64,000 nucleotides of DNA, from NCBI RefSeq assembly GCF_025642745.1, contig NZ_JANZKP010000013.1, positions 1 through 64,000 on the forward strand, in the 5' to 3' direction. Source of the stretch: Cellulomonas sp. RIT-PI-Y (GTDB lineage Bacteria > Actinomycetota > Actinomycetes > Actinomycetales > Cellulomonadaceae). The position numbers were made by a program, and so were the translations under genes. The first letter of the stretch is position 1. Each line of letters starts with the position of its first letter. Below are positions 1 through 64,000 of the stretch, one piece after another. The notes below the pieces were generated by a model. That model did no database searches and was not told the DNA's origin. It saw nothing but the letters and a program-made list of their open reading frames with translations.

Positions 1-1191
1 CGCGTCCTGTCCCGTGCCCTGTCCCGTGCGCTGCGGATCGTCCTGGACGTCCTGCTCCTGATCGTGTGCCTGTTCTTCGCGGTCGGCACCGCCGGGGTGC
101 AGTCGGACGGGATCGACGGCTGGTGGGTGCTGCTGTTCATGCTCGGGGCGGTCGCCGCCTCGGTGACGATCCTGTTCCGCCGCCGTCACCCGGTTCTCGC
201 CACCGTGATCGCCGCCTGCCTCACCCTGGTGCAGCCGCTGGACAACCTCGCGGTGCTGATCTGCCTGCCGTGGGTGATCGCCCGGTGCCCGGCCCGCACC
301 GCCTGGCGGGTCGGCGTCCTGGCCTCGGTCGCGGCGATGGTGGCGCTGGTGCGCGACGCCCTCCTGGGTCCGGAGCGGTCGATCTTCTTCATCGCGGACG
401 AGGTGACCGGTGAGCGGCTGCCGTGGCCCGCGGTCGGCTATGCCGCGATCGGGGTGTTCCTGCTGGTGGTGGCGATCGGGGTCGGTCTGCTCCGGCGCAG
501 TCGTGGCACCGTGGCGCAGGCCGAGTCCGCGCAACGCCGACTGCGGGCCGAGCTGACCACCGAGCTCAGCCGCCAGGACGAGCGCGACCTGATCGCCCGC
601 GAGCTGCACGACACCGTCGCCCACCACCTGTCCGTGGTGTCGCTGCGGGCCTCCGCCTTGGAGGTCAGCGGGGACGACGCCGTGCAGGAGGCCGCCCAGT
701 CGGTCCGGACCTCGACCCACCAGGCACTGGAGGAGATGCGCGACCTGATCGGCGTGCTGCGCACCGGTCAGGCGTCGCTGACCGCCGGCCCGGGTCCCGG
801 CCGCACCCTGTCGGAGCTGCCCGAGCTGATCGCGACCGCCCGGGAGTCCGGCGCGGACGTGGCCGCGAACGTCTTCGTCACCGGCGGGGAGTCCGCGCCC
901 ACTCCGCTCACCCGGGCGGTCTACCGGATCGTGCAGGAGTCGCTGACCAACGCGATCAAGCACGCTCCGCACCGCCGGATCGACCTGGATCTGCGGGCGT
1001 CGCCCGGCATCGGCGTGCACCTGCGGGTGGCCAATCCGCTGCCGTCCGGCCCGGTCGACGCGCCCGGTTCCGGCACCGGTCTGCTCGGCGTCCGGGAGCG
1101 GGTCGCGTCGGTGGGCGGCACCGTCGAGGCCGGACCCCAAGGTGACCGCTGGGTGCTGACCGCGCACCTGCCCTGGCCCACGGTGGACTGA
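1..1191 (+). CDS. Sensor histidine kinase, NarL/DesK type (5' end outside window)
   Basis: The reading frame is open from base 1, and its first residues already form the start of a membrane helix, so the true start lies upstream. A GTG at 64 would cut into that helix. Four or five hydrophobic segments lie in the first ~150 codons. A coiled linker follows, then a HisKA_3 dimerisation motif (RDLIARELHDTVAHHLSVV) whose His is the predicted phospho-acceptor, then an HATPase_c domain with the N-box (QESLTNAIKHA) and a G-box (GTGLLGVRERV). The protein should phosphorylate the LuxR-type regulator starting 20 bp downstream. The signal sensed is unknown. Family assignment is secure; the N-terminus is missing. 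Confidence 0.9.
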   Translation, partial: RVLSRALSRALRIVLDVLLLIVCLFFAVGTAGVQSDGIDGWWVLLFMLGAVAASVTILFRRRHPVLATVIAACLTLVQPLDNLAVLICLPWVIARCPARTAWRVGVLASVAAMVALVRDALLGPERSIFFIADEVTGERLPWPAVGYAAIGVFLLVVAIGVGLLRRSRGTVAQAESAQRRLRAELTTELSRQDERDLIARELHDTVAHHLSVVSLRASALEVSGDDAVQEAAQSVRTSTHQALEEMRDLIGVLRTGQASLTAGPGPGRTLSELPELIATARESGADVAANVFVTGGESAPTPLTRAVYRIVQESLTNAIKHAPHRRIDLDLRASPGIGVHLRVANPLPSGPVDAPGSGTGLLGVRERVASVGGTVEAGPQGDRWVLTAHLPWPTVD

Positions 1192-1211
1192 CCGCGCACT
1201 ACCCTGGCGCG

Positions 1212-1865
1212 GTGACCCGGGTACTGGTCGTGGACGACGACGCGCTGGTGCGCACCCTGCTCCGGACGATCCTGGAGCAGCAGGGCGTGACCGTCGTCGG
1301 CGACGCCACCGACGGCGACGAGGTGGTCCCGGCGGTCCAGGCGCACCGCCCGGACGTGGTGCTGATGGACCTGCGGATGGCCCGGATGTCCGGCGTCGAG
1401 GCCACCGCCGCGGTTACCCGGCTGCCGGACCCGCCCGCGGTGCTGGTGCTGACCTCCTTCGACGCGGAGGACCTGGTGCTGGCCGCGCTGCACGCCGGTG
1501 CCCGCGGCTACCTGGCCAAGGACTCCGCCCCGGCCGAGATCGCCGACGCCGTGCACGCGGTCGCCGCCGGAGGCAGCCGGCTCTCCGACCGGGCCGCCCG
1601 GGCGCTGGTCGACCACGTCGGCGCGGACTCCGGCGCCCACCGCGCCGCGGAGGCCCGGCGTCGGCTGGAGGTGCTGAGCGATCGCGAGCTGGAGGTGGCG
1701 GTCGCGGTGTCCCGGGGACTGTCGAACGCGGTGATCGCGGCGCAGGGATTCGTCAGCGAGGCGACCGTGAAGACGCAGCTGGCACGGGCGATGACCAAGC
1801 TGGGACTGGAGAACCGGGTGCAGCTGGCCACGTTGGTGGACCGGGCGGGACTGGCGGAGGGCTAG
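1212..1865 (+). CDS. LuxR/NarL-family response regulator
   Basis: 217 residues. The receiver domain occupies ~1-120, with the acidic pair DDD near the N-terminus, the phospho-acceptor Asp in VVLMDLRM and the Lys in YLAKDSAP. A GerE helix-turn-helix sits at ~150-210 (LSDRELEVAVAVSRGLSNAVIA). GTG start, preceded by TACCCT and six bases, a leaderless-type arrangement, so it may have its own promoter despite following the kinase by 20 bp. It is the cognate output regulator of the upstream kinase (inference from adjacency). Its TAG stop interlocks with the stop of the convergent fni gene in the tetranucleotide CTAG. Confidence 0.93.
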   Translation: MTRVLVVDDDALVRTLLRTILEQQGVTVVGDATDGDEVVPAVQAHRPDVVLMDLRMARMSGVEATAAVTRLPDPPAVLVLTSFDAEDLVLAALHAGARGYLAKDSAPAEIADAVHAVAAGGSRLSDRAARALVDHVGADSGAHRAAEARRRLEVLSDRELEVAVAVSRGLSNAVIAAQGFVSEATVKTQLARAMTKLGLENRVQLATLVDRAGLAEG

Positions 1866-2932
1866 CGCCCCGACCGCCGCGCGTAGGCTCCGGCGTCGAT
1901 GCCGCGCAGCTCGCAGAACTCCCGCACCGGACCGGTGAGCAGCAGATCCGTCCCGCGCAGCTCTGCCGGGGTCCGGGCGCCGAGCAGCGTCATGATGTCG
2001 CCGATCTGGCTCAGCCAGGTCTCGATCCGGGCGATCAGGGCCGGCTCGCCGTCGGTCAGCAGGGTGCGCAGGAACCCGCCCGCGACGCCGACCGCCAGGG
2101 CGCCGAGCGCCAGGGCCCGCACCGCGTCCAGGGGGTGGCGCAGCCCGCCGGAGGCCAGCAGGTCGACGTCGGTGCCGGCGGCGTCCAGCAGGCCCTCGAC
2201 CGCGGACTGCCCCCAGTGGGCCAGGTAGGGCATGCCGCCGTCGGTGCGGCGGTCGGACTCGATCGCCGTGAAGTCGGTGCCGCCGCGGCCGGAGACGTCG
2301 ACGGCGGCCACGCCCAGGGCGCGCAGGGCGGTGACGGTGCCGCGGGACATCCCGGCACCGACCTCCTTGGCGATCACCGGGACGCCCACGCCCTCGACGA
2401 TGGCGGCCAGGTTGTCGGCCCACCGGGTGAAGTCCCGGTCGCCCTCCGGCATGACGATCTCCTGCGCCGGGTTCAGGTGCACCTGCAGCGCGTCTGCCTC
2501 CAGGATCTCCACCGATCGGCGGGCCTGCTCCGGGCTGAGGTTCGCATTGATGTTGGCCAGCACGAACCCGTCGGGGTTCTCCTCACGCAGGATCCGGAAG
2601 GAGGGGACGGCAGCGGGCTCGCGGTGCAGGATGCCGGTGGAGCCGCTGGCGATCGGCACGCCGGTCTCCCGGGCGGCGCGGGCCAGGGCGCGGTTGATGG
2701 TGCCGGTGTGCTCGGTGCCGCCGGTCATCGCGTTGATGTAGAGCGGGACCGGCCAGGCGAGCACCCGCCCGTGCACGGCGAGGTCGACCGCGGCGCGGTT
2801 CCCGGCGGACAGCGGGTGGTTCATCGGGCGGACGTGGTCGAAGTCGTGCGGCAGCGGCTCGGCGTGCTGGGCGGAGGCCAGGCGCACGTGGTCGGCCTTG
2901 CGGGTGGCGTCGCGCTCGGCGGGGCCGGTCAC
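1862..2932 (-). CDS. fni: Type 2 isopentenyl-diphosphate isomerase
   Basis: 356 residues. FMN- and NADPH-dependent enzyme interconverting IPP and DMAPP, the last step before prenyl synthesis. Family signatures in order: RKADHVRLA near the N-terminus, YINAMTGGTEHTG, SGSTGIL, LANINANLSP, QVHLNPAQE, the FMN-site stretch IAKEVGAGMS, DVSGRGGTDF and the glycine loop ASGGLRHPLDA. The GTG start at 2932 gives a 4-bp GTGA overlap with mvaK2 and the conventional N-terminus; longer upstream extensions run antisense-like through mvaK2. It is the last gene of the mevalonate operon, and its function is well supported by the linked kinases. Confidence 0.95.
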   Translation of the reverse strand: MTGPAERDATRKADHVRLASAQHAEPLPHDFDHVRPMNHPLSAGNRAAVDLAVHGRVLAWPVPLYINAMTGGTEHTGTINRALARAARETGVPIASGSTGILHREPAAVPSFRILREENPDGFVLANINANLSPEQARRSVEILEADALQVHLNPAQEIVMPEGDRDFTRWADNLAAIVEGVGVPVIAKEVGAGMSRGTVTALRALGVAAVDVSGRGGTDFTAIESDRRTDGGMPYLAHWGQSAVEGLLDAAGTDVDLLASGGLRHPLDAVRALALGALAVGVAGGFLRTLLTDGEPALIARIETWLSQIGDIMTLLGARTPAELRGTDLLLTGPVREFCELRGIDAGAYARRSGR

Positions 2933-4005
2933 GGCGTCGGCTCCGCGACGTGCAGGTCCAGGTGCCGCACGCCGGTCGCCGTCCAGGCCGCGATCATCGG
3001 GCCGAGGTCGCTGCCCCGGTCGACCAGGACGATGCCGCAGTCGCCGCCGCCGGCCCCGGAGGACTTGGCGGCCGCGCCGACGGTCTCCGCGCCCTCGCAC
3101 AGGGCCTTGAGCGCGGGCGTCTCGACGTCGACCCCGGCGGCGTTGGCCAGCGAGGTGAGCAGTCCGCGGGCGCGCCGCAGCTCGACCTTGGCTGCCGGGG
3201 CGTCGTCGTGCGCGATGGCGTCGGCCAGGGCGTCCACGCAGTCCCGGGACTCGGCCAGGAAGTCGGGGTAGTGCGACTCGGCGGCGCCCTTGCGGGACTG
3301 CATCGCCTCGACCAGCCGGGTGGTCGAGGCGGGCTGGCCGGTCCAGCCGACCACCAGGTCCATCGTGGTGGGGGTCGGCAGCCGGCGGACCGAGAGACCG
3401 GGCCAGTCGGCGGCGAGCAGGTGGGTCAGCGGGGTGCCGGTCTCCAGTCGCAGCCGGACCCACTCGCGGTCCAGCGCGGCGTAGCGGATCCACCCGCCGT
3501 ACAGGCTGGCGGCGACGTCGCCGCCGGAGCCCATCGGGTTGACCCGCAGGGTGGCCAGCAGGGCGAGCTTGAGCAGCTTGTCGGTCGGCAGGTGCAGCTC
3601 GTAGAAGGTGTCCAGTGCGCGCACGGTGGCCGCGGTGACCGCGGCGGAGGAGCCCAGGCCGAACTTGCGACCCGAGTCGTCGTCCAGCTCGCTGCTGATC
3701 TCGATGTCGTAGAAGGACAGTGTGCGGCCCTGCTCGGTGGCGAACCGCTCGACCACCGCGATGGCGGCCAGCACGTAGTCGAACGGCCGGGAGTCGTGGT
3801 CCAGCACGACCCGGTGGCCGTTGCGGCGCCAGACGATCGGCAGCCGGCCGTACTGGTCGGAGGTGATCGACCCGGCGTCCTCGGCCGGGGCCAGGCGCAC
3901 GGTGATGTGCCGGTCGACGCCGATCAGGATCGCGGGGTAGCCGGCCTCGACCACGGCGTACTCCCCGGCGACGAACAGCTTGCCGTGGGCGCGGGTCTCG
4001 ATCAT
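2929..4005 (-). CDS. mvaK2: Phosphomevalonate kinase (GHMP family)
   Basis: 358 residues. Phosphorylates mevalonate-5-phosphate to the diphosphate. The GHMP N-terminal motif KLFVAGEYAVVEAGYPA and the ATP-binding loop GLGSSAAVTAATV are clear. GSGGDVAASLYGG in the middle and SSGAGGGDCG near the C-terminus are typical of bacterial PMK. The ATG at 4005 overlaps the mvaD stop by four bases, and the mvaK2 stop overlaps the fni start, so all four enzymes look translationally coupled. The gene order mvaK1-mvaD-mvaK2-fni is the one known from the Streptomyces CL190 mevalonate cluster. Confidence 0.95.
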   Translation of the reverse strand: MIETRAHGKLFVAGEYAVVEAGYPAILIGVDRHITVRLAPAEDAGSITSDQYGRLPIVWRRNGHRVVLDHDSRPFDYVLAAIAVVERFATEQGRTLSFYDIEISSELDDDSGRKFGLGSSAAVTAATVRALDTFYELHLPTDKLLKLALLATLRVNPMGSGGDVAASLYGGWIRYAALDREWVRLRLETGTPLTHLLAADWPGLSVRRLPTPTTMDLVVGWTGQPASTTRLVEAMQSRKGAAESHYPDFLAESRDCVDALADAIAHDDAPAAKVELRRARGLLTSLANAAGVDVETPALKALCEGAETVGAAAKSSGAGGGDCGIVLVDRGSDLGPMIAAWTATGVRHLDLHVAEPTP

Positions 4006-5018
4006 GCGACCGCCCCCGCCACGCTCAGCGCCGGACCCGGGCGGGCGGTGATCACCAGGCGGTCCAGATCGCCGTCGGGACCCTTGGACAGCGCCGCGGC
4101 CACCCGGTCCAGATCGGCGGCGGCGCACAGCACCTTGACGTTCGGGCCGGCGTCCATGGTCGCCCAGCACGGCAGGCCGGCGGCCCGCAGCGCGACGACC
4201 TCGTCCAGCACCGCGACCGTCTGCCCGGTCCAGTACCGGACCGGCGGGCGGGCGCCGAGCATCGTGGCGTGCATCCGCAGCGCGTTCGACTCGGCCAGCT
4301 CACCGAGCCCGGCCAGGTCGCCCGCGGCCACCCGGTCCAGCATCAGCGAGACGTCCTGCTCGGTGGACTCGACCCACCCGGCGAAGAACGGCGAGGTCTG
4401 CACCGTGCGGCGCATCGCCTCCCGGCTGGACACCGACTTGATCCCCGGGTTCAGCACCACCACCGCCATCGCGGGGTCCAGCGCACCACCGGGCTCGCCG
4501 CCCGGCACCGGCTCGGCGTAGCTGCCGGCGTCGTCGGTCCCGGCGTGCCAGACCACCAGGCCGCCGAACACCGACCGGCAGGCGGAGCCGGAGCCCCGTC
4601 GTGCCAACCGGGACAGGCCGCGGTCGTCCAGGTCCAGTCCGTACGCCCGCGCCCCGGCACCGGCCAGGGCCGCGAACCCGGAGGCGGAGGAGGCCAGCCC
4701 GGCGCCGATCGGCACGGTGGAGGTCGACGTGACCCGGGCGAATCCGCCGCCGCCCGCCTGCTCGCGGACCAGATCGAGGAAGCGCCGCACCCGGTCCAGC
4801 GAGTTCCCGGTCATCGGGGCGCCGTCCAGGGTGGCGAGGTCCGTGCCGGTCGCCTGCGCCTCGGGGTCGTCCGGCACCACGGTGGTGGTGCTGCGGAACG
4901 CGTCCAGGGTGAGCGACAGCGAGGAGGTGGCCGGCAGGGCGAGGGCCTCGTCACGCTTGCCCCAGTACTTGGCGAGCGCGATGTTGGCGTGCGCGACGGC
5001 GGTCGCGGGAGCAGTCAT
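4002..5018 (-). CDS. mvaD: Diphosphomevalonate decarboxylase
   Basis: 338 residues. ATP-dependent decarboxylation of mevalonate diphosphate to IPP. Diagnostic motifs: NIALAKYWGKRDEALALPA at the N-terminus, SSLSLTLD, the GHMP-type loop GAGLASSASGFAALA, and GSGSACRSVFGG, which follows the catalytic region. The ATG at 5018 lies in an ATGA overlap with mvaK1; residues upstream of it in the frame lack homology-like character. Downstream coupling to mvaK2 is again by 4 bp. Presence of MvaD proves that this is the classical bacterial lower mevalonate route, not an archaeal variant. Confidence 0.95.
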   Translation of the reverse strand: MTAPATAVAHANIALAKYWGKRDEALALPATSSLSLTLDAFRSTTTVVPDDPEAQATGTDLATLDGAPMTGNSLDRVRRFLDLVREQAGGGGFARVTSTSTVPIGAGLASSASGFAALAGAGARAYGLDLDDRGLSRLARRGSGSACRSVFGGLVVWHAGTDDAGSYAEPVPGGEPGGALDPAMAVVVLNPGIKSVSSREAMRRTVQTSPFFAGWVESTEQDVSLMLDRVAAGDLAGLGELAESNALRMHATMLGARPPVRYWTGQTVAVLDEVVALRAAGLPCWATMDAGPNVKVLCAAADLDRVAAALSKGPDGDLDRLVITARPGPALSVAGAVA

Positions 5019-5983
5019 GCGAGGTGCACCTGGGTGGGGGAGGACTGACGCGCGTCGATCCGGTGCAGCCACGTGCGGGGTGCGCCCGAGCGGCGCAGGG
5101 CAGCCGCGATGCTACCAGCGGAGGCGGCATCGCTCGCGAGCGCGAGCAGGCAACCGCCCTGGCCACCGCCGGTCAGCTTGGCGCCCAGCGCCCCCGCCTC
5201 CATCGCAGCGCGTTGCAGCCGGTCCAGCTCCGGCGAGCTGACCCCGAGCTCGGCCAGGGCCTGGTGCGCACGGGTCAGCCGCTCGCCGAGCAGCACCGGG
5301 CGGTCCAGCCGGAGGTCCTCCACGGTGGCCCGGGTGATCCGGCCCAGCTCGGAGATCAGCTGGGCGCCGCGGGCGGGATGCCGGTCCCGGAACGCCCGGA
5401 CGTCGGCGACCGCGACCCGGGTCCGGCCGTGCACGCCGGTGTCGGCGACCACCAGGTGCGCGCTCAGGTGCAGGTCCAGCGGTCGCATCGCGCCGCCCTG
5501 GAACCAGACCGGCACCGTCGAGGCGGTGGTGCGGGCGTCCAGACCGGAGGGGCTGCCGTGCGCGACCCGCTCGCCGACCTGCACCAGGTCGAAGTGCTCC
5601 TGCGCGGTCAGCGTCCGGCCGGCCAGGTCGGCCAGCGCCAGGGCCAGCGCCCCGGCGGTCGCCGCCGACGACCCGAGGCCACGGGCGGCCGGGATGCTCG
5701 ACTCGGTGCTCAGGACGAGGTCACGGTGCGGCAGGCCGAGGTGGTCGAGGGTGGCCTCGATGGCGGCGCGGGGTGCGGCCAGCTCCTCCGGGGCGTCCGC
5801 GAGCGTGCCGGAGTACAGCACCGACTCGACGGACAGCGGCCCGGGCTCGCGGCGCACGGTGGCCCGCATCGGCAGGCTCGCCAACGGCAGCGCGATGGCG
5901 GGCTCGCCGTACACCACGGCGTGCTCCCCGGTCAGGATCACCTTGGCGCGGGTGTGGCCCGTGCCGGCGCGGTTCTCGATCAT
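5015..5983 (-). CDS. mvaK1: Mevalonate kinase
   Basis: 322 residues. Phosphorylates mevalonate to mevalonate-5-phosphate. GHMP kinase motifs: KVILTGEHAVVYGEPAIALP at the N-terminus, the P-loop-like PAARGLGSSAATAGALA, and the C-terminal KLTGGGQGGC. The Asp of SGLDARTT is the likely catalytic base. The ATG at 5983 is preceded by a GAGGAG ribosome-binding site that overlaps the spacer behind the permease gene (7 bp apart), so the enzyme genes are co-transcribed with the transport-like genes upstream. This is the entry enzyme for any mevalonate, made internally or imported. Confidence 0.95.
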   Translation of the reverse strand: MIENRAGTGHTRAKVILTGEHAVVYGEPAIALPLASLPMRATVRREPGPLSVESVLYSGTLADAPEELAAPRAAIEATLDHLGLPHRDLVLSTESSIPAARGLGSSAATAGALALALADLAGRTLTAQEHFDLVQVGERVAHGSPSGLDARTTASTVPVWFQGGAMRPLDLHLSAHLVVADTGVHGRTRVAVADVRAFRDRHPARGAQLISELGRITRATVEDLRLDRPVLLGERLTRAHQALAELGVSSPELDRLQRAAMEAGALGAKLTGGGQGGCLLALASDAASAGSIAAALRRSGAPRTWLHRIDARQSSPTQVHLA

Positions 5984-5990
5984 CGGCTCC

Positions 5991-7343
5991 TCACATCAGC
6001 TGGGTGATCAGCCACGGGCCGGCGTACAGCGACATGAACTGCACCCCGTAACTGACACCCATCCGGTTCAGAGTGCCGCAGGTCAGGCCGACCAGCAGCA
6101 CGGCGAAGACATTGATCCACCCCGCGTCCAGGTACGCGAGCAGGAGGACGAACACCAGGAACAGCGCCAGCACGGCCTCGTGCGGCACCCGCCGGGTGAC
6201 GATCGCGGTCAGGCGGAAGGAGTAGCGCACCGCCAGCACGTAGGACAGCACCAGGCTGATCGCCCCGCCGATCAGCACCGCGACGATGAACTGCGGCGTG
6301 CTGAGGATGTGGTGCAGATTGTGGTCGAGGGTCAGCACCGGCGGTGCGTTGAACAGCGCGTTCGCCGGTCCGATCGACACCGGGGACAGCGGCAGGCCGA
6401 TCGCCAGCAGCGGGATGATCAGCCCGGCCAGGTAGGTCGAGTGCGCCAGGGCGGCCATCGCGGTGATCGCCCGGCTGGACCGCTGACCCGGGTCCTTCGC
6501 CCGGGCGCCCGCCGCCTCGCCGAGCAACAGCGTGAGCGCCACCGGACTCAGGAAGAACAACGGGGTGGAGATCGCCGACACCGCCGCGCTGGTGCCCAGC
6601 TCCGCGCGGGTCAGCAGCTTGCGCGGGCTGAGCGACTGCCCCTTCAGCTCCTCGCGGGTGATCACCACCGGGGTGCGGCCGGTGCGCGGCATCGCGGCCC
6701 GCAGCGCCGGGTTCAGCACCTCGAACAGCGAGACCAGCAGCGGACCCGCGGTGATCGACAGGAAGAAGGACACCGTGATCGTGCCCTCGGCCGGGAGGAT
6801 CCCGATGGTCCGGTACAGCGCCTGCACACCCTGGAACAGCAGGATCAGCGGCACGATCGACAGCAGCGACAGGAACCGGTTCTTGCCGATCAGCGCCAGC
6901 ACCACCGCGCCGATCACGAACAGCAGCGACCCGTGCTCGCGCAGGTCCTCGGCGTAGGGTGCGATGGCCCCGGCGATCAGCAGCGCCAACGGCACCGAGA
7001 CCAGGGTGCCGATCACCGACCCGGCCGCCATCTTGCGGATGGTCTGGGCCGCCAGCCCCTCGCGTTTCAGCGTCAGGGCATGGTCGATCATCGGAGCGGA
7101 CAGCACCCCGCCCGGCAGCCCGACCAGTGCGGTCGGGATCGAGTTGGTCAGGTTCAGCGTGATGACCGCGGCGATGAAGAACGCGAGCACGACCTGCGGG
7201 TCGACCCCGGCCAGCACCAGGGTGAGGGTGACCGGCAGCAGCACCGAGGTCTCGTCGGTGCCGGGCACGAAGCCGATCAGGGTGTACAGCACGACGGCGG
7301 CCAGGGCGGCGATCACCATCGGCAGCAGCAGAGTCAGGTCCAC
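5991..7343 (-). CDS. TctA-family (tripartite tricarboxylate-type) permease
   Basis: 450 residues and about 11-12 hydrophobic segments. The N-terminus has a TctA-like GFVPGTDETSVLLPV, the counterpart of the GxxPGxG motif, followed by NSIPTALVGLPGGVLSAPM and HALTLKREGLAAQTIRKMA. These match the first repeat of TctA permeases, where a conserved IPG-DGYP region and a (K/R)G motif occur. TctA normally works with a small TctB and a periplasmic TctC; no TctC is here and only an 81-residue membrane protein lies upstream. It is 7 bp from mvaK1 in the same operon, so its substrate may be a carboxylate of that pathway, mevalonate being the obvious candidate (inference). Confidence 0.8.
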   Translation of the reverse strand: MDLTLLLPMVIAALAAVVLYTLIGFVPGTDETSVLLPVTLTLVLAGVDPQVVLAFFIAAVITLNLTNSIPTALVGLPGGVLSAPMIDHALTLKREGLAAQTIRKMAAGSVIGTLVSVPLALLIAGAIAPYAEDLREHGSLLFVIGAVVLALIGKNRFLSLLSIVPLILLFQGVQALYRTIGILPAEGTITVSFFLSITAGPLLVSLFEVLNPALRAAMPRTGRTPVVITREELKGQSLSPRKLLTRAELGTSAAVSAISTPLFFLSPVALTLLLGEAAGARAKDPGQRSSRAITAMAALAHSTYLAGLIIPLLAIGLPLSPVSIGPANALFNAPPVLTLDHNLHHILSTPQFIVAVLIGGAISLVLSYVLAVRYSFRLTAIVTRRVPHEAVLALFLVFVLLLAYLDAGWINVFAVLLVGLTCGTLNRMGVSYGVQFMSLYAGPWLITQLM

Positions 7344-7406
7344 TCGGGTCTCTCGGGTTCAGGGTGCACCGGGTTCGGTGCCGCGGCGGCTGTGGATGGG
7401 TCGTCG

Positions 7407-7652
7407 TCAGTCGACGGCCGCGCCCGGGTCGTCCACGATCCGCACGTCCCGCTTCGGCCGGATCACCGCGCAGGCGACCGCGAACCCCAGCGCGGCGCCA
7501 CCCAGCCCCCAGAACAGCGGCTGCCCGCCGACGACCTGGCCCAGGAGTACGGCGCCGACCGTGGGGACGGCGCAGACGACCAGTGCGATCACCAGGTCAC
7601 GCAGCGAGACCCGGTCGCCCCAGATCTCGACGTAGTCGCCGTCGGTGCCCAT
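7407..7652 (-). CDS. Small two-helix membrane protein, first gene of the mevalonate operon
   Basis: 81 residues. A short polar N-terminus (MGTDGDYVEIWGDRVS) leads into two hydrophobic segments at ~19-40 and ~45-62, then a charged tail. The ATG at 7652 has a good ribosome-binding site (GGAGG, 5-6 bases away), which decides the start. It lies 63 bp before the TctA-like gene on the same strand, the place where a TctB-type small subunit would be expected, although TctB proteins are usually about twice this long with four helices. I do not recognise the family. A transporter accessory subunit is the best guess. Confidence 0.6.
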   Translation of the reverse strand: MGTDGDYVEIWGDRVSLRDLVIALVVCAVPTVGAVLLGQVVGGQPLFWGLGGAALGFAVACAVIRPKRDVRIVDDPGAAVD

Positions 7653-7760
7653 CTGTCCTCCAGGAGGTCCGTCGCGGACCGATCCCGCGCCGCGGACAAC
7701 CCTAGGCGGACCAGGGGGAGCGCGCGGTGGCACCGGTGTGTGTGCGCTGTGCAGACGGTC

Positions 7761-7774
7761 GTGATCCGCGTCAC
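7761..7774. promoter_or_regulatory. Candidate CRP/GlxR-type operator
   Basis: GTGATCCGCGTCAC is a GTGA-N6-TCAC inverted repeat, the core of the actinobacterial CRP/GlxR consensus TGTGA-N6-TCACA. It lies 40 bp before the SDR start and about 110 bp from the divergent mevalonate operon, in the only intergenic space that can hold both promoters. The outer T/A positions are not conserved. Chance occurrence is possible in GC-rich DNA. Confidence 0.35.
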
Positions 7775-7813
7775 GAGTGGCGGTCTGCGCCCGGGCCCGG
7801 AGGATGGAGCGGT

Positions 7814-8707
7814 ATGAGCGACCAGACCGCACCCCAGGACCCCCGTACCCAGCACCCGACCCCGGAGCAGCCCGCGGAGACCATCGCGCACCCGGGGCGC
7901 ACCGACGACATGGCGCAGCAGCCCGACCACGGCGAACACAGCTACGCCGGCACCGGACGGCTCGACGGCAAGCGTGCCCTGATCACCGGCGGCGACTCCG
8001 GCATCGGCCGGGCGGTGGCGATCGCCTTCGCCCGGGAGGGCGCCGACGTCGCGATCTCCTACCTGCCCGAGGAGGAGGACGACGCCCAGGAGACCGTGCG
8101 TTGGATCCGGGACGCCGGCCGTCGCGCTCTGACGATCCCGGGCGACATCCGGGACGAGGCGCACGCCCGTTCCCTGCCGGACGCCGTGGTCGCCGAGTTC
8201 GGCGGTCTGGAGATCCTGGTCAACAACGCGGCGTTCCAGATGGCCCAGGACGACGGTCTGCTCGACATGACCACCGAGCAGATCGACCGCACGTTCCGCA
8301 CCAACCTGTACGCGCTGTTCTGGATCACCCAGGCCGCCGTCCCGCACCTGTCCGCGGGTGCGAGCATCATCAACACCACCTCGATCCAGGCCTTCGACCC
8401 CAGCCCCCAGCTGCTCGACTACGCGGTGACCAAGGCCGGGATCTGGAACTTCACCAAGGGCCTGGCGCAGCAGCTCGCCGAGCAGGGCATCCGGGTCAAC
8501 GCGGTGGCACCGGGCCCGATCTGGACCCCGCTGATCCCGGCGACCATGCCGGAGGGCAAGGTGGAGCAGTTCGGCGCCGAGACGCCGCTCGGCCGGGCAG
8601 GACAGCCCGCGGAGCTGGCCCCGGCCTACGTGTTCTACGCGTCCCAGGAGTCGAGCTACATCACCGGCGACCGGATCGGTGTCACCGGCGGTCGCCTCCT
8701 GCCCTGA
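7814..8707 (+). CDS. Short-chain dehydrogenase/reductase, general-stress type
   Basis: 297 residues. Rossmann-fold oxidoreductase of the classical SDR superfamily. The ~45-residue polar N-terminal extension rich in Gln/Pro/His is typical of the YhdF/GSP39-like subgroup. Seen: cofactor motif TGGDSGIGRAVA, the NNAA motif, and catalytic Ser in SIINTTSIQAF followed by YAVTKAG (Tyr and Lys). The ATG at 7814 follows a GGAGGATGGAG ribosome-binding region; the longer frame upstream lacks one. Substrate unknown. Members of the subgroup are often induced by general stress. Confidence 0.88.
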   Translation: MSDQTAPQDPRTQHPTPEQPAETIAHPGRTDDMAQQPDHGEHSYAGTGRLDGKRALITGGDSGIGRAVAIAFAREGADVAISYLPEEEDDAQETVRWIRDAGRRALTIPGDIRDEAHARSLPDAVVAEFGGLEILVNNAAFQMAQDDGLLDMTTEQIDRTFRTNLYALFWITQAAVPHLSAGASIINTTSIQAFDPSPQLLDYAVTKAGIWNFTKGLAQQLAEQGIRVNAVAPGPIWTPLIPATMPEGKVEQFGAETPLGRAGQPAELAPAYVFYASQESSYITGDRIGVTGGRLLP

Positions 8708-8760
8708 CGCACCCGCCCGCCTGGCGCTCCGTCACGCAGCGGCTCAGTCCCCGCCGGGCG

Positions 8761-8829
8761 CGAGTTCGGTACTTCCGCGCCGACTTCGGTACCCGAGGTG
8801 CCGAACTCGCGGCCGATGTACCGAACTCG
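8761..8829. repeat. 69-bp nested palindromic repeat, copy A
   Basis: Four copies of a 12-mer lie in 69 bp: CGAGTTCGGTAC at 8761, a one-base variant at 8781, then the inverted form near 8798 and 8818. The order is forward, forward, inverted, inverted with a 20-bp period, so the whole element can fold into one long hairpin with arms of ~32 bases. It sits between the convergent SDR and uracil-DNA glycosylase genes. A second copy of identical length and spacing is at 49610-49678, also between convergent genes. It may act as a bidirectional terminator or be a dispersed REP/MITE-like element. Confidence 0.8.
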
Positions 8830-8875
8830 GCGGGCACTGCGGCGCAGCGAGCGGGAGGGCGCCGTCGGGGGTGGG

Positions 8876-9616
8876 TCAGAGGTCGGCCAGGTCCCGGGCG
8901 CGGGACAGCACGGCGCCGACCATCGCGGGGGTGAGCCGCCCGGTGAAGGTGTTCTGCTGACTGACGTGGAAGCAGCCGAGCAGGGTGAGCCGTGCCTCGC
9001 CCCGGTGCAGGACGAGCTCGGTGCCGTGGCCGAAGCGCGGCCGGGGACGGGGCACCGCCCAGCCCTGTTCCTCCAGGGTCCGCAGCAGCGCGTCCCAGCC
9101 GAAGGCGCCGAGCACCACGGCCACCCGGGGCCGGACCAGCTCCAGCTCGCGGGACAGCCACGGTCCGCACCGGCGGCGCTCGTCGGGGGTGGGCTTGTTC
9201 GCCGGGGGTGCGCAGTGCACCGGGGCGGTGATCCGGACGCCGGTGAGTCGGAGCCCGTCGTCGATGTGGGTGCTGGTGGGCTGGTTCGCCAGGCCCGCCG
9301 CGTGCAGGGCGGCGAACAGGAAGTCGCCGGACCGGTCGCCGGTGAACATCCGGCCGGTGCGGTTCGCGCCGTGGGCGGCGGGCGCCAGTCCGACGATCAG
9401 GATGCCTGCCGTCGGGTCGCCGAAGCCGGGTGCGGGGCGTCCCCAGTAGGTCTGGTCCCGGAACGCCGCCCGCTTCTCCGTCGCCACCTGTTCGCGCCAG
9501 GCGACCAGGCGGGGACAGGCCCGGCACTCGGCGACCGCGCCGTCCAGCTCCAGCAGGTCCAGGGCGTCCGGGGCGGTGGTGGCGGGGTAGTCCGGGTCGT
9601 CGGGACGGTCGCTCAT
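8876..9616 (-). CDS. Type-5 uracil-DNA glycosylase (UdgB-like)
   Basis: 246 residues. Excises uracil and other deaminated bases from DNA. Family-5 marks: a Cys pair near the N-terminus (CRACPRLVAWRE) belonging to a four-Cys 4Fe-4S site, motif GLAPAAHGANRTGRMFTGD in the active-site loop, and the C-terminal HVSQQNTFTGRLT loop that resembles the H(P/V)S motif. The Ala/Gly-rich active-site loop, where other UDG families carry Asp or Asn, fits family 5. It runs convergently to the SDR gene; yciO lies 19 bp upstream on the same strand. Confidence 0.9.
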   Translation of the reverse strand: MSDRPDDPDYPATTAPDALDLLELDGAVAECRACPRLVAWREQVATEKRAAFRDQTYWGRPAPGFGDPTAGILIVGLAPAAHGANRTGRMFTGDRSGDFLFAALHAAGLANQPTSTHIDDGLRLTGVRITAPVHCAPPANKPTPDERRRCGPWLSRELELVRPRVAVVLGAFGWDALLRTLEEQGWAVPRPRPRFGHGTELVLHRGEARLTLLGCFHVSQQNTFTGRLTPAMVGAVLSRARDLADL

Positions 9617-9635
9617 CGGGCAGGTCCGCGACGGC

Positions 9636-10259
9636 TCAGGCGAACCGGTCCGGGTCGCCCGCCCCGACCCGCACCACCTCGGGGAAACCGTCGGACCAGT
9701 CGATGACGGTGGTGGGCTCGGTGCCGCACTCGCCGGTGTCGACCACCACGTCGACCTGATGGTCCAGCTCCTCCTTGACCGTCCAGCCGTCGGTCATCGG
9801 GGCGTCCTCGCCGGGCAGGATCAGGGTGCTGGACAGCAGTGGCTCACCGAGCTCGCGCAGCAGCGCCTGCACCAGACGGTTGTCCGGGATGCGCACGCCG
9901 ACGGTCTTCTTCTTCGGGTGGGCCAGCCGCCGCGGCACCTCCTTGGTCGCCGGGAGGATGAAGGTGTACGCCCCGGGGGTGGCCGCCTTGATCGCGCGGA
10001 ACGGTCCGTTGTCCAGGTGCACCAGCTGCCCGAGCTGCGCGAAGTCGCTGCACAGCAGAGTGAAGTGGTGCTTGTCGCTCAGGTGCCGCAGCGTGCGGAT
10101 CCGGTCCGGACCGGTGTGCGAGTCCAGGCGGCAGCCGAGCGCGTAGCCCGAGTCGGTGGGATAGGCGATCAGGGCGTCGTCGTCGCGCAGCGCGGCCACG
10201 ATCTGGGCCAGCGCACGAGGCTGCGGGTCGTGCGGGTGGACATCCAGGTAGCGGGCCAT
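9636..10259 (-). CDS. yciO: YciO/YrdC/Sua5-family protein
   Basis: 207 residues. YrdC-fold protein related to threonylcarbamoyl-AMP synthase. The sequence follows the YciO branch: ALIAYPTDSGYALGC, SDKHHFTLLC, PGAYTFILPATKEVPRRL, KKKTVGVRIPDN, EPLLSSTLILPGE and TTVIDW in order. YciO proteins have weak or uncertain TC-AMP synthase activity, so another copy elsewhere probably serves tRNA t6A synthesis. The ATG at 10259 is chosen because TACCCT lies seven bases before it, a leaderless-promoter pattern seen repeatedly in this window, and it gives the family N-terminus. Confidence 0.88.
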   Translation of the reverse strand: MARYLDVHPHDPQPRALAQIVAALRDDDALIAYPTDSGYALGCRLDSHTGPDRIRTLRHLSDKHHFTLLCSDFAQLGQLVHLDNGPFRAIKAATPGAYTFILPATKEVPRRLAHPKKKTVGVRIPDNRLVQALLRELGEPLLSSTLILPGEDAPMTDGWTVKEELDHQVDVVVDTGECGTEPTTVIDWSDGFPEVVRVGAGDPDRFA

Positions 10260-10306
10260 ACCTGCCAGGGTAGGCCCGCTTCCCGACACCGGCCCGGGAG
10301 CGAGGA

Positions 10307-10897
10307 TCAGGCCCGGGACAGCACCGCGACCAGGAACTCCGATCCCGGCCCGAAGGGTCGCAGGTCCCAGGTGCTGAACCGCTGGTCGATCCGCAGCCCC
10401 GCCGCCCCGGCGTCGTCCGGCAGCCGGTCGAAGGCGTACCCGCGGCCCGCGCCGAACCCGATCACCAGCCGCCCCTCCGGGGTCAGCACGTTCCCGATCC
10501 GGCGCAGCACCTCGACCTCGGTGCCCTCCGCGACGAAGGTCAGCACGTTGCCCGCCATCACCGCGATGTCGAAGCGGTCGTCCAGGTCAAGCTCGGCCAG
10601 GTCGCCGACCAGCCAGGTCGACTCGGGGTGCTCGGCCTGCGCGGCCTCGACCAGCAACGGGTCCACATCGACCCCGACGACGACGTGCCCGCGCCGGGCG
10701 AGCTCCCCGCCGACCCGGCCCGGTCCGCTGCCGGCGTCCAGGATCCGCGACCCGCGCGGCACCATCGCGTCGATCAGCCGGGCCTCACCGGCCAGATCGG
10801 CACCCTGGGCGGCCATCGCGCGGAACCGCTCGATGTACCAGACCGAGCGGTCCGGGTTGGCCTGGCCGATCTGCTCCCAGCGGGTCGGCTGGCGCAT
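10307..10897 (-). CDS. Class I SAM-dependent methyltransferase
   Basis: 196 residues. Rossmann-like methyltransferase: motif I ILDAGSGPGRVGGELA (~51-67), motif II acidic VVGVDVDPLLVEAA, then WLVGDLAELDL and a motif IV-like IAVMAGNVLTFV. The substrate cannot be told. Its N-terminus (WYIERFRAMAAQGADL) is typical of small unassigned actinobacterial methyltransferases. The ATG at 10897 has a GGAGGA ribosome-binding site. It is 47 bp upstream of yciO on the same strand, so co-transcription is possible. Confidence 0.88.
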   Translation of the reverse strand: MRQPTRWEQIGQANPDRSVWYIERFRAMAAQGADLAGEARLIDAMVPRGSRILDAGSGPGRVGGELARRGHVVVGVDVDPLLVEAAQAEHPESTWLVGDLAELDLDDRFDIAVMAGNVLTFVAEGTEVEVLRRIGNVLTPEGRLVIGFGAGRGYAFDRLPDDAGAAGLRIDQRFSTWDLRPFGPGSEFLVAVLSRA

Positions 10898-10958
10898 GGG
10901 TGTCCTCCGGGGGTCTGGTCGGGCGGGATCCGAGCCTAGACCCGCCCGACCAGCCTGA

Positions 10959-11435
10959 TCAGCGGTGCAGCACCTGGGCGGCCTTCTTGGACGCCTTCTT
11001 CCCGGCCTTCTTCCCGGCCTTCTTCGCGTTGGAGCCGAGGGCGTCCAGCAGGTACGTCGCGGCGGCGCCCAGCATGATCACGTCCTTGGCGATCCCGATG
11101 CCGTCCGGGTTGGGGCGGTAGTCGCCCGGGCCGCGGTGCAGCGCGGGCGTGCGCAGGTACAGGCCGACCAGTCCGGCGGAGAACGCGGTGAAGCCGGCCG
11201 CGACCACGGTCTTCGGCAGGACCGGCACCAGCAGGGAGGCCCCGAGGGCGACCTCGGACCCGGCCAGCACCGTGGTGAAGGTCTTCGGGTCGACGTTCTT
11301 GAACACGGGATACGCGTTCGACGCCATGCCGTGGTAGCTCGCGGCGGCGTCGTCGGAGGCGGACAGCTTGTCCAGCCCCGAACTGAGGATGTACGCGCCT
11401 GCTCCCAGTCGGAGCGGCAGGTGGCGGAGCTTCAC
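10959..11435 (-). CDS. DoxX-family membrane protein with Lys/Ala-rich tail
   Basis: 158 residues. Four hydrophobic segments, with the N-terminal LRLGAGAYILSSGLDKL and a central LAGSEVALGASLLVPVLP typical of DoxX/MauE-like proteins. The GTG at 11435 is chosen for its GGGAG ribosome-binding site; an upstream extension would be highly polar. The last ~25 residues form a repeated KKAGKKAGKKASKKAAQ tail like those of histone H1-type or mycobacterial HU tails, unusual on a membrane protein. The tail should be cytosolic and could bind nucleic acid or acidic lipids (inference). Function of the family is uncertain. Confidence 0.82.
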   Translation of the reverse strand: MKLRHLPLRLGAGAYILSSGLDKLSASDDAAASYHGMASNAYPVFKNVDPKTFTTVLAGSEVALGASLLVPVLPKTVVAAGFTAFSAGLVGLYLRTPALHRGPGDYRPNPDGIGIAKDVIMLGAAATYLLDALGSNAKKAGKKAGKKASKKAAQVLHR

Positions 11436-11532
11436 TCGATCTCCCTCGTCAGAGCCCCGATGGGGCGGGTGGACGGAGGCGAGCACCTCCGTCCACCCGA
11501 CGCTACGGCGATCGGGTCGGCCCCGCAGCCGG

Positions 11533-12465
11533 TCAGCTCCCGGCGAGGATGTCCACCACGAAGATCAGGGTCGAGCCGCCCGGGATCGAGCTGGTGTCCT
11601 CGTCGCCGTAGCCGAGGTCCGGCGGCACGATCAGCAGCACCTGGCTGCCGACGGTCTGACCGGCCAGGCCCTGGGTCCAGCCCGCGATGACCTGGCTCAG
11701 ACTGAAGTCGGTCGGGGCGCCACGCGACCAGGAGGAGTCGAAGGAGGTGCCGTCCCACAGCCAGCCGCTGTAGTTCGCGACCACGGTGCCGGTCGAGGTG
11801 ACCTCCGGGCCGGTGCCCTGGATCAGCGGCTGCACGACCAGCTCGGTCGGGGCGGCGGTGTCCACGGTGGTGATCGAGGGCTCGCCGTCGTCGGCCAGCG
11901 TCACGGTCGGCAGGCCCTCGGCCGGGGTCACGGCCTCGCCCTCGGGGGCGTCCAGCACGTCCTGGGTGGCCATCACGTCCACGACCCAGATCAACGAGCT
12001 CTCCTCGCCGGAGTCCAGGGTGCGCGGTCCGGCGTACAGCACGCGGACGCCGACCTGCTGGCCGATCACCGCGTTCGCCAGGGCCTCGGGCAGCGTGCTG
12101 CTCGACTGGTCGCTCATCCAGTAGCTCTGCGGGTCGCCGGAGTACGTGCCGCCCTGGTCCGTGCCGTCCGCGCCGCTGACCGCGCGCAGGTGCAGGCTGA
12201 TCAGCTGGCCGTCGGCGATGTCGGCGCCGTCGCCCGCGTCGAGCACCGTGGCGGCGTCGGCACCGATCTCGAACGGCCAGTCGGCGGTGATCTCCGGCTC
12301 CGTGCCCGGGTCGCCGGTGACGGTCACCTCGTCCAGCGCCGCGAGGGCGTCCGCGGCGGACGCGGTCGACGAGGCGCTGCTGGTGGGGTCGGGGTCGTCA
12401 CCGCCGCCGGAGCAGCCGGCGAGCAACAGGGTGGCGGCGATGATGGCGGCAGCCGTACGGCGCAC
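11533..12465 (-). CDS. FKBP-type peptidyl-prolyl isomerase lipoprotein
   Basis: 310 residues. The signal peptide ends in a lipobox (LLLAGCSGGG, Cys ~18), followed by a Ser/Asp/Pro-rich linker, so the protein is anchored on the outer face of the membrane. The C-terminal ~105 residues are an FKBP domain: VVANYSGWLWDGTSFDSSW, then VIAGWTQGLAGQTVGSQVLL and PPDLGYGDE, with STLIFVVDIL at the end. Residues ~55-180 look like a degenerate first FKBP repeat (LISLHLRAV, QVGVRVLYAG, SSLIWVVDVM). Probably a folding catalyst for secreted proteins. Confidence 0.9.
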   Translation of the reverse strand: MRRTAAAIIAATLLLAGCSGGGDDPDPTSSASSTASAADALAALDEVTVTGDPGTEPEITADWPFEIGADAATVLDAGDGADIADGQLISLHLRAVSGADGTDQGGTYSGDPQSYWMSDQSSSTLPEALANAVIGQQVGVRVLYAGPRTLDSGEESSLIWVVDVMATQDVLDAPEGEAVTPAEGLPTVTLADDGEPSITTVDTAAPTELVVQPLIQGTGPEVTSTGTVVANYSGWLWDGTSFDSSWSRGAPTDFSLSQVIAGWTQGLAGQTVGSQVLLIVPPDLGYGDEDTSSIPGGSTLIFVVDILAGS

Positions 12466-12556
12466 GAGGGGTCCTCACGTCGGGGGCGGGCATCGGCGTG
12501 CTGGGCCGAGGCCGGGCGCGTCGATGGTAGACCGGCGACCTGTGCCCGGTGCGGGA

Positions 12557-12844
12557 TCAGGTCAGGCGGGCCAGGCCCAGGGAGGCCAGCACCTGCGCCA
12601 GCTCCTGGGAGATCTCCCCGCCGCGGGCCGCGATCAGCTCGACCAGCAGCAGCGCGGACTGGGTCCGGCACTCCTGCTCCAGATCGACCGGGGCGCCGTC
12701 GCGGGCGCTCGACCGCTGCCACTGGTCCAGCCGGCGCAGTGCGCGGTACAGCTCGGCGGCCTGGTCCGGGGACAGCGGGACGACACCGCGGTGGGCCGGG
12801 GGCAGGGCGACCCGGAGCGTGGTCGTCGACTGGTGTGCGGGCAA
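12557..12844 (-). CDS. Hypothetical protein, 95 residues, TTG start
   Basis: I do not recognise a family. The protein begins with a TTG codon that has a near-ideal ribosome-binding site (GGAGGTGGA, about seven bases upstream); no ATG or GTG alternative lies nearby in frame. The middle is amphipathic helix (LSPDQAAELYRALRRLDQWQ) and the C-terminus another (LAQVLASLGLARLT), suggesting an all-helical cytosolic protein. Frames on the opposite strand cover the same DNA but have no ribosome-binding site, so the minus strand is preferred. Confidence 0.5.
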   Translation of the reverse strand: MPAHQSTTTLRVALPPAHRGVVPLSPDQAAELYRALRRLDQWQRSSARDGAPVDLEQECRTQSALLLVELIAARGGEISQELAQVLASLGLARLT

Positions 12845-13015
12845 GGGTCCACCTCCGCGGCTCGGACACGGCCCGGGTGGCGGCGTCGACGATCAGTCTT
12901 CGACGCGGAGGGGGCGCACACGGCGGTTCTGCGCGGAACTGGGTAGCGCCGGCGGGATCGGCCCGGCGGATCGGGCGAAGTTGAGTGGCCTGGCGGGGAT
13001 GTCTAGGTAGTGCCC

Positions 13016-13390
13016 TCAGTCGCCGACGATCCGGCTGGCGTTCCGGGCGACCCAGCCGACCAGCGGCAGCAGCACGGTGGCCAGCTCCTGACCCAGCGGG
13101 GTCAGCGAGTAGTCGACCCGCGGCGGGATGGTCGGCTGCGCCTCGCGGAGCACCAGGCCGTCCTGCTCCAGGGTGCGCAGGGTGGAGGCGAGCATCTTCT
13201 CGCTGATCCCCTCGACCGTCCGGCGCAGCTCGCCCCAGCGCTGACCGCGTTCGGCCAGGGCGACCAGGACCAGCACGCCCCACTTGCTGGAGATGTGGTC
13301 CAGCACCACCCGGCTGGGGCACGCGGCGCTCAGGACGCCGTCCACCATCAGCTCGTCGAGCAGGGACACACGGGTGTCGATCACCGTCAT
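13016..13390 (-). CDS. HxlR-family transcriptional regulator (QorR-like)
   Basis: 124 residues. Winged helix-turn-helix of the HxlR (DUF24) family: SRVVLDHISSKWGVLVLVAL, LRRTVEGISEKMLASTLRTL (recognition helix) and the wing DYSLTPLGQEL. A single Cys at ~24 (SAACPSRV) sits at the N-terminal position that senses thiol or quinone stress in QorR/HypR/YodB regulators. It is divergent from a quinone-oxidoreductase gene, the same layout as Corynebacterium qorR-qor2, so it probably represses that gene until Cys24 is oxidised. The start is ATG with TAGCCT six bases upstream, consistent with a leaderless transcript. Confidence 0.9.
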   Translation of the reverse strand: MTVIDTRVSLLDELMVDGVLSAACPSRVVLDHISSKWGVLVLVALAERGQRWGELRRTVEGISEKMLASTLRTLEQDGLVLREAQPTIPPRVDYSLTPLGQELATVLLPLVGWVARNASRIVGD

Positions 13391-13435
13391 GGGACCAGGC
13401 TACGCCCGTGTGACCTCATTGCTTACGCCTCGGGC

Positions 13436-13460
13436 AGTACCTGACCGCAAAGTGGGCACC
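13436..13460. promoter_or_regulatory. Possible HxlR/QorR operator
   Basis: In the 150-bp divergent gap, the stretch opening AGTACC and closing GGGCACC around an AT-richer CGCAAAG centre resembles the imperfect GTAC-type dyads bound by HxlR regulators. The symmetry is weak (only about half the positions pair), so this is a suggestion only. Confidence 0.22.
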
Positions 13461-13540
13461 CGCCATCCGGAAGGTTTCCGAGCGGCCGGGGTGTTATCGC
13501 TGGTCGCCGGACCGCCCGGCACAGATCTGGAGGAACGCAG

Positions 13541-14398
<858 letters not shown>

Positions 14399-14403
14399 GC
14401 GCT

Positions 14404-14448
14404 CCCCGGCCCGCGCCCCCGGGAGACCGGTGCGGGTGCGGGTCGGGG
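14404..14448 (+). terminator. GC-rich hairpin after the quinone oxidoreductase gene
   Basis: An imperfect inverted repeat with arms CCCCGGCCCGCGCC and GTGCGGGTCGGGG begins six bases after the stop codon. There is no T-run, as is common for actinobacterial terminators. The 72-bp gap is followed by a same-strand gene, so it may only partly stop transcription. Confidence 0.4.
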
Positions 14449-14470
14449 CAACTCGGGCGAGGCTCAGGGC

Positions 14471-15448
14471 ATGACGCGATTCGGGTACACGTTGATGACC
14501 GAGCAGTCCGGGCCCAAGGAGCTGGTGGGCTACGCCGCCGCGGCCGAGCGGATCGGATTCGACTTCGAAGTGAGCTCCGACCACTACTTCCCCTGGATCG
14601 ACGAGCAGGGCCACGCCCCCTACGCCTGGTCGCTACTGGGCGCGGTCAGCCAGGTGACCTCCCGGGTCGACCTGATGACCTACGTCACCTGCCCGACCGT
14701 CCGGTACCACCCGGCGGTCGTCGCGCAGAAGGCCGCCACGCTCGGCGTGCTCTCGGACGGGCGGTTCACCCTGGGCCTCGGGTCGGGGGAGAACCTCAAC
14801 GAGCACGTGGTCGGCGAGCGCTGGCCCGCGGTCGGTGAGCGGCACGACATGCTCGAGGAGGCGATCGAGATCATCCGCGCCCTGCTCGACGGCGAGCGGC
14901 TGACCTACGACGGCGTGCACTTCCGCACCGACTCCGCCCGGCTCTGGGACCTGCCCGACGGCGGCGTGGACCTCGCGGTCGCGGTCTCCGGGGCGCAGTC
15001 GATCTCCCGGTTCGCCCCGCTGGCCGACCACCTGGTCGCGACCGAGCCCAAGGCCGAGATCATCAGCCAGTGGGACGAGGCGCACGAGGCGCCGTCCCGG
15101 AAGATCGGCCAGATCCCGATCTCCTGGGACCCGGACGCCGACGTGGCCACGCAGCGCGCCCACGAGCAGTTCCGCTGGTTCGCGGGCGGCTGGCACGTGA
15201 ACGCGGACCTGCCGACCACCGAGGCCTTCGACGCCGCGTCCCAGTTCACCCGGCCGGACGACGTCGCGGAGACGATCCCGTGCGGCCCGGACCTGGACGC
15301 GATCGTCGACTCCGTCTCCGCGTACTGGGAGGCGGGGTTCACCGACATCGCACTGGTCCAGGTCGGGGACGCGGCCCAGCAGCGGTTCCTGGACGAGGCC
15401 GCCGGCCCGCTGCTGGAGAAGCTGCGCGCCGCCGCGCCGTCGGAGTGA
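14471..15448 (+). CDS. LLM-class F420-dependent oxidoreductase
   Basis: 325 residues. Luciferase-like monooxygenase fold of the TIGR03557-type F420 group, related to F420-dependent glucose-6-phosphate dehydrogenase. Seen: FEVSSDHYFPWIDEQGHAPY near the N-terminus, VDLMTYVTCPTVRYHPAVV, and GLGSGENLNEHVVGERWP, the cofactor-binding loop. The C-terminal part (AETIPCGPDLDAIVDSV) also fits. It uses reduced F420 rather than FMN in this subgroup; the physiological substrate is unknown. Its presence suggests the organism makes coenzyme F420. A single ATG start, about 70 bp after qor. Confidence 0.9.
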   Translation: MTRFGYTLMTEQSGPKELVGYAAAAERIGFDFEVSSDHYFPWIDEQGHAPYAWSLLGAVSQVTSRVDLMTYVTCPTVRYHPAVVAQKAATLGVLSDGRFTLGLGSGENLNEHVVGERWPAVGERHDMLEEAIEIIRALLDGERLTYDGVHFRTDSARLWDLPDGGVDLAVAVSGAQSISRFAPLADHLVATEPKAEIISQWDEAHEAPSRKIGQIPISWDPDADVATQRAHEQFRWFAGGWHVNADLPTTEAFDAASQFTRPDDVAETIPCGPDLDAIVDSVSAYWEAGFTDIALVQVGDAAQQRFLDEAAGPLLEKLRAAAPSE

Positions 15449-15486
15449 CCGACGCCCCCGGTCCACCGGCCTGGGAGAGTTGACCC

Positions 15487-16581
15487 ATGAGCGAGCATCC
15501 CACCGGGAGACAGGTGCGCCGGTGGCGGCGGTACCTCGCGGACGAGCGCGCCGAGGCCGCCGTCTACCGCGACCTCGCCTCCCGGCGGACCGGCGAGGAA
15601 CGGGACATCCTGCTCGCCCTCGCCGACGCCGAGGGCCGCCACGAGGCGCACTGGCTGGAGCTGCTCGGCGACCGGGTCGGCCGACCGCTGCGCGGCGACA
15701 TCCGGTCCCGGGCGCTCGGCTGGCTGGCCCGCCGGTTCGGGGGCGTGTTCGTCCTGGCGCTCGCCCAGCGTGCCGAGGCCCGCAGCGAGTACGACACGGA
15801 CGATGACGCCACCGCGTCGATGGCCGCCGACGAGCAGATCCACGGCGAGGTGGTCCGGGCGCTCGCGATCCGGGGGCGCAGCCGGATCTCCGGCACCTTC
15901 CGCGCCGCCGTGTTCGGGGCCAACGACGGCCTGGTGTCCAACCTCGCCCTGGTGCTCGGCATCGGCGCCTCCGGGGTCGGCGCGCACACCGTCCTGCTCA
16001 CCGGTCTGGCCGGCCTGCTCGCCGGTGCGCTGTCCATGGGAGCGGGTGAGTACGTCTCGGTCCGGTCCCAGCGCGAGCTCCTGGACGCCGCCCGGCCCAG
16101 CAAGGAGGCGCGGGCCGCGCTCAGCGCGCTGGACCTCGACGCCAACGAGCTCGCCCTGGTCTACCGCGCTCGCGGGCTCGAACCCGAGGCGGCCAGTGCC
16201 CGCGCCGCCGCCGTCCTGCACCGGATCGACCACGAACTGCCCGCCGAACGCGCCCTCACCACCGCCGAGGCCGAGCTCCCCGACGTCGACGAGCACGAGA
16301 CGGTCGGCAGTGCGGTCGCCGCCGCGGTGTCCAGCTTCTGCTTCTTCGCCTCCGGCGCGCTGATCCCGGTGCTGCCCTACCTGCTGGGCATGACCGGCTG
16401 GCCCGCCGTCGCGCTGGCCGGCGGCATGGTCGGCATCGCGCTGCTCGGCACCGGCGCCACGGTCGGCGTCCTCTCCGGCGCCTCCCCGGGCAAGCGGGCG
16501 CTGCGACAGCTCGCGATCGGCTTCGGGGCCGCCGCCGCGACCTACCTGCTGGGCCTGGCCTTCGGCACCGGAGCGGCGTGA
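15487..16581 (+). CDS. Ferritin-like/VIT-family iron-manganese transporter (MbfA-like)
   Basis: 364 residues. Two parts: an N-terminal erythrin/rubrerythrin-like four-helix domain (~1-140) with repeated Glu/His di-iron residues (DERAEAAVYRDLA, ADAEGRHEAHW, ADEQIHGEVV), and a C-terminal VIT1/CCC1 membrane domain (~140-364) with AAVFGANDGLVSNLALVLG and LAGALSMGAGEYVSV, then three hydrophobic helices. Such fusions export or store Fe2+ or Mn2+ at the membrane (family knowledge from MbfA). It stands directly before a siderophore-interacting protein with an IdeR-like box, fitting an iron-homeostasis pair. Confidence 0.9.
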   Translation: MSEHPTGRQVRRWRRYLADERAEAAVYRDLASRRTGEERDILLALADAEGRHEAHWLELLGDRVGRPLRGDIRSRALGWLARRFGGVFVLALAQRAEARSEYDTDDDATASMAADEQIHGEVVRALAIRGRSRISGTFRAAVFGANDGLVSNLALVLGIGASGVGAHTVLLTGLAGLLAGALSMGAGEYVSVRSQRELLDAARPSKEARAALSALDLDANELALVYRARGLEPEAASARAAAVLHRIDHELPAERALTTAEAELPDVDEHETVGSAVAAAVSSFCFFASGALIPVLPYLLGMTGWPAVALAGGMVGIALLGTGATVGVLSGASPGKRALRQLAIGFGAAAATYLLGLAFGTGAA

Positions 16582-16591
16582 CCTGAGTCAC
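16578..16591. promoter_or_regulatory. Candidate CRP/GlxR-type operator
   Basis: GTGACCTGAGTCAC is a second GTGA-N6-TCAC inverted repeat; the downstream half is the full TCACA. It overlaps the stop codon of the VIT gene and lies 42 bp upstream of the SIP start, next to the IdeR-like box. Chance occurrence cannot be excluded. Confidence 0.33.
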
Positions 16592-16603
16592 AGGGGTGCC
16601 GAA

Positions 16604-16622
16604 TGAGGTTTGGCTGCCCTTA
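16604..16622. promoter_or_regulatory. IdeR/DtxR-type iron box
   Basis: TGAGGTTTGGCTGCCCTTA matches 14 of 19 positions of the IdeR/DtxR consensus TTAGGTTAGSCTAACCTAA by my count. It overlaps the presumed -10 (TACCGT, 16621-16626) of the SIP gene, where an iron-loaded repressor would block transcription. Position plus the siderophore-related target gene make it convincing. Confidence 0.6.
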
Positions 16623-16632
16623 CCGTTGACCC

Positions 16633-17574
16633 ATGACCGCTGTCGCCGCCGAGGTCACTCAGCCGCCCGTCCTGCCGTTCCGGACCTTCGACGTCCGGGT
16701 GTCGCGCATCGTCGACATGTGCCCCTCGTTCCGCCGGATCACCTTTTCCGGCGACGACCTGCACCTGTTCGCCGACAACGGGTTCGACCAGCGGATCAAA
16801 CTCTTCCTGCCGCTGCCCTGCGGCTACGACACCCTGCCCACCGGCCCCGAGTGGTACACCGAGTGGCGCGACCTCCCCGACGAGGTCCGCCACCCGATCC
16901 GCACCTACACGGTCCGGGCCGTCCGCCAGCACGCGAACGAGATCGACGTCGATCTGGTCCTGCACGGCTCCACCGGCCCCGCCTCCCGCTGGGCCACCGA
17001 GGCCAGGCTCGGCGACCCGCTCGCCATCCTCGGCCCCAACGCCGCGCACGACGGCACCAGCGGCGGCATCGACTTCATCCCGCCCGCGCACACCGACCGC
17101 CTGCTGCTGGCCGGTGACGAGACCGCCGTCCCCGCCATCGCCTCGATCCTGGAGCGCCTGCCCGCCGACGCCCGCGGCGAGGTCGTCCTGGAGGTCCCGG
17201 TCTCCGGCGACCTCCTCGACCTGAGTGCCCCGGAGGGCGTCGCGATCACCTGGCTGCCCCGCGACGGCGCCGCCCACGGGTCCCGGCTGGTGCCCGCGGT
17301 CCAGGCCGCGTGTGTCCGGCTGATGCCGCTGGAAGCGCCCCGGACCGAGGGGATCGAGCTGGAGGACGTCGACATCGAGAACGGGCTGCTCTGGGAGCTG
17401 CCCGTCGACGCCCAGGGGCAGCCGCTGCGGCAGAACGCGGCGCTGTACGCCTGGCTGGCCGGGGAGGCCGGGGCGATCAAGACCCTGCGGCGGCACCTGG
17501 TGGCCGAGTGCGGGGTGGACCGGAAGGCCGTGGCGTTCATGGGGTACTGGCGGGAGGGGCGGCCGGAGAACTGA
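16633..17574 (+). CDS. Siderophore-interacting protein (flavin ferric reductase)
   Basis: 313 residues. SIP/ViuB family NAD(P)H-flavin reductase releasing iron from imported siderophores. N-terminal FAD domain with [14 protein letters not shown] and [12 protein letters not shown] (the R-x-Y-T-x-R flavin motif). The C-terminal SIP domain has [18 protein letters not shown], then an acidic insert and the closing [12 protein letters not shown]. The ATG at 16633 is preceded by TACCGT and six bases with an IdeR-like box across it, indicating a leaderless, iron-repressed transcript. Its 3' end overlaps the convergent membrane-protein gene by 38 bp. Confidence 0.93.
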
Positions 17575-18346
17575 CGCGCTCCGCGTCCGTCCCCTGCTCG
17601 GCCGACGTCCGGACGTGGTCGGTCCGGCGGGCCAGCATGGAGACGCCGATCAGCGCGGCGATCGTCCCGAACAGGATCCCGGCCCCACCGTTGTACACGC
17701 TCGTCCCGATCCCCCCGTCGAGGGACGTCAGCGCCGTCTGCGTCAGGACGATCAGCACCATCGCCCCGGCGAGGTTGACCATCCGGATCGCCTCGACGGT
17801 CAGGTCCTTGCTCCGTCGTGCCACCACGACGCCGCGGATCGCCATGGCGAGTTCGGTGAAGGCGACGACCGCGATCGAGATCGCGACGATCTCGGAGAAC
17901 CTCTCCTGCTCGCCCGGATCGACGACGAGCGGCACGCAGCTGGCGACGTAGAGCAGAGCCAGCACGCTCACCATCGCGCCGGTGGCCCGGTAGGCGCGAC
18001 GTCGCTCCGGGTGCGGCCGCAGGGTCCCGTCTGGGTCGGGGGCCGTCCTGGTCAGGAAGTGCGCGCGCACGACGTGCTGCTTCGCGACCACGGCACCGAG
18101 GGTGAACAGGGCGTTCGCGGCGAGGAACCACGACGGGGAGAGCACGGTCAGCGCGATCTTCCATCCCGCCACCAGGATCCCGATCGGGATCGAGAGACCG
18201 GCGAGATAGATGCCGCGTTCGGACGTGTCGTGCACGGCGTACCGCAGGGCGGTGAGCGGACCGAAGCGTCCGACCGGGCCGCCAGGTCGGACCGTCGCCG
18301 CGGTCGACGGGCCCGGCGCACGGCGGCCGCGTTCAGTCGGTCGCAC
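17537..18346 (-). CDS. Hypothetical integral membrane protein linked to a sensor kinase
   Basis: 269 residues with about six hydrophobic segments (e.g. [53 protein letters not shown]) and polar, Pro/Thr-rich ends. I do not recognise a named family. A GTG start at 18346 overlaps the stop of the sensor kinase by 14 bp, so the two are translationally coupled and this protein may assist signal sensing or transport. The 3' end overlaps the SIP gene tail to tail by 38 bp, which argues that no terminator separates them. Confidence 0.7.
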
Positions 18347-19508
18347 GAGCGGGCAGTTCGGCGCGGACCCAGAAGAGGTGGCCGTCCGCGCGGACCTGCA
18401 AGGACCCGTGTGCGGCGGCGGCGCGCTCTCTCATCCCGATGATGCCGTTGCCGCCCGGTGAACTCCCGCGGCGCGCGGCGTCCGTCCGGGGGTTGACGAC
18501 CTCGACCACGATCCGCTCCCCGGGGGTGCGCTCCACGAGGATCGACGCCGACCCGGTGCCGTACTTCTGGGCGTTGGTCAGGGACTCCTGGGCGATCCGG
18601 TACACGGCGGCGCCGACGGCGGGCGGCAGATCGAGCGGCTGCTCGGGCAGCGTCGCCTCGACCTCCAGGCCGGCCTCGCGGAACGAGGCGATCAGGTCGG
18701 GCAGCAACGCGTGCCCCGGGGTGGGTGCGACGGTCTGCTCCTCGGTGCCGACGCGGAGCACCTGGAGGATCTGCTGGGTCTCGCGGAGCACCTCCTGAAC
18801 CGCGGCGCGCGCGGCACCCAGATCGGCACGGGACGCCTCGGAGTCGGCGGGCAGATGCACCTCCGCGGCGCCCAGGCGCATGTTCACCACGGCGATCTGG
18901 TGGCCGACGCTGTCGTGCAGGTCGCGAGCGATGCGCACGCGTTCCTCGGCCACGGAACGATTGACGGCGGCCTCCCGGGTGGCGATCGCCTGAGCGGTGC
19001 GGCGCTCCAGCTCGGACCAGTACTGCCGGTGCCCGCGTATCGCACTGCCGGCCGAGGCGGTGACGAAGGCTGCGCAGGCGGCGATCGACGCGCCGGGATT
19101 CTGCGAGGGCAGGGCCGTGCCGAGGGAGATCCACGAGGCCGTGAGGTTCGCGGCCCCGACGACGGCGCCGGTGAGCAGACCGGGAAGCGACCGCAGGGTC
19201 AGCAGGAACGCCACGAAGCAGGCCAGGGACCAGCTCGCGATCGGGTCCCAGCCCAGCAGCGCCGCGACGACCGGCGCCGCCGCCGTGAGTCCCAGCCCCA
19301 GGTGGGGATCGCGGTGGCGCACCCAGATCCCGGCCGACGACAGCACGATCGCGAGCCAGCCGCCGACGGGGTTCCCGGCCTCCACCACGATCACCACTTG
19401 AACGGACAGCGCCAGAGCGACGATCACCAGGACCGTCCGTTCCAGCACGCGGGGCAGCCGGTTCCAGAACGCCGTTCCGGCGCGGGAGCGGGGAGCAGAG
19501 GCCGTCAC
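18333..19508 (-). CDS. Sensor histidine kinase, NarL/DesK type
   Basis: 391 residues. Five or so membrane segments at ~25-160, then HisKA_3 with the phospho-acceptor His in VRIARDLHDSVGHQIAVV, and HATPase_c with QESLTNAQKYGTGSA and GNGIIGMRERAAAAHGSL. The GTG at 19508 starts a conventional N-terminus; the frame stays open far upstream as antisense of the next genes and is not real there. It stands divergently to a small membrane protein, MFS exporter and response regulator, the last being its likely partner. Confidence 0.9.
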   Translation of the reverse strand: MTASAPRSRAGTAFWNRLPRVLERTVLVIVALALSVQVVIVVEAGNPVGGWLAIVLSSAGIWVRHRDPHLGLGLTAAAPVVAALLGWDPIASWSLACFVAFLLTLRSLPGLLTGAVVGAANLTASWISLGTALPSQNPGASIAACAAFVTASAGSAIRGHRQYWSELERRTAQAIATREAAVNRSVAEERVRIARDLHDSVGHQIAVVNMRLGAAEVHLPADSEASRADLGAARAAVQEVLRETQQILQVLRVGTEEQTVAPTPGHALLPDLIASFREAGLEVEATLPEQPLDLPPAVGAAVYRIAQESLTNAQKYGTGSASILVERTPGERIVVEVVNPRTDAARRGSSPGGNGIIGMRERAAAAHGSLQVRADGHLFWVRAELPARATD

Positions 19509-19691
19509 CTGTCCGATGGTGCCATCGGGCGTCACCGGCCACGTACTGCCGTCGCAGTAGGGGAAGTCGGTGCACCCGGAGGACGGCAGGCCGCTGTCGT
19601 GTCGACAGGCTGGGGACATGCCGGAGGAGAGATCGGGCCGCTCCTCGCGGATCACCACCCGACGGCCCGTCGCAGGAACAGGAGATCGATC

Positions 19692-20228
19692 ATGAGCCAG
19701 ACCGAAGCCGTCGCCACGGGCACCGAGTTCGTGGCCTACGAGTACACGACGGTGCGCGCCGACCGCGACCTGGAGTCGCTGTACCGCGACGCGTACCGCA
19801 ACTTCGGCTGGGTCGCGGAGGGGTACGCCACCACCATGCCGGGGACCGGCGCGGTGACCCTGAAGTTCAAGCGCGACCGCCGGGTGAAGAACCGCGCGCT
19901 GGTCCTGGAGCTGCAGCGCAAGTGCCAGCACGCCTTGGACTCCATCGCCAGCCTGGAGCGTTCGAAGACCACGACGGCCACCGCGGCGGCCGTGGGCACC
20001 GGGATTGTCGGTTCGGCGTTCCTGGCCGGGTCGGTCTTCTCCCTGGAGGCCGACCTGACCGCCCTGTCCATCGTCCTGGGCGCGGTGGGCCTGATCGGCT
20101 GGCTCGTGGGCTACCTCGCGCACGGGCGGGTGAAGGCGAAGAAGACCGCGCAGGTCACCCCGCTGATCGACCAGCAGTACGACGTCGTGTACGAGACCGG
20201 CGAGCAGGCCGCGCACCTGCTGGCCTGA
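19692..20228 (+). CDS. Two-helix membrane protein upstream of MFS exporter
   Basis: 178 residues. A soluble N-terminal ~90 residues (VAYEYTTVRADRDLESLYRD) with basic and coiled segments is followed by a pair of hydrophobic helices (AAVGTGIVGSAFLAGSVF and ALSIVLGAVGLIGWLVGYL) and a soluble tail (VTPLIDQQYDVVYETGEQ). Related small proteins occur in actinobacteria beside two-component systems, but I cannot name the family. The ATG at 19692 has an AGGAGATCGATC site. Probably in one transcription unit with the MFS gene 75 bp downstream. Confidence 0.72.
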   Translation: MSQTEAVATGTEFVAYEYTTVRADRDLESLYRDAYRNFGWVAEGYATTMPGTGAVTLKFKRDRRVKNRALVLELQRKCQHALDSIASLERSKTTTATAAAVGTGIVGSAFLAGSVFSLEADLTALSIVLGAVGLIGWLVGYLAHGRVKAKKTAQVTPLIDQQYDVVYETGEQAAHLLA

Positions 20229-20303
20229 TCCGCGTCCCGCCCTGTCATCCGCACGGCCGGACGAGGGTGCCCGACCGCTCGACCACACCGGAGGAACCCT
20301 CCT

Positions 20304-21770
20304 ATGCACCGCACCAGCACCCGGGCGCCCGGGCTGATCGTGGCCGTCCTCGCGCTCGCCGGGGTCATCGCCGCCGGCATGCAGACCCTGATCGTCCCGC
20401 TGATCGGTCAGCTGCCGAGCATCCTGGGCACCAGCGCCGACAACGCCTCCTGGGTGGTCACCGCCACCCTGCTCGCCTCGGCCGTGGCCGTCCCGGTCGC
20501 CGGCCGCCTCGGCGACCTGCACGGCACGAGGCGCATCTTCCTGATCAGCATGGTCCCGCTGATCGGCGGGTCCGCGGTCTGTGCTCTGTCGGCCTCGCTG
20601 GCCCCGATGCTCCTGGGGCGAGGTCTGCAGGGACTCGGCATGGGAGTGGCGCCCCTCGGCATCGCCCTGCTGCGGGAAGTGGTGCCGCCCGAGCGCGTCG
20701 CGTCCTCGGTCGCGCTGATGAGCGCGTCGATGGGCATCGGCGGAGCGTTCGGGCTGCCGTTCGCCGCCGCCATCGCCCAGACCGCGAGCTGGCAGGCCAT
20801 GTTCTGGACCTTCGCGGCGCTGGCGACCCTCACACTGGTCGCGGTGTGGCGGGTGGTGCCCACCGGGTCGAACCGCAGGCCCTCGGGCCAGCGGTTCGAC
20901 CCGGTCGGCGCGATCCTGCTCTCCGGGGGACTGATCAGCCTGTTGCTGGCGGTGTCCAAGGGAGCGTCCTGGGGCTGGACCTCCCCGGCGACGCTCGGCT
21001 GCGCCACCGGGGCCCTGGTGGTCCTCGGGCTGTGGGTGGTCGTGCAGCTGCGCTCGACGCACCCGCTGGTCAACCTGCGGTCGATCGCCAGCCGTCCCGT
21101 GGCGGTGACCAATGCCGCCTCGCTCCTGGTCTCGTTCGGGATGTACGCCCAGTCCCTGGTGATCCCCCAGGTGCTCCAGCTGCCGACCGCCACCGGGTAC
21201 GGGCTCGGGCAGTCGATGCTCGCGATGGCGCTGTGGCTGGCACCCGGCGGGTTCGTGATGATGGCTGTCGCCCCGCTCGGCGCACGCCTGTCGCGCACCC
21301 GCGGACCGAAGATCACGCTCACGGCGGGCGCCGCCGCGATCGCCGCCGCCTATGCGGCCTCGCTGCTGCTCATGGGCTCGACCTGGGGCCTGATGGTCGC
21401 GGTGATGCTGGTCAACGTCGGCACCGGCATGGCGTACGGGGCCATCCCGCTGCTGATCATGGGCGGGGTCCCGCGCTCGGAGATCGCCTCCGCCAACAGC
21501 TTCAACACCCTCGTCCGGTCCCTGGGGACCAGCACCGCGGCAGCCGTCGTCGGGGTCCTGCTGGCCACGCTGGGCTCCCTCACCGACGGGCATCTGGTCC
21601 CGTCCGAGGGCGCCTTCCGCCTCGCGCTGGCTGTGGGGTGCGCGGCGGGCGTCCTCGCCGCGGTCGTCGCGGCCACGATCCCCGCCTCGGCCGGGCGCGA
21701 GGATCCCGCCGCCACGCCGTCCCCCGGCGCCGACCGCCCTTCCTCCCCGGTCGTGACCGCCGTCCGCTGA
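20304..21770 (+). CDS. MFS drug/multidrug exporter, DHA2 family
   Basis: 488 residues and ~14 transmembrane segments, the usual DHA2 (14-TMS) length. Motif A is present in variant form (GRLGDLHGTRRIFLI), and the motif C region is around GMGVAPLGIALLREVVPPER. It exports hydrophobic drugs or metabolites by proton antiport (family). The ATG at 20304 has a GGAGGA site. It stands between the small membrane protein and the LuxR-type regulator, and divergent to a sensor kinase, which suggests the exporter responds to its own substrate or to envelope stress. Confidence 0.92.
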   Translation: MHRTSTRAPGLIVAVLALAGVIAAGMQTLIVPLIGQLPSILGTSADNASWVVTATLLASAVAVPVAGRLGDLHGTRRIFLISMVPLIGGSAVCALSASLAPMLLGRGLQGLGMGVAPLGIALLREVVPPERVASSVALMSASMGIGGAFGLPFAAAIAQTASWQAMFWTFAALATLTLVAVWRVVPTGSNRRPSGQRFDPVGAILLSGGLISLLLAVSKGASWGWTSPATLGCATGALVVLGLWVVVQLRSTHPLVNLRSIASRPVAVTNAASLLVSFGMYAQSLVIPQVLQLPTATGYGLGQSMLAMALWLAPGGFVMMAVAPLGARLSRTRGPKITLTAGAAAIAAAYAASLLLMGSTWGLMVAVMLVNVGTGMAYGAIPLLIMGGVPRSEIASANSFNTLVRSLGTSTAAAVVGVLLATLGSLTDGHLVPSEGAFRLALAVGCAAGVLAAVVAATIPASAGREDPAATPSPGADRPSSPVVTAVR

Positions 21771-21817
21771 CACCGCACGCACCGCATTCCGATCACCCCG
21801 ACCCCGAGGAGCACCCC

Positions 21818-21910
21818 ATGTCCGACGTCACCGGGAGGACCACTGCGAGGATGAGGGCCCGCGACGCACGGGCTGCGCGAACAACCGGGAGGTATCGATG
21901 GTCCGCGTGA
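21818..21910 (+). CDS. Arg-rich 30-residue leader peptide before the response regulator
   Basis: An ATG at 21818 has one of the best ribosome-binding sites in the region (GAGGAG, 6-7 bases upstream) and opens a 30-codon frame beginning MSDVTGRTTARMRARDARAA. It ends in TGA at 21908, 13 bases inside the regulator gene, whose own ATG is at 21898 in another frame. About nine of 30 residues are Arg. It is too short for homology judgement. It could serve translational coupling or sensing of arginine supply or ribosome stalling, or be a relict. Confidence 0.45.
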   Translation: MSDVTGRTTARMRARDARAARTTGRYRWSA

Positions 21911-22563
21911 TGCTGGTCGAAGACCAGGAGATGATCCGCTTCGGGCTGCGCACGATCATCGACGCCCACCCCGACCTGTCGGTGGTGGCCGAGTCCCCGG
22001 ACGGTCTGCACGCCCTGCGCGCCCTGGAGGCGGGGGAGAGCCACGTCGACGTCATCCTGATGGACCTCCGCATGCCCGGCATCGACGGCGTCGAGACCAC
22101 GCGCCGGATCCGGCGGTCGCACCCGCCCGAGGACGTCCGGATCGTCGTGCTGACCACCTTCGACCAGGACCAGAACGTTCTGGCGGCCCTGCGTGCGGGC
22201 GCCGACGGGTTCCTCAGCAAGGGTGTCGGGCCGGCCGAGCTGACGGCCGGGATCCTCGACGTCGCCGCGGGAGGGGGCACGCTGTCGGCGGCGGCGGCGG
22301 CCGCGATCATCGACCACGTCGCCACCGACGCCGGCGTGCCGCCCGACGAGACCGCTCGCCAGCTGCTCGCCGCCCTCACCGCGCGCGAGCGCGAGGTCGT
22401 CGAGGCAGTGGTGCAGGGTCTGGACAACCAGCAGATCGCGGAGCAGTTGTTCGTGTCCCCGTTCACGGTCAAGACGCACGTCAACCGCGCGATGACCAAG
22501 GTCGGGGCCCGCGACCGCGCCCAGCTCGTCTCCCTCGCCGTCAGGGCCGGTCTCCGACCCTGA
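21898..22563 (+). CDS. LuxR/NarL-family response regulator
   Basis: 221 residues. Receiver domain with the acidic pair EDQ near the N-terminus, Asp acceptor in VILMDLRMPGIDG, Thr in VVLTTFDQD and Lys in FLSKGVGPAE. GerE DNA-binding domain at ~155-215 (LTAREREVVEAVVQGLDNQQIA). The ATG at 21898 has GGGAGG six bases away. It is likely partner of the kinase at 18333-19508 across the divergent region. Expression may be coupled to the Arg-rich mini-ORF that overlaps its first codons. Confidence 0.93.
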   Translation: MVRVMLVEDQEMIRFGLRTIIDAHPDLSVVAESPDGLHALRALEAGESHVDVILMDLRMPGIDGVETTRRIRRSHPPEDVRIVVLTTFDQDQNVLAALRAGADGFLSKGVGPAELTAGILDVAAGGGTLSAAAAAAIIDHVATDAGVPPDETARQLLAALTAREREVVEAVVQGLDNQQIAEQLFVSPFTVKTHVNRAMTKVGARDRAQLVSLAVRAGLRP

Positions 22564-22795
22564 GCCGAGAGGCCTCCGGCGCGTCGCCCGGATCCGGCCC
22601 GGCCCTGAGCGCACCGCCCGGCCGCACCGCCGGGAGAGGGCGCGCCGCCGGGGCGCAGGGACCGGTCCCGTGCCCGGGCTTTCTCCCTCGGTGCCGTCGT
22701 CACCCGATCGGCTGAAGGCTCGCTGACCCGCTGATAACCTCCGGGGAGCGCTTCGGCGCCGGTGCATGAGGACGCGAGCGGGGGGCAATGGCGCG

Positions 22796-24019
22796 ATGCA
22801 CATTGTCCTGATCACTCATCATTACCCGCCCGAGGTCGGCGCCCCGCAGCGCCGGTGGCAGCAGTTCTCCCGGCGGTTCGTCGCGCAGGGCCACCGGGTC
22901 ACCGTGCTGGCACCGCCCCCGCACTATCCGCAGGGCGACGTGGAGGACCTCGCCGACGAGGACCGCCCCCGTGCGACCTCCCGCGGGCAGGGCGGGGAGA
23001 CGATCCACCGGGTCCGGTTCCGCCCGCACGGGCCGGACCTGCTCAGCCGGACGCTCGACCAGGCGGTGGCCGCCGGGCACTCGGTGTGGGTGGGTGCGCG
23101 ACGACTGCGGGGCCAGGACCGGCCCGACGTCGTGATCGCCACCGCTCCGGGGATCCCGTCGCTGGGCGCCGGTTATCTGCTGTCCCGGTGGTTCCGGGTG
23201 CCGCTGGTGGTCGAGATGCGCGATGCCTGGCCGGACCTGATCGCCCCGAGCGGGATGTGGGGGCACGCGCGGCGGCGTGGCTGGAAGGCCTGGGCGACAC
23301 GGACGGCGCACCGGATCGTGACCTCCCTGCAGCGGCGTGCGGACGCCGTGGTGACGACCACGGCGTCGTTCGCCGACATCCTGCGCGGGCGGCGGATGCC
23401 CCGGGTCGAGGTGATCCGCAACGGCGCCGCCTCGGTCGAGCCGCTGGCGCCGCCGTCGGCGACCCGGGAGGCGCTGCACGTGCTGTACCTCGGGACGATG
23501 GGGCGCAGCCAGGGTCTGGTGAACGCGGTGTACGCGGCGGCATACGCGACCGCGCGGGGTGTGCCGGTGCGGCTGCGGCTCGTCGGGGGCGGTCATGACG
23601 AGCAGGGGCTCCGGGAGGCGGCGGCCCAGCTGGGGATCGACGCGGAGTTCGTCGGGCGGGTGCCGCCCTCCGAGGTGGAGGCGCACTACGCCTGGGCCGA
23701 CACGGTGCTGGTGTCACTGCGCGCCTGGGACCCGTTCGAGTGGACGGTGCCTTCCAAGCTCTACGAGGTGATGGCCTCGGGCCGGCACGTCTCCGCGTCC
23801 CTGGCCGGTGAGGCGGAGTACGTGCTGCGTGAGGCCGGTGCCGGGGACGTCGTGCCCCCGGAGGACCCGGAGGCGCTGGCGGATCTCTGGGTGGCGCTCG
23901 CGGCCGATCGCTCGCGACTGCGGGTGGGCCAGAACGGCCGCCGCTGGGTCGCCGAGCACGCCGACTTCGATCGGCTGGCCGCGCACTACCTGGAGGTCAT
24001 CGGCGAGGTCGCCCGGTGA
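22796..24019 (+). CDS. Glycosyltransferase, GT4 (WbuB-like)
   Basis: 407 residues. GT-B fold transferase: N-terminal HHYPPEVGAPQRRWQQFSRR, typical of WbuB/WcaI-like GT4 enzymes, the Asp-rich EMRDAWPDLI in the acceptor region, and the donor-site segment FEWTVPSKLYEVMASGRHV with the E(x)7E-like pattern. The ATG at 22796 is preceded by a G-rich AGCGGGGGGC site; another ATG at 22766 is in frame but lacks one. It is the first gene of the polysaccharide locus, overlapping the next gene by four bases. Sugar and acceptor unknown. Confidence 0.88.
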   Translation: MHIVLITHHYPPEVGAPQRRWQQFSRRFVAQGHRVTVLAPPPHYPQGDVEDLADEDRPRATSRGQGGETIHRVRFRPHGPDLLSRTLDQAVAAGHSVWVGARRLRGQDRPDVVIATAPGIPSLGAGYLLSRWFRVPLVVEMRDAWPDLIAPSGMWGHARRRGWKAWATRTAHRIVTSLQRRADAVVTTTASFADILRGRRMPRVEVIRNGAASVEPLAPPSATREALHVLYLGTMGRSQGLVNAVYAAAYATARGVPVRLRLVGGGHDEQGLREAAAQLGIDAEFVGRVPPSEVEAHYAWADTVLVSLRAWDPFEWTVPSKLYEVMASGRHVSASLAGEAEYVLREAGAGDVVPPEDPEALADLWVALAADRSRLRVGQNGRRWVAEHADFDRLAAHYLEVIGEVAR

Positions 24020-25740
24020 CGACGCCCCTGGACATCGCCCGGAACACGCTGCTCGCGGCGACCACCGCGGCGGGGATGCTCCGGGAGGACCCGCTGCTGC
24101 TCGTGGTGCAGGCGTCGCGCCGGCTGCCACGGCGACTGACCGGCGCGGTGTCGGCGGTGCTGCTGGCCGGGCGGCCCGGGGACGGCGTCCGCGCGGTCGC
24201 CGGGCACTGGCTGGCCGGTCGACGGGAGGCGGCGGCGCAGGCGGTGCCGCACGCCCGGCCCCGGGGCCGGCTCAGCCGGCGGCTGTTGCAGGAACTGGCG
24301 GTGGAGTTGGAGGCGGTCCCGGTCGCGGCGGCCCCGGCCGGACGGGTGCGGGCCCGTGCGGCCTGGCGCAGCGGTGACCTGTCCGGGGCGGCCGAGGTCG
24401 CGCGCGCGGCCGGGGCCGATCGTCTGGCCGACCGGTACCTCGCGGAGCGGCAGACCCTCGACCCGGCCTTCGCGCTCCCGGTCCGGCGGAGCACCGACCG
24501 GTGCCGATCGGAGGGTCCGCCGCGCGCCCTGCACCTGCTGACCAACTCCCTGCCGCACACCCAGAGCGGGTATGCCCTGCGCTCGCACGCGGTGCTGCGT
24601 TCCCAGGCCGCCGCCGGCGTCGAGGTCACCGCCGTCACCCGGATCGGGTACCCGGTGACCATCGGGTCGCTCGCCGCCCGGCACCGCGACACCGTCGACG
24701 GCCTCACCTACGAACGGCTGCTGCCGCCGCGCCTGCCCGCGACCGTCCCGGACCGTGCGTCCCGCACCGTGGCCCTGCTGCGGCCGGTCGCCGAGCGGTT
24801 CGGGGCGACCGTTGTGCACACCACCACCCCCTACGGCAACGGGCAGATCGCCGCCGCCGTCGCCGCCGAGCTCGGTGTGCCGTGGGTGTACGAGGTGCGC
24901 GGACTGCTGGAGCAGACCTGGGTGGCAGGCCGCCCCGGACCCGCGGCCCGGGAGCGGGCCACGGCGAGCGAGCGGTTCCGGCTCCTGCGCGCCCAGGAGG
25001 CCGCCGTGGCCGCGGGCGCCGATCACGTCGTGACCCTGAGCCGGACGTTGCACGCCGACCTGACCGGTCGTGGTGTCCCGGCCGAACGGGTCACCGTGAT
25101 CCCCAACGCCGTCGACGGCCGGTTGCTGACCCTGCCGGACCGGTCGCCGGCGGACGCGCGAGCGGACCTGGGACTCCCGGAGGACGGTTTCTGGGTGGGT
25201 ACGGTGAGCAGCCTGGTCGGCTACGAGGGTCTGGACATGGTGATCGACGCGGTACGGATGCTGCGAGCCCGGGGCCTGGACGTGCGGGCGTGCCTGGTCG
25301 GGGACGGGGTGGCCCGGCCCGAGCTGGAACGCCGGGCACGCGCCGCCGGGATCGCCGACGCCGTCGTCCTGCCGGGACGGGTACCCGCGGCCGAGGCGCC
25401 GCGGTGGCACCGGGCGCTCGACGTCTTCACGGTGCCGCGTCGTGACCTGGAGGTCTGCCGTCGGGTGACCCCGCTGAAACCGGTCGAGGCGATGGCGCTG
25501 GGCCGGCCGGTGGTGGCCAGCGATCTGCCCGCCCTGGCCGAGGTGCTCGAGGGCGGTGCGGGGCGACTGGTGCCTCCGGGGGACGCCGGGGCGCTCGCGG
25601 ACACGATCGCCGAGCTGCGCGAGGACGACCGGGCCCGGAGCGAGCTGGTCGCGGCCGGACGGGAGGTCGCGGCCGGACGGACCTGGGAGCGCAACGGCCT
25701 GCGGTACCGGGAGCTGTACGAGCGGCTGGGGGCGACATGA
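24016..25740 (+). CDS. Glycosyltransferase GT4 with helical N-terminal extension
   Basis: 574 residues. The first ~165 are Ala/Arg-rich helices unlike a GT domain. The GT-B part runs ~170-574: LHLLTNSLPHTQSGYALRSH, VPWVYEVRGLLEQTWV, VTVIPNAVDGRLL, and the donor motif RRVTPLKPVEAMALGRPVV. It is a paralogue of the 645-residue transferase at 29425-31362, sharing the TQSGY-LR-H and VTPLKP-EA motifs and the extension upstream. GTG start in a GTGA overlap with the previous gene; the stop overlaps the permease start by four bases. Sugar specificity cannot be told. Confidence 0.87.
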   Translation: MTTPLDIARNTLLAATTAAGMLREDPLLLVVQASRRLPRRLTGAVSAVLLAGRPGDGVRAVAGHWLAGRREAAAQAVPHARPRGRLSRRLLQELAVELEAVPVAAAPAGRVRARAAWRSGDLSGAAEVARAAGADRLADRYLAERQTLDPAFALPVRRSTDRCRSEGPPRALHLLTNSLPHTQSGYALRSHAVLRSQAAAGVEVTAVTRIGYPVTIGSLAARHRDTVDGLTYERLLPPRLPATVPDRASRTVALLRPVAERFGATVVHTTTPYGNGQIAAAVAAELGVPWVYEVRGLLEQTWVAGRPGPAARERATASERFRLLRAQEAAVAAGADHVVTLSRTLHADLTGRGVPAERVTVIPNAVDGRLLTLPDRSPADARADLGLPEDGFWVGTVSSLVGYEGLDMVIDAVRMLRARGLDVRACLVGDGVARPELERRARAAGIADAVVLPGRVPAAEAPRWHRALDVFTVPRRDLEVCRRVTPLKPVEAMALGRPVVASDLPALAEVLEGGAGRLVPPGDAGALADTIAELREDDRARSELVAAGREVAAGRTWERNGLRYRELYERLGAT

Positions 25741-26621
25741 CCGACCCGGCCCCGACCACGACCAGGCGTGAGGTCCGGTCCGAGATCGTCGACGGCTCGG
25801 TGCTGCTGCCGGTGTCCCGACGCCCGCCGCTGACCGAGTACCTCGCCCAGCTGTGGCAGCGCCGCCACTTCATCCGGGCGGACGCCCGAGCCCGGGTGGT
25901 CTCGGGGACCCGGGGCGCCCTGCTCGGCACCGCGTGGCTGGTGCTGCGGCCGGTGCTGGACGCGAGCGTGTACCTGATCATCTTCGGGCTGGTCCTGAAG
26001 GCCGACCGCGGCATCGAGAACTTCCTCGGCTACCTGGTGATCGGGACGTTCATGTTCCAGTTCACCGCGCGGTCGGTCAGCTCCGGCGCGCAGTCGGTGA
26101 TCGCCGGGCGGACGCTGATGAAGGCCTTCGCCTTCCCGCGCGCCTCCCTGCCGATCGCCGCGGTCGTCCGCGAGACGGTCAGCTACCTCCCGGTCCTGGT
26201 CGCGATGGTGTGCGTGGTGCTCGTCCTGCCGCCGGGGCCCGACCTGAGCTGGCGATGGCTGCTGGTGCCGTTCGTCCTCGGACTCCAGGTCCTGCTGGCC
26301 CTCGGCCTGGCCCTGCTGCTCGCACGACCCGTCACCCGGGTGCCCGACCTGCAGCACCTGATCGGCATGGGGACGCGGTTCTGGCTGTACGGGTCGGCCG
26401 TGTTCTTCTCCTACGAGCGGTTCATCGACCACCCGGGGATCCTGCGCGTGATCGAGCTCAACCCGATGTTCCAGGTCCTGGACATCACTCGCGACTGCCT
26501 GCTGTACGGCGTGACCCCGCATGCCGGCGCGTGGCTGACGCTGGGCCTCTGGGCGGTCGGCACCTGCGGGATCGGCATGGTCGTCTTCTGGCGCGGGGAG
26601 GACCGCTATGGCGCTCTCTGA
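25737..26621 (+). CDS. Polysaccharide ABC exporter, permease (Wzm/TagG type)
   Basis: 294 residues. ABC-2 type membrane subunit: a ~60-residue cytosolic N-terminus with the interfacial RRHFIRADARARVVSGTRG, then six hydrophobic helices including LGTAWLVLRPVLDASVYLII and the segment LIGMGTRFWLYGSAVFF typical of Wzm/TagG. With the next gene it should export an undecaprenyl-linked glycan. The ATG at 25737 overlaps the transferase stop; its own stop overlaps the ATPase start by 14 bp. Confidence 0.9.
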   Translation: MTDPAPTTTRREVRSEIVDGSVLLPVSRRPPLTEYLAQLWQRRHFIRADARARVVSGTRGALLGTAWLVLRPVLDASVYLIIFGLVLKADRGIENFLGYLVIGTFMFQFTARSVSSGAQSVIAGRTLMKAFAFPRASLPIAAVVRETVSYLPVLVAMVCVVLVLPPGPDLSWRWLLVPFVLGLQVLLALGLALLLARPVTRVPDLQHLIGMGTRFWLYGSAVFFSYERFIDHPGILRVIELNPMFQVLDITRDCLLYGVTPHAGAWLTLGLWAVGTCGIGMVVFWRGEDRYGAL

Positions 26622-27507
26622 GCACTTCGGGCCGGACGTCCAGGTCGCGGTCGACGAGGTGCACGTGCGCTACCGGACCGCCTCGGACGACGCCGGGCTG
26701 CGCCGGTCGCTGCCGCGCTGGCAGCGGGCCGCGAACCGGGTGATCGGGCGTGAGCCCACCGTGCTTGTGCGGGCACTGGCGGGCGTCTCCCTGGTCGCAC
26801 GGGCCGGGGACGCGGTCGGCATCGTCGGGCTCAACGGCTCCGGCAAGAGCACGCTGCTGCGGATCATCGCCGGATTGGAGCATCCGGACCGGGGGCAGGC
26901 CCGGGCACGCAGCACTCCGGTGCTGCTCGGCGTGAACGCGGCGCTGCTGCCCGAGCTGTCCGGCCGCCAGAACGTCCACCTCGGCTGCCTCGCCATGGGG
27001 ATGACACCGGCGCAGGCCGAGGCGGCCTACCCGACCGTCGTGGAGGTCGCGGGCATCGGCGCGTCGATCCACCGGCCGATGAAGACCTACTCCTCGGGGA
27101 TGGCCGCCCGGCTCAAGTTCGCGATCGCCGCCGCGTCCGAACCGCAGATCCTGCTGATCGACGAGGCCCTCGCCACCGGCGACGCCGCCTTCCGCGACCG
27201 CTCCGAGGAGCGGATGAAGCTGCTCCGCCAGAACGCCGGCTGCGTGTTCTTGGTCAGCCATGCGGCCAAGACGGTCGAGGAGACCTGCACCCGGGCGATC
27301 TGGCTGCACCACGGCCGGGTGGTCACCGACGGCCCCGCCTACGAGGTCGCCCAGGCGTACCGCTGGTGGGCCTGGAACCTCGCGAAGGGTGAGACCGAGA
27401 AGGCCGCCGGTCTGCTGGAGGACGCCTTCCGGCAGGGCGTCGACACCCAGATCGTCCTCTCGCCCGCCGATGCCACCCACGTCGTCCCGCGGCACGCCCG
27501 CCGATGA
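26608..27507 (+). CDS. Polysaccharide ABC exporter, ATP-binding subunit (Wzt/TagH type)
   Basis: 299 residues. The N-terminal VHVRYRT followed by a Wzt-like insertion (RWQRAANRVIGREPT) precedes Walker A GLNGSGKST. The signature is YSSGMAARLKFAIA and Walker B ILLIDEALATGD. The length equals the short TagH-like forms without the C-terminal carbohydrate-binding domain of O9a-type Wzt, so the exporter probably does not select a modified chain end. Coupled to the permease by overlap. Confidence 0.92.
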   Translation: MALSEHFGPDVQVAVDEVHVRYRTASDDAGLRRSLPRWQRAANRVIGREPTVLVRALAGVSLVARAGDAVGIVGLNGSGKSTLLRIIAGLEHPDRGQARARSTPVLLGVNAALLPELSGRQNVHLGCLAMGMTPAQAEAAYPTVVEVAGIGASIHRPMKTYSSGMAARLKFAIAAASEPQILLIDEALATGDAAFRDRSEERMKLLRQNAGCVFLVSHAAKTVEETCTRAIWLHHGRVVTDGPAYEVAQAYRWWAWNLAKGETEKAAGLLEDAFRQGVDTQIVLSPADATHVVPRHARR

Positions 27508-27518
27508 TCGGAGCCACC

Positions 27519-28673
27519 ATGCCCATCCGTGTCATGACCGTGTACGGCACCCGGCCCGAGGCGATCAAGTGCGCGCCGGTGGTCAAGGCACTGGCGGAGT
27601 CGCCGGACTTCGCGGGGATCACGGTCGTCACCGGACAGCACCGGGAGATGCTGGACCAGGTCAACGAGCTGTTCGGCATCGTGCCGGACCACGACCTGGA
27701 CGTGATGAGCCACGGCCAGTCGCTCAGCGGGATCTTCGCCCGGGTCCTGGCCGGACTGGATCCGGTCCTCGAGGCGGAACGCCCCGACGCGGTGATCGTC
27801 CAGGGCGACACCACCACCTCCACCGCGGCCGCGGTGGCGGCGTTCTACCGGCAGATCCCGGTCGTGCACCTGGAGGCGGGGCTGCGCTCCGGGGACCTGG
27901 ACTCGCCGTTCCCGGAAGAGGGCAACCGGAAGCTGACCAGCCAGATCGCGTCGCTGCACCTGGCGCCGACCACGACCAGCCGGGACAACCTGCTCGCCGA
28001 GGGCGTGCCGGCGGAGCGGATCGTGGTCACCGGGAACACGGTGATCGACGCGTTGCTGGAGACGGTGGCGAAGCGGGTGCCGTTCGCGGACCCGGCGCTG
28101 GCGGAGGCGGTCGACGTCGGCCGCCGGCTCCTGGTGGTGACGACCCACCGCCGGGAGAACTGGGGCGGGGCGATGGAGGGCGTCGGGCGGGCGATCGCCC
28201 GGATCGCGCGGGAGCACCCGGATCTGCTGGTGGTGTTGCCCGCCCACCGGAACCCGGTGGTGCGGGAGGCCGTGCTGCCCGCACTCGACGGAGTGGCCAA
28301 CGTCGTGGTGACCGAACCGCTGCCCTACGGTGAGTTCTCCCGGCTCATGGCCGAGGCGCACCTGATCCTCTCGGACTCGGGCGGCGTGCAGGAGGAGGCA
28401 CCGAGCCTGGGGACGCCGGTCCTCGTGATGCGGGACACCACCGAACGACCCGAAGCGGTGGTCGCGGGCACGGTCCGGCTCGTGGGGACCGACGAGGAGA
28501 GGATCGTGGACGAGGTGACCAGACTGCTGCGGGATCCTGCCGCCCACGCCGCGATGGCCGCCGGGGTCAACCCGTACGGAGACGGGACCGCCGCCCGGCG
28601 CAGCCTCGTCGCGCTCCGCGGACTGCGATCCGGCCGTCCCGGCAGCGGTCCTGATGCGGGTGCGCGGCCGTGA
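27519..28673 (+). CDS. wecB: UDP-N-acetylglucosamine 2-epimerase (non-hydrolysing)
   Basis: 384 residues. Converts UDP-GlcNAc to UDP-ManNAc. Seen: N-terminal VMTVYGTRPEAIKCAPVV, TGQHREML, VIVQGDTTTSTAAAVAAFY, HLEAGLRSGD, the active-site region LDSPFPEEGNRKL and SDSGGVQEEAPSLGTPVLV. The second ATG at 27519 is chosen for GGAG six bases upstream; the alternative at 27504 overlaps the ATPase stop in ATGA. Together with wecC (35912-37165) it supplies UDP-ManNAcA, so the polymer made here likely contains that uronic acid. Confidence 0.95.
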   Translation: MPIRVMTVYGTRPEAIKCAPVVKALAESPDFAGITVVTGQHREMLDQVNELFGIVPDHDLDVMSHGQSLSGIFARVLAGLDPVLEAERPDAVIVQGDTTTSTAAAVAAFYRQIPVVHLEAGLRSGDLDSPFPEEGNRKLTSQIASLHLAPTTTSRDNLLAEGVPAERIVVTGNTVIDALLETVAKRVPFADPALAEAVDVGRRLLVVTTHRRENWGGAMEGVGRAIARIAREHPDLLVVLPAHRNPVVREAVLPALDGVANVVVTEPLPYGEFSRLMAEAHLILSDSGGVQEEAPSLGTPVLVMRDTTERPEAVVAGTVRLVGTDEERIVDEVTRLLRDPAAHAAMAAGVNPYGDGTAARRSLVALRGLRSGRPGSGPDAGARP

Positions 28674-29428
28674 CCGGTCCCACCCGGGTCCTGATCTACG
28701 GGAGCTGTGTCGCCCGCGACTCGCTCGCCCATGCGGGACCAGAGCGGCTCGCCCTCGTGCGGTACATCGCGAGGCAGTCGCTGATCAGCGCGTACTCTCC
28801 CGCTGCCGTCGTCCCGGACGGAGATCTCCACACCAGCTCGGCCTTCCAGCGCCGGATGATCGACGACGACGTCCGGGGCAGCCTGCCCGCGGCGCTCGTC
28901 GACGACGCCGACCGGACGGACCTGGTGCTCTGGGACCTCACGGATGAACGGATGGGTGTGCTGGTGTCCCCCGAGGGACACGTGATCACCCGGTCGGTCG
29001 ACTCGGTCTCGAGCGGACTGGTGGACCGCCTCAGGGGATGGCGGCTGGTCGCGTTCGGGAGCGACGAGCACTTCGCCGCCTGGCGGACGGCACTCGGACG
29101 GCTGACGCGACAGCTGGCGGCGATCGGGCTGGCCGACCGCGTGCTGCTCCTGGCCGTGCCGTGGGCCACGATCGCCGAGGACGCGGGAACCGTGCCGCGC
29201 AGTGCCGGGCTCACCTCGCACGAGGCGAATGCGATGTTCGCCCGCTACTACGACGCCGCGGCGGAGGCCGGACTGCGGGTGGCGGCGGTCGAGCCGGATC
29301 GGGCGGTCGCGGGTGCTTCCCACCGCTGGGGGCGCGCGCCCTTCCACTATGCGACCAGCACCTACGACGACGTGGTGCTGCGGATCGAGCGAGAAGTCGC
29401 CGTCACGGCAGGGGGCCGGCCCGAATGA
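28670..29428 (+). CDS. DUF6270-like protein in polysaccharide locus
   Basis: 252 residues, no signal peptide or membrane segment. It opens with VLIYGSCVARDSLAH, the GSC(V)-RD motif of DUF6270 proteins, which resemble the Ser-containing block I of SGNH hydrolases. LVLWDLTDERMG, then LLLAVPWA and a C-terminal GRAPFHYATSTYDDVVL follow, the last supplying a possible catalytic His. DUF6270 genes recur in surface-glycan loci; a role in adding or removing an acyl or other group is an inference. GTG start, overlapping the wecB stop and the next transferase start by four bases each. Confidence 0.72.
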   Translation: MTGPTRVLIYGSCVARDSLAHAGPERLALVRYIARQSLISAYSPAAVVPDGDLHTSSAFQRRMIDDDVRGSLPAALVDDADRTDLVLWDLTDERMGVLVSPEGHVITRSVDSVSSGLVDRLRGWRLVAFGSDEHFAAWRTALGRLTRQLAAIGLADRVLLLAVPWATIAEDAGTVPRSAGLTSHEANAMFARYYDAAAEAGLRVAAVEPDRAVAGASHRWGRAPFHYATSTYDDVVLRIEREVAVTAGGRPE

Positions 29429-31362
29429 ACGTTCGTCATGCGCAGATCGTCGGTGCCGGGGCACTCGGTGGGGGAGGTGTCGCCGCGCTGGTCGCCCTGC
29501 TCGGCGGGCAGTCGATCTGGACGGTCATCGCGGTCCTGTGCGCTCTGGTCGGGGTGGCCGCGGCCCTGTTCGCGGTGCGAAGTCTGCGCATGCGGCTGGC
29601 TGTCTCCGAGCGTCGCTGGCGCGAGCTCCGGTCGCAGCACGACGCCCTGACCGCGCAGGTGAGCCCCTCCGCCTCCTCGCGAGGTGAGGGAGCGAAGGCC
29701 GACCCCCAGGACCTGTGGGCGGATCTCACCCTCGCGGTGGCCCGGGTCGAGCTGCAGGCGCTGTCCGGGCCGTCGCACATCGGGACGCGCGGCGGAGCGA
29801 TCGCCGGGGTTCCCGCCTCCACCCTCGCCGCCGCGGTGCTGCGTGCGGTGGAGCGCGGCGACGTCCTCTTCGGGGACCACCTCGTGCGCCGGTACGACGT
29901 GGCCGCAGCCCTGCCGCTCCGCACCCTGCGGTTGCTGGCCCGCGGGCTGCGAGACCGTGGCTACCTGGCCCGTGCGGGCGAGTACTTCGCGGCGGCGGCG
30001 GCGATCGGTGACGAACGGGACCGCACCACGGCTGAGCTCCGGCGCAGCGAGATCGAGGTGATGGCGGGCACGGCCAGGCCGGTGGTCACCGCGACCGACC
30101 CGGTGGTCCCGACGAGCCACCGGGTGCTGCACGTCGTCGGACGGGCGGTGCCGACCACGCAGTCCGGCTACACCCTGAGGACGCACAGCACGGTGCGCGC
30201 GCAGCTGGATCAGGGGCTCGAGCCGCACGTCTTCGTGCAGCTCGGGGTCACGGAGGCGGAGGTCGCGAGCACGGATGTCCTCGACGGGGTGACCTACCAC
30301 CGCCCCGTCGGCCGGTCGGTGTTCACCGCCGGGCACGGCGCCTGGCTGCAGGCGAATGCCGAGGCGTTGCTGGCGGTCGTCCAGGAGGTCCGCCCCGCCG
30401 TGCTGCACGCGCATTCCGACTTCTTCAACGCGTTGATCGCTTCGGCCGTGGGGGCGGCCACCGGGCTGCCGGTGGTCTACGAGGCCCGCGGGTTCTGGGA
30501 GGAGTCGTGGCTGTCCCGGACCGCCGACAAGTTCGGCTGGGACGACGTCGAGCGGCTCTTCGCGGAGTACGGCGCTCCGGAGGCCTACAGCTGGCGCCAG
30601 GCGCGGGAGGCGGAGGCCCGGGGGGCCGCCGCGCACGTGGTCACCCTCGCCCGGGTGATGGCGCGCCGGATCCTGGATCACGGTCTCGACCAGGACCGTC
30701 TGACCATCGTGCCCAACGCGGTGGACGGAGAGCAGTTCAGCATCGGGGAGCGCGACCAACGACTGGCCGCCGAACTCGGTGTCCCCGCCGGCACCGTGGT
30801 CCTCGGATGCATCACCTCAGTGGTCGAGTACGAGGGGATCGACGTCCTGCTCGAGGCCCTCGCGCTGCTGGCGGAGGCCGACGCTCCGGCCCCGCTCCGC
30901 TTGCTGGTCGTCGGGGACGGGCCCGTGCGCTCCGCTCTGCAGGAGCAGGCGTCGGCGCTGGGGTTGGACAACGTGACCTTCACCGGGCGGGTGCCGCACG
31001 AGGACGTGCTCGGGTACTACAGCCTGATCGACGTGTTCGTGGTACCACGCCGACCGGCTCGGGTGTGCCACCTGGTCACACCGCTCAAGCCGTTCGAAGC
31101 GTTCGCGGCGGGCCGCGCCGTGGTGATGTCCGACGTGGAGGCTCTGCGCGAGATCGCCGAGGACTCGGGCGCCGCCGATCTCTTCACCGCCGGGGACCCC
31201 CGCTCGCTCGCCGACACCCTCGATCGGCTCGCGCGTGACCCGGAGCGCCGGGAACGCCTCGCGGCGCAGGGCGCCGCGTGGGTGCGGGCCGAGCGTTCGT
31301 GGACCGGCAACGCCGAGCAGTACCGGCGGTTGTACGCGCAGGTGGGAGGGTCGCATGGCTGA
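29425..31362 (+). CDS. Membrane-anchored GT4 glycosyltransferase with N-terminal extension
   Basis: 645 residues. Two N-terminal hydrophobic segments (GGVAALVALLGG and TVIAVLCALVGVAAALFAV) are followed by a short coiled region and ~150 helical residues of TPR-like feel (LRDRGYLARAGEYFAAAAAI). The GT-B domain covers ~235-645: LHVVGRAVPTTQSGYTLRTH, PVVYEARGFWEESWLS, LTIVPNAVDGEQF, and the donor motif VCHLVTPLKPFEAFAAGRAV. It is a paralogue of 24016-25740. ATG in a 4-bp overlap; stop overlaps the heparinase fusion by 8 bp. Confidence 0.87.
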   Translation: MNVRHAQIVGAGALGGGGVAALVALLGGQSIWTVIAVLCALVGVAAALFAVRSLRMRLAVSERRWRELRSQHDALTAQVSPSASSRGEGAKADPQDLWADLTLAVARVELQALSGPSHIGTRGGAIAGVPASTLAAAVLRAVERGDVLFGDHLVRRYDVAAALPLRTLRLLARGLRDRGYLARAGEYFAAAAAIGDERDRTTAELRRSEIEVMAGTARPVVTATDPVVPTSHRVLHVVGRAVPTTQSGYTLRTHSTVRAQLDQGLEPHVFVQLGVTEAEVASTDVLDGVTYHRPVGRSVFTAGHGAWLQANAEALLAVVQEVRPAVLHAHSDFFNALIASAVGAATGLPVVYEARGFWEESWLSRTADKFGWDDVERLFAEYGAPEAYSWRQAREAEARGAAAHVVTLARVMARRILDHGLDQDRLTIVPNAVDGEQFSIGERDQRLAAELGVPAGTVVLGCITSVVEYEGIDVLLEALALLAEADAPAPLRLLVVGDGPVRSALQEQASALGLDNVTFTGRVPHEDVLGYYSLIDVFVVPRRPARVCHLVTPLKPFEAFAAGRAVVMSDVEALREIAEDSGAADLFTAGDPRSLADTLDRLARDPERRERLAAQGAAWVRAERSWTGNAEQYRRLYAQVGGSHG

Positions 31363-34102
31363 GGCCGCCCCGGTCCCTTCGGCGGATGACGCGGTGGAGC
31401 ATGCCCGGGGAGTCGCCGCACGGCAGTCGTTCGGCCCGCACTTCGAGTGGCGACGGACCGATCGGGCGACCGTCGCGGAGGTCGCGGGCGGCCGGATCGC
31501 GCTGCACCCGCATCCGGTGTGGCAGATGTCCGGCGACCTGTCGTGGACGGAAGACCCGTTCGACAACCGCAACTGGCGGGCCCAACTGCACATGTTGCGG
31601 TGGCTCGAGCCGGTCCGCCGCGTCGCGGCCGCGGGTGATCCGGCGGCCGCCGCGCTCTGGGAGCGGTACGCGCGCTCGTGGATCGCGCACAATCCCCCCG
31701 GCCCCGCCGCCGCCCGGTCGACCTGGTCGAGCATGGTGGACGCGTCCCGGGCACTCGTCCTGACCGCCGGGCTCACCGTGGTCGAGGATCCGGGGTGGCT
31801 GCTCGTCGCGCTGGAGGAGCACGGGGCGTGGCTGTTCGACGAGGACCGCCTCGGACATTCGAACCACGCGCTGCACCAGCACGAGGCGTTGTTCGTGCTG
31901 GGCACCGCCTTGCGCCGTGGTGAGTGGGTCGAGGCGGCGACGGATCGTCTCGGGCTCCTGTTCGCCGCCAGCTACGACGACCAGGGCATCAACGCGGAGG
32001 GCAGCCCGCGGTACCACGATCTCAACTTCCGGTGGTGGTCCCGCGCCTTCGAACGACTGCGTCGCGAGGGAGTGCCTCCGCTGGAGCACGCCGCACGGCT
32101 GGAGCGGGCTCCGCTCGCGCTCGCGCACGCGACCCGCCCCGACGGGGTGTACGAGAGCATCGGTGACGGCGACGGTGGTCGGCCCCAGGGGATCGACCAC
32201 CCGGCGACCCGGTACGTGGTGTCCGAGGGATCGGAGGGCGAACCGCCGACGGAGGTCCTCGCCGTGTACGACCAGGGCTACGCCTTCGGACGCACCGGCT
32301 GGGGCGAGACGGACCGTGGCTACCGTGACGAGACGTTCTACTCGGTGTCCTTCGGACGAGCGGACCGGGTGCACGGGCATCCGGACGGCGGGTCGCTCAC
32401 CTACTACGCCGGTGGCGGGTCCTGGGTGGTCGATCCGGGCAAGTATCTGTACGGCACCCATCCGATCCGTGATCTGGTCGAGAGCCGGGCGGCCCACAAC
32501 GTGCTGCACGTGCCGGGCCGGGCCTACGCCGTGGATGCCCGGGTGCGGCTCGTCAGCGCGACGACCGGCGCCGACGAGGACCGTCTGGTGCTCGCCGACG
32601 ACGGGTACGAGGGCGTCGAGGTGCGACGGACCGTCACGTTCGATCGCCGCACCGAGGCTCTCGTCGTCGTGGACGAGGTGCGCGCGGAAGCACCGGTCGA
32701 TGTCCAGCAGCGCTGGCTGCTCGCGCCCGGGGTGCGGGCGACCGCGGGTGCCGACGGCCTCGAGCTCGCCCGTGGTGACGATCGGGCGACGCTGCTCGTC
32801 CTCGGCGACGTGGAACGGATCGACCAGGTCAGTGGCGGGACCGAGCCGCACCAGGGGTGGGCCGCCACCGGATGGGGGACCGCGGAGCCGGCGGTCCAGG
32901 TCACCGTCACGGCGTGCGGCGCACGGTCACGGCTGGTCTCCGTGATCGTGCCGGTCGCACCCGGCGCCCCGGCGCTCCCGCGAGAGCACTGGCTGGCGGT
33001 GGCGGACCCCAGCACGGTCGAGCACAGCACCGCCGCCGGGCGTGCCGCGGGGCCGGCGGACGTCGGGTCGCTGGCTCGGGCGGTGCGGGACGCCCGCCGG
33101 TCGGCGTGGCGTGAGGCGTCCCCGGACACCAGGACCGCCATCGCCGCCGACCTGGCGACCCGGTTCTCGGGCTACCTCGGAGAGGATCGCGATCTCGGGC
33201 TGCGGGCGACTCTGACCGATCTGCTGGGCAGCGACCGGGCCGGCGCGGTGCCGTTCACGGCAGATCGAGAACCACTGATCGCCTGGCCTCGGACCGACAT
33301 GCTGGTGCAGGGGGTGCCGGTCGTCTCCGCCGGGCCGGACACCGACTTCCCGGCCGGGCTCCAGGACCGTGCGGTCCTGACCGTCGAGCAGGGTGGGCTC
33401 ACCCAGCCCTTCCTCTTCGTGCCGGGGGAGGGATCGGTGCTGACGGTCCTCTTCCACGGTGCCCTCGATCGGACCCGGACCGCTCTGCCGCGGTTCGAGC
33501 GGGTCCGCACGCACGAGCGCTTCGGCGGACCGCTGCTGGCCGTGGGCGACCCGACACTGGATCTGGATCGCACCCTCCGCCTGGGGTGGTACCTGGGCAC
33601 GGGTGACGTGGATCTGCCGGTCCTGTTGGCCGAGCAGATCTCCCGGGCCGCGGCGGCGGTGGGCGCCCGGCAGATCGTGTTGGTCGGTGCGTCCGGGGGC
33701 GGCTTCGCGGCGATCCACGTCGCGGCGCATCTCGAGGGCAGCGCCGTGCTCGTCATCAACCCGCAGACCGATCTGTCCGCGTACTTCCGCCGTCTGGTCG
33801 TCCCGGCGACCGACGCGGTGTTCGGAGCGGGGTCACCGGGTCCGCCGGAGCGCACGCGCGTCCTGGACCGGTTGCGCGCCACCCGGGCCGCGTGCCGCAT
33901 CGTGTACGTGCAGAACACCGGGGACCGGGTCCATCGTGACGGCCACCGTGACCCGTTCCTGGCCGGGGTCGCGCTCGCCGCCCCCGGCGTCGAGGTCCGC
34001 TCGGTCGAGATCGACTCGGGTCCCGGGCACGTGACTCCCCCGCCGGACGTCTACGAGTCCCTCTGGCACGAGGCGTGCGAGTGGTGGGATCCGGCCTCGT
34101 GA
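31355..34102 (+). CDS. Heparinase II/III-like protein fused to alpha/beta-hydrolase-like domain
   Basis: 915 residues. N-terminal ~1-560 is heparinase II/III-like: an alpha-toroid (NRNWRAQLHMLRWLEPV, LGHSNHALHQHEALFVLG, AEGSPRYHDLNFRWW) and a beta-sandwich with GYAFGRTGWGE, the His-containing RVHGHPDGGSLTYY and WVVDPGKYLYG. The C-terminal ~640-915 looks like a serine hydrolase: LTVLFHGALDRTR, elbow LVGASGGGFAAIH (Ser ~780), NTGDRVHRDGH and GPGHVTPP as candidate acid and base. No signal peptide is seen, so it may act in the cytosol. Role in polymer trimming or modification is inferred. ATG at 31355 with GGAGGG upstream. Confidence 0.82.
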   Translation: MAEAAPVPSADDAVEHARGVAARQSFGPHFEWRRTDRATVAEVAGGRIALHPHPVWQMSGDLSWTEDPFDNRNWRAQLHMLRWLEPVRRVAAAGDPAAAALWERYARSWIAHNPPGPAAARSTWSSMVDASRALVLTAGLTVVEDPGWLLVALEEHGAWLFDEDRLGHSNHALHQHEALFVLGTALRRGEWVEAATDRLGLLFAASYDDQGINAEGSPRYHDLNFRWWSRAFERLRREGVPPLEHAARLERAPLALAHATRPDGVYESIGDGDGGRPQGIDHPATRYVVSEGSEGEPPTEVLAVYDQGYAFGRTGWGETDRGYRDETFYSVSFGRADRVHGHPDGGSLTYYAGGGSWVVDPGKYLYGTHPIRDLVESRAAHNVLHVPGRAYAVDARVRLVSATTGADEDRLVLADDGYEGVEVRRTVTFDRRTEALVVVDEVRAEAPVDVQQRWLLAPGVRATAGADGLELARGDDRATLLVLGDVERIDQVSGGTEPHQGWAATGWGTAEPAVQVTVTACGARSRLVSVIVPVAPGAPALPREHWLAVADPSTVEHSTAAGRAAGPADVGSLARAVRDARRSAWREASPDTRTAIAADLATRFSGYLGEDRDLGLRATLTDLLGSDRAGAVPFTADREPLIAWPRTDMLVQGVPVVSAGPDTDFPAGLQDRAVLTVEQGGLTQPFLFVPGEGSVLTVLFHGALDRTRTALPRFERVRTHERFGGPLLAVGDPTLDLDRTLRLGWYLGTGDVDLPVLLAEQISRAAAAVGARQIVLVGASGGGFAAIHVAAHLEGSAVLVINPQTDLSAYFRRLVVPATDAVFGAGSPGPPERTRVLDRLRATRAACRIVYVQNTGDRVHRDGHRDPFLAGVALAAPGVEVRSVEIDSGPGHVTPPPDVYESLWHEACEWWDPAS

Positions 34103-34109
34103 GAGCCGG

Positions 34110-34135
34110 GCGGGCCGGTCGGAGTCGGGGCCCGC
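34110..34135. terminator. Hairpin between convergent heparinase-like genes
   Basis: GCGGGCC at 34110 pairs with GGCCCGC ending at 34135 around a 12-base loop. It fills most of the 34-bp gap between the two convergent stop codons and is symmetric, so it can serve both strands. Confidence 0.45.
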
Positions 34136-34136
34136 G

Positions 34137-35915
34137 TCACCGCTCGGTGTCGAACGGGTGCTCCGGCACTCCGGCGGCGGGGTGGTCACCGTGGTGCAGG
34201 AGGACGCGGAACAGGTGGTGTCCGGTGGGCCCCGACTCGTAGCCGGTCGACCAGGCCGGGTCCAGCTGACGATCCTGCACGGAACGCCAGCCGCGCAGCG
34301 GGGGACCCGTCTCGCCCCGGACGGGCCGGATGAGATGGCCGCCCTCCCCCCAGGACTGGATCCACAGCACGGCCTCCGGATCCGTCCTCGCCACCCGGAG
34401 CCGGTCGGCCTCGCGGACCACCTCGGCATCTCCGGGGAGGTTGAGCCAGGTCTGGAAGACATGGTCACCGGTGTCGGACGAATCGACCTGGTCGAGCAGG
34501 AGCAGCCAGCGACCGGGGAGCGCCACGACCGATCGACGGTGCGTCCAGTGGCCGTGGTCGACGGAGGAGCGCAGGCGGACGTGTCCGTCGCGGACCTGCG
34601 CGTCGACGATCCCGGAACCGTAGGGCGCCCGAGCGCGGCGTTCGTGGTCCTGCCGGTCGCACGTCACCGTCGTGTGCGCCGTGCTGGACTCCACGTACTG
34701 CCGTTCGGGCGTGCCGTAGTAGAACCCACGGGCTCGCAGCGGGGAGTCGGCGGGCAGGAGCTCCGCGTACCCGAACCGGCCGCCGTCCACGAGCCACTCG
34801 TGCCCGCGGTCGTGCCAGACGACCGCGCCGTCGTCCGCATGCTTGTGGGCGCGAGAATGGAAGGCGGCCGTCTGAGCCAGGTACATCTCTCCGTCGCGCC
34901 GCCTCCCCGCCCGGGCGAAGGCGTACCCGGACTCCGGGAAGGCGACGGCCTCGACGTCGCCGCGGTCCGAGCGGTCCGGTCGGGCATCGGTCGCGAGGTC
35001 GGCGGTGTCACCGAACTGCACCAGGCGTCCGTCGGGCTGGACCATCCAGTCGAGCACGGATCGAGCCCGCTCCAGACGTCGGCGGACCGCCGGGTCCGTG
35101 ACCAGCCCGAGGTCCTGTGCCAGACGGAAGTCCCGGAGCAGCATCTGGTGATAGCCGGGCGAGTGCTCCGCGTGGCCGCCGTCCGGCAGGAACTGCCGAC
35201 CGGCGATGTCGGCGAGTCGGGCGCGGCCCTGTGCGTGCAGTCGGGCCATGCCGGGCAGGGGCCGCATCTCGCGGGCGAGGACCATCTGGCCGACGGCCGT
35301 GTAGAAGCCGTGGTTGTTCCGGCCGTTGTACGCGGCGGCACGGCCCAGCGCGCGTTGGTGGGCGAGTGTGGCCTGGTACAGGACCTCGACCTGGCCGTCG
35401 GGCAGGCTCTCGCCGGAGGTGAGGGCGGTCCGGAGCAGCCAGGCGAGGCGCGGCGCCCGCAGGGACAGGGCCATGTCGTACCAGGCCATGGTCCCGCCGT
35501 CGTCGGCCGGTTCGTTCCCCGCCTGGTGCGCGCGGACCCATGATCCCGCCACCCGGACGCACCACGCGAGCAGGTCCGGCGCGCCCGTGTCCAGGTACTC
35601 GCGGACCACGGGGTCCAGGAAGGACCACGTGTGCAGGCGGAATCCCCAGGAGCGGTGGGCGCGTGCCGCCTGCTCCCAGGCGATCGGTTCGAGCGGGATG
35701 CGGGGGAAGCCCTCGAGCTGCCATCCGTGGTCGATCACTGTCGCCGCGTCGTCGTCGGGGTTCCCCGCGAAGTGGCGGGCGGTGACGACGGTCGGACGCG
35801 TCGCGAAGGAGTGGGCCAGTCGTCGTCGCGCGACGTGCCAGCCGAGTGCGGGAGGTGGCAGCAGATCGCCCTGGTCGGCGACGTGGAGGCTCGAGCGCTC
35901 AGCGCTCGCGGTCAC
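34137..35915 (-). CDS. Heparinase II/III family protein
   Basis: 592 residues. Alpha-toroid with heparinase marks (ETRP-like THS region at the N-terminus, WGFRLHTWSF, AAYNGRNNHGFYTAVGQM with the catalytic-type Asn-His, GGHAEHSPGYHQMLL) and a C-terminal beta-domain with FHSRAHKHADDGAVVWHDRG, in which the His/Asp cluster is the usual second half of the active site, and WLVDGGRFGY. Such enzymes cleave uronate-containing chains by elimination. GTG at 35915 chosen: it lies in a GTGA overlap with the wecC stop and has G-rich sequence six bases before; 35921 is an alternative GTG. It may degrade or edit the ManNAcA-containing polymer (inference). Confidence 0.85.
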   Translation of the reverse strand: MTASAERSSLHVADQGDLLPPPALGWHVARRRLAHSFATRPTVVTARHFAGNPDDDAATVIDHGWQLEGFPRIPLEPIAWEQAARAHRSWGFRLHTWSFLDPVVREYLDTGAPDLLAWCVRVAGSWVRAHQAGNEPADDGGTMAWYDMALSLRAPRLAWLLRTALTSGESLPDGQVEVLYQATLAHQRALGRAAAYNGRNNHGFYTAVGQMVLAREMRPLPGMARLHAQGRARLADIAGRQFLPDGGHAEHSPGYHQMLLRDFRLAQDLGLVTDPAVRRRLERARSVLDWMVQPDGRLVQFGDTADLATDARPDRSDRGDVEAVAFPESGYAFARAGRRRDGEMYLAQTAAFHSRAHKHADDGAVVWHDRGHEWLVDGGRFGYAELLPADSPLRARGFYYGTPERQYVESSTAHTTVTCDRQDHERRARAPYGSGIVDAQVRDGHVRLRSSVDHGHWTHRRSVVALPGRWLLLLDQVDSSDTGDHVFQTWLNLPGDAEVVREADRLRVARTDPEAVLWIQSWGEGGHLIRPVRGETGPPLRGWRSVQDRQLDPAWSTGYESGPTGHHLFRVLLHHGDHPAAGVPEHPFDTER

Positions 35916-37165
35916 CGCCACACCCCCCGCGTGTCGATCACGACCCTCTCCCGCAGCCGCAGCCGCCGTCGGTCGGCCTCCCGGAACGGCGTGTGGTCCA
36001 CCAGCAGCACCACGATGTCGGCGCCGCGCACCGCCTCGTCGAGCGTCTCGAGCGTGACGTTCTCCCGCTGTTCCAGCTCGTCGGGCAGGCGTTCGATGTT
36101 CGGCTCCACGGCGGCGATGCGCGCCTCCGGCAGCTCGTCGGCGATCCGGGCGACGATCTGCCGGGCCGGTGACTCCCGGAGGTCGTCGATGTCCGGCTTG
36201 AACGCGAGCCCGAGCGCCGCGATGCGGGGCTCGCGCAGTCGCCGGGCCTTCGCGACGACCCGGTCCACCACCAAGCCGGGCTTGGCGTCGTTGACCTCGC
36301 GCGCGGTGCGGATCAGCCGGGCCTCCTCCGGTGCCGAGGACACGATGAACCAGGGGTCGACGGCGATGCAGTGGCCGCCGACGCCGGGGCCGGGCTGGAG
36401 GATGTTCACCCGCGGGTGGTGGTTGGCGAGCTCGATCAGCTCCCAGACGTCGATGCCGAGCGTGCCGGAGATGACGGAGAGCTCGTTGGCGAAGGCGATG
36501 TTGACGTCGCGGTAGGAGTTCTCGACCAGCTTGGCCATCTCGGCGGTGACCGCGTCGGTGGTCATGATCTCGCCCTGGCAGAAGGTGGCGTAGAGGTCCT
36601 TGGCGCGCTGGGCGGCCTCCGGGGTCAGGCCGCCGACGATGCGGTCGTTGGTGATCAGCTCGACCATGACCCGGCCGGGCAGCACACGTTCGGGGCAGTG
36701 CACGACGTGGAGCAGAGCGCGGCCGCCGGTGCCGTCGAGGCTCAGGTCGGGCCGGGCGGCGAGGAGGCGGTCGGCGAGGTGGCGGGTGGCGCCGGGCGGG
36801 GAGGTGGACTCGAGGATGACCAGCTCGTCACCGCGCAGCCGCGGGGCGATGCCGTCGGCCGCCGCGTCGATGTACGACAGGTCGGCGGTGTGGTCCTCCT
36901 GGAACGGGGTCGGCACCGCGACGATGTAGACGTCCGCCTCGGGGGTGGCGATGTCGGCGCGGAGCCGGCCCTGGGAGACGGCGCCCGAGACCGAGACGGA
37001 CAGGTCGGGTTCGACGAACGGCACCTCGCCGCGGTTCACCGCGTCGACGGTCGCGGCGTTGACGTCGACGCCGATCACGTCGGCGCCGTGGGTGGCGAGG
37101 ACGGCTGCGGTGGGCAGGCCGATGTAGCCGAGGCCGATGACGGCCACCGTGGGACTGTCGGTCAT
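35912..37165 (-). CDS. wecC: UDP-N-acetyl-D-mannosaminuronate dehydrogenase
   Basis: 417 residues. NAD-dependent four-electron oxidation of UDP-ManNAc to UDP-ManNAcA. Rossmann motif VAVIGLGYIGLPTAAVLA, ESTSPPGATRHLA, CPERVLPG, KLVENSYRDVNIAFANEL, and the active-site stretch QPGPGVGGHCIAVDPWF with the catalytic Cys. C-terminal domain has ALGLAFKPDIDDLRESPA. The GHCIAVDPW form distinguishes WecC-type from UDP-glucose dehydrogenases. The ATG at 37165 gives the Rossmann N-terminus; longer frames run into unrelated sequence. The partner epimerase wecB lies on the other arm of the locus. Confidence 0.95.
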   Translation of the reverse strand: MTDSPTVAVIGLGYIGLPTAAVLATHGADVIGVDVNAATVDAVNRGEVPFVEPDLSVSVSGAVSQGRLRADIATPEADVYIVAVPTPFQEDHTADLSYIDAAADGIAPRLRGDELVILESTSPPGATRHLADRLLAARPDLSLDGTGGRALLHVVHCPERVLPGRVMVELITNDRIVGGLTPEAAQRAKDLYATFCQGEIMTTDAVTAEMAKLVENSYRDVNIAFANELSVISGTLGIDVWELIELANHHPRVNILQPGPGVGGHCIAVDPWFIVSSAPEEARLIRTAREVNDAKPGLVVDRVVAKARRLREPRIAALGLAFKPDIDDLRESPARQIVARIADELPEARIAAVEPNIERLPDELEQRENVTLETLDEAVRGADIVVLLVDHTPFREADRRRLRLRERVVIDTRGVWR

Positions 37166-37205
37166 GGTGCGGTTCCCCTGCTGTGGTGCGACGGACGGAC
37201 GTGGG

Positions 37206-39122
37206 TCAGACGAGGGCGTGTACGGGTCCCACCACCACGACGTCGCTGCTGGCGAGCAGTTCGGCGTCGGTGGCCGCCCAGGTGTGTGCGGTGCCCCCTG
37301 CTGCACGCACCTGGACGAAGTTGAACCGGTCGGCGGAGTAGATCCGCCCTCCGGCAGCGAGCACGGCCTCGAGGAAGCCGGTGTCCTCTCCGCGGCGCAG
37401 CGCGGGGAAGGGGTGGATGCGGGCGACGTCCCGGCGGGTGACGATCGTCGGGCCGGACACCCGGTCGCCGAACCGGTGCTCGGCATGGGCGTAGCGCAGC
37501 ACGGTCAGGTCGGGTCCGGCCAGGTGCAGGTAGTGCGCCTGCTTCCCGACCACCTCCGCACCGCTGTAGCCGAGAGCGGCGGCCTGGTCGGCGAGGTAGT
37601 GCGGGCCGTAGAGGTCGTCGTCGTCGATCTTGGCGACCAGCTCGCCGTCGGCGGCCTCGACCAGGAGGTTCAGGCAGCTGCCGAGCGGGAGGTCACCGGG
37701 TGCGGCGAGCACGACCAGGTCGGTGAGACCGGCCTCGGCGGCCCGGGCCCGCACGTCGGCCTCGGGCAGGTCGACGCCGTGGGCGAGCAGCACCAGCTGC
37801 AGATCGACGCCGGTCTGGGCGGCGAGGGTGCGCAGGACGTGGTCCAGCTGACCGGGACGCCGGGTGGACACCAGGGCGGAGACCCGCGGCAGCCGACCGG
37901 TGACGGTGGCGTGGTCCAGCCCGACGGACCGCAGCACGTCGTCCACCCGATGGGCGTAGGTGTGCCCGGCCCAGATCCGGCGCTGGGCGCGGTGCACCAT
38001 GCGGTCGCGGAGCTCCGGGTTGCGCACCAGGGCGCGCAGGGTCCACTCCGCCTCGTCCGGCGCGGAGACCTGGGCGACCTCGTCGGCGGGGAACACCGCG
38101 TCGATGGCCGGGCTCGGGGTGCTGACCACCGGGGTGCCGCTGGCGGTGATCTCGAAGATGCGCCGCGCGCACATGGTGGGCGAGCCGACCACGGTGTTCA
38201 CGTTGAGGAAGACCTTGTGCGCCCGGTATGCGGACAGCATCTGCGCGTAGGGCAGCGAGCCGACCACGTGCGAGGCGAACGGGGCGGGGAACTGGTACCG
38301 CTCGTCCCCGCCGAGCTGACGGGAGTAGATCTCCAGGCCGGTGTCCATCCGGGTCCCGGCCCGCACCGCCGCGCCCAGCAGCAGGTCCATCTGCGCGCGG
38401 CGCTCCGGGTGCCGGTGCGCGAAGTACATCCCGGCGAAGGCGATGTCCCGTTCGTGATGCCCCGAGCCGTGCCGGACCGGGTGGTGCAGCGCCGGCTGCG
38501 CAGCGAAGGGCAGCACGCCGACCCGGTCGTGGCCCAGGTCCCGGCGGTAGTCCGGCAGTCGGTCGGCGTCGGTGGTGAACACCCGGTCGAACAGCCGGGC
38601 GGTGGGCAGGAAGTCGGCGTAGTGCGCCGGGTCCTCCTTGTTCCAGAACACGGTCGGGATCCCCCGCTCGCGGCACCAGGCGACCAGCTCCGTGAGCGCC
38701 GGACGCGGCGCCGACCCGCCGGCCAGGTGGTAGCGCCAGGCGCCGCCGTTCCCGTGCCAGGCGGACTCGACGAAGAGCAGTTCCACCGGGTCCGCCGCGA
38801 GGACCTCGCGCCAGTCCGAGGGCCGGACCGGTACCTGCTGCCACTCGAAGCCGAAGGCCGACCGGGAGAAGTCGTCCAGGACCACCGCCACCCGCAACCC
38901 GGAGCGGCGCAGCGGAGCCGGCGGCACCGGCAGGTCGGCGAACCGGAGGCCGCCCTTGCGGGCCACCGCGCGGACCCCGGTCGGCGAGCTGCCCGGCGGG
39001 GTGCGCCGGTCGCGCCAGCGCCGGAAGCCGGACAGTCCGCCGTGCCGGAGGTGCCACACGCCGCGGCGCCAGTGGTCGGCTCGCTCCGACAGGCCGCGCA
39101 GGGCCCGGTGCTGCGTCGTCAC
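37206..39122 (-). CDS. Two-domain glycosyltransferase (CgeB-like GT plus GT2)
   Basis: 638 residues. Residues ~80-400 resemble the CgeB/DUF3880-Glyco_trans_1_2 group: FVESAWHGNGGAWRYHL, IPTVFWNKEDPAHYADFL, VGVLPFAAQPALHHPV and CARRIFEITASGTPVVSTPS. Residues ~415-638 form a GT2-like domain with LVSTRRPGQLDHVLRTLAAQ, the DxD-type AKIDDDDLYGPHYLADQ and RRGEDTGFLEAVLAAGG. It may therefore transfer two sugars in sequence. GTG at 39122 has a GAGGGGGC site. It stands 40 bp before wecC on the same strand. Confidence 0.86.
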   Translation of the reverse strand: MTTQHRALRGLSERADHWRRGVWHLRHGGLSGFRRWRDRRTPPGSSPTGVRAVARKGGLRFADLPVPPAPLRRSGLRVAVVLDDFSRSAFGFEWQQVPVRPSDWREVLAADPVELLFVESAWHGNGGAWRYHLAGGSAPRPALTELVAWCRERGIPTVFWNKEDPAHYADFLPTARLFDRVFTTDADRLPDYRRDLGHDRVGVLPFAAQPALHHPVRHGSGHHERDIAFAGMYFAHRHPERRAQMDLLLGAAVRAGTRMDTGLEIYSRQLGGDERYQFPAPFASHVVGSLPYAQMLSAYRAHKVFLNVNTVVGSPTMCARRIFEITASGTPVVSTPSPAIDAVFPADEVAQVSAPDEAEWTLRALVRNPELRDRMVHRAQRRIWAGHTYAHRVDDVLRSVGLDHATVTGRLPRVSALVSTRRPGQLDHVLRTLAAQTGVDLQLVLLAHGVDLPEADVRARAAEAGLTDLVVLAAPGDLPLGSCLNLLVEAADGELVAKIDDDDLYGPHYLADQAAALGYSGAEVVGKQAHYLHLAGPDLTVLRYAHAEHRFGDRVSGPTIVTRRDVARIHPFPALRRGEDTGFLEAVLAAGGRIYSADRFNFVQVRAAGGTAHTWAATDAELLASSDVVVVGPVHALV

Positions 39123-39225
39123 GTCTGAGCCCCCTCGTGCGTCCCGTTGCCTCTCCGTGCCCGGCGCTCGCCCATCGTCAGGACGGGCCGGCAGCCCCCT
39201 CGGCCGGGTTCCCCCGGCTGGTGGA

Positions 39226-40299
39226 CTACTGCACGACCGGCGGCAGCATGTCGACCGTGTCGGCGTTCGCCGCCAGGTAGTCGTCCACGGTGTCCGTCCC
39301 CACGGACGCCATCAGTGCGGCCAGCGCCTCCTGGTTCAGCACCACGATGCTCTGGGTGCCGTCCGGGCTGCGACCGGTGCCGTCGGTCGGCACGGTGAAG
39401 AACGCGATGTCGGTCGAGGCCAGGTTCTTCGCCATGTTCTGCAGCTGGCTCATCACCTGGTCGTCGAGCCCCGGGTCCGTGGCGACCGCATCGCCGACCG
39501 AGCGGAGGAAGGGCACCGACTTGGCCGGGTTGGACAGGGTGCCCTCGTTGCGCATCCGGGCGACCATCGACCGGATCCAGGCCTGTTGGCGCTGCACCCG
39601 GTCGAAGTCGCCGCGTGCCAGCGTCTTGCGTTCCCGCACCCAGGTGAGGGCCTGCTCGCCGGTGAGCAGCTGCTGCTTCCCCGCGGGGATGGTGGTGCCG
39701 TCCACCGTCAGCGGCTGGTCCAGGGTGATCCGCACCCCGCCCATCGCGTCGGTGATCTGCTGGAAGGACTCGAAGTCCGCGATGACGAAGTGGTCGATCC
39801 TGATGTTGGTCAGCTGTTCGATGGTCTGGATCATCAGGGTCGGCCCGCCGTAGGAGAAGGCGGCGTTGATCTTGCCCTCGCCGTGTCCCGGGATGTCGAC
39901 CCAGGAGTCGCGGGGGAAGGACATCACGTAGGCGGCCTCACCGTCGGCGGGCAGGTGGACCAGCATGATCGTGTCGGTGCGCTGCGCGCCGACCTCCCAC
40001 TGCGAGGGATCGCCGGCCGAGATCCGGCTGTCCGATCCCAGCAGCAGGATGTTCATCGGTGCGTCCGCGTCGTCGGCCGGTGCGGCGGTGGCCGAGGTCG
40101 CGGGCCGGCTCGGCAGGGCCGCGAACGGGTCGTCGATCTTCTCCACCCGACTGGTCAGCCAGTGCTGGATCCCCCAGAGGCCTCCGACGCCGACCGCGCC
40201 GAGGCCGAGCAGGACGCACAGGCTGATGATCAGGGCGCGCCGACCGGTGGAGCGGCGACGGCTTCGCGGACGCGCTCGGCGGTGAGCATCGGGTGCCAT
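39226..40299 (-). CDS. LytR-CpsA-Psr (LCP) family glycopolymer ligase
   Basis: 357 residues. Basic N-terminus, one transmembrane helix (ALIISLCVLLGLGAVGVGGL), Ala/Pro linker, then the extracellular LCP domain: MNILLLGSDSR, RTDTIMLVHLP, VMSFPRDSWVDIPGHGEGK (conserved Arg and Asp) and LTWVRERKTLARGDFDRVQRQ. LCP enzymes move lipid-linked glycopolymers onto peptidoglycan. At the end of this locus it is the natural candidate to attach the exported ManNAcA polymer to the wall. ATG at 40299 follows TAGCAT and seven bases, consistent with a leaderless transcript; that element overlaps the stop of the upstream MFS gene. Confidence 0.93.
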   Translation of the reverse strand: MAPDAHRRARPRSRRRSTGRRALIISLCVLLGLGAVGVGGLWGIQHWLTSRVEKIDDPFAALPSRPATSATAAPADDADAPMNILLLGSDSRISAGDPSQWEVGAQRTDTIMLVHLPADGEAAYVMSFPRDSWVDIPGHGEGKINAAFSYGGPTLMIQTIEQLTNIRIDHFVIADFESFQQITDAMGGVRITLDQPLTVDGTTIPAGKQQLLTGEQALTWVRERKTLARGDFDRVQRQQAWIRSMVARMRNEGTLSNPAKSVPFLRSVGDAVATDPGLDDQVMSQLQNMAKNLASTDIAFFTVPTDGTGRSPDGTQSIVVLNQEALAALMASVGTDTVDDYLAANADTVDMLPPVVQ

Positions 40300-40309
40300 G
40301 GCGGCGATG

Positions 40310-41533
40310 CTAGCCGTCCCCCTGGTCCGGGTTCGCGCCGTACGTCCTGTGCGGAAGCTGTGAACGCGCGGCCGGATCGCGGGCGACGGCCAGCCCCACC
40401 GCCCCGATCAGGCCCGATACCGCGAACGCCCCGAGTGCACCGGCCGCAGGCAGCAGCGCGCCGGTCAGCGCCGCGCCGACCGCCTGCCCCAGCACCAGGG
40501 CGATGAACAGTCCGGCCGTGCCCGCGGCGGCTCGCCGGGCCTCGATCCGGGTGGTCCAGGTGATCAGCACCCCGGTCGCGGCGGTGTAGCCCCAGCCGGC
40601 GAGGCCGCAGACCAGCGCCGCGGCAGGCAGGACCGGAGCGGCGATCGGCAGGGCCAGCGTGGCCGCGGCGACCGTCCCGGCGGTCAGGGCCCACGCGGTG
40701 CCGGGTCGACGGCGGACCAGCCACCCGCCGGTCGGCAGCACCGCGACACCGCCGAGGCCGAGCGCGATCCACGCCACCGCCGACGCCGATCCGGCATCCC
40801 CGGCCGCGACCAGGAGGCTGCGCCCGTACGACCAGACCGCGGCCGACCCGGCGCCCAGGGTGAGGGCGGCGACCACCGGGGCGCGATGGGCGTGCAGCCA
40901 CGCCGCCGTGACGCGGCTGCCGGGCCCGGAGCGGTGATCGGGTCGTGCGTCCTGCCGGGCGGTCGCGGACAGGGTCAGGGCGGTCGTCAGCACCGCGACG
41001 GCGGCCGCGAGGAGCCATGCGGCTCGCCAGTGCGGCAGGAGCAGGAGCGCCAGCGCCCCGGCGATCACGAGTCCCGGTCCGGTCCCGGCGTTCACGGCGG
41101 TCTGTGCCCGGTCGCGCGCGGCGCGCTCGATCCCCCGCGCTCCGTCGACCCGTGCGCGCGGCGTCGAGCGGTCGACCAGCACGACCAGAGCGGGTGACGC
41201 CAGTCCGGCCCCCGCCGAGCTCAGTACGGCTCCGGCGGCGAACACCGCGGCCCCGGGTGCGAGCGACATCGCCGCGCATCCGAGCGCGGCGGAGGTCCCG
41301 GCCGCGAGCACCAGGGCCCGCGGACGCCGGTCCGCCGTGACGAATCCGATCAGCGCGCCCAGGCAGTACAGCACCGAGGCTCCGGCGGCGACGAGCCCCG
41401 CGGACGCGTCCCCGAGTCCCAGCTCGGCCTGGGCCTCCGGGAGCAGCAGTCCGTAGGCCAGGCGGACCAGGCCGTAGGTGGTGGCGATCAGGGCGGTGCC
41501 GCTCGCGATCACAAACAAAAACGTACGTTTCAC
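40310..41533 (-). CDS. MFS transporter controlled by divergent TetR
   Basis: 407 residues and ~12 hydrophobic segments. N-terminal TTYGLVRLAYGLLLPEAQAEL is typical of YbfB/YjiJ- or CynX-like MFS exporters. The start is taken at GTG 41533, where TAGGCT lies six bases upstream on the minus strand. The palindrome AAACGTACGTTT then falls in codons 2-5. A GTG at 41512 would leave the palindrome intergenic and is the alternative. Substrate unknown; the divergent TetR-family gene implies inducible export. Confidence 0.85.
   Translation of the reverse strand: MKRTFLFVIASGTALIATTYGLVRLAYGLLLPEAQAELGLGDASAGLVAAGASVLYCLGALIGFVTADRRPRALVLAAGTSAALGCAAMSLAPGAAVFAAGAVLSSAGAGLASPALVVLVDRSTPRARVDGARGIERAARDRAQTAVNAGTGPGLVIAGALALLLLPHWRAAWLLAAAVAVLTTALTLSATARQDARPDHRSGPGSRVTAAWLHAHRAPVVAALTLGAGSAAVWSYGRSLLVAAGDAGSASAVAWIALGLGGVAVLPTGGWLVRRRPGTAWALTAGTVAAATLALPIAAPVLPAAALVCGLAGWGYTAATGVLITWTTRIEARRAAAGTAGLFIALVLGQAVGAALTGALLPAAGALGAFAVSGLIGAVGLAVARDPAARSQLPHRTYGANPDQGDG
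41519..41530. promoter_or_regulatory. Palindromic operator, probably for the divergent TetR
   Basis: AAACGTACGTTT is a perfect 12-bp palindrome within an AT-rich island (AACAAAAACGTACGTTT), conspicuous in this GC-rich window. It lies 14-25 bp from the CCTAGG core shared by the two divergent -10 elements (TAGGAT on plus, TAGGCT on minus). A bound dimer would block both the MFS gene and the regulator's own transcription. Confidence 0.6.
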
Positions 41534-41555
41534 ATCCGCAGCCTAGGATGTCGGC

Positions 41556-42116
41556 ATGCCGATCCGCATCAGCACCGAGTCGAGGCTGCTGGACGCCGCC
41601 GAGGAGCTGTTCTTCACCCGGGGGATCGCGGCCACCCCGGTGGACGCGGTGCTGGCCCGCGCCGGGGTGTCGGCGGCCACCATGTACCGCGGGTTCCCGA
41701 GCAAGGAGGCGCTGGTCGCCGCGGCGCTGGCCCGGCGGCACGACGCGTGGCTCGCCTGCTGGGACCGTGCGCTGGACCGTGCCGACGGCGCCGAGGGCCG
41801 GCTGCTCGCGGTCTTCGACGCGCTGGACGCGTTCCGGTCCGGACCCGAGGGCGCGCGCTGGTGCGCGTTCCTGGGATCGGCTGCCGAGTACGCGGACGCG
41901 CCCCCCGACGTGGCGGACGCGGTCCGGCTGGACACCGACACGCTGCGCGACCGACTCACCACGTTGGCGGTGCCGCTCGCCGGGGACGCGGCGCCCGAGC
42001 TGGCCGAGCAACTGCTCCTGCTGGTGACCGGCTCGCTGGCGATGCGACTGCGCGACCCGGCCGCCGGCACCGAGGTCGCCCGCCGGGCGGCGACCAGGCT
42101 GATCCCGGACCGCTGA
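41556..42116 (+). CDS. TetR/AcrR-family transcriptional regulator
   Basis: 186 residues. N-terminal TetR helix-turn-helix: SRLLDAAEELFFTRGIAATP, then VDAVLARAGVSAATMYRGFPS with the recognition helix ending in the usual tyrosine-arginine. The C-terminal ligand domain (CAFLGSAAEYADAPP; LLLLVTGSLAMRL) is generic. ATG at 41556 is six bases after TAGGAT, so the mRNA is probably leaderless. Divergent to an MFS gene with a palindrome between, the classic arrangement for an autoregulated efflux repressor. Confidence 0.92.
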   Translation: MPIRISTESRLLDAAEELFFTRGIAATPVDAVLARAGVSAATMYRGFPSKEALVAAALARRHDAWLACWDRALDRADGAEGRLLAVFDALDAFRSGPEGARWCAFLGSAAEYADAPPDVADAVRLDTDTLRDRLTTLAVPLAGDAAPELAEQLLLLVTGSLAMRLRDPAAGTEVARRAATRLIPDR

Positions 42117-42135
42117 GGCTCCGTACCATCGGCCC

Positions 42136-43065
42136 GTGCCGCCCCGCTCACCGCTCCCGCCCCGCCACGGCCTGAGTGCCGCCTGGCTACGCACCCCCGA
42201 CCGGGACCGCGCCCATCCCGAGCGCACGCCGTGGCCCACGATGGCGGCGTGGCTGCGCGACCGGCTGCCCGAGCAGGTCGACGTGGCCGGGATGCTCGCC
42301 GACGGCCGGTTCGTCGCCGAGGACGGCGGCGCGGTGCGCGGGGACGACCCGTTCCGCCCGCATCTGTTCGTGTTCTTCCACCGGGACCTGCGCGAGGAGC
42401 CGCCGGTGCCGGGGCAGCTCCACCTGGTGCACCGGGACGAGCGGCTGGTCGTGGTCGACAAGCCGCCGTTCCTGTCCTCGATCCCGCGTGGCCGGCACGT
42501 CCTGCAGAGCGTGGTGGTGCGCCTGCGCGCCGAGCTGGGCCTGCCGGAGCTGTCGCCGCTGCACCGGCTGGACCGGGTGACGTCGGGACTGCTCATGCTG
42601 GCGACCGAGCGGCGCTGGCGGGGGGCGTACCAGTCGGCGTTCGAGCACCGGGCGGTGGCCAAGACGTACTGGGCGCTGGCGCCGATCCGCGCGGGTCTGG
42701 AGTTCCCCGTGACGGTGCGCAACCACCTGCACAAGGAGCGCGGCGACTGGCAGGCGTACGAGGTGCCGGGCGCGCCGGTGAACGCGGAGACGCTGATCGA
42801 GCTGGAGTCGGAGGTCGACGGGCACGGGGTGTACCGGCTGGCACCGCGCACCGGCCGCACCCACCAGCTCCGGCTGCACCTGCACGGGCTGGGCATCCCG
42901 ATCGTCGGCGACCCGCTGTACCCGCGGGTGCGGGACGTGCCGGTGGACGACTTCCGCACCCCGTTGCAGCTGCTGGCGGGTGAACTGTCCTTCGTCGACC
43001 CGGTCGACGGTTCACCCAGGCGGTTCCGGAGCGTGCGGCGGCTGCCGATTCCGCCGCAGGTGTGA
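42136..43065 (+). CDS. RluA-family pseudouridine synthase
   Basis: 309 residues. Isomerises uridine to pseudouridine in rRNA or tRNA. No S4 domain is evident in the N-terminal ~95 residues, although VDVAGMLADGRFVAEDGG resembles a short degenerate one. The catalytic block is LSPLHRLDRVTSGLLMLA (Asp of HRLDxxTSG), then VAKTYWALAP and RTGRTHQLRLHLHGLGIPI. GTG at 42136 with TACCAT six bases before it. It is 19 bp after the tetR stop but likely has its own promoter. Confidence 0.92.
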   Translation: MPPRSPLPPRHGLSAAWLRTPDRDRAHPERTPWPTMAAWLRDRLPEQVDVAGMLADGRFVAEDGGAVRGDDPFRPHLFVFFHRDLREEPPVPGQLHLVHRDERLVVVDKPPFLSSIPRGRHVLQSVVVRLRAELGLPELSPLHRLDRVTSGLLMLATERRWRGAYQSAFEHRAVAKTYWALAPIRAGLEFPVTVRNHLHKERGDWQAYEVPGAPVNAETLIELESEVDGHGVYRLAPRTGRTHQLRLHLHGLGIPIVGDPLYPRVRDVPVDDFRTPLQLLAGELSFVDPVDGSPRRFRSVRRLPIPPQV

Positions 43066-43139
43066 CGCGTGGACCGACCGCTCACATCTCAGCATCTGGT
43101 CCCGATCGGGTGAAAGAAGGCCCGTGACCAGGAGTTGAG

Positions 43140-44732
43140 ATGACCATGACATCAGACGTTTCCCGACGACGGTGGTTCGCCGACCGACCGCTCGCGCTGA
43201 AGATCGGTGCTTGCCTCGCGCTGCTCGCGCTGGTGGCGGTCGCGATCACCGGGGTGGCGACCAGCCGGATGACGGCGCTCGCCGACGAGCAGGACGTGAT
43301 GCAGGCGGAGGGGATCGACCCGCTGATGAAGGTCGCCGACCTGCAGCGGGCGTTCACCCTGGTGCGGCTGGGGAACGTCCGCCTGGCGACCAACACCGCG
43401 GACGAACGGCCGGGCACCCTCGCGTCGATCCAGGACAACGAGGACCAGGTCGACGCGCTGCTGACCGAGATCGAGTCCGCGAGCCCGGAGCTGGCCGATG
43501 CGCTGACGGGTGCCGTCACGCCCTACTTCACGCTGATGACCGAGTACCAGGAGATGGTCGCGGATGCCGATCCGGGTGCCGCCGCGTTCCTGAACGCCGA
43601 CCTCACCACGGTGGCCGGTCAGGCCGACACGGAGATCAACGAGGCGATCGACGCGATCAGCGACCGCGCCATGGACAGCGCCGCCGCCAGCGACCGGCTG
43701 GTGCGCACCTCGATCCTGATGCTCTGGTCGGCGCTGGCGGCCGCCCTGGTGGTGGTGGTCGTGATCGCGGTGTCCGTGGTGCGATCGATCCTGCGGGCGG
43801 TGGGCGGCGTGCAGCGCTCGCTGGCCGCGATGGCGGCGGGTGACCTCACCGTCGAGGCGCCGGTGCTGTCGGACGACGAGATGGGCCGGATGACCGCCAG
43901 TCTGACCGCGTCGCAGCGCAGCCTGCGGGACACCCTGAGCCACGTGGTCGACACCGCGCAGACGGTGGCGTCGGCGACCGAGCAGCTGTCCGCCTCTTCC
44001 ACCCAGGTGGCCGCACTGGCCCAGGAGACCGGCGCGCAGTCCGGGACGGTGGCCTCCGCGGCCGAGCAGGTGTCCCGCAGCGTGCAGACCGTGGCCGCGG
44101 GCGCCGAGGAGATGGGCGCGTCGATCCGGGAGATCGCGCAGAACGCCTCGCAGGCGGCCAAGGTCGCCGGTCAGGCCACCGAGGTCGCGTCGGCCACCAA
44201 CGACCAGGTGTCCCGGCTGGGTCAGTCCAGCCAGGAGATCGGCAACGTGGTGAAGGTGATCACCAGCATCGCGGAGCAGACCAACCTGCTGGCGTTGAAC
44301 GCGACGATCGAGGCGGCGCGTGCGGGAGAGGCGGGCAAGGGCTTCGCGGTCGTCGCCGGTGAGGTCAAGGAGCTGGCCCAGGAGACCGCCAAGGCGACCG
44401 AGGACATCGCGCGCCGGGTGGAGGCGATCCAGGGCGACACCACCGGTGCGGTGACGGCGATCGAGGAGATCTCCTCGATCGTGGCGTCGATCAACGACTA
44501 CCAGCTCACCATCGCCAGTGCGGTGGAGGAGCAGACCGCGACCACCACGGAGATGTCCCGGTCGGTGGCCGAGGCCGCCTCGGGGTCGGGGGAGATCGCC
44601 GCGACCATCCACGAGGTCGCCGGCCAGGTCGGCTCGACCACCGAGGCGATGAGCCAGGTCGACTCGGCGGTCAACGAGCTCGCGCGGCTCGCCGCGGACC
44701 TGCGGACCCGGACCGGCCGGTTCGTCTACTGA
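43140..44732 (+). CDS. Methyl-accepting chemotaxis protein
   Basis: 530 residues. TM1 at ~20-42 ([19 protein letters not shown]), a ~150-residue periplasmic-type four-helix sensor, TM2 ~193-215 ([20 protein letters not shown]), HAMP with the [16 protein letters not shown] segment, then a long signalling coiled coil with the hairpin tip [19 protein letters not shown] and [13 protein letters not shown]. No che genes are nearby, so it is an orphan receptor that needs a chemotaxis array elsewhere. ATG at 43140 has AGGAGTTGAG. A second ATG two codons on is possible. Confidence 0.95.
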
Positions 44733-44848
44733 GCCGGGGTGCCCCGGGGTCCACCTGACGGCGTACCCCGGGATACATCCCGCGGCCGATGTGCCGACCG
44801 TGCCGGCCGGGAACGATGGACACCAGTCGTCCCCCCTCGGAGGTCATC

Positions 44849-44965
44849 GTGTCCTGGCAGGTCCTGATCGTGCTCGCGGAGTTCGCCGTGGTCTGCGCGG
44901 TGATCGGTGCCGGGACGCTGGTGCAGCGGGTGCGGCAGCGCGGTCGTGAGCAGGTCCGGCACTGA
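44849..44965 (+). CDS. 38-residue single-pass membrane microprotein
   Basis: GTG at 44849 follows a strong ribosome-binding site (CTCGGAGGTCATC). The peptide MSWQVLIVLAEFAVVCAV continues as one hydrophobic helix of ~20 residues and ends in a basic tail (RVRQRGREQVRH). The length is below usual gene-calling limits. It lies between the chemoreceptor and a convergent TetR gene. The clear ribosome-binding site and helix-plus-basic-tail design argue that it is real; function unknown. Confidence 0.55.
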   Translation: MSWQVLIVLAEFAVVCAVIGAGTLVQRVRQRGREQVRH

Positions 44966-44983
44966 CCCCGGTCGTGCCCGGCC

Positions 44984-45613
44984 TCACAGCAGCTGGTTGA
45001 TCGCCACCCGCGCGAGCATCGCGTCCCGCCGGGCCAGTGCCCGCAGCCCCGCGCCGACCTCGGCACCGAGGTCGAAGCTCGGGTCGATCAGCCAGTGCGC
45101 CTGCAGCCCGTCCCACAGCGCCATGAACTGCCGGGCGAACTGCTCGGGGTCGACGTCCGGGTGCGCCCAGCCGTCGGCCTGGAGCCGGCGCAGGAACGTC
45201 GCGTAGCTCAGCGTGATCCGCGCCCGGCGCTCCGTCATCCACCGGTGGGCCGGGTGCTCGGGATCGCCGGCCTCGGCGGCCATCGACACGAACAGCCGCA
45301 GCGAGGCCGGGTCGGCCAGCTCGTGGTTGATCGTGCGGGCCAGGGACGCGTCCGGTTCGGTGCCGGGGTCCGGTCGTCGCTCCCGGGCGGCCTGGTCCGA
45401 GCGGCTGTCGGCGTGGACCAGCGCGGCGACCAGCAGATGGTCCCGGGACGGGAACAGGTAGAGCAGCTGCGCCTCGGACAGCTCGGTGCGCCGGGCGACC
45501 TCGGTCATGGTGAGGGCGCGGTGGCCGGCGGAGCGCACGAGCTCGTACGCGACCCGGCCGACGGCCTCCTCGCGGCCGCGGGTCTTGGCGTAGGGGCCGC
45601 GGCGGGAGGTCAT
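44984..45613 (-). CDS. TetR-family transcriptional regulator
   Basis: 209 residues. TetR helix-turn-helix at ~12-58 (GREEAVGRVAYELVRSAGHR, then MTEVARRTELSEAQLLYLFPS). The C-terminal domain contains LRLFVSMAAEAGDPEHPAHRW and FARQFMALWDGLQAHWL, as in the TetR_C_6-like group. ATG at 45613; upstream in-frame residues belong to the divergent promoter region. TACGCT lies eight bases before it. Divergent to the LytTR regulator by 77 bp, and may regulate that or itself. Confidence 0.9.
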   Translation of the reverse strand: MTSRRGPYAKTRGREEAVGRVAYELVRSAGHRALTMTEVARRTELSEAQLLYLFPSRDHLLVAALVHADSRSDQAARERRPDPGTEPDASLARTINHELADPASLRLFVSMAAEAGDPEHPAHRWMTERRARITLSYATFLRRLQADGWAHPDVDPEQFARQFMALWDGLQAHWLIDPSFDLGAEVGAGLRALARRDAMLARVAINQLL

Positions 45614-45690
45614 GGGGTCAGAGCGTACTGCTGCCGGGGCGAATTTCGAGTGGAGTAGATTTTGCGCCTCAGCCCCCACGGAGGACGCCG

Positions 45691-46395
45691 ATGTTCACCA
45701 TCACCATGGCCGAGGACGACCCCGCCGACGCCGCGCAGCTGGCCGGTCAGATCCGGCGCTACGCCCGCGAGCGCGGGATCGAGATCGCGCTCACCCGGCA
45801 CGCCGACGGCGCCGCGCTGATCGAGGCGCACGACGGCGCGACGGACCTGCTGCTCCTGGACGTGGTGCTGCCCGACCTGGACGGCTTCTCCGTGGCGGAA
45901 CGGATCCGGCAGCGCGACCGGCTGGTGGACATCGTCTTCGCCACCGGCGCCGCGACCGAGGCGGTGCGCGGGTACGCGGTCGACGCCCTGGGCTATCTGG
46001 TGAAGCCGGTGCGCTACCCGGCGCTGGCCCGGGAGCTCGACCGCGCCGTGGAGCGCGCCGGGCGCCGGGGCGGGCAGCCGGTGCTCCTGGACGCGGTCGG
46101 CGGTCCGCTCCGCCTGGACCCGGCGCAGATCGTGGCCTTCGAGGGCTCCCGGCGGCAGGTGCTCGTGCACACGCTGGACGGCCGGCACCTGGTGCGCGGC
46201 CCGCTCAAGGCGCTGGAGGAGCAGGTCGGCGAGCGGGGGTTCTACCGCTGCCACCACGGCTTCCTGGTCGGTCTGCGGCACGTGGTCACCGCCAGGCAGG
46301 ACTCCTGCGAGACGGTCACCCGTCAGCGGATCCCGGTCAGCCGGGCCCGTCGGCAGGGCTTCCTGGCGGCGCTCACCGACTACCTGGGTGCCTGA
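45691..46395 (+). CDS. LytTR-family response regulator
   Basis: 234 residues. Receiver domain: AEDDPADAAQLAGQI, Asp acceptor in LLLLDVVLPDLDGFSV, ATGAATEAVRGYAVDALGYL and Lys in LVKPVRY. LytTR DNA-binding domain in the C-terminal ~100 residues: IVAFEGSRRQVLVHTLDGRH, FYRCHHGFLVGLRHV. No kinase is adjacent, so it is an orphan regulator in this window. GGAGG lies nine bases before the ATG. A GH3 membrane enzyme follows 192 bp downstream. Confidence 0.92.
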   Translation: MFTITMAEDDPADAAQLAGQIRRYARERGIEIALTRHADGAALIEAHDGATDLLLLDVVLPDLDGFSVAERIRQRDRLVDIVFATGAATEAVRGYAVDALGYLVKPVRYPALARELDRAVERAGRRGGQPVLLDAVGGPLRLDPAQIVAFEGSRRQVLVHTLDGRHLVRGPLKALEEQVGERGFYRCHHGFLVGLRHVVTARQDSCETVTRQRIPVSRARRQGFLAALTDYLGA

Positions 46396-46415
46396 CAGCC
46401 TGTGCCGCTGGCAGG
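46391..46415 (+). terminator. Hairpin overlapping the LytTR gene stop
   Basis: CCTGACAGC pairs with GCTGGCAGG (8 of 9 positions) around a 7-base loop, starting at the last codon of the LytTR gene. No T-run follows. It may separate that gene from the GH3 gene. Confidence 0.38.
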
Positions 46416-46587
46416 ACCAGTTGTTCCGCGCCCGTCGGAATTCCAGTGCCCTCGTGTTTCGATCTGCCCGCACCACAGCACCAGCTGTCCACGGCGGGCG
46501 TCGCTGACGACCCCGGCCGACGGCGTGCGCGCGCAGGGGAGCGCCGCCGCCCGGTCCACGCCGTCGATCCACGAGATGAGGCCAATG

Positions 46588-49452
46588 ATGTCCAGGAAGC
46601 ACCCCCGGCGGCTGTCCACGCCGGCGGCGGTCGGCGTGTACGCACTGTGCGCCGCCCTCGCCGGCGGGCTCGTCGTCGGCAACGTCTACGCCCAGAAGTA
46701 CTCGGACCTGGTCTCCGTGTACCTGGACCAGCCCACCCAGAAGGTGGTCACCGCCGAGGGCGAGGACGCCGACTACTTCACCAGCGACTTCAGCTCGGAC
46801 GAGGAGCGCCAGGCGTACCTCGCGGACGTCGGCACCCGGATCGGCGAGGAGGGCATCACCCTGCTGGCGAACGACGGCGCCCTGCCGCTCGCCGAGGGCG
46901 CCCGGCTCAGCGTGTTCGGCCAGAGCTCGGTCGACCCGGTCTACGGCGGCACCGGCGCGGGATCGCTGGACACCACCCAGGCCGTCGACCTGGAGGACTC
47001 CCTCACCGACGCGGGCTTCACGATCAACCCGACGCTGCGCGACTTCTACACCGACGGCGCGGGCAAGGACTACCGCCGCTCGATCCCGGACGTCTACGGC
47101 GAGGGCGAGTTCGCGGTGAACGAGGTGCCGCAGAGCGCCTACTCCGCGGACGTCACCGCCTCCTACGCCGACTACGACGACGCCGCGCTGGTCGTGCTGG
47201 CCCGCTCCGGCGGTGAGAGCAAGGACCTGATCGCCACCGGAGACCCGGGGGACGGGACCTACCTGCAGCTCACCGACGACGAGCGCGACCTGCTCACCGC
47301 GGTGACCGGTTCCTTCGACACCGTCGTGGTGCTGCTGAACACCCAGAACCCGGTCGAGCTGGGCTTCCTGGACGAGTACGACGTCGACGCGGCCCTGTGG
47401 GTCGGCGCCTTCGGCGAGACCGGCGCCACCGCGGTCGGCCGGGTGCTGGACGGCGAGGTCAACCCCTCCGGCGCGCTGGTCGACACCTACGCCTACGACT
47501 CGCTGAGCGCCCCGAGCATCGAGAACCTCGGCTCCTACGACATCGTCAACAGCGAGGTCGACCGCGGGAACAAGTACCTGGTCTACGCCGAGGGCATCTA
47601 CGTCGGGTACCGGTACTACGAGACCCGGTACGAGGACGTGGTGCTCGGCACCGAGCAGTCCACCGCCTACGACTACGCCGACCAGGTGCAGTTCCCGTTC
47701 GGCTTCGGGGAGTCCTACACCGACTTCACCTGGTCCGACTACACCGTCACCGAGGGCGAGGACGCCTATGACGTCAGCGTCACGGTCACCAACGCCGGTG
47801 ACGTGGCGGGCAAGGACGTGGTCCAGGTCTACCTGCAGCAGCCGTACACGGACTACGACCGGCAGAACGGGATCGAGAAGTCCGCGGTCGAGCTGGCCGG
47901 GTACGCCAAGACCGCCGAGATCGAGCCCGGTGCCACCGAGACGGTCACCGTCTCCGTCCCGCGCGAGCTGATGCGGACCTACGACGCCCAGGGCGCCGGC
48001 ACCTACGTGGTCGACGCCGGTGACTACTACCTGGCCGCGGGCACCGACGCGCACGACGCGCTGAACAACGTCCTGGCCGCCAAGGGCCGCACCGTCGCCG
48101 ACGGGATGACCGCCGACGGCGACGCCGACCTGACCTGGACCACCACCGTCGACAGCCTGGACACCACCACCTACGCCACGGCCGACACCGGCACCGCGAT
48201 CGTCAACCGGTTCGACGACGCCGACGTCCGCACCTACGACGCCGACTTCACCTACCTGAGCCGCTCGGACTGGACCGGCACCTGGCCGACCACCTACGCC
48301 GACGGCAGCTGGACCGCCCCGGAGCAGCTGCTGGCCGACCTGGAGATCCCGGACGTCGACGACCCCGATGCCGAGCAGCCCGTCCTGGACACCGTCAGCG
48401 ACGAGTACGGCGAGCTCAACGCGGCCACCCTGGTCGGCCAGGACTACGACGCCCCCGCCTGGGACGCGCTGCTGGACCAGATGTCAGCCACCGAGCTGGA
48501 CGAGCTGACCCGGATCGGCGGCTACGCGACCAAGCGGGTGGACTCGATCCAGCTGCCCGCCACCGTCGACAAGGACGGCCCCGCCGGGATCTCCGACACC
48601 CTGGTGGGCGGCCAGAGCGGCATGGGCTACCCGCCCGCGATCGTGCTGGCCTCCTCCTGGAACGACGACCTGGCCCAGGAGTTCGGCGCGGCGATCGGCG
48701 AGGACTCGCTCGATCTGGGCGTGACCGGCTGGTACGGCCCGGCGATGAACATCCACCGCTCGCCGTACAGCGGCCGGAACTTCGAGTACTTCGCCGAGGA
48801 CGGCCGGCTCTCCGGGCGGATGGCCGCCGCGGTGATCGAGGGCGCCCAGTCGAAGGGCGTGCTGGTCTTCATGAAGCACTTCGTCCTCAACGACCAGGAG
48901 ACCGACCGGATCGGCCTCGCCACCTTCGCCGACGAGCAGACCATCCGCGAGCTGTACCTGACCGCCTTCGAGCTGCCGGTCCGCGAGGCCGACGCCCGGG
49001 GCGCGATGGCCGGGATGAACCGGATCGGGGCCCGCTGGGTCGGAGCGCACGAGGGTCTGATGACCGGCACCCTGCGCGACGAGTGGGGATTCCGCGGCGT
49101 GGTGATCACCGACCAGGCGTCGTTCTCGGTCTTCGCCTACGAGGACCTGCGCGCCGGACTGGCCGCAGGCACCGACCTCTGGCTGAACACCGACGCGTCG
49201 CTGTGGAAGCTGTCCGACGACCAGCTCACCCCGTCAGTCCTGACCGACATGCGGCGGGCGTCGCACAACATCGCCTACGCGATCACGGCCAGCAACGCGA
49301 TGAACGGCCTGTCCTCCGGCAGCCAGCTGGTCTCGGTCACCCCGCTCTGGAAGCAGGCGCTGATCGGCGCGGATGTGGTGATCGGCCTGCTCCTGGTCGG
49401 CGGCGTGTTCCTCACCACCCGCACGCTGGTCCGCCAGCGCCGCACCGCCTGA
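46588..49452 (+). CDS. Membrane-anchored, circularly permuted GH3 glycosidase
   Basis: 954 residues. The usual GH3 order is rearranged. The alpha/beta-sandwich half comes first (~85-330: GEEGITLLANDGALPL, GTGAGSLDTT, LNTQNPVELGF), then an FnIII-like domain (~365-490: FPFGFGESYTDF, VTVTNAGDVAGKDVVQVYLQ). The TIM barrel is last (~620-905: DGPAGISDT, GWYGPAMNIHRSPYSGRNFE, MKHFVLNDQE, and RGVVITDQAS with the nucleophile Asp ~842). Helices at ~11-33 and ~923-945 anchor both ends, so the enzyme is probably displayed outside. The ATG at 46588 has GAGG six bases upstream. Beta-glucosidase or a related exo-activity is likely. Confidence 0.87.
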   Translation: MSRKHPRRLSTPAAVGVYALCAALAGGLVVGNVYAQKYSDLVSVYLDQPTQKVVTAEGEDADYFTSDFSSDEERQAYLADVGTRIGEEGITLLANDGALPLAEGARLSVFGQSSVDPVYGGTGAGSLDTTQAVDLEDSLTDAGFTINPTLRDFYTDGAGKDYRRSIPDVYGEGEFAVNEVPQSAYSADVTASYADYDDAALVVLARSGGESKDLIATGDPGDGTYLQLTDDERDLLTAVTGSFDTVVVLLNTQNPVELGFLDEYDVDAALWVGAFGETGATAVGRVLDGEVNPSGALVDTYAYDSLSAPSIENLGSYDIVNSEVDRGNKYLVYAEGIYVGYRYYETRYEDVVLGTEQSTAYDYADQVQFPFGFGESYTDFTWSDYTVTEGEDAYDVSVTVTNAGDVAGKDVVQVYLQQPYTDYDRQNGIEKSAVELAGYAKTAEIEPGATETVTVSVPRELMRTYDAQGAGTYVVDAGDYYLAAGTDAHDALNNVLAAKGRTVADGMTADGDADLTWTTTVDSLDTTTYATADTGTAIVNRFDDADVRTYDADFTYLSRSDWTGTWPTTYADGSWTAPEQLLADLEIPDVDDPDAEQPVLDTVSDEYGELNAATLVGQDYDAPAWDALLDQMSATELDELTRIGGYATKRVDSIQLPATVDKDGPAGISDTLVGGQSGMGYPPAIVLASSWNDDLAQEFGAAIGEDSLDLGVTGWYGPAMNIHRSPYSGRNFEYFAEDGRLSGRMAAAVIEGAQSKGVLVFMKHFVLNDQETDRIGLATFADEQTIRELYLTAFELPVREADARGAMAGMNRIGARWVGAHEGLMTGTLRDEWGFRGVVITDQASFSVFAYEDLRAGLAAGTDLWLNTDASLWKLSDDQLTPSVLTDMRRASHNIAYAITASNAMNGLSSGSQLVSVTPLWKQALIGADVVIGLLLVGGVFLTTRTLVRQRRTA

Positions 49453-49462
49453 CACGAACACC

Positions 49463-49503
49463 CCGGCCCGGCCCCGCGACACGACCGCGGGTGCCGGGCC
49501 CGG
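49463..49503 (+). terminator. Strong GC hairpin after the GH3 gene
   Basis: CCGGCCCGGC-CCCGCG pairs with CGCGGG-T-GCCGGGCCCGG around a 7-base loop, starting 10 bases after the stop. This is the most stable-looking hairpin near a gene end in this window. The rest of the 314-bp gap to 49767 is taken by repeat copy B and GC-rich spacer without an evident gene. Confidence 0.6.
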
Positions 49504-49609
49504 CCGCGCCGTGACCCGTCCCGGGCGGGCCGTCGGGGACCGCCGCCACATCCTCCGGACCCGCCGCACGACATCGGTACATCCGCGCTCGGTCTGCGGT
49601 CGCCCCAAG

Positions 49610-49701
49610 CGAGTTCGGTACATCGGCCCCGAGTTCGGTACCCCGGCGACCGAACTCAGCACCGATGTGCCGAACTCGGCCGCGCGACGTACCGAACTCG
49701 G
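49610..49701. repeat. 69-bp nested palindromic repeat, copy B, plus one extra unit
   Basis: CGAGTTCGGTAC occurs at 49610 and 49630, followed by inverted units near 49648 and 49668; 49610-49678 has the same 69-bp length and 20-bp period as copy A (8761-8829). The outer arms pair over CGAGTTCGG-ACATCGG. An additional inverted unit, GTACCGAACTCGG, lies at 49689-49701, and a partial one (ATCGGTACATC) near 49573. Located between the convergent GH3 and MMPL genes. Confidence 0.8.
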
Positions 49702-49766
49702 CTGGCCGCGAGTGCCGCCCGGGCCCGCGCGCCGCCCGGCCGAGCACGCCGCGCGGCTCCCGGCGG

Positions 49767-51872
49767 TCAGTCGCGGGCCGTGACCAGCTCCCGGGGCTCC
49801 GGTGCGCCCTCGACCGACAGGTGCGGGGTCACCCGGTCCGCCCAGCGGGGGTACCACCAGTTGCGCCGGCCGATCAGGTGCATCAGCGCGGGCACCAGCG
49901 TCAGCCGGACCAGGAAGGCGTCCACCAGCACCGCGATCGCCAGCCCGATCCCGATCGCCGACACGATCCTCTCCCCGGAGAACCCGAACGAGCTGAACAC
50001 CGCGAGCATGATCGTGGCGGCGGTCGCGATCACCCGGCCGGTCTCCGCGACGCCGACCCGGACCGCACGGCCGTTGTCCCGGGTGTGCGACCACTCCTCG
50101 TGCATCCGGGAGACCAGGAACACCTGGTAGTCCATCGACAGCCCGAACATCACCCCGACGATGATCACCGGCACGATGTACATGATCGGCGCCCCGGACC
50201 CGACCCCGAGCAGCCCCGCCCCCCAGCCGAACTGGAAGATCGCGGTGATCGCGCCGAGCCCGACCGCCAGGGTGACCAGGTTGGTCAGCGCCCCGACCAG
50301 AGGGACCAGCACGCTGCGGAACGCGATCATCAGCAGCAGGAACCCGAGCACGGCGACCAGCCCCAGGTAGAGCGGCAGCTTGCTCATCAGGGCCTCGGCG
50401 ATGTCGATGTTGGTCGCCGTCTCCCCGCCGACGTACACCGTGACGCCGGAGTCCGGGATCACCTCGGTGCGCAGCCGGTCGACCAGCTGCTGGGTCTCCT
50501 CGGCCTGCGCGCTGGTGGTGGGGGTCACGGCGGCGACCGCCACGGTCTGCCCGTCCTGGACCGGCACCGACCGCACGGCCGCGACCCCCGGCACCTCGGG
50601 CAGCTCCTCGGTCAGCGCGGTGAACGCCTGCGCGGCGGCGGCGTCCGGGAGCTCGGCGACCAGCACCAGTGTCGCGTCGACGCCCTCGCCGAAGGCCGGT
50701 CCCATCAGGTCGGCGTACTCCCGGGTCGGCGATCCGACCGGGTCGGACGAGGCATCGGCGTTCCCGACCCGCATGCTCAGCGCGGGCACCGCGAGCGCGA
50801 CCAGCACCACCAGGACGCCGGCGGCGATCCGGCGGGGTGCCGCGCGCAGCACCAGGGCCCACCGTGCGGACAACGGCGCGGCGTGCGAGCCCTCGACCAG
50901 CCCGGCGCGCTGCTTGCGGGACAGCACCCGGGTGCCCAGCATGCCGAGCAGCGCGGGCAACAGGGTGATCGCCGCGGCCACCGTGAACAGCACCGTCACG
51001 GCGGCGGCCTGACCCATCCCGGTCAGCACCTCCATCCCGACCACGGCCATCCCGAGCAGCGCCACCACCACGGTCAGTCCGGCGAACACCACCGCGCGGC
51101 CGGAGGTGGTCACCGCCTGCGTGATCGCGTCCGGGACCGAGCTCCCGGCCACCAGCGCCTTGCGGAACCGGTTGACGATGAACAGCGCGTAGTCGATGCC
51201 CACGCCCAGGCCGATCAACGCGGCCATGGTCAGGGAGGTCGAGTCCAGGTCGACCGCGTGCGCGGCGATCATCACGACCAGCAGCGACGCCCCCACCCCG
51301 GTGATGCCGGTCAGGATCGGCAGCGCGGCCGCCCACCCGGAGCGGAACACCAGCAGCAGGATCACCAGGGCCGCGATCAGCCCGATCGCCTCCGGCCCGT
51401 GCGAGGGCTCCGGCTGCTCGGTGAAGGCCGTGCCCCCGACCGCGACCGTCAGACCGTCGTCGGCGTACCTGTCGGTGACCTCCCGGACCTGGTCGACGTC
51501 GACCTGGTCGGTGGTGGTCAGCGTGGCGAAGGCGGTGTCCCCGCTGATCTGCCGGGCGCCCTGATCGCCGTACGGGCTCGCGACGTCCTCGACGCCGGGC
51601 AGTGCTGCCAGCTCGGCCAGCATCGGGTCGACCTCGGCCTGGACGGCGGGGCCGTCGACGTCGGCCGCCTGCCAGACCACCGTGCCGGTCGAGGTGTCCG
51701 AGCTGCCCATCAGGGCGTAGGCCCGGGACGACTCGCTGTCCGGGAGGGTAGTGGCGGTGGTGAACGCGGCGCCCATCCCGAGGGCGGCGACCGCGAGCCC
51801 CACCAGGAGCACCACCCACCCGACGACGACGGCCCTGCGCCGTCGATAGCTGAACTGCGCGAGACCTGACAC
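49767..51872 (-). CDS. MMPL/RND-family membrane transporter
   Basis: 701 residues with two repeats of one plus five helices. Each repeat has a large external loop (~45-165 and ~375-490) and an RND helix block with GLGVGIDYALFIVNRFRKAL, the charged TM4 motif, and VGVMFGLSMDYQVFLVSRMH in the second half. Actinobacterial MMPL proteins move lipids, glycolipids or siderophores. GTG at 51872 has GAGGAG eight bases away. It lies 91 bp downstream of a two-component operon on the same strand; a CGGACGTCCG palindrome at 51900-51909 just before it could be a regulator site. Confidence 0.93.
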   Translation of the reverse strand: MSGLAQFSYRRRRAVVVGWVVLLVGLAVAALGMGAAFTTATTLPDSESSRAYALMGSSDTSTGTVVWQAADVDGPAVQAEVDPMLAELAALPGVEDVASPYGDQGARQISGDTAFATLTTTDQVDVDQVREVTDRYADDGLTVAVGGTAFTEQPEPSHGPEAIGLIAALVILLLVFRSGWAAALPILTGITGVGASLLVVMIAAHAVDLDSTSLTMAALIGLGVGIDYALFIVNRFRKALVAGSSVPDAITQAVTTSGRAVVFAGLTVVVALLGMAVVGMEVLTGMGQAAAVTVLFTVAAAITLLPALLGMLGTRVLSRKQRAGLVEGSHAAPLSARWALVLRAAPRRIAAGVLVVLVALAVPALSMRVGNADASSDPVGSPTREYADLMGPAFGEGVDATLVLVAELPDAAAAQAFTALTEELPEVPGVAAVRSVPVQDGQTVAVAAVTPTTSAQAEETQQLVDRLRTEVIPDSGVTVYVGGETATNIDIAEALMSKLPLYLGLVAVLGFLLLMIAFRSVLVPLVGALTNLVTLAVGLGAITAIFQFGWGAGLLGVGSGAPIMYIVPVIIVGVMFGLSMDYQVFLVSRMHEEWSHTRDNGRAVRVGVAETGRVIATAATIMLAVFSSFGFSGERIVSAIGIGLAIAVLVDAFLVRLTLVPALMHLIGRRNWWYPRWADRVTPHLSVEGAPEPRELVTARD

Positions 51873-51962
51873 GTGAGACTCCTCGGGACGACCGTCGTTC
51901 GGACGTCCGTCAGCCTCGGTCGCCCGGCCCTGCCCGGTCGTCGGCCGGGCGCGGTGATCGGG

Positions 51963-52640
51963 CTACCGCGACGGCGGTACCTCGGCGAGCCCGGCCTCGT
52001 ACGCCAGGTAGACCAGCTGGGCGCGGTCCCGCGCACCCGTCTTCATCATGGCCCGGTTCACGTGGGTCTTGGCGGTCGCCGGGCTGATGAACAGCCGGGC
52101 CGCGATCTCGGTGTTGGACAGCCCGGCGGCGACCAGCGTGGTGATCTCCCGCTCGCGCTCGGTCAGCTCCGCCATCCCCGGCACCGCGGCACGGTCGCGC
52201 GGCTCCGGCCGGTCCAGCACCGAGGCGATCACCGCGCGGGTCGCAGCGGGGGACAGCAGCTGCTCACCGGCCGCCACGGTCCGGATCGCCTCGATCAGCG
52301 CCCCGGGCTCGACCCCCTTGCCGAGGAACCCGCTCGCCCCGGCCCGGAGCGCCCCGAGCACCAGGTCGTCGTTCTCGAAGGTGGTGAGGATCAGCACCCG
52401 CACCCCGGCCAACGACTCATCCGCGGTGATCCGCCGGGTCGCCTCGATGCCGTCCATGTCCGGCATCCGGATGTCCATCAGCACCAGATCGGCCAGCGCC
52501 TCGCGGGCCAGCCGCACCGCCTCCGCACCGGTGGAGGCCTCACCGACCACCTCCAGGTCAGGGGTGGCCTCCAGCAGCAGCCGGAAGGTGGCGCGCAGCA
52601 GCGCCTGGTCGTCGGCGAGCAGCACCCGGATCGGGGTCAT
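51963..52640 (-). CDS. LuxR/NarL-family response regulator
   Basis: 225 residues. Receiver: LLADDQALLRATFRLLLEA, acceptor Asp in DLVLMDIRMPDMDG, LILTTFEND, Lys in GFLGKGVEPG. GerE domain: LTEREREITTLVAAGLSNTEI, and AKTHVNRAMMKTGARDRAQL. ATG at 52640 overlaps the kinase stop by four bases, so the pair is coupled. The MMPL transporter downstream is the probable target. Confidence 0.94.
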   Translation of the reverse strand: MTPIRVLLADDQALLRATFRLLLEATPDLEVVGEASTGAEAVRLAREALADLVLMDIRMPDMDGIEATRRITADESLAGVRVLILTTFENDDLVLGALRAGASGFLGKGVEPGALIEAIRTVAAGEQLLSPAATRAVIASVLDRPEPRDRAAVPGMAELTEREREITTLVAAGLSNTEIAARLFISPATAKTHVNRAMMKTGARDRAQLVYLAYEAGLAEVPPSR

Positions 52641-53878
52641 GTGAGGTCTCCGTCGTCGAGGGGGTCGGGCAGGGCGGCGAGCACCTCGAACCGCCCGTCG
52701 GTGGTGGGTCCGGCCCGGAACGAGCCGCCGATGCTGAGCGCACGCTCCCGCATCCCGATCAGTCCGTGCCCGGTCCCGGGGCCGGGATGCTGGTCCGCTC
52801 GCACCGGATTACGCACGCCGACCAGCAGGCCCCCCGCCGACCAGGTCAGCGCCAGGTCGATCGTCGTGCCCGGCGCGTGCTTCGCGGCGTTGGTGAGCGA
52901 CTCCTGAACGATCCGGTAGGCGGCGGTGTCGACCTGGGGGCTCAGGGGCCGGGGAGCCCCGGAGCGTGCGACGTCGACCCGGGCTCCGGCACCGGTGAAC
53001 CGGGTGACCAGCTCGTCCAAATCCGCCAGTCCGGGCACAGGGCGGAGGGCCGGCCCACCCGCGCCCGCGTCCGCCCCGGGGTCGGACGTCGTGCCGTCCG
53101 CGGTCCGCAGCAGCCCGATGGTGGCGCGCAGGTCGTCGATCGCCCGCCGGGTGTGCGCGGTGATGTCCGCCAGCGCACGTTCCGCCGCGGCCGCGTCGGT
53201 CCGCAGCAGGTAGCCCGCCACCCCGGCCTGGGCGTTGACCAGCGTGAGATTGTGCGCGAGCACGTCGTGCAGTTCCCGGGCGATCCGCAGCCGCTCGTCC
53301 AGGACGGCCTCCTGGGTTTCCGCCGCCCGCTGCGCCGCCGCCCGTTGCGCCCGCTCCCGTCGGCCGGAGCGCCACACGCCCACCGCCGCGGCGGTCAGCA
53401 CCACGTAGAACAGCACCAGGTCGGTCAGCGAGGTAGCGCTGGACCGCTGCGACAGCCCGACCAGTGCCAGGTAGCCGCCGGCGACAGCGCCGATCCACCA
53501 TCCCCAGCGGGACGGCACCCGTGCGGTGAGCGTGGCCACCGCCAGCATGGTCGCGAGCGGGACCGGCTGGTACGCGCCCATCCCCTCGGTCGCCGCCAGC
53601 GAGTCGGGCACCGCCAGGAACACCAGGATCAGCGTCTCCGCGACCAGCGCGCCCAGCAGCGCCAGCACCGGACGCCAGGTCCGCAGCAGCAGCGGTGCCC
53701 AGGCCCCGGCCACGGCCACGGTCAGCGCGGTGCCGGGGAACTCGAGGGCCCCGGTCCGCACCGCGGCGGTGGTGTACATCCCGGCGAGCCAGAGCACCGT
53801 GACCGCGAGCTGCCCGCGGCTGGGCCGTCCGCCGCGACCGAGGTCGAGGAGAGCGCGCGGCGACGGGCGGAGAGGCAC
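52637..53878 (-). CDS. Sensor histidine kinase, NarL/DesK type
   Basis: 413 residues. Around five hydrophobic segments (~25-160, e.g. LAVTVLWLAGMYTTAAV, LTDLVLFYVVLTAAAVGVW), a basic coiled linker, HisKA_3 with LRIARELHDVLAHNLTLV, then HATPase_c with QESLTNAAKHAPGTTI and GHGLIGMRERALSIGGS. GTG at 53878 is the first codon giving a full N-terminus. First gene of a kinase-regulator-MMPL run. Confidence 0.93.
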   Translation of the reverse strand: MPLRPSPRALLDLGRGGRPSRGQLAVTVLWLAGMYTTAAVRTGALEFPGTALTVAVAGAWAPLLLRTWRPVLALLGALVAETLILVFLAVPDSLAATEGMGAYQPVPLATMLAVATLTARVPSRWGWWIGAVAGGYLALVGLSQRSSATSLTDLVLFYVVLTAAAVGVWRSGRRERAQRAAAQRAAETQEAVLDERLRIARELHDVLAHNLTLVNAQAGVAGYLLRTDAAAAERALADITAHTRRAIDDLRATIGLLRTADGTTSDPGADAGAGGPALRPVPGLADLDELVTRFTGAGARVDVARSGAPRPLSPQVDTAAYRIVQESLTNAAKHAPGTTIDLALTWSAGGLLVGVRNPVRADQHPGPGTGHGLIGMRERALSIGGSFRAGPTTDGRFEVLAALPDPLDDGDLT

Positions 53879-53954
53879 GGGGTCCAGGATGCCGCAGTCG
53901 TCCCCGGCGCGGATCAGCCGCCGGTCGTGCTCCGTCTACCGCAGGCGCGGTACG

Positions 53955-55103
53955 TCACCGCCCCTCGGCGGTCTCCCGTCTCTTCTGCTGCACCGGCCGT
54001 GCCGGGAGGTCCGGCCCGTTCCACACCTGGACCGCACCCCACGCCGACGCCGCGACCGGCACCGCCAGCACCGCGCCGGTGATCCCGGCCAGCACCGTCC
54101 CGACCGTCACCGCGACCAGGATCACCAGCGGGTGCAGCGCGAGCGAGCGTGCCATCACCACCGGCTGGAGCAGGTTCCCCTCCAACTGGTTCACCGCGAT
54201 CACGATCGCCACCACGATCAGCGCATCGACCCAGCCGTTGGCGACCAGGGTGACCAGCGCGGCGAGCACCCCGGCCAGCGTGGCGCCGACCAGCGGGATG
54301 AAGGCGAGCAGGAACACCAGCACGGCCAGCGGGATGGCGAGCGGGACGCCCATGATCACCAGGCCGAGACCGATGCCGACCGCGTCCACCGCCGCGACGA
54401 TCGCGGTGCCGCGCACGTAGCCGCCCATGGTCGTGACCGTCCGGCCGCCGACCCGCCTGCCCCGCGCGTAGGCCTCGCCGTCGAAGGGCCGGAGCAGGAA
54501 CTCCCAGATCCGCGGCCCGTCCTTGAGGAAGAAGAACAGCACCACGATGGTCAGCACCCCGCCGGTGACGAAGTTCGCCCCGGCCGAGAAGCCCGCGATC
54601 GCACCGCTGCCGAAGCTGCTGGACGTGAGGAAGCCGGTCACGGCGTCCTGGGCGTCCTGGATCTGCTGGTCGGTGATCTCGATCGGCAGATGGCTGATCG
54701 AGTCCTGCAGCTCGCTGAGCCCCGCGACGGCCTGGTCGGCCAGGTCCTGCCACTGGTTCGCGACCGCGTAGACCACCGCGGTCAGCACCCCGCCGAACAC
54801 GGCGACGATCGCGAGCAGCGCGGCCCAGGTCGCCGCCAGCGACGGGAGTCCGCGCCGGCGCAGCCAGGACACCAGCGGATGGATCGCGCTGGCCAGCACC
54901 AGGGCGATGAGCACCGGGATGACCACCAGCGTGAGCTTGGTCAGGGCGAACACCGCCACCGTCACCAGCGTGAGCAGCGCCAGCGCCTGCACCGACCGGG
55001 TGCCGGCCCGGCCGAATCCGTCCGCCCACAGCGCTCCCGCCCGGGACCGCTGGGCCACCGGCCCCGGGGGCTGCTCGGTCCTCGGTCGCCTCGACCACCC
55101 CAT
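53955..55103 (-). CDS. AI-2E family (TqsA/PerM-like) permease
   Basis: 382 residues from the ATG at 55103. Eight or so helices in the AI-2E pattern: LTLVVIPVLIALVLASAIHP, the external helical loop QDLADQAVAGLSELQDSI, FFLKDGPRIWEFLL in the middle, VPLAIPLAVLVFLLAFIPLVG, and the C-terminal NQLEGNLLQPVVMARSLALH, the family's signature. Some members move autoinducer-2, others Na+/H+ or other small solutes. A GTG at 55115 lies directly on the GGAGG, so the ATG 12 bases downstream is preferred. Confidence 0.9.
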   Translation of the reverse strand: MGWSRRPRTEQPPGPVAQRSRAGALWADGFGRAGTRSVQALALLTLVTVAVFALTKLTLVVIPVLIALVLASAIHPLVSWLRRRGLPSLAATWAALLAIVAVFGGVLTAVVYAVANQWQDLADQAVAGLSELQDSISHLPIEITDQQIQDAQDAVTGFLTSSSFGSGAIAGFSAGANFVTGGVLTIVVLFFFLKDGPRIWEFLLRPFDGEAYARGRRVGGRTVTTMGGYVRGTAIVAAVDAVGIGLGLVIMGVPLAIPLAVLVFLLAFIPLVGATLAGVLAALVTLVANGWVDALIVVAIVIAVNQLEGNLLQPVVMARSLALHPLVILVAVTVGTVLAGITGAVLAVPVAASAWGAVQVWNGPDLPARPVQQKRRETAEGR

Positions 55104-55145
55104 GCGCGTGTTCACCCTCCTGGAAGTCTGCTGTGACCAGCGAGG

Positions 55146-56405
55146 CTACGGGCCGATCGGCGGCCCCGCCCGGTCAACGGCAGCGGGGTCCCGGGTCGTG
55201 CCCGGCCAGGTCGTCGCGGCGATGCCGGTCGCGACCGCGGCGACGACCCCGAGCGCCAGCGCGGAGCCGCCCGAGCCGAACGCGGTGCCCAGCGCGCCGC
55301 TCAGCGGATAGGTGAGCAGCCAGCCGGCATGCGACAGCGAGAACTGGGCCGCGAACACCGCGGGCAGCTGCCCGGGGGCCACCGCGCGTCGGATGATCCG
55401 GCCGACCGGGGTCTCGGCCATCGCCCAGCCGACCCCGACGGCCAGCCAGAGCAGGCTGACCGCGAGCAGGCCGAGCACCGGCGACGACGCCCGCAACGCC
55501 AGCGGCAGCAGCAGGACCCCGGCGGTCGCGACCACCGCGCCGCCCAGCATCACCGCACGTTCGCGCTGCTCGGTCAGCACCCGGGGCAGCGTGAACGCGG
55601 TGAGCATCGACCCCGCCCCGTTCGCCGCCAGCACCAGGGCCATCACCCCGGCGCTCTGCCCGAAGTGGCCGCGCACGATCAGCACGGTCTGGACCAGCAC
55701 GGTCGCCCCGGCCGCGGCCACCGCGACGTTCAGCGCCAGCACCGGACGCAGCGCGGGACCGCGCACCATCAGGCGGGCCCCGGCCAGCATCCGGTCGGAC
55801 AGCGGGGCGGGGGAGTCGTCGGCGGCGGTGGTCCTGGGCAGCGTGCTGCTCAGCACCACCAGGGCGGAGGCGCCGAACCCGGCCGCGGTGCCGAGGAATA
55901 GCGCGCGATCCGGCACCACCAGCAGCAGTGCGGCCGCGAGCACCGGGGACAGCACCGCCTCCAGGTCGTAGGCGAGACGGGACAGCGACAGCGCTCCGGT
56001 GTAGTCCCGCTCGTCGGCGAGCACCGCCGGGATGGTCGCCTGGAACGCCGGGGTGAAGGTCGCGGACGCCGACTGCAGCACCAGCACCAGCAGGTAGATC
56101 TGCCAGCTCTGGTCCACCCACGGCAGGCAGGCCGCGGCTGCCAGCCGGACCAGGTCGGCGCCGACCATCACCGCGCGGCGGGGCAGCCGGGCCAGCAGCG
56201 CCGCCGCGGCGGGGGCGACCAGCACATAGGCCAGCATCTTGATCGCGAAGGCGGTGCCCAGCACGCTGCCGGCCCGGTCGCCGCCCACGTCGTAGGCGAT
56301 CAGGCCGAGCGCGACCGTGGCGAGCCCGGTCCCGGCCAGGGCGATCACCTGGGCGAGGAACAGTCGCCGGTAGGTGGCGTTCCGCAGAGCGTTGAGCACG
56401 GGCAC
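55146..56405 (-). CDS. MFS transporter paired with ArsR regulator
   Basis: 419 residues from the GTG at 56405; about 12 helices. N-terminal LRNATYRRLFLAQVIALAGTG and the ENTS/MefA-like pattern (LLARLPRRAVMVGADLVRL as motif A; SATFTPAFQATIPAVLADE) place it with MFS_3-type exporters. The frame extends to a TTG at 56435, but that would run through the operator-like inverted repeat, so the GTG is preferred. Divergent to an ArsR/SmtB gene. MFS genes in this context often export metal ions or small toxic compounds. Confidence 0.86.
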   Translation of the reverse strand: MPVLNALRNATYRRLFLAQVIALAGTGLATVALGLIAYDVGGDRAGSVLGTAFAIKMLAYVLVAPAAAALLARLPRRAVMVGADLVRLAAAACLPWVDQSWQIYLLVLVLQSASATFTPAFQATIPAVLADERDYTGALSLSRLAYDLEAVLSPVLAAALLLVVPDRALFLGTAAGFGASALVVLSSTLPRTTAADDSPAPLSDRMLAGARLMVRGPALRPVLALNVAVAAAGATVLVQTVLIVRGHFGQSAGVMALVLAANGAGSMLTAFTLPRVLTEQRERAVMLGGAVVATAGVLLLPLALRASSPVLGLLAVSLLWLAVGVGWAMAETPVGRIIRRAVAPGQLPAVFAAQFSLSHAGWLLTYPLSGALGTAFGSGGSALALGVVAAVATGIAATTWPGTTRDPAAVDRAGPPIGP

Positions 56406-56412
56406 AGCTTGG

Positions 56413-56434
56413 TGCGTATCTGCGTGAATACGCA
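56413..56434. promoter_or_regulatory. ArsR-type operator (inverted repeat)
   Basis: TGCGTAT and ATACGCA form a perfect 7-bp inverted repeat separated by 8 bases, in the AT-richest part of the divergent gap. It covers the expected -35 area of the ArsR gene (-10 TAGGAT at 56451) and the leader of the MFS gene, so one dimer could repress both. Size fits ArsR/SmtB operators. Confidence 0.55.
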
Positions 56435-56463
56435 ACTACGCGGACATGCGTAGGATCGGGCGC

Positions 56464-56841
56464 ATGGCTTTGGACGACTTCGGGATCGACGATCAGTACA
56501 TCGAGCTGGCCGCCGAGATCTTCGGGCTGCTGGCGGACCCCACCCGGATCCGGATCATCCTGGCGTTGCGCGACGCCGAGCTGTCGGTCAACCACCTGGC
56601 CGACATCGTCGACGCCGCACCGGCCGCGGTGTCCCAGCACCTGGCCAAACTGCGCTGGAGCAAGATCGTCCGGGCCCGCAAGGAGGGCAACCGGGTGTTC
56701 TACGCCCTGGTCGACGAGCACGCGCGCCGCCTGGTCGCGGACGCGGTGTTCCAGGCCGAGCACGCGCTGGACGACTCCCCGGCGCACCACGGCCGGGTCG
56801 GTGGCACCCCGGAGACCCGGCGTCCCGACCTGGAGCCCTGA
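56464..56841 (+). CDS. ArsR/SmtB-family transcriptional repressor
   Basis: 125 residues. Winged helix-turn-helix: AEIFGLLADPTRIRIILALR, then VNHLADIVDAAPAAVSQHLA (recognition helix) and ARKEGNRVFYALVDEHAR. The C-terminal helix carries Asp/His positions (VDEHARRL, VFQAEHALDDSPAHH) resembling the alpha-5 metal site of CzrA/NmtR-like sensors, although spacing differs, so metal sensing is only possible. There is no alpha-3 CxC site. ATG at 56464 comes seven bases after TAGGAT (leaderless type); a further ATG at 56446 lies before that element. Confidence 0.92.
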   Translation: MALDDFGIDDQYIELAAEIFGLLADPTRIRIILALRDAELSVNHLADIVDAAPAAVSQHLAKLRWSKIVRARKEGNRVFYALVDEHARRLVADAVFQAEHALDDSPAHHGRVGGTPETRRPDLEP

Positions 56842-57035
56842 GGCCTCCGCCCAGTGCGGGCCGCTCCGCAGGTAGGGGCGAAGCCGGGTGAGTGGGACGC
56901 ACCGATCCGCCCTCCCGACCACCTGGCGTGAGTGCCGGAAACACTCAACTCGGCCTCGTCGGGCCTGAGTGGTGAGCCCGGTGTCGCCACCACGTGCCGA
57001 TACTCGGACCCGCGACGCGGCGAGGGGACGGTGCG

Positions 57036-58394
57036 GTGGAACTGGAGCGATACCTGGCGGGGCTGCCGCATGCCATCCGGGGCGGCCGGACGGTGCTGGA
57101 CGCCGCGCGGGAGCGCATCGCGCGGGTGTTCGAGGACTTCGACCAGGTGATCGTGGCGTTCTCCGGCGGCAAGGACTCCGGGGCGATGCTGCAGCTGGTG
57201 CTGGACCATCTGCGCACGCACGGCATCCGGCGGCCTGTGCAGGTCTTCCACCTGGACTACGAGGGTCAGTACTCGGCCACCACCGACTACGTGGACTCGA
57301 TCATGTCCACCCCGTCGGAGCTGATGGTGCCCTGGCGGATCTGCCTGCCGGTCGCGGCCGGGTGCGCGGCCACCATGTACGCCGACCACTGGCGACCCTG
57401 GGCACCGGAGCAGCGCGACCTGTGGGTGCGCGAGCTGCCCGACCACCCGGGCGTGGTGCACACCGGGAACGTCCCGCCGGGCTTCCCGGAGTACGACGGT
57501 GTCTGGGACTACCGGTTCCAGGACCACTTCGAGCGGTGGCTGCACACCGTCTCGGGCGCCGCGCGCACCGCGGTGCTGATCGGCATCCGGGAGGAGGAGT
57601 CGCTGCACCGCTACTCCGCCATCAACTCGGCGGGCCGCCGGTCCACCTACCAGGGGCTGCGCTGGACCTCGGTGCTCGGACCCGGGGTGGTCAAGGCCTA
57701 CCCGATCCACGACTGGCGGCTGGCCGACGTCTGGCACGCGCACGCCCGGTACGGCTGGTCGTACAACCGGCTCTACGACCTGATGCACCTGGCCGGGGTG
57801 CCGCCGCGTCAGATGCGGGTGGCGTCGCCGTTCATCGGGCAGGCGATCCGCCAGCTCCAGCTCTACCGGGCGATCGAGCCGGAGGTGTGGGGCAAGCTGG
57901 TCGGCCGGGTGAACGGGGTGAACTTCGCCGCGAGCTACGGGCAGAGCGCCGCGATGGGCGCACGCCGGGTGACGTTGCCCGCGGGCCACACCTGGGCCAG
58001 TTACCTGCGACTGCTGCTGCGGACCGTCCCGGCGTCGGTGCGGCGGCGTTATCTGGAGAAGTTCTCCACCTCGGTGCGCTACTGGACCGAGCGCGGCGGG
58101 GCGCTCCCGGTGACGACGGTCGACGTGCTGCGCGCGACCGGGGTGCACGCCGACTACCTCGGGTCGCCGACCGGCGGGCGGACCTACACCCGCCCGCACG
58201 AGGTCGTGCGGTTCCACGAGTACCCCGACGACCTGCCGGACGTGCCCGGGTTCTCGGCCCTGCCGTCCTACAAGCGGATGTGCATCACCGTGCTGCGCAA
58301 CGACCACACCTGCCGGTACATGGGCTTCAGCCCGAGCAAGCAGGACCGGGAGCGACGGGAGGCCGCGATGCTGCGGTACCAGGAGGCGTCATGA
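57036..58394 (+). CDS. IbrA-like PAPS-reductase-fold protein (DUF3440)
   Basis: 452 residues. N-type ATP pyrophosphatase/PAPS reductase domain at ~30-240 with the PP-loop QVIVAFSGGKDSGAMLQLV and VFHLDYEGQYSATTDYV, IGIREEESLHRY, YPIHDWRLADVW. The DUF3440 extension continues with YNRLYDLMHLAGVPPRQMRV and the C-terminal Cys region KRMCITVLRNDHTCRYMGF. This is the IbrA architecture, not assimilatory CysH: the CysH C-terminal ECGLH is absent. GTG at 57036 has GAGGGG eight bases upstream. Coupled by ATGA overlap to a ParB-like partner. Family activity is unproven; DNA or RNA modification is a reasonable idea. Confidence 0.85.
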   Translation: MELERYLAGLPHAIRGGRTVLDAARERIARVFEDFDQVIVAFSGGKDSGAMLQLVLDHLRTHGIRRPVQVFHLDYEGQYSATTDYVDSIMSTPSELMVPWRICLPVAAGCAATMYADHWRPWAPEQRDLWVRELPDHPGVVHTGNVPPGFPEYDGVWDYRFQDHFERWLHTVSGAARTAVLIGIREEESLHRYSAINSAGRRSTYQGLRWTSVLGPGVVKAYPIHDWRLADVWHAHARYGWSYNRLYDLMHLAGVPPRQMRVASPFIGQAIRQLQLYRAIEPEVWGKLVGRVNGVNFAASYGQSAAMGARRVTLPAGHTWASYLRLLLRTVPASVRRRYLEKFSTSVRYWTERGGALPVTTVDVLRATGVHADYLGSPTGGRTYTRPHEVVRFHEYPDDLPDVPGFSALPSYKRMCITVLRNDHTCRYMGFSPSKQDRERREAAMLRYQEAS

Positions 58395-58915
58395 ACGGGC
58401 GGTCCCCGGTGTACGACGTGGTGGCGGTGCCGCTGGACCGGGTGCGGGCCAACGCGTACAACCCGAACGTGGTCGCCCCGCCGGAGATGGCGCTGCTGGA
58501 GCGCAGCATCTGGGAGGACGGCTACACCCAGCCCGTGGTGTGCGCGCACGACCGGGCGAGCGACCTCTACGAGATCATCGACGGCTATCACCGCTACCGG
58601 GTGATGATGACCTCCGAGCGGATCCGCGAGCGCGAGCACGGACTGCTGCCGGTGGTGGTGCTGGACAAGGAGCTGCCGGACCGGATCGCCTCCACCGTGC
58701 GGCACAACCGGGCCCGCGGATCGCACGCGGTGGAGCTGATGACGCAGATCGTGGCCGAGCTGGTGGACGCGGGGATGACCGACGAGTGGATCCGCCGGCA
58801 CGTCGGGATGGAGCCGGACGAGCTGCTGCGGCTCAAGCAGATCAGTGGCATCGCGGCGCTGTTCGCCGACCACGAGTTCACCGCGGCCCCCGCGGACGAG
58901 GACGACCTGTTCTGA
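58391..58915 (+). CDS. IbrB-like ParB/Srx-fold protein
   Basis: 174 residues. The ParB N-terminal domain runs ~10-110: VPLDRVRANAYNPNVVAPPE, LLERSIWEDGYTQPVVC, YEIIDGYHRYRVM (the GxHR nucleotide motif) and LPVVVLDKELPDRIASTVRHN, followed by a helical region with a helix-turn-helix-like GMTDEWIRRHVGMEPDELLRL. No centromere-binding C-terminus, so it is not a plasmid partition ParB. Such proteins pair with IbrA/DUF3440. ATG at 58391 overlaps the ibrA-like stop by four bases. Confidence 0.85.
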   Translation: MNGRSPVYDVVAVPLDRVRANAYNPNVVAPPEMALLERSIWEDGYTQPVVCAHDRASDLYEIIDGYHRYRVMMTSERIREREHGLLPVVVLDKELPDRIASTVRHNRARGSHAVELMTQIVAELVDAGMTDEWIRRHVGMEPDELLRLKQISGIAALFADHEFTAAPADEDDLF

Positions 58916-58959
58916 TCGGCGGCCGGCAGAGTTCGGACATCCGATGAATCATTTCCGGA

Positions 58960-58989
58960 TTGCGCCGTCCTCAATTATGGAAACATGAT
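58960..58989 (+). promoter_or_regulatory. Candidate promoter of the riboswitch-antiporter unit
   Basis: TTGCGC at 58960 and CATGAT at 58984 are 18 bp apart in an unusually AT-rich patch after the ibrB-like stop. Transcription would begin ~35 bases before the aptamer. By eye only. Confidence 0.35.
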
Positions 58990-59023
58990 CGTTGCGCAAT
59001 TCGGAGAATGCCCCGTAATGTGT

Positions 59024-59139
59024 GCGCCGCGAAGGGGAGTAGCCCGACCGGCCAGATGATGGCCGGTAGCGATGGTCGACACACTGGTGCCGTGGCACCC
59101 GGTCATCGCGCCGATCCGGTGGGCGAGACCTTCGGCCAG
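59024..59139 (+). promoter_or_regulatory. yybP-ykoY (Mn2+) riboswitch
   Basis: The two conserved loop sequences are present in order: AAGGGGAGTAGCC at 59032-59044 and GGGCGAGACC at 59121-59130. P1 can form between GCCGCGAAGG and CCTTCGGC. A hairpin (CCGGCC-AGATGAT-GGCCGG) and a second arm (GGTGCC-GTGGCACC) fill the interior. The P1 3' strand CCTTCGG could instead pair with CCGAAAGG (59194-59201), the likely ribosome-binding site, and the overlapping CTTCGGCCAG (59130-59139) with CTGGCCGGAG (59157-59166). Mn2+ binding would thus free the start of the antiporter gene. The mechanism is inferred. Confidence 0.85.
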
Positions 59140-59213
59140 TCCGTCATTGTCTGCGGCTGGCCGGAGCCCCGCGCTTCGGCTGGGCGCCGGAGTCCGAAAG
59201 GCCCCGACACCAC

Positions 59214-60470
59214 ATGTCCGAGAGGTCACTCGCCACCGTCCCGCCGCTGCGGATCCTGGTGCGATCCCTGCTGATCGCCGTCGTCGTCGCGACGCCCGCG
59301 ATCGTCCTGCGACTGTCCGGGAGTCACCCGGACCCGCTGATCCAGCTCGCGCTCTACGGCGCCGCCGTCGTCGCCGCGTCCTTCGTGCTGGCCTGGGCGG
59401 CCGAGGCCGCACAGGTCGACGTCTCCGGCGGCTTCGCGATCGCGGTCCTGGCCCTGATCGCGGTGCTGCCCGAGTACGCGGTCGACCTGTTCTACGCGTA
59501 CACCGCCGGTCACGACCCGGCGTACGTGCAGTACGCCGCCGCGAACATGACCGGCTCGAACCGCCTGCTGCTCGGCCTCGGCTGGCCGCTGGTCGTCCTG
59601 GTCTCGCTCTACGTCGCCGGGAGGGTGAGCAAGAAGCCCGCCAGGTCGCTCGCCCTGGAACCGGGCAACCGGATGGAGCTCGGCTTCCTGCTGGTCGCCG
59701 GCGTGGCCGCGTTCATCATCCCTGCCACCGGGCACATCCACCTGGTGTTCGGCCTGGCCATGATCGCCTGGTTCGGGTTCTACCTGTACCGGCTCACCCG
59801 CGGCGAGGCCGAGGAACCGGATCTGATCGGCACCGCCGCGGTGATCGGCGGACTGCCCCGCAACCGGCGCCGTCCGCTGGTGATCGCCCTGTTCGTGCTG
59901 GCCGCCGCCGTGATCCTGGTCAGCGCCGAGCCGTTCGCGGAGTCCCTGGTCGCCTCCGGCACCCAGCTCGGCGTGGACGAGTTCCTGCTGGTGCAGTGGC
60001 TCGCGCCGCTGGCCTCCGAGGCGCCGGAGTTCATCGTGGCGATCCTGTTCGCCTGGCGCGGCAAGGGCACCGCGGCGATCGCCACCCTGATCAGCTCCAA
60101 GATCAATCAGTGGACCCTGCTGATCGGATCGCTGCCGATCGCGTACCTGGCCGGTGGCGGATCGGCCAGCCTGGTGCTGGACACCCGCCAGACCGAGGAG
60201 ATGCTGCTGACCGCGACGCAGACCCTGATGGGGGTGGCGATCCTGATCTCGCTGCGGTTCTGGCGCTGGTCCGCCTGGACCCTGCTCGGGCTGTTCGCGG
60301 TCCAGTTCGTGGTGACCGGGACGACCGGGCGGTTCGTCCTGTCCGCGATCTACCTGGGCATCGCCGTGGCGGTGATGGCGAAGCACTGGCGGATGGTGGT
60401 CCCCACGCTCCTGGCGCCGTTCCGGCGGCAGGCGGCCGACGAGCCTGCGCCGGAGCTCGCGAGGGTCTGA
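59214..60470 (+). CDS. CaCA-family cation antiporter under Mn2+ riboswitch
   Basis: 418 residues and ~11 helices. Two alpha-repeats typical of Na+/Ca2+-exchanger relatives are visible: ALIAVLPEYAVDLFY with AANMTGSNRLLLGL, and LAPLASEAPEFIVAILFA with TLISSKINQWTLLIGSLP; acidic residues and Ser/Asn line the ion site. The central loop (~190-225) is polar. The family exchanges Ca2+ or other divalent ions for H+/Na+. The upstream yybP-ykoY element argues for Mn2+ export. ATG at 59214 has AAAGG 12 bases upstream inside the expression platform. A clear terminator follows. Confidence 0.9.
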   Translation: MSERSLATVPPLRILVRSLLIAVVVATPAIVLRLSGSHPDPLIQLALYGAAVVAASFVLAWAAEAAQVDVSGGFAIAVLALIAVLPEYAVDLFYAYTAGHDPAYVQYAAANMTGSNRLLLGLGWPLVVLVSLYVAGRVSKKPARSLALEPGNRMELGFLLVAGVAAFIIPATGHIHLVFGLAMIAWFGFYLYRLTRGEAEEPDLIGTAAVIGGLPRNRRRPLVIALFVLAAAVILVSAEPFAESLVASGTQLGVDEFLLVQWLAPLASEAPEFIVAILFAWRGKGTAAIATLISSKINQWTLLIGSLPIAYLAGGGSASLVLDTRQTEEMLLTATQTLMGVAILISLRFWRWSAWTLLGLFAVQFVVTGTTGRFVLSAIYLGIAVAVMAKHWRMVVPTLLAPFRRQAADEPAPELARV

Positions 60471-60485
60471 CCCCGCACCGGCCCG

Positions 60486-60518
60486 GAGCCCGGTCCGCCA
60501 CCCGTGCGGGCCGGGCTC
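60486..60518 (+). terminator. Hairpin after the cation antiporter gene
   Basis: GAGCCCGGTCCGC and GCGGGCCGGGCTC pair at 12 of 13 positions (the thirteenth is G-T) around a 7-base loop, 15 bases after the stop codon. No T-run. It separates the riboswitch unit from the next gene. Confidence 0.6.
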
Positions 60519-60539
60519 AGTCGTGCTCAGATGGTCCGC

Positions 60540-60956
60540 ATGACAGCCACAGGACGGGGACGGACCATCGGGCGGGTGCTGCTCGGCGGGTTCCTGGTGT
60601 TCGCCGGGACCAGCCATCTGACCTTCGCCCGGCAGGAGTTCCAGGCGCAGGTGCCGGAGTGGTTCCCGGTCAACGACGACGCGACCGTGCTGGGCTCCGG
60701 TGTGGTCGAGATCGCGCTGGGCAGTGCGCTGATCGCGGCCCGCAAGCGTCGCGGGCTGGTCGGGTGGCTGGCGGCCGCGTTCTTCGTCGCGATCTTCCCC
60801 GGCAACATCTCCCAGTACGTCACGCACACCGACGGCTTCGGGCTGGACACCGACACCAAGCGCGGGGTCCGGCTGCTGTTCCAGCCGCTGCTCGTCCTGT
60901 GGGCGTTGTGGTCCACCGGCGCCTGGGCGCAGTACCGGAAGCGCCGCGAGCAGTGA
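60540..60956 (+). CDS. DoxX-like membrane protein
   Basis: 138 residues with four hydrophobic segments: RVLLGGFLVFAGTSHLTFAR (the DoxX-like first helix with a conserved Gly and His), GSGVVEIALGSALIAA, LAAAFFVAIFPGNISQYV and LLFQPLLVLWALW. It matches the DoxX/DUF4267-like group of small membrane proteins. An ATG at 60531 is an alternative start; neither has a ribosome-binding site. Its stop overlaps the next gene by four bases. Confidence 0.8.
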   Translation: MTATGRGRTIGRVLLGGFLVFAGTSHLTFARQEFQAQVPEWFPVNDDATVLGSGVVEIALGSALIAARKRRGLVGWLAAAFFVAIFPGNISQYVTHTDGFGLDTDTKRGVRLLFQPLLVLWALWSTGAWAQYRKRREQ

Positions 60957-61714
60957 CGGTCCGCTCCGCCGCCGACCGGGCGACCGACCACCCGCTGCTG
61001 GAGCGCGGCGCTCGGTTGGGCTACGCCGCCAGCGGGGTGCTGCACCTCCTGCTGGCCTGGGTGACCGTGCGACTGGCCCTCGGCTCGGGCGGCGAGGAGG
61101 CGGATCAGCAGGGTGCGCTGGCCCAGCTCGGGTCCGAGGGCGCCGGGCGGGTCCTGCTCGTGGTGCTGCTGATCGGCTTCGTGCTGCTGGCGCTCTGGCA
61201 GGCGGTGGACGCGATCGCGCGCGGTGAGGCGTCGGACCGGCTCAAGGCCGCGGGCAAGGCGGTGGTCTACGCGGTGCTCGCGGCGACCACCGTGCAGGTG
61301 CTCGCCGGCTCCGGCTCGGGCGGCGGCACGCCGACCGCCGGGCTGCTCGGCTCCGGGGTCGGGCGCGTGCTGCTCGGCGTGGCCGGGCTCGGGATCGTCG
61401 CAGTCGGCGGGTACCACGCCGTGAAGGGATGGCGCCGGGGCTTCCTGGACGACCTGCGGCGGCACCCGGGCCGTGCGGTCGAGCGGGCCGGTCAGGTGGG
61501 CTACCTGGGCAAGGGCTTCGCGCTGGCGGTGGTCGGTGTCCTGGTGGTCGTCGCCGCGGTGCAGGCCGATCCGGAGCGCGCCGAGGGGATGGACGTCGCG
61601 CTGCGCACGCTGGCCGGCCTGCCGTTCGGGGCGGTGCTGCTGTGCCTGATCGCGCTCGGGTTCGCCGGGTACGGGGTGTACGCCTTCGCCCGGGCGCGGT
61701 TCGCGAAGGTCTGA
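60953..61714 (+). CDS. DUF1206 membrane protein
   Basis: 253 residues and six helices arranged as three similar two-helix units, each starting LGYAASGVLHLLLAW, AGKAVVYAVLAATTV or VGYLGKGFALAVVGV: the DUF1206 triple-repeat pattern common in actinobacteria. Function unknown. GTG start within a GTGA overlap with the DoxX-like gene, so the two proteins are made together and may form one complex. Confidence 0.88.
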   Translation: MTVRSAADRATDHPLLERGARLGYAASGVLHLLLAWVTVRLALGSGGEEADQQGALAQLGSEGAGRVLLVVLLIGFVLLALWQAVDAIARGEASDRLKAAGKAVVYAVLAATTVQVLAGSGSGGGTPTAGLLGSGVGRVLLGVAGLGIVAVGGYHAVKGWRRGFLDDLRRHPGRAVERAGQVGYLGKGFALAVVGVLVVVAAVQADPERAEGMDVALRTLAGLPFGAVLLCLIALGFAGYGVYAFARARFAKV

Positions 61715-61722
61715 GGCGGGCG

Positions 61723-62304
61723 TCAGTCGTCCAGGTCGACCTCGAGGACGGCACCGGTGTTCGCGTCGATCTCCGCGTCGTCGCCGTTGCTGAACTCGAT
61801 CTGCCAGCGGAGCGCGCCGTCGTCGTCGTCCAACTCGACGTCGACGGCGGTCGCGTCCGCCCGGACCACGTCCTGAGCGAGGCCGACCGCCTCACCCGCG
61901 GAGACGGCCAGGCCGTCCGCGGTGAGCGAGCTGTTCGCACCCAGCCAGAGGTCGGTGCGGTCGATCGCGCGCTTCGCCTGGACGAAGGTCCGCAGCAGCT
62001 CCTGGAACTCCGGGTCGCGGCCGAGATCGCCGCCGGTCCACGCCTGGCGGTAGGCCACCATCGCCTCCAACGCGTCGAGGAACGTCCGCGCCTGGTCGTC
62101 GGCCGCCACGGAGGCGCCGGTGCCCGGGTCGGCGGTGAGCGACGGGTCGGTGGTGGCCGACGGGTCGACCGTCACGGTGACGGTGGGTGCCGGACCGGTC
62201 CCGACCACCGCCGGGTCGTCGGAGCAGGCGGTGAGCAGCCCGAGAGCCGTGACGGTCGCAACGGCCGGGACCAGGGTGTGGCGGAGGCTGAGAGCCAGGG
62301 GCAT
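61723..62304 (-). CDS. PepSY-domain lipoprotein
   Basis: 193 residues. Lipoprotein signal with lipobox GLLTACSDD (Cys ~27), a Thr/Asp/Pro linker, a helical middle (ARTFLDALEAMVAYRQAW) and a C-terminal PepSY domain (AVGLAQDVVRADATAVDVEL, LRWQIEFSNGDDAEIDA). PepSY domains inhibit proteases or bind ligands at the cell surface. The ATG at 62304 has GAGGAG nearby. Convergent to the DUF1206 gene with only 8 bp between stops. Confidence 0.87.
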   Translation of the reverse strand: MPLALSLRHTLVPAVATVTALGLLTACSDDPAVVGTGPAPTVTVTVDPSATTDPSLTADPGTGASVAADDQARTFLDALEAMVAYRQAWTGGDLGRDPEFQELLRTFVQAKRAIDRTDLWLGANSSLTADGLAVSAGEAVGLAQDVVRADATAVDVELDDDDGALRWQIEFSNGDDAEIDANTGAVLEVDLDD

Positions 62305-62420
62305 GGACGACTCCTCGGGGCACGTGGCAGGGACGTCCCGGACCCTAGGCGAAGGACGGGCACCCCTAGTCGTCGCGCGCTCGGGCTGAGTGGTCCCGAC
62401 CCACGAAGCAGGTGGCTCCC

Positions 62421-63224
62421 TCAGTCGTGCTCGGCGATCCGAGCTGCGTGGTCCGGGACGGTGGTGAACTCCTCGCGCGGCGGTCGCTGGTAGTCGCCGG
62501 TGCCCGCCGGGCGCTCCGGCAGCTCCACCGGCGGATGCGGGACGTCGGTGTAGGGGATCGTGGACAGCAGGTGGCTCATCATGTTGAGGCGGGCCGCCTT
62601 CTTGGAGTCGGACTCCACCACGAACCACGGGCTGTCCGCGGTGTCGGTGTGCGCGAACATCTCGTCCTTGGCCCGGGAGTAGTCCTCCCAGCGGCGGATC
62701 GACTCCAGGTCCATCGGGCTCAGCTTCCACTGCCGGAGCGGGTCGTCCAGCCGGGACCGGAACCGCTTGAGCTGCACCTTGTCCGACACCGAGAACCAGT
62801 ACTTGCGCAGCAGGATCCCGTCCTCGATCAGCATCCGCTCGAAGGTCGGCGCCTGGTGCAGGAACCGGGCGTGCTCCTCCTCGGTGCAGAAGCCCATCAC
62901 CTTCTCCACCCCGGCGCGGTTGTACCAGGACCGGTCGAACAGCACGACCTCCCCGGCGGCCGGCAGGTGCTGGACGTAGCGCTGGAAGTACCACTGCCCG
63001 CGCTCGCGGTCGGTGGGGGCGGGCAGGGCCGCGATCCGGACGACCCGGGGGCTGAGGTACTCGGTGATCCGCTTGATCGTCCCGCCCTTGCCCGCGGCGT
63101 CCCGGCCCTCGAAGACCACCGCCACCCGCGCGCCGGTGGCCTGCACCCAGCGTTGCAGCGTCACCAGCTCGGACTGCAGCCGGTACAGCTCGTCCTCGTA
63201 GGCCCGGTCGGACAGCTTCGTCAT
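62421..63224 (-). CDS. ppk2: Polyphosphate kinase 2
   Basis: 267 residues, one PPK2 domain. Walker A-like VFEGRDAAGKGGTIKRITEY, the lid and catalytic region FDRSWYNRAGVEKVMGF, EDGILLRKYWFSVSDKVQ, RFRSRLDDPLRQWKLSPMD and WEDYSRAKDEMFAHTD are all present. PPK2 uses polyphosphate to phosphorylate nucleoside mono- or diphosphates. ATG at 63224 lies six bases after TAACGT, consistent with a leaderless transcript. Divergent to the phosphatase gene. Confidence 0.94.
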   Translation of the reverse strand: MTKLSDRAYEDELYRLQSELVTLQRWVQATGARVAVVFEGRDAAGKGGTIKRITEYLSPRVVRIAALPAPTDRERGQWYFQRYVQHLPAAGEVVLFDRSWYNRAGVEKVMGFCTEEEHARFLHQAPTFERMLIEDGILLRKYWFSVSDKVQLKRFRSRLDDPLRQWKLSPMDLESIRRWEDYSRAKDEMFAHTDTADSPWFVVESDSKKAARLNMMSHLLSTIPYTDVPHPPVELPERPAGTGDYQRPPREEFTTVPDHAARIAEHD

Positions 63225-63342
63225 AGCGGGACGTTAGCCCCTCCCTGCCGTTCTCTGACACCCTGACAGCACGCGCGTCGCCCGTCGACCACCCGGTCGT
63301 CCGCCGCCGGGTCGTCCGCGCCGGAGCTGGAAGGCGCTCGCG

Positions 63343-64000
63343 ATGACGACCACCCCTGTCCTGTCCCCGCCGGTCAACCTGCGTGACCTGGGCGGCATCC
63401 CGGTCCAGGGCGGCACCGTCCGGCCCGGTCTGCTCTGGCGCGCGGACGACATGGCCTGCGTGACCGAGGACTGGGCGCGGCAGGCGGTGGACGACGGACT
63501 GAGCCACGTGGTCGACCTGCGGTCCGCCGCGGAGGCCGAGGCGACCGGCCGTGGGCCGTTGGGGCGGCTGCCGGTCAGCTACCACCACGTGCCGATCTTC
63601 GACACCGTCGGCGGCGGCGGTGGCACGAACCCCCAGGTGATGGCCGAGATGGCCCGGGCCGACGCGGCCGCCGTGGGCCGGGTCTACCTCGACATGCTGC
63701 GGGCCAACGCTCCGGCCGTGGTCGCGCTGCTGGGAATGCTGGCCGCCGCCACCGGCGCCACCGTCGTGCACTGCGCAGCCGGCAAGGACCGCACCGGCGT
63801 GCTCACCGCGAGCATCCTCACCGCCCTCGGTGCGGGACCGGACACGATCGTCGTCGACTACGCCCGGACCGCGGACAACCTGCCCGCGATCTACGCCCGG
63901 ATGATGTCGGTGCACGCGGTCGCCGCCGACAGCCTCTCCGAGGGGCAGGCCGCGATGATGGCCGCGCTGATCGAACGGCCGGTCGCCGACCTCCCGCCGA
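63343..64000 (+). CDS. Tyrosine-protein phosphatase, PtpB/Y_phosphatase3 type (3' end cut)
   Basis: At least 219 residues, still open at the window end. N-terminal VNLRDLGGIPVQGGTVRPGL and LWRADDM form the family's substrate-loop region; the catalytic P-loop is TVVHCAAGKDRTGVLTA (HCx5R, with the Lys of the lipid/dual-specificity type). HVVDLRSAAEAEATG precedes it. The family removes phosphate from Tyr, Ser/Thr or phosphoinositides. The ATG at 63343 has GGAAGG nearby. 3' partial. Confidence 0.92.
   Translation, partial: MTTTPVLSPPVNLRDLGGIPVQGGTVRPGLLWRADDMACVTEDWARQAVDDGLSHVVDLRSAAEAEATGRGPLGRLPVSYHHVPIFDTVGGGGGTNPQVMAEMARADAAAVGRVYLDMLRANAPAVVALLGMLAAATGATVVHCAAGKDRTGVLTASILTALGAGPDTIVVDYARTADNLPAIYARMMSVHAVAADSLSEGQAAMMAALIERPVADLPP

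Follow-up and report, generated by a model that had tools for sequence, protein, structure and literature searches.

Bacterial mevalonate uptake with a periplasmic binding protein is represented by the proteobacterial TRAP-type mevalonate binding proteins. In Pseudomonas mevalonii, mevalonate is catabolized through the mvaA-mvaB operon, and the complete mevalonate cluster of the Streptomyces CL190 type contains mvaK1, mvaD, mvaK2, and fni. Passages of a 2018 review state that TRAP and TTT transporters, the latter being the family of TctABC, share no sequence similarity, that TctA without TctC is rare in bacteria and unexplained, and that archaeal TctA-only transporters have TctA without TctB or TctC (PMC5812351). 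Rickettsiales, according to passages of a further paper, keep only the downstream genes and import an isoprenoid precursor, IPP (IDP) (PMC13001223). Laboratory-altered eukaryotic monocarboxylate carriers, MCT1 F360C and JEN1t Y180G, import mevalonate; the authors of the paper on them count no earlier known mevalonate importer besides the MCT1 mutant, and also state that several bacteria possess import systems (PMC12405511). A literature search of titles and abstract openings, with few subscription journals covered, found among the papers listed neither a TctA-mevalonate link nor a named bacterial mevalonate permease, and the passages of two genome papers that deal with mevalonate genes mention neither TctA nor a tricarboxylate transporter (PMC5720513, PMC10556750). 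The genes analyzed here suggest that a TctC-free TctA pair serves as a bacterial mevalonate importer, so far unrecognized, and the context of the pair points to an unrecognized route by which bacteria take up mevalonate from their surroundings.

We analyzed a 64,000-nucleotide stretch of Cellulomonas sp. RIT-PI-Y DNA (the window), in which a preliminary description had placed an operon of six coupled minus-strand genes. All six were confirmed at the position given there. The first gene (7407..7652, minus strand) encodes an 81-residue two-helix membrane protein, which is proposed, from its conservation as upstream partner and its predicted structure, to be the small subunit of a mevalonate importer. 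The second (5991..7343, minus strand) encodes a 450-residue TctA-superfamily permease, the proposed mevalonate transport subunit, on the basis of its Pfam match and conserved context. The other four, likewise on the minus strand, were named by NCBIfam equivalog cut-offs, all of which were exceeded: mvaK1, encoding a mevalonate kinase of 322 residues (5015..5983; TIGR00549, 230.2 bits, cut-off 163.05); mvaD, a diphosphomevalonate decarboxylase of 338 residues (4002..5018; TIGR01240, 297.7 bits, cut-off 171.35), which is the sole MvaD match in a profile search of the strain's genome; mvaK2, a phosphomevalonate kinase of 358 residues (2929..4005; TIGR01220, 426.5 bits, cut-off 165.7); and fni, a type 2 isopentenyl-diphosphate isomerase of 356 residues (1862..2932; TIGR02151, 327.7 bits, cut-off 281.3). 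Intergenic distances from the 81-residue gene onward are 63, 7, −4, −4, and −4 bases, the last four genes being linked by the 4-base overlaps. Of the three flanking genes scanned, two form a two-component system at one end of the operon (a histidine kinase and a response regulator) and the third, at the opposite end, is an SDR; none was mvaA, mvaS, TctB, or TctC, in line with the earlier statement that mvaA and mvaS are absent from both operon ends.

The operon shares mvaK1, mvaD, mvaK2, and fni with the CL190-type cluster and is set apart from that cluster, as generally described, by having no adjacent mvaA or mvaS. It also differs from the P. mevalonii operon, since it contains neither HMG-CoA reductase (HMGR) nor HMG-CoA lyase and its enzymes run to IPP, although homologues of the pair elsewhere adjoin both of these genes as in P. 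mevalonii. In Rickettsiales, the imported compound is IPP and there is no dedicated mevalonate step, unlike what is proposed for the window operon. Cellulomonas has further instances of this operon, and the permease and small-protein pair is found again across phyla, so the arrangement goes beyond chance.

The permease resembles TctA almost over its full length (PF01970, 99.3 bits, cut-off 28.9; residues 11-431 on profile positions 2-417 of 423), and its predicted structure is polytopic and helical (mean pLDDT 82.2). It matched no NCBIfam model, a PDB profile search with it gave nothing at E<=1, and Foldseek found no PDB match at E<=0.001 for the permease model or the small-protein model. At E<=0.001, the 81-residue protein matched nothing in Pfam or NCBIfam, and it has no credible Pfam family; its model comprises a short beta hairpin and helices at residues 17-41 and 45-63 (mean pLDDT 88.6), and W, D, L, and PKR were invariant in a 39-row alignment. 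In contrast to TctABC, with a TctB of four or five helices, the partner here is a two-helix protein in the model. It did not match TctB, and TctB was absent among the matches listed (25 of 34 families) for its 35 aligned relatives. TctC was not found by profile search in the genome of the window strain, which agrees with the earlier characterization of a TctA-like permease without TctC. Among the genomes tested that carry the permease family, TctC is present in 17 of 59; in one of these 17 (G330), its gene lies about 8.5 kb from the pair.

The best 80 of 453 relatives were examined as named loci, all carrying both pair members, and each of the 80 has a homologue of the small protein immediately upstream of the permease. 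The two are a conserved pair, which differs from the archaeal TctA-only transporters by this small partner and by a context that indicates a substrate. Neither the constancy of the small partner (80/80 loci) nor the placement of the pair beside mevalonate-catabolism genes had been seen in the preliminary description.

Among these best 80, 68 loci adjoin lower-mevalonate genes, eight adjoin a class II (degradative-model) HMGR, and four adjoin neither; the survey of other genomes thereby bears out the proposed tie between permease and mevalonate genes. Gene orders vary among the 68: mvaK1 is downstream on the same strand or missing from the stretch in 47, upstream on the same strand in five, and on the opposite strand in 16. 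In the remaining four loci (L124, L132, L139, and L143), the fetched stretch contains the pair and no mevalonate gene; ten neighbors scanned in three of them were unrelated genes, and HMGR was missing in two of the three genomes tested. In a survey of 297 genomes of the order, MvaD (over cut-off) or HMGR was present in 17 of 17 genomes with a substantial permease match, these 17 spanning three genera and hence not being independent, compared with 36 of 280 genomes without such a match. Here, 37 genomes whose MvaD matches all fell under the cut-off (85 minus 48) were scored as lacking MvaD, and the two-piece match of G252 was counted once. A 51-residue permease match in G257, which has neither MvaD over cut-off nor HMGR, was left out of the 17. 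G292 and G300 share their coordinates and are apparently a single genome, and the L119 contig and G179:C2 are equal in size.

The pair is also found beside genes for mevalonate breakdown. In one genus (g18), the order HMGR, HMG-CoA lyase, small protein, permease occurs in four of six fetched stretches, the other two (L065 and L067) holding the pair without HMGR. Three proteobacterial plasmids, of Roseomonas, Rhizobium, and Lichenicola, carry it with genes annotated as 'HMG-CoA reductase, degradative' and 'HMG-CoA lyase', and on a replicon of Burkholderia the small protein and permease are accompanied by HMGR. All seven permease-adjacent reductases tested exceeded the cut-off of the 'degradative' NCBIfam model, which the distant mvaA of the relative G220 did not match. 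With four HMG-CoA lyases as queries, no lyase was found in any of the 80 loci, including the eight with HMGR. A catabolic role was considered for these eight, all in Bacillota, and set aside, as no lyase gene was found nearby and the scanned neighbors are regulators and unrelated enzymes; judged by profile matches, their reductase is class II or degradative-model only. Class II HMG-CoA reductases can also serve biosynthesis.

Among the named genomes, 42 in which the pair adjoins lower-pathway genes were searched with profiles; no HMGR was found in 32 of the 42, and IspH was present in 31 of those 32. A below-cut-off HMGR match in G327 was scored as absent. The single-contig genome G151, outside the 42, also has IspH and no HMGR. 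The combination of pair, lower pathway, and IspH without HMGR fits a salvage layout in MEP bacteria, in which the imported compound would be mevalonate. In the other 10 of the 42, HMGR is present, own mevalonate synthesis is possible, and import may not be the sole direction.

Mevalonate is the metabolite common to the lower-pathway and the reductase neighborhoods. Because both kinds of neighborhood share it, a mevalonate importer is the best reading of the pair, and we consider it very probable, from genomic context, that the two proteins form a two-subunit mevalonate importer independent of a binding protein (TctC). The 81-residue protein and the permease would associate as a secondary transporter, with ion coupling and inward direction inferred like the substrate itself, and would import mevalonate. 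The kinases MvaK1 and MvaK2 and the decarboxylase MvaD, from the same operon, would then convert it to IPP by phosphorylation and decarboxylation, and the Fni step would make DMAPP. Across other genera, many bacteria would use the cassette as a salvage module in genomes with IspH and without HMGR; elsewhere, the pair would supply mevalonate to HMGR working in the oxidizing direction and to HMG-CoA lyase, leading to catabolism. A wider picture, which we put forward tentatively, is that mevalonate is a shared bacterial nutrient, taken up by an unrecognized family of TctC-free two-protein importers and salvaged into isoprenoids in many MEP-pathway Actinomycetota and Bacillota, catabolized elsewhere, and the sole isoprenoid source in a few (Schaalia vaccimaxillae, possibly the window strain). 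Such a family, if true, would explain IspH bacteria that have the lower mevalonate pathway and no mevalonate synthesis, give a function to TctA proteins without TctC, and supply engineered isoprenoid production with an importer ready for use. In genomes scored as having the mevalonate pathway, salvage may be mistaken for synthesis.

For the window strain itself, the searches for mvaS, mvaA, and MEP genes that the preliminary description had proposed gave a divided outcome. No match to HMGS (PF01154) or HMGR (PF00368) was found in the draft genome, rated 99.98% complete, and these absences, together with that of IspH (PF02401) and the presence of the importer pair, would suit a strain truly without mvaS, mvaA, and IspH, that is, an obligate auxotroph living on imported mevalonate. 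Against this, both nearest relatives (G220 and C. denverensis) carry HMGR, with mvaS adjoining it, as tblastn showed in G220 and an alignment of the DNA showed in C. denverensis. A stretch of about 16 kb, syntenic to their mvaS-mvaA region, is missing from the window strain's assembly, at a contig break. Contig C35 opens within a DtxR/IdeR-type gene, 3.6 kb away from mvaA, with the gene's reading frame intact, as expected for an assembly break. Because the contig opens in the middle of a gene, a clean loss of mvaS-mvaA was considered and discounted; the missing stretch is probably an assembly gap, and auxotrophy of the strain is improbable. The earlier proposal of mevalonate import and salvage is favored by the 32 of 42 genomes without HMGR and is weaker for the strain in which it was made.

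Placement in a mevalonate operon could also be incidental, the permease carrying citrate or another TTT substrate. Its TctA superfamily membership and the four context-free loci speak for this, as does the variety of carboxylates that known TTT systems move, according to passages of the review cited above (PMC5812351). However, two enzymatically different neighborhoods in three phyla converge on mevalonate, and every order-survey genome with a substantial match has a mevalonate gene, making another substrate a poor candidate. Overflow export of mevalonate or another pathway intermediate, for which the 10 genomes with HMGR could hold a surplus, is very unlikely, as the 32 without HMGR have no known means of making mevalonate and the operons that include HMG-CoA lyase use it up. 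Just as unlikely is salvage beside a working MEP pathway in the window strain, which the preliminary description implies: Dxr is present, and IspH without HMGR is the pattern of 31 of the 42 genomes of the same context, but IspH went undetected in the window strain, in C. denverensis, and in G220, a relative assembled as a single contig, and a complete MEP pathway is unlikely because IspH is undetected despite Dxr.

Since IspH is undetected in all three clade genomes, the clade seems reliant on the mevalonate route, with the permease supplementing synthesis. Under the importer reading, the operon would most likely form the lower part of the principal isoprenoid pathway in this Cellulomonas-like clade, and mvaS-mvaA of the window strain would lie at a separate locus within the draft gap. 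Of the 26 same-order MvaD rows that do not adjoin the permease, 23 belong to one group, and the MvaD of the window lies outside it.

The lower-mevalonate operon occupies positions 1862-7652 on the minus strand, in the order 81-aa membrane protein, 450-aa TctA-superfamily permease, mvaK1, mvaD, mvaK2, and fni. Gaps between successive genes were 63, 7, −4, −4, and −4 bases, which is consistent with a single transcript for all six. At one flank are a response regulator gene, which converges with fni, and a histidine kinase gene; an SDR-family oxidoreductase lies at the other. The scanned flanking genes contained none of mvaA, mvaS, TctB, and TctC, so that the six-gene layout without adjacent mvaA or mvaS, as given in the preliminary description, was confirmed. 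By permease, the closest named relative was Cellulomonas denverensis (95% identity). ARAGORN called a tRNA-Cys at 9269-9362 on the plus strand, within an opposite-strand ORF (8876-9616), and this call is probably spurious.

The small protein and the permease were then analyzed as a pair by a cross-phylum scan with one genome per species (84,980 species), from which the best 80 of 453 relatives were kept. The small protein was immediately upstream of the permease in 80/80 kept loci (at locus L112 it was detected via a longer relative from g18, a genus of the same order). Since the two are always paired, we infer that they form one complex. Within the fetched stretches of these best 80 of 453, lower-pathway genes were present at 68 loci, HMG-CoA reductase (HMGR) at 8, and neither at 4. 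The genera included Cellulomonas, Corynebacterium, Pseudoclavibacter, Tessaracoccus, Actinomyces, and Propionibacterium, as well as Enterococcus, Isobaculum, Sporolactobacillus, Bacillus, and Clostridium. At the 68 lower-pathway loci, the pair was on the same strand without mvaK1 upstream in 47, on the opposite strand in 16, and on the same strand with mvaK1 upstream in 5; in Clostridium rhizosphaerae, it sits between mvaD and mvaK2. The four loci lacking any mevalonate gene in the fetched stretch (L124, L132, L139, and L143), at three of which the ten neighbors scanned were unrelated, count against a universal link between the pair and mevalonate.

The small protein keeps W, D, L, and PKR without variation across a 39-row alignment, and its confident model consists of a short beta hairpin followed by two helices, with no credible Pfam family and no significant fold match. 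G28 and D30-E31-T32 were among the invariant residues of the permease (43-row alignment), whose model is polytopic and helical, with no significant PDB match.

The same association was observed within the order. A substantial permease match was found in 17 of 297 genomes, counting the two-piece match of G252 once and leaving out a 51-residue match in G257, which had neither MvaD over the cut-off nor HMGR. MvaD over the cut-off and/or HMGR was present in 17/17 permease genomes versus 36/280 others, a comparison whose Fisher value overstates independence because all 17 belong to only three genera. Neighborhoods differed from genus to genus. The permease heads the lower-pathway operon in the window's genus, of which four other genomes had neither permease nor MvaD. 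In g30, the lower operon lies on the strand opposite the permease, the two facing each other; in G052 a thiolase-HMGR fusion and mvaS are present as well, on the other side, and no HMGR was found in G151 and G179. In g18, HMGR and HMG-CoA lyase directly preceded the pair in four of six fetched stretches (G114, G208, G282, and G042, the last without MvaD), and the pair lacked them in two (G230 and G291). Mevalonate islands, in which thiolase-HMGR fusion, mvaS, importer pair, and lower operon lie together, were seen in G052 (L063, 3620-14397) and Actinomyces haliotis (L120, 5500-15644).

The lower pathway takes mevalonate to IPP, and the catabolic pair of HMGR and HMG-CoA lyase converts mevalonate to acetoacetate and acetyl-CoA; therefore, mevalonate is the compound needed by both types of neighborhood. 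A 2018 review describes characterized tripartite TctA-superfamily members as carboxylate carriers and bacterial TctA without TctC as an unexplained rarity (PMC5812351). A permease of this superfamily is a fitting mevalonate carrier. Searches for TctC in 59 genomes gave matches in 17, with one in G330 placed ~8.5 kb from the pair, and none in the window's genome. HMGR was absent from 32 of 42 named genomes with lower-pathway context, 31 of which have IspH, counts that rest on a chosen 50 of the 80 loci. These 32 have no known mevalonate-making enzyme, yet have the enzymes to use mevalonate, indicating inward transport. Draft gaps are not the whole cause, because G151, a single-contig genome outside the 42, likewise has the lower pathway, the pair, and IspH without HMGR. 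HMGR was present in 10/42, including all five named Cellulomonas/Cellulosimicrobium genomes tested, and there the putative importer can only supplement synthesis. Recurrence of the pair with mevalonate genes is strong and the operon a real feature, and the assignment of mevalonate as substrate is about as good as genomic context can make it. Mevalonate import by the permease, the central proposal of the preliminary description, is probably correct.

On plasmids of Roseomonas, Rhizobium, and Lichenicola, permease homologues accompany genes annotated as "hydroxymethylglutaryl-CoA reductase, degradative" and as "hydroxymethylglutaryl-CoA lyase"; a small hypothetical protein separates the reductase from the permease. 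An unannotated Burkholderia replicon carries the small protein and permease together with a reductase. All seven permease-adjacent reductases tested (five Bacillota loci, one g18, one Roseomonas) exceeded the NCBIfam TIGR00532 ("degradative") cut-off. The distant mvaA of G220, a near relative of the window's genome, matched NADPH models only, below their cut-offs. Eight Bacillota loci (L128, L141, L144, L147, L148, L153, L155, and L157) carry HMGR beside the pair with no lyase or lower-pathway gene nearby; the five of these reductases tested all fit the degradative model, and scanned neighbors at three of the eight were regulators and unrelated enzymes. Because four lyase queries found no HMG-CoA lyase gene near any of the 80 kept loci, and class II reductases may also be biosynthetic, mevalonate catabolism by pair-linked genes is well supported only for g18 and for the three proteobacterial plasmids of Roseomonas, Rhizobium, and Lichenicola.

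The window's genome was also proposed to salvage mevalonate for want of making it. Profile searches of this draft (3.52 Mb, 94 contigs, 99.98% complete) detected Dxr but not HMG-CoA synthase, HMGR, or IspH. Both nearest relatives, the single-contig G220 and C. denverensis (G297), have HMGR, with mvaS adjoining it (by tblastn in G220 and by a DNA alignment spanning both genes in C. denverensis). Window contig C17 aligns with G220 up to L170:18285 and then continues to its own end at 50215, and contig C35 aligns from L071:14303; mvaS and mvaA of G220 sit in the ~16 kb between. This region is largely conserved in C. denverensis, and its matching pieces in the window's genome were all <200 bases. 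A clean deletion would be expected to leave a sealed junction and an assembly gap a mid-gene contig start; an insertion would look like the latter. C35 starts within a DtxR/IdeR-type gene whose reading frame is unbroken, at a distance of 3.6 kb from mvaA, and so the absence of mvaS and mvaA is probably a draft artefact. Inability to make mevalonate is probably not the reason for any import here. IspH likewise had no match in G220 or C. denverensis, and was present in the five other same-genus genomes tested (G060, G130, G158, G253, and G292), indicating that the clade of three probably lives on the mevalonate route. Missing IspH in this clade with Dxr kept in the window's genome resembles the partial MEP pathway described for Listeria in a 2026 review of isoprenoid pathways in bacteria (PMC13001223). 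That review covers partial pathways, including Rickettsiales processing imported IPP, and a word search of its main text gave no hits for terms starting with transporter, uptake, or salvage. A 2025 paper states that several bacterial species have mevalonate import systems, and that a mutant mammalian carrier was the only previously known mevalonate importer (PMC12405511). Our literature search, of limited coverage, found no paper on a TctA-mevalonate link. TRAP-type mevalonate binding proteins are known, and the same limited search found no paper on these.

A quick MvaD tree of 95 proteins, for which 30 of the order survey's 48 MvaD loci above the cut-off could be used, showed 3 changes of the label "beside the permease" versus a shuffled mean of 22.9. 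Among 26 same-order rows not beside the permease, 23 formed one group apart from the Cellulomonas group of 11, and three (G003, G248, and G288) clustered with permease-linked rows. Cellulomonas may have joined a salvage-type lower module to an upper pathway at a separate locus. Schaalia vaccimaxillae DSM 15804 (L117) has the lower pathway and importer pair, with HMGR and IspH both undetected in its draft genome, and is a candidate obligate mevalonate auxotroph. G003, a single-contig genome of 1.8 Mb from the same order as the window, has the lower pathway but no HMGR, TctA-like match, or IspH. At its locus L074 (6992-8404 and 8735-13485), mvaK1 of the lower operon is immediately preceded by a gene for an MFS transporter, as expected if another carrier had replaced the permease in mevalonate uptake in this single case; G003 is possibly a mevalonate auxotroph with an importer of another kind.
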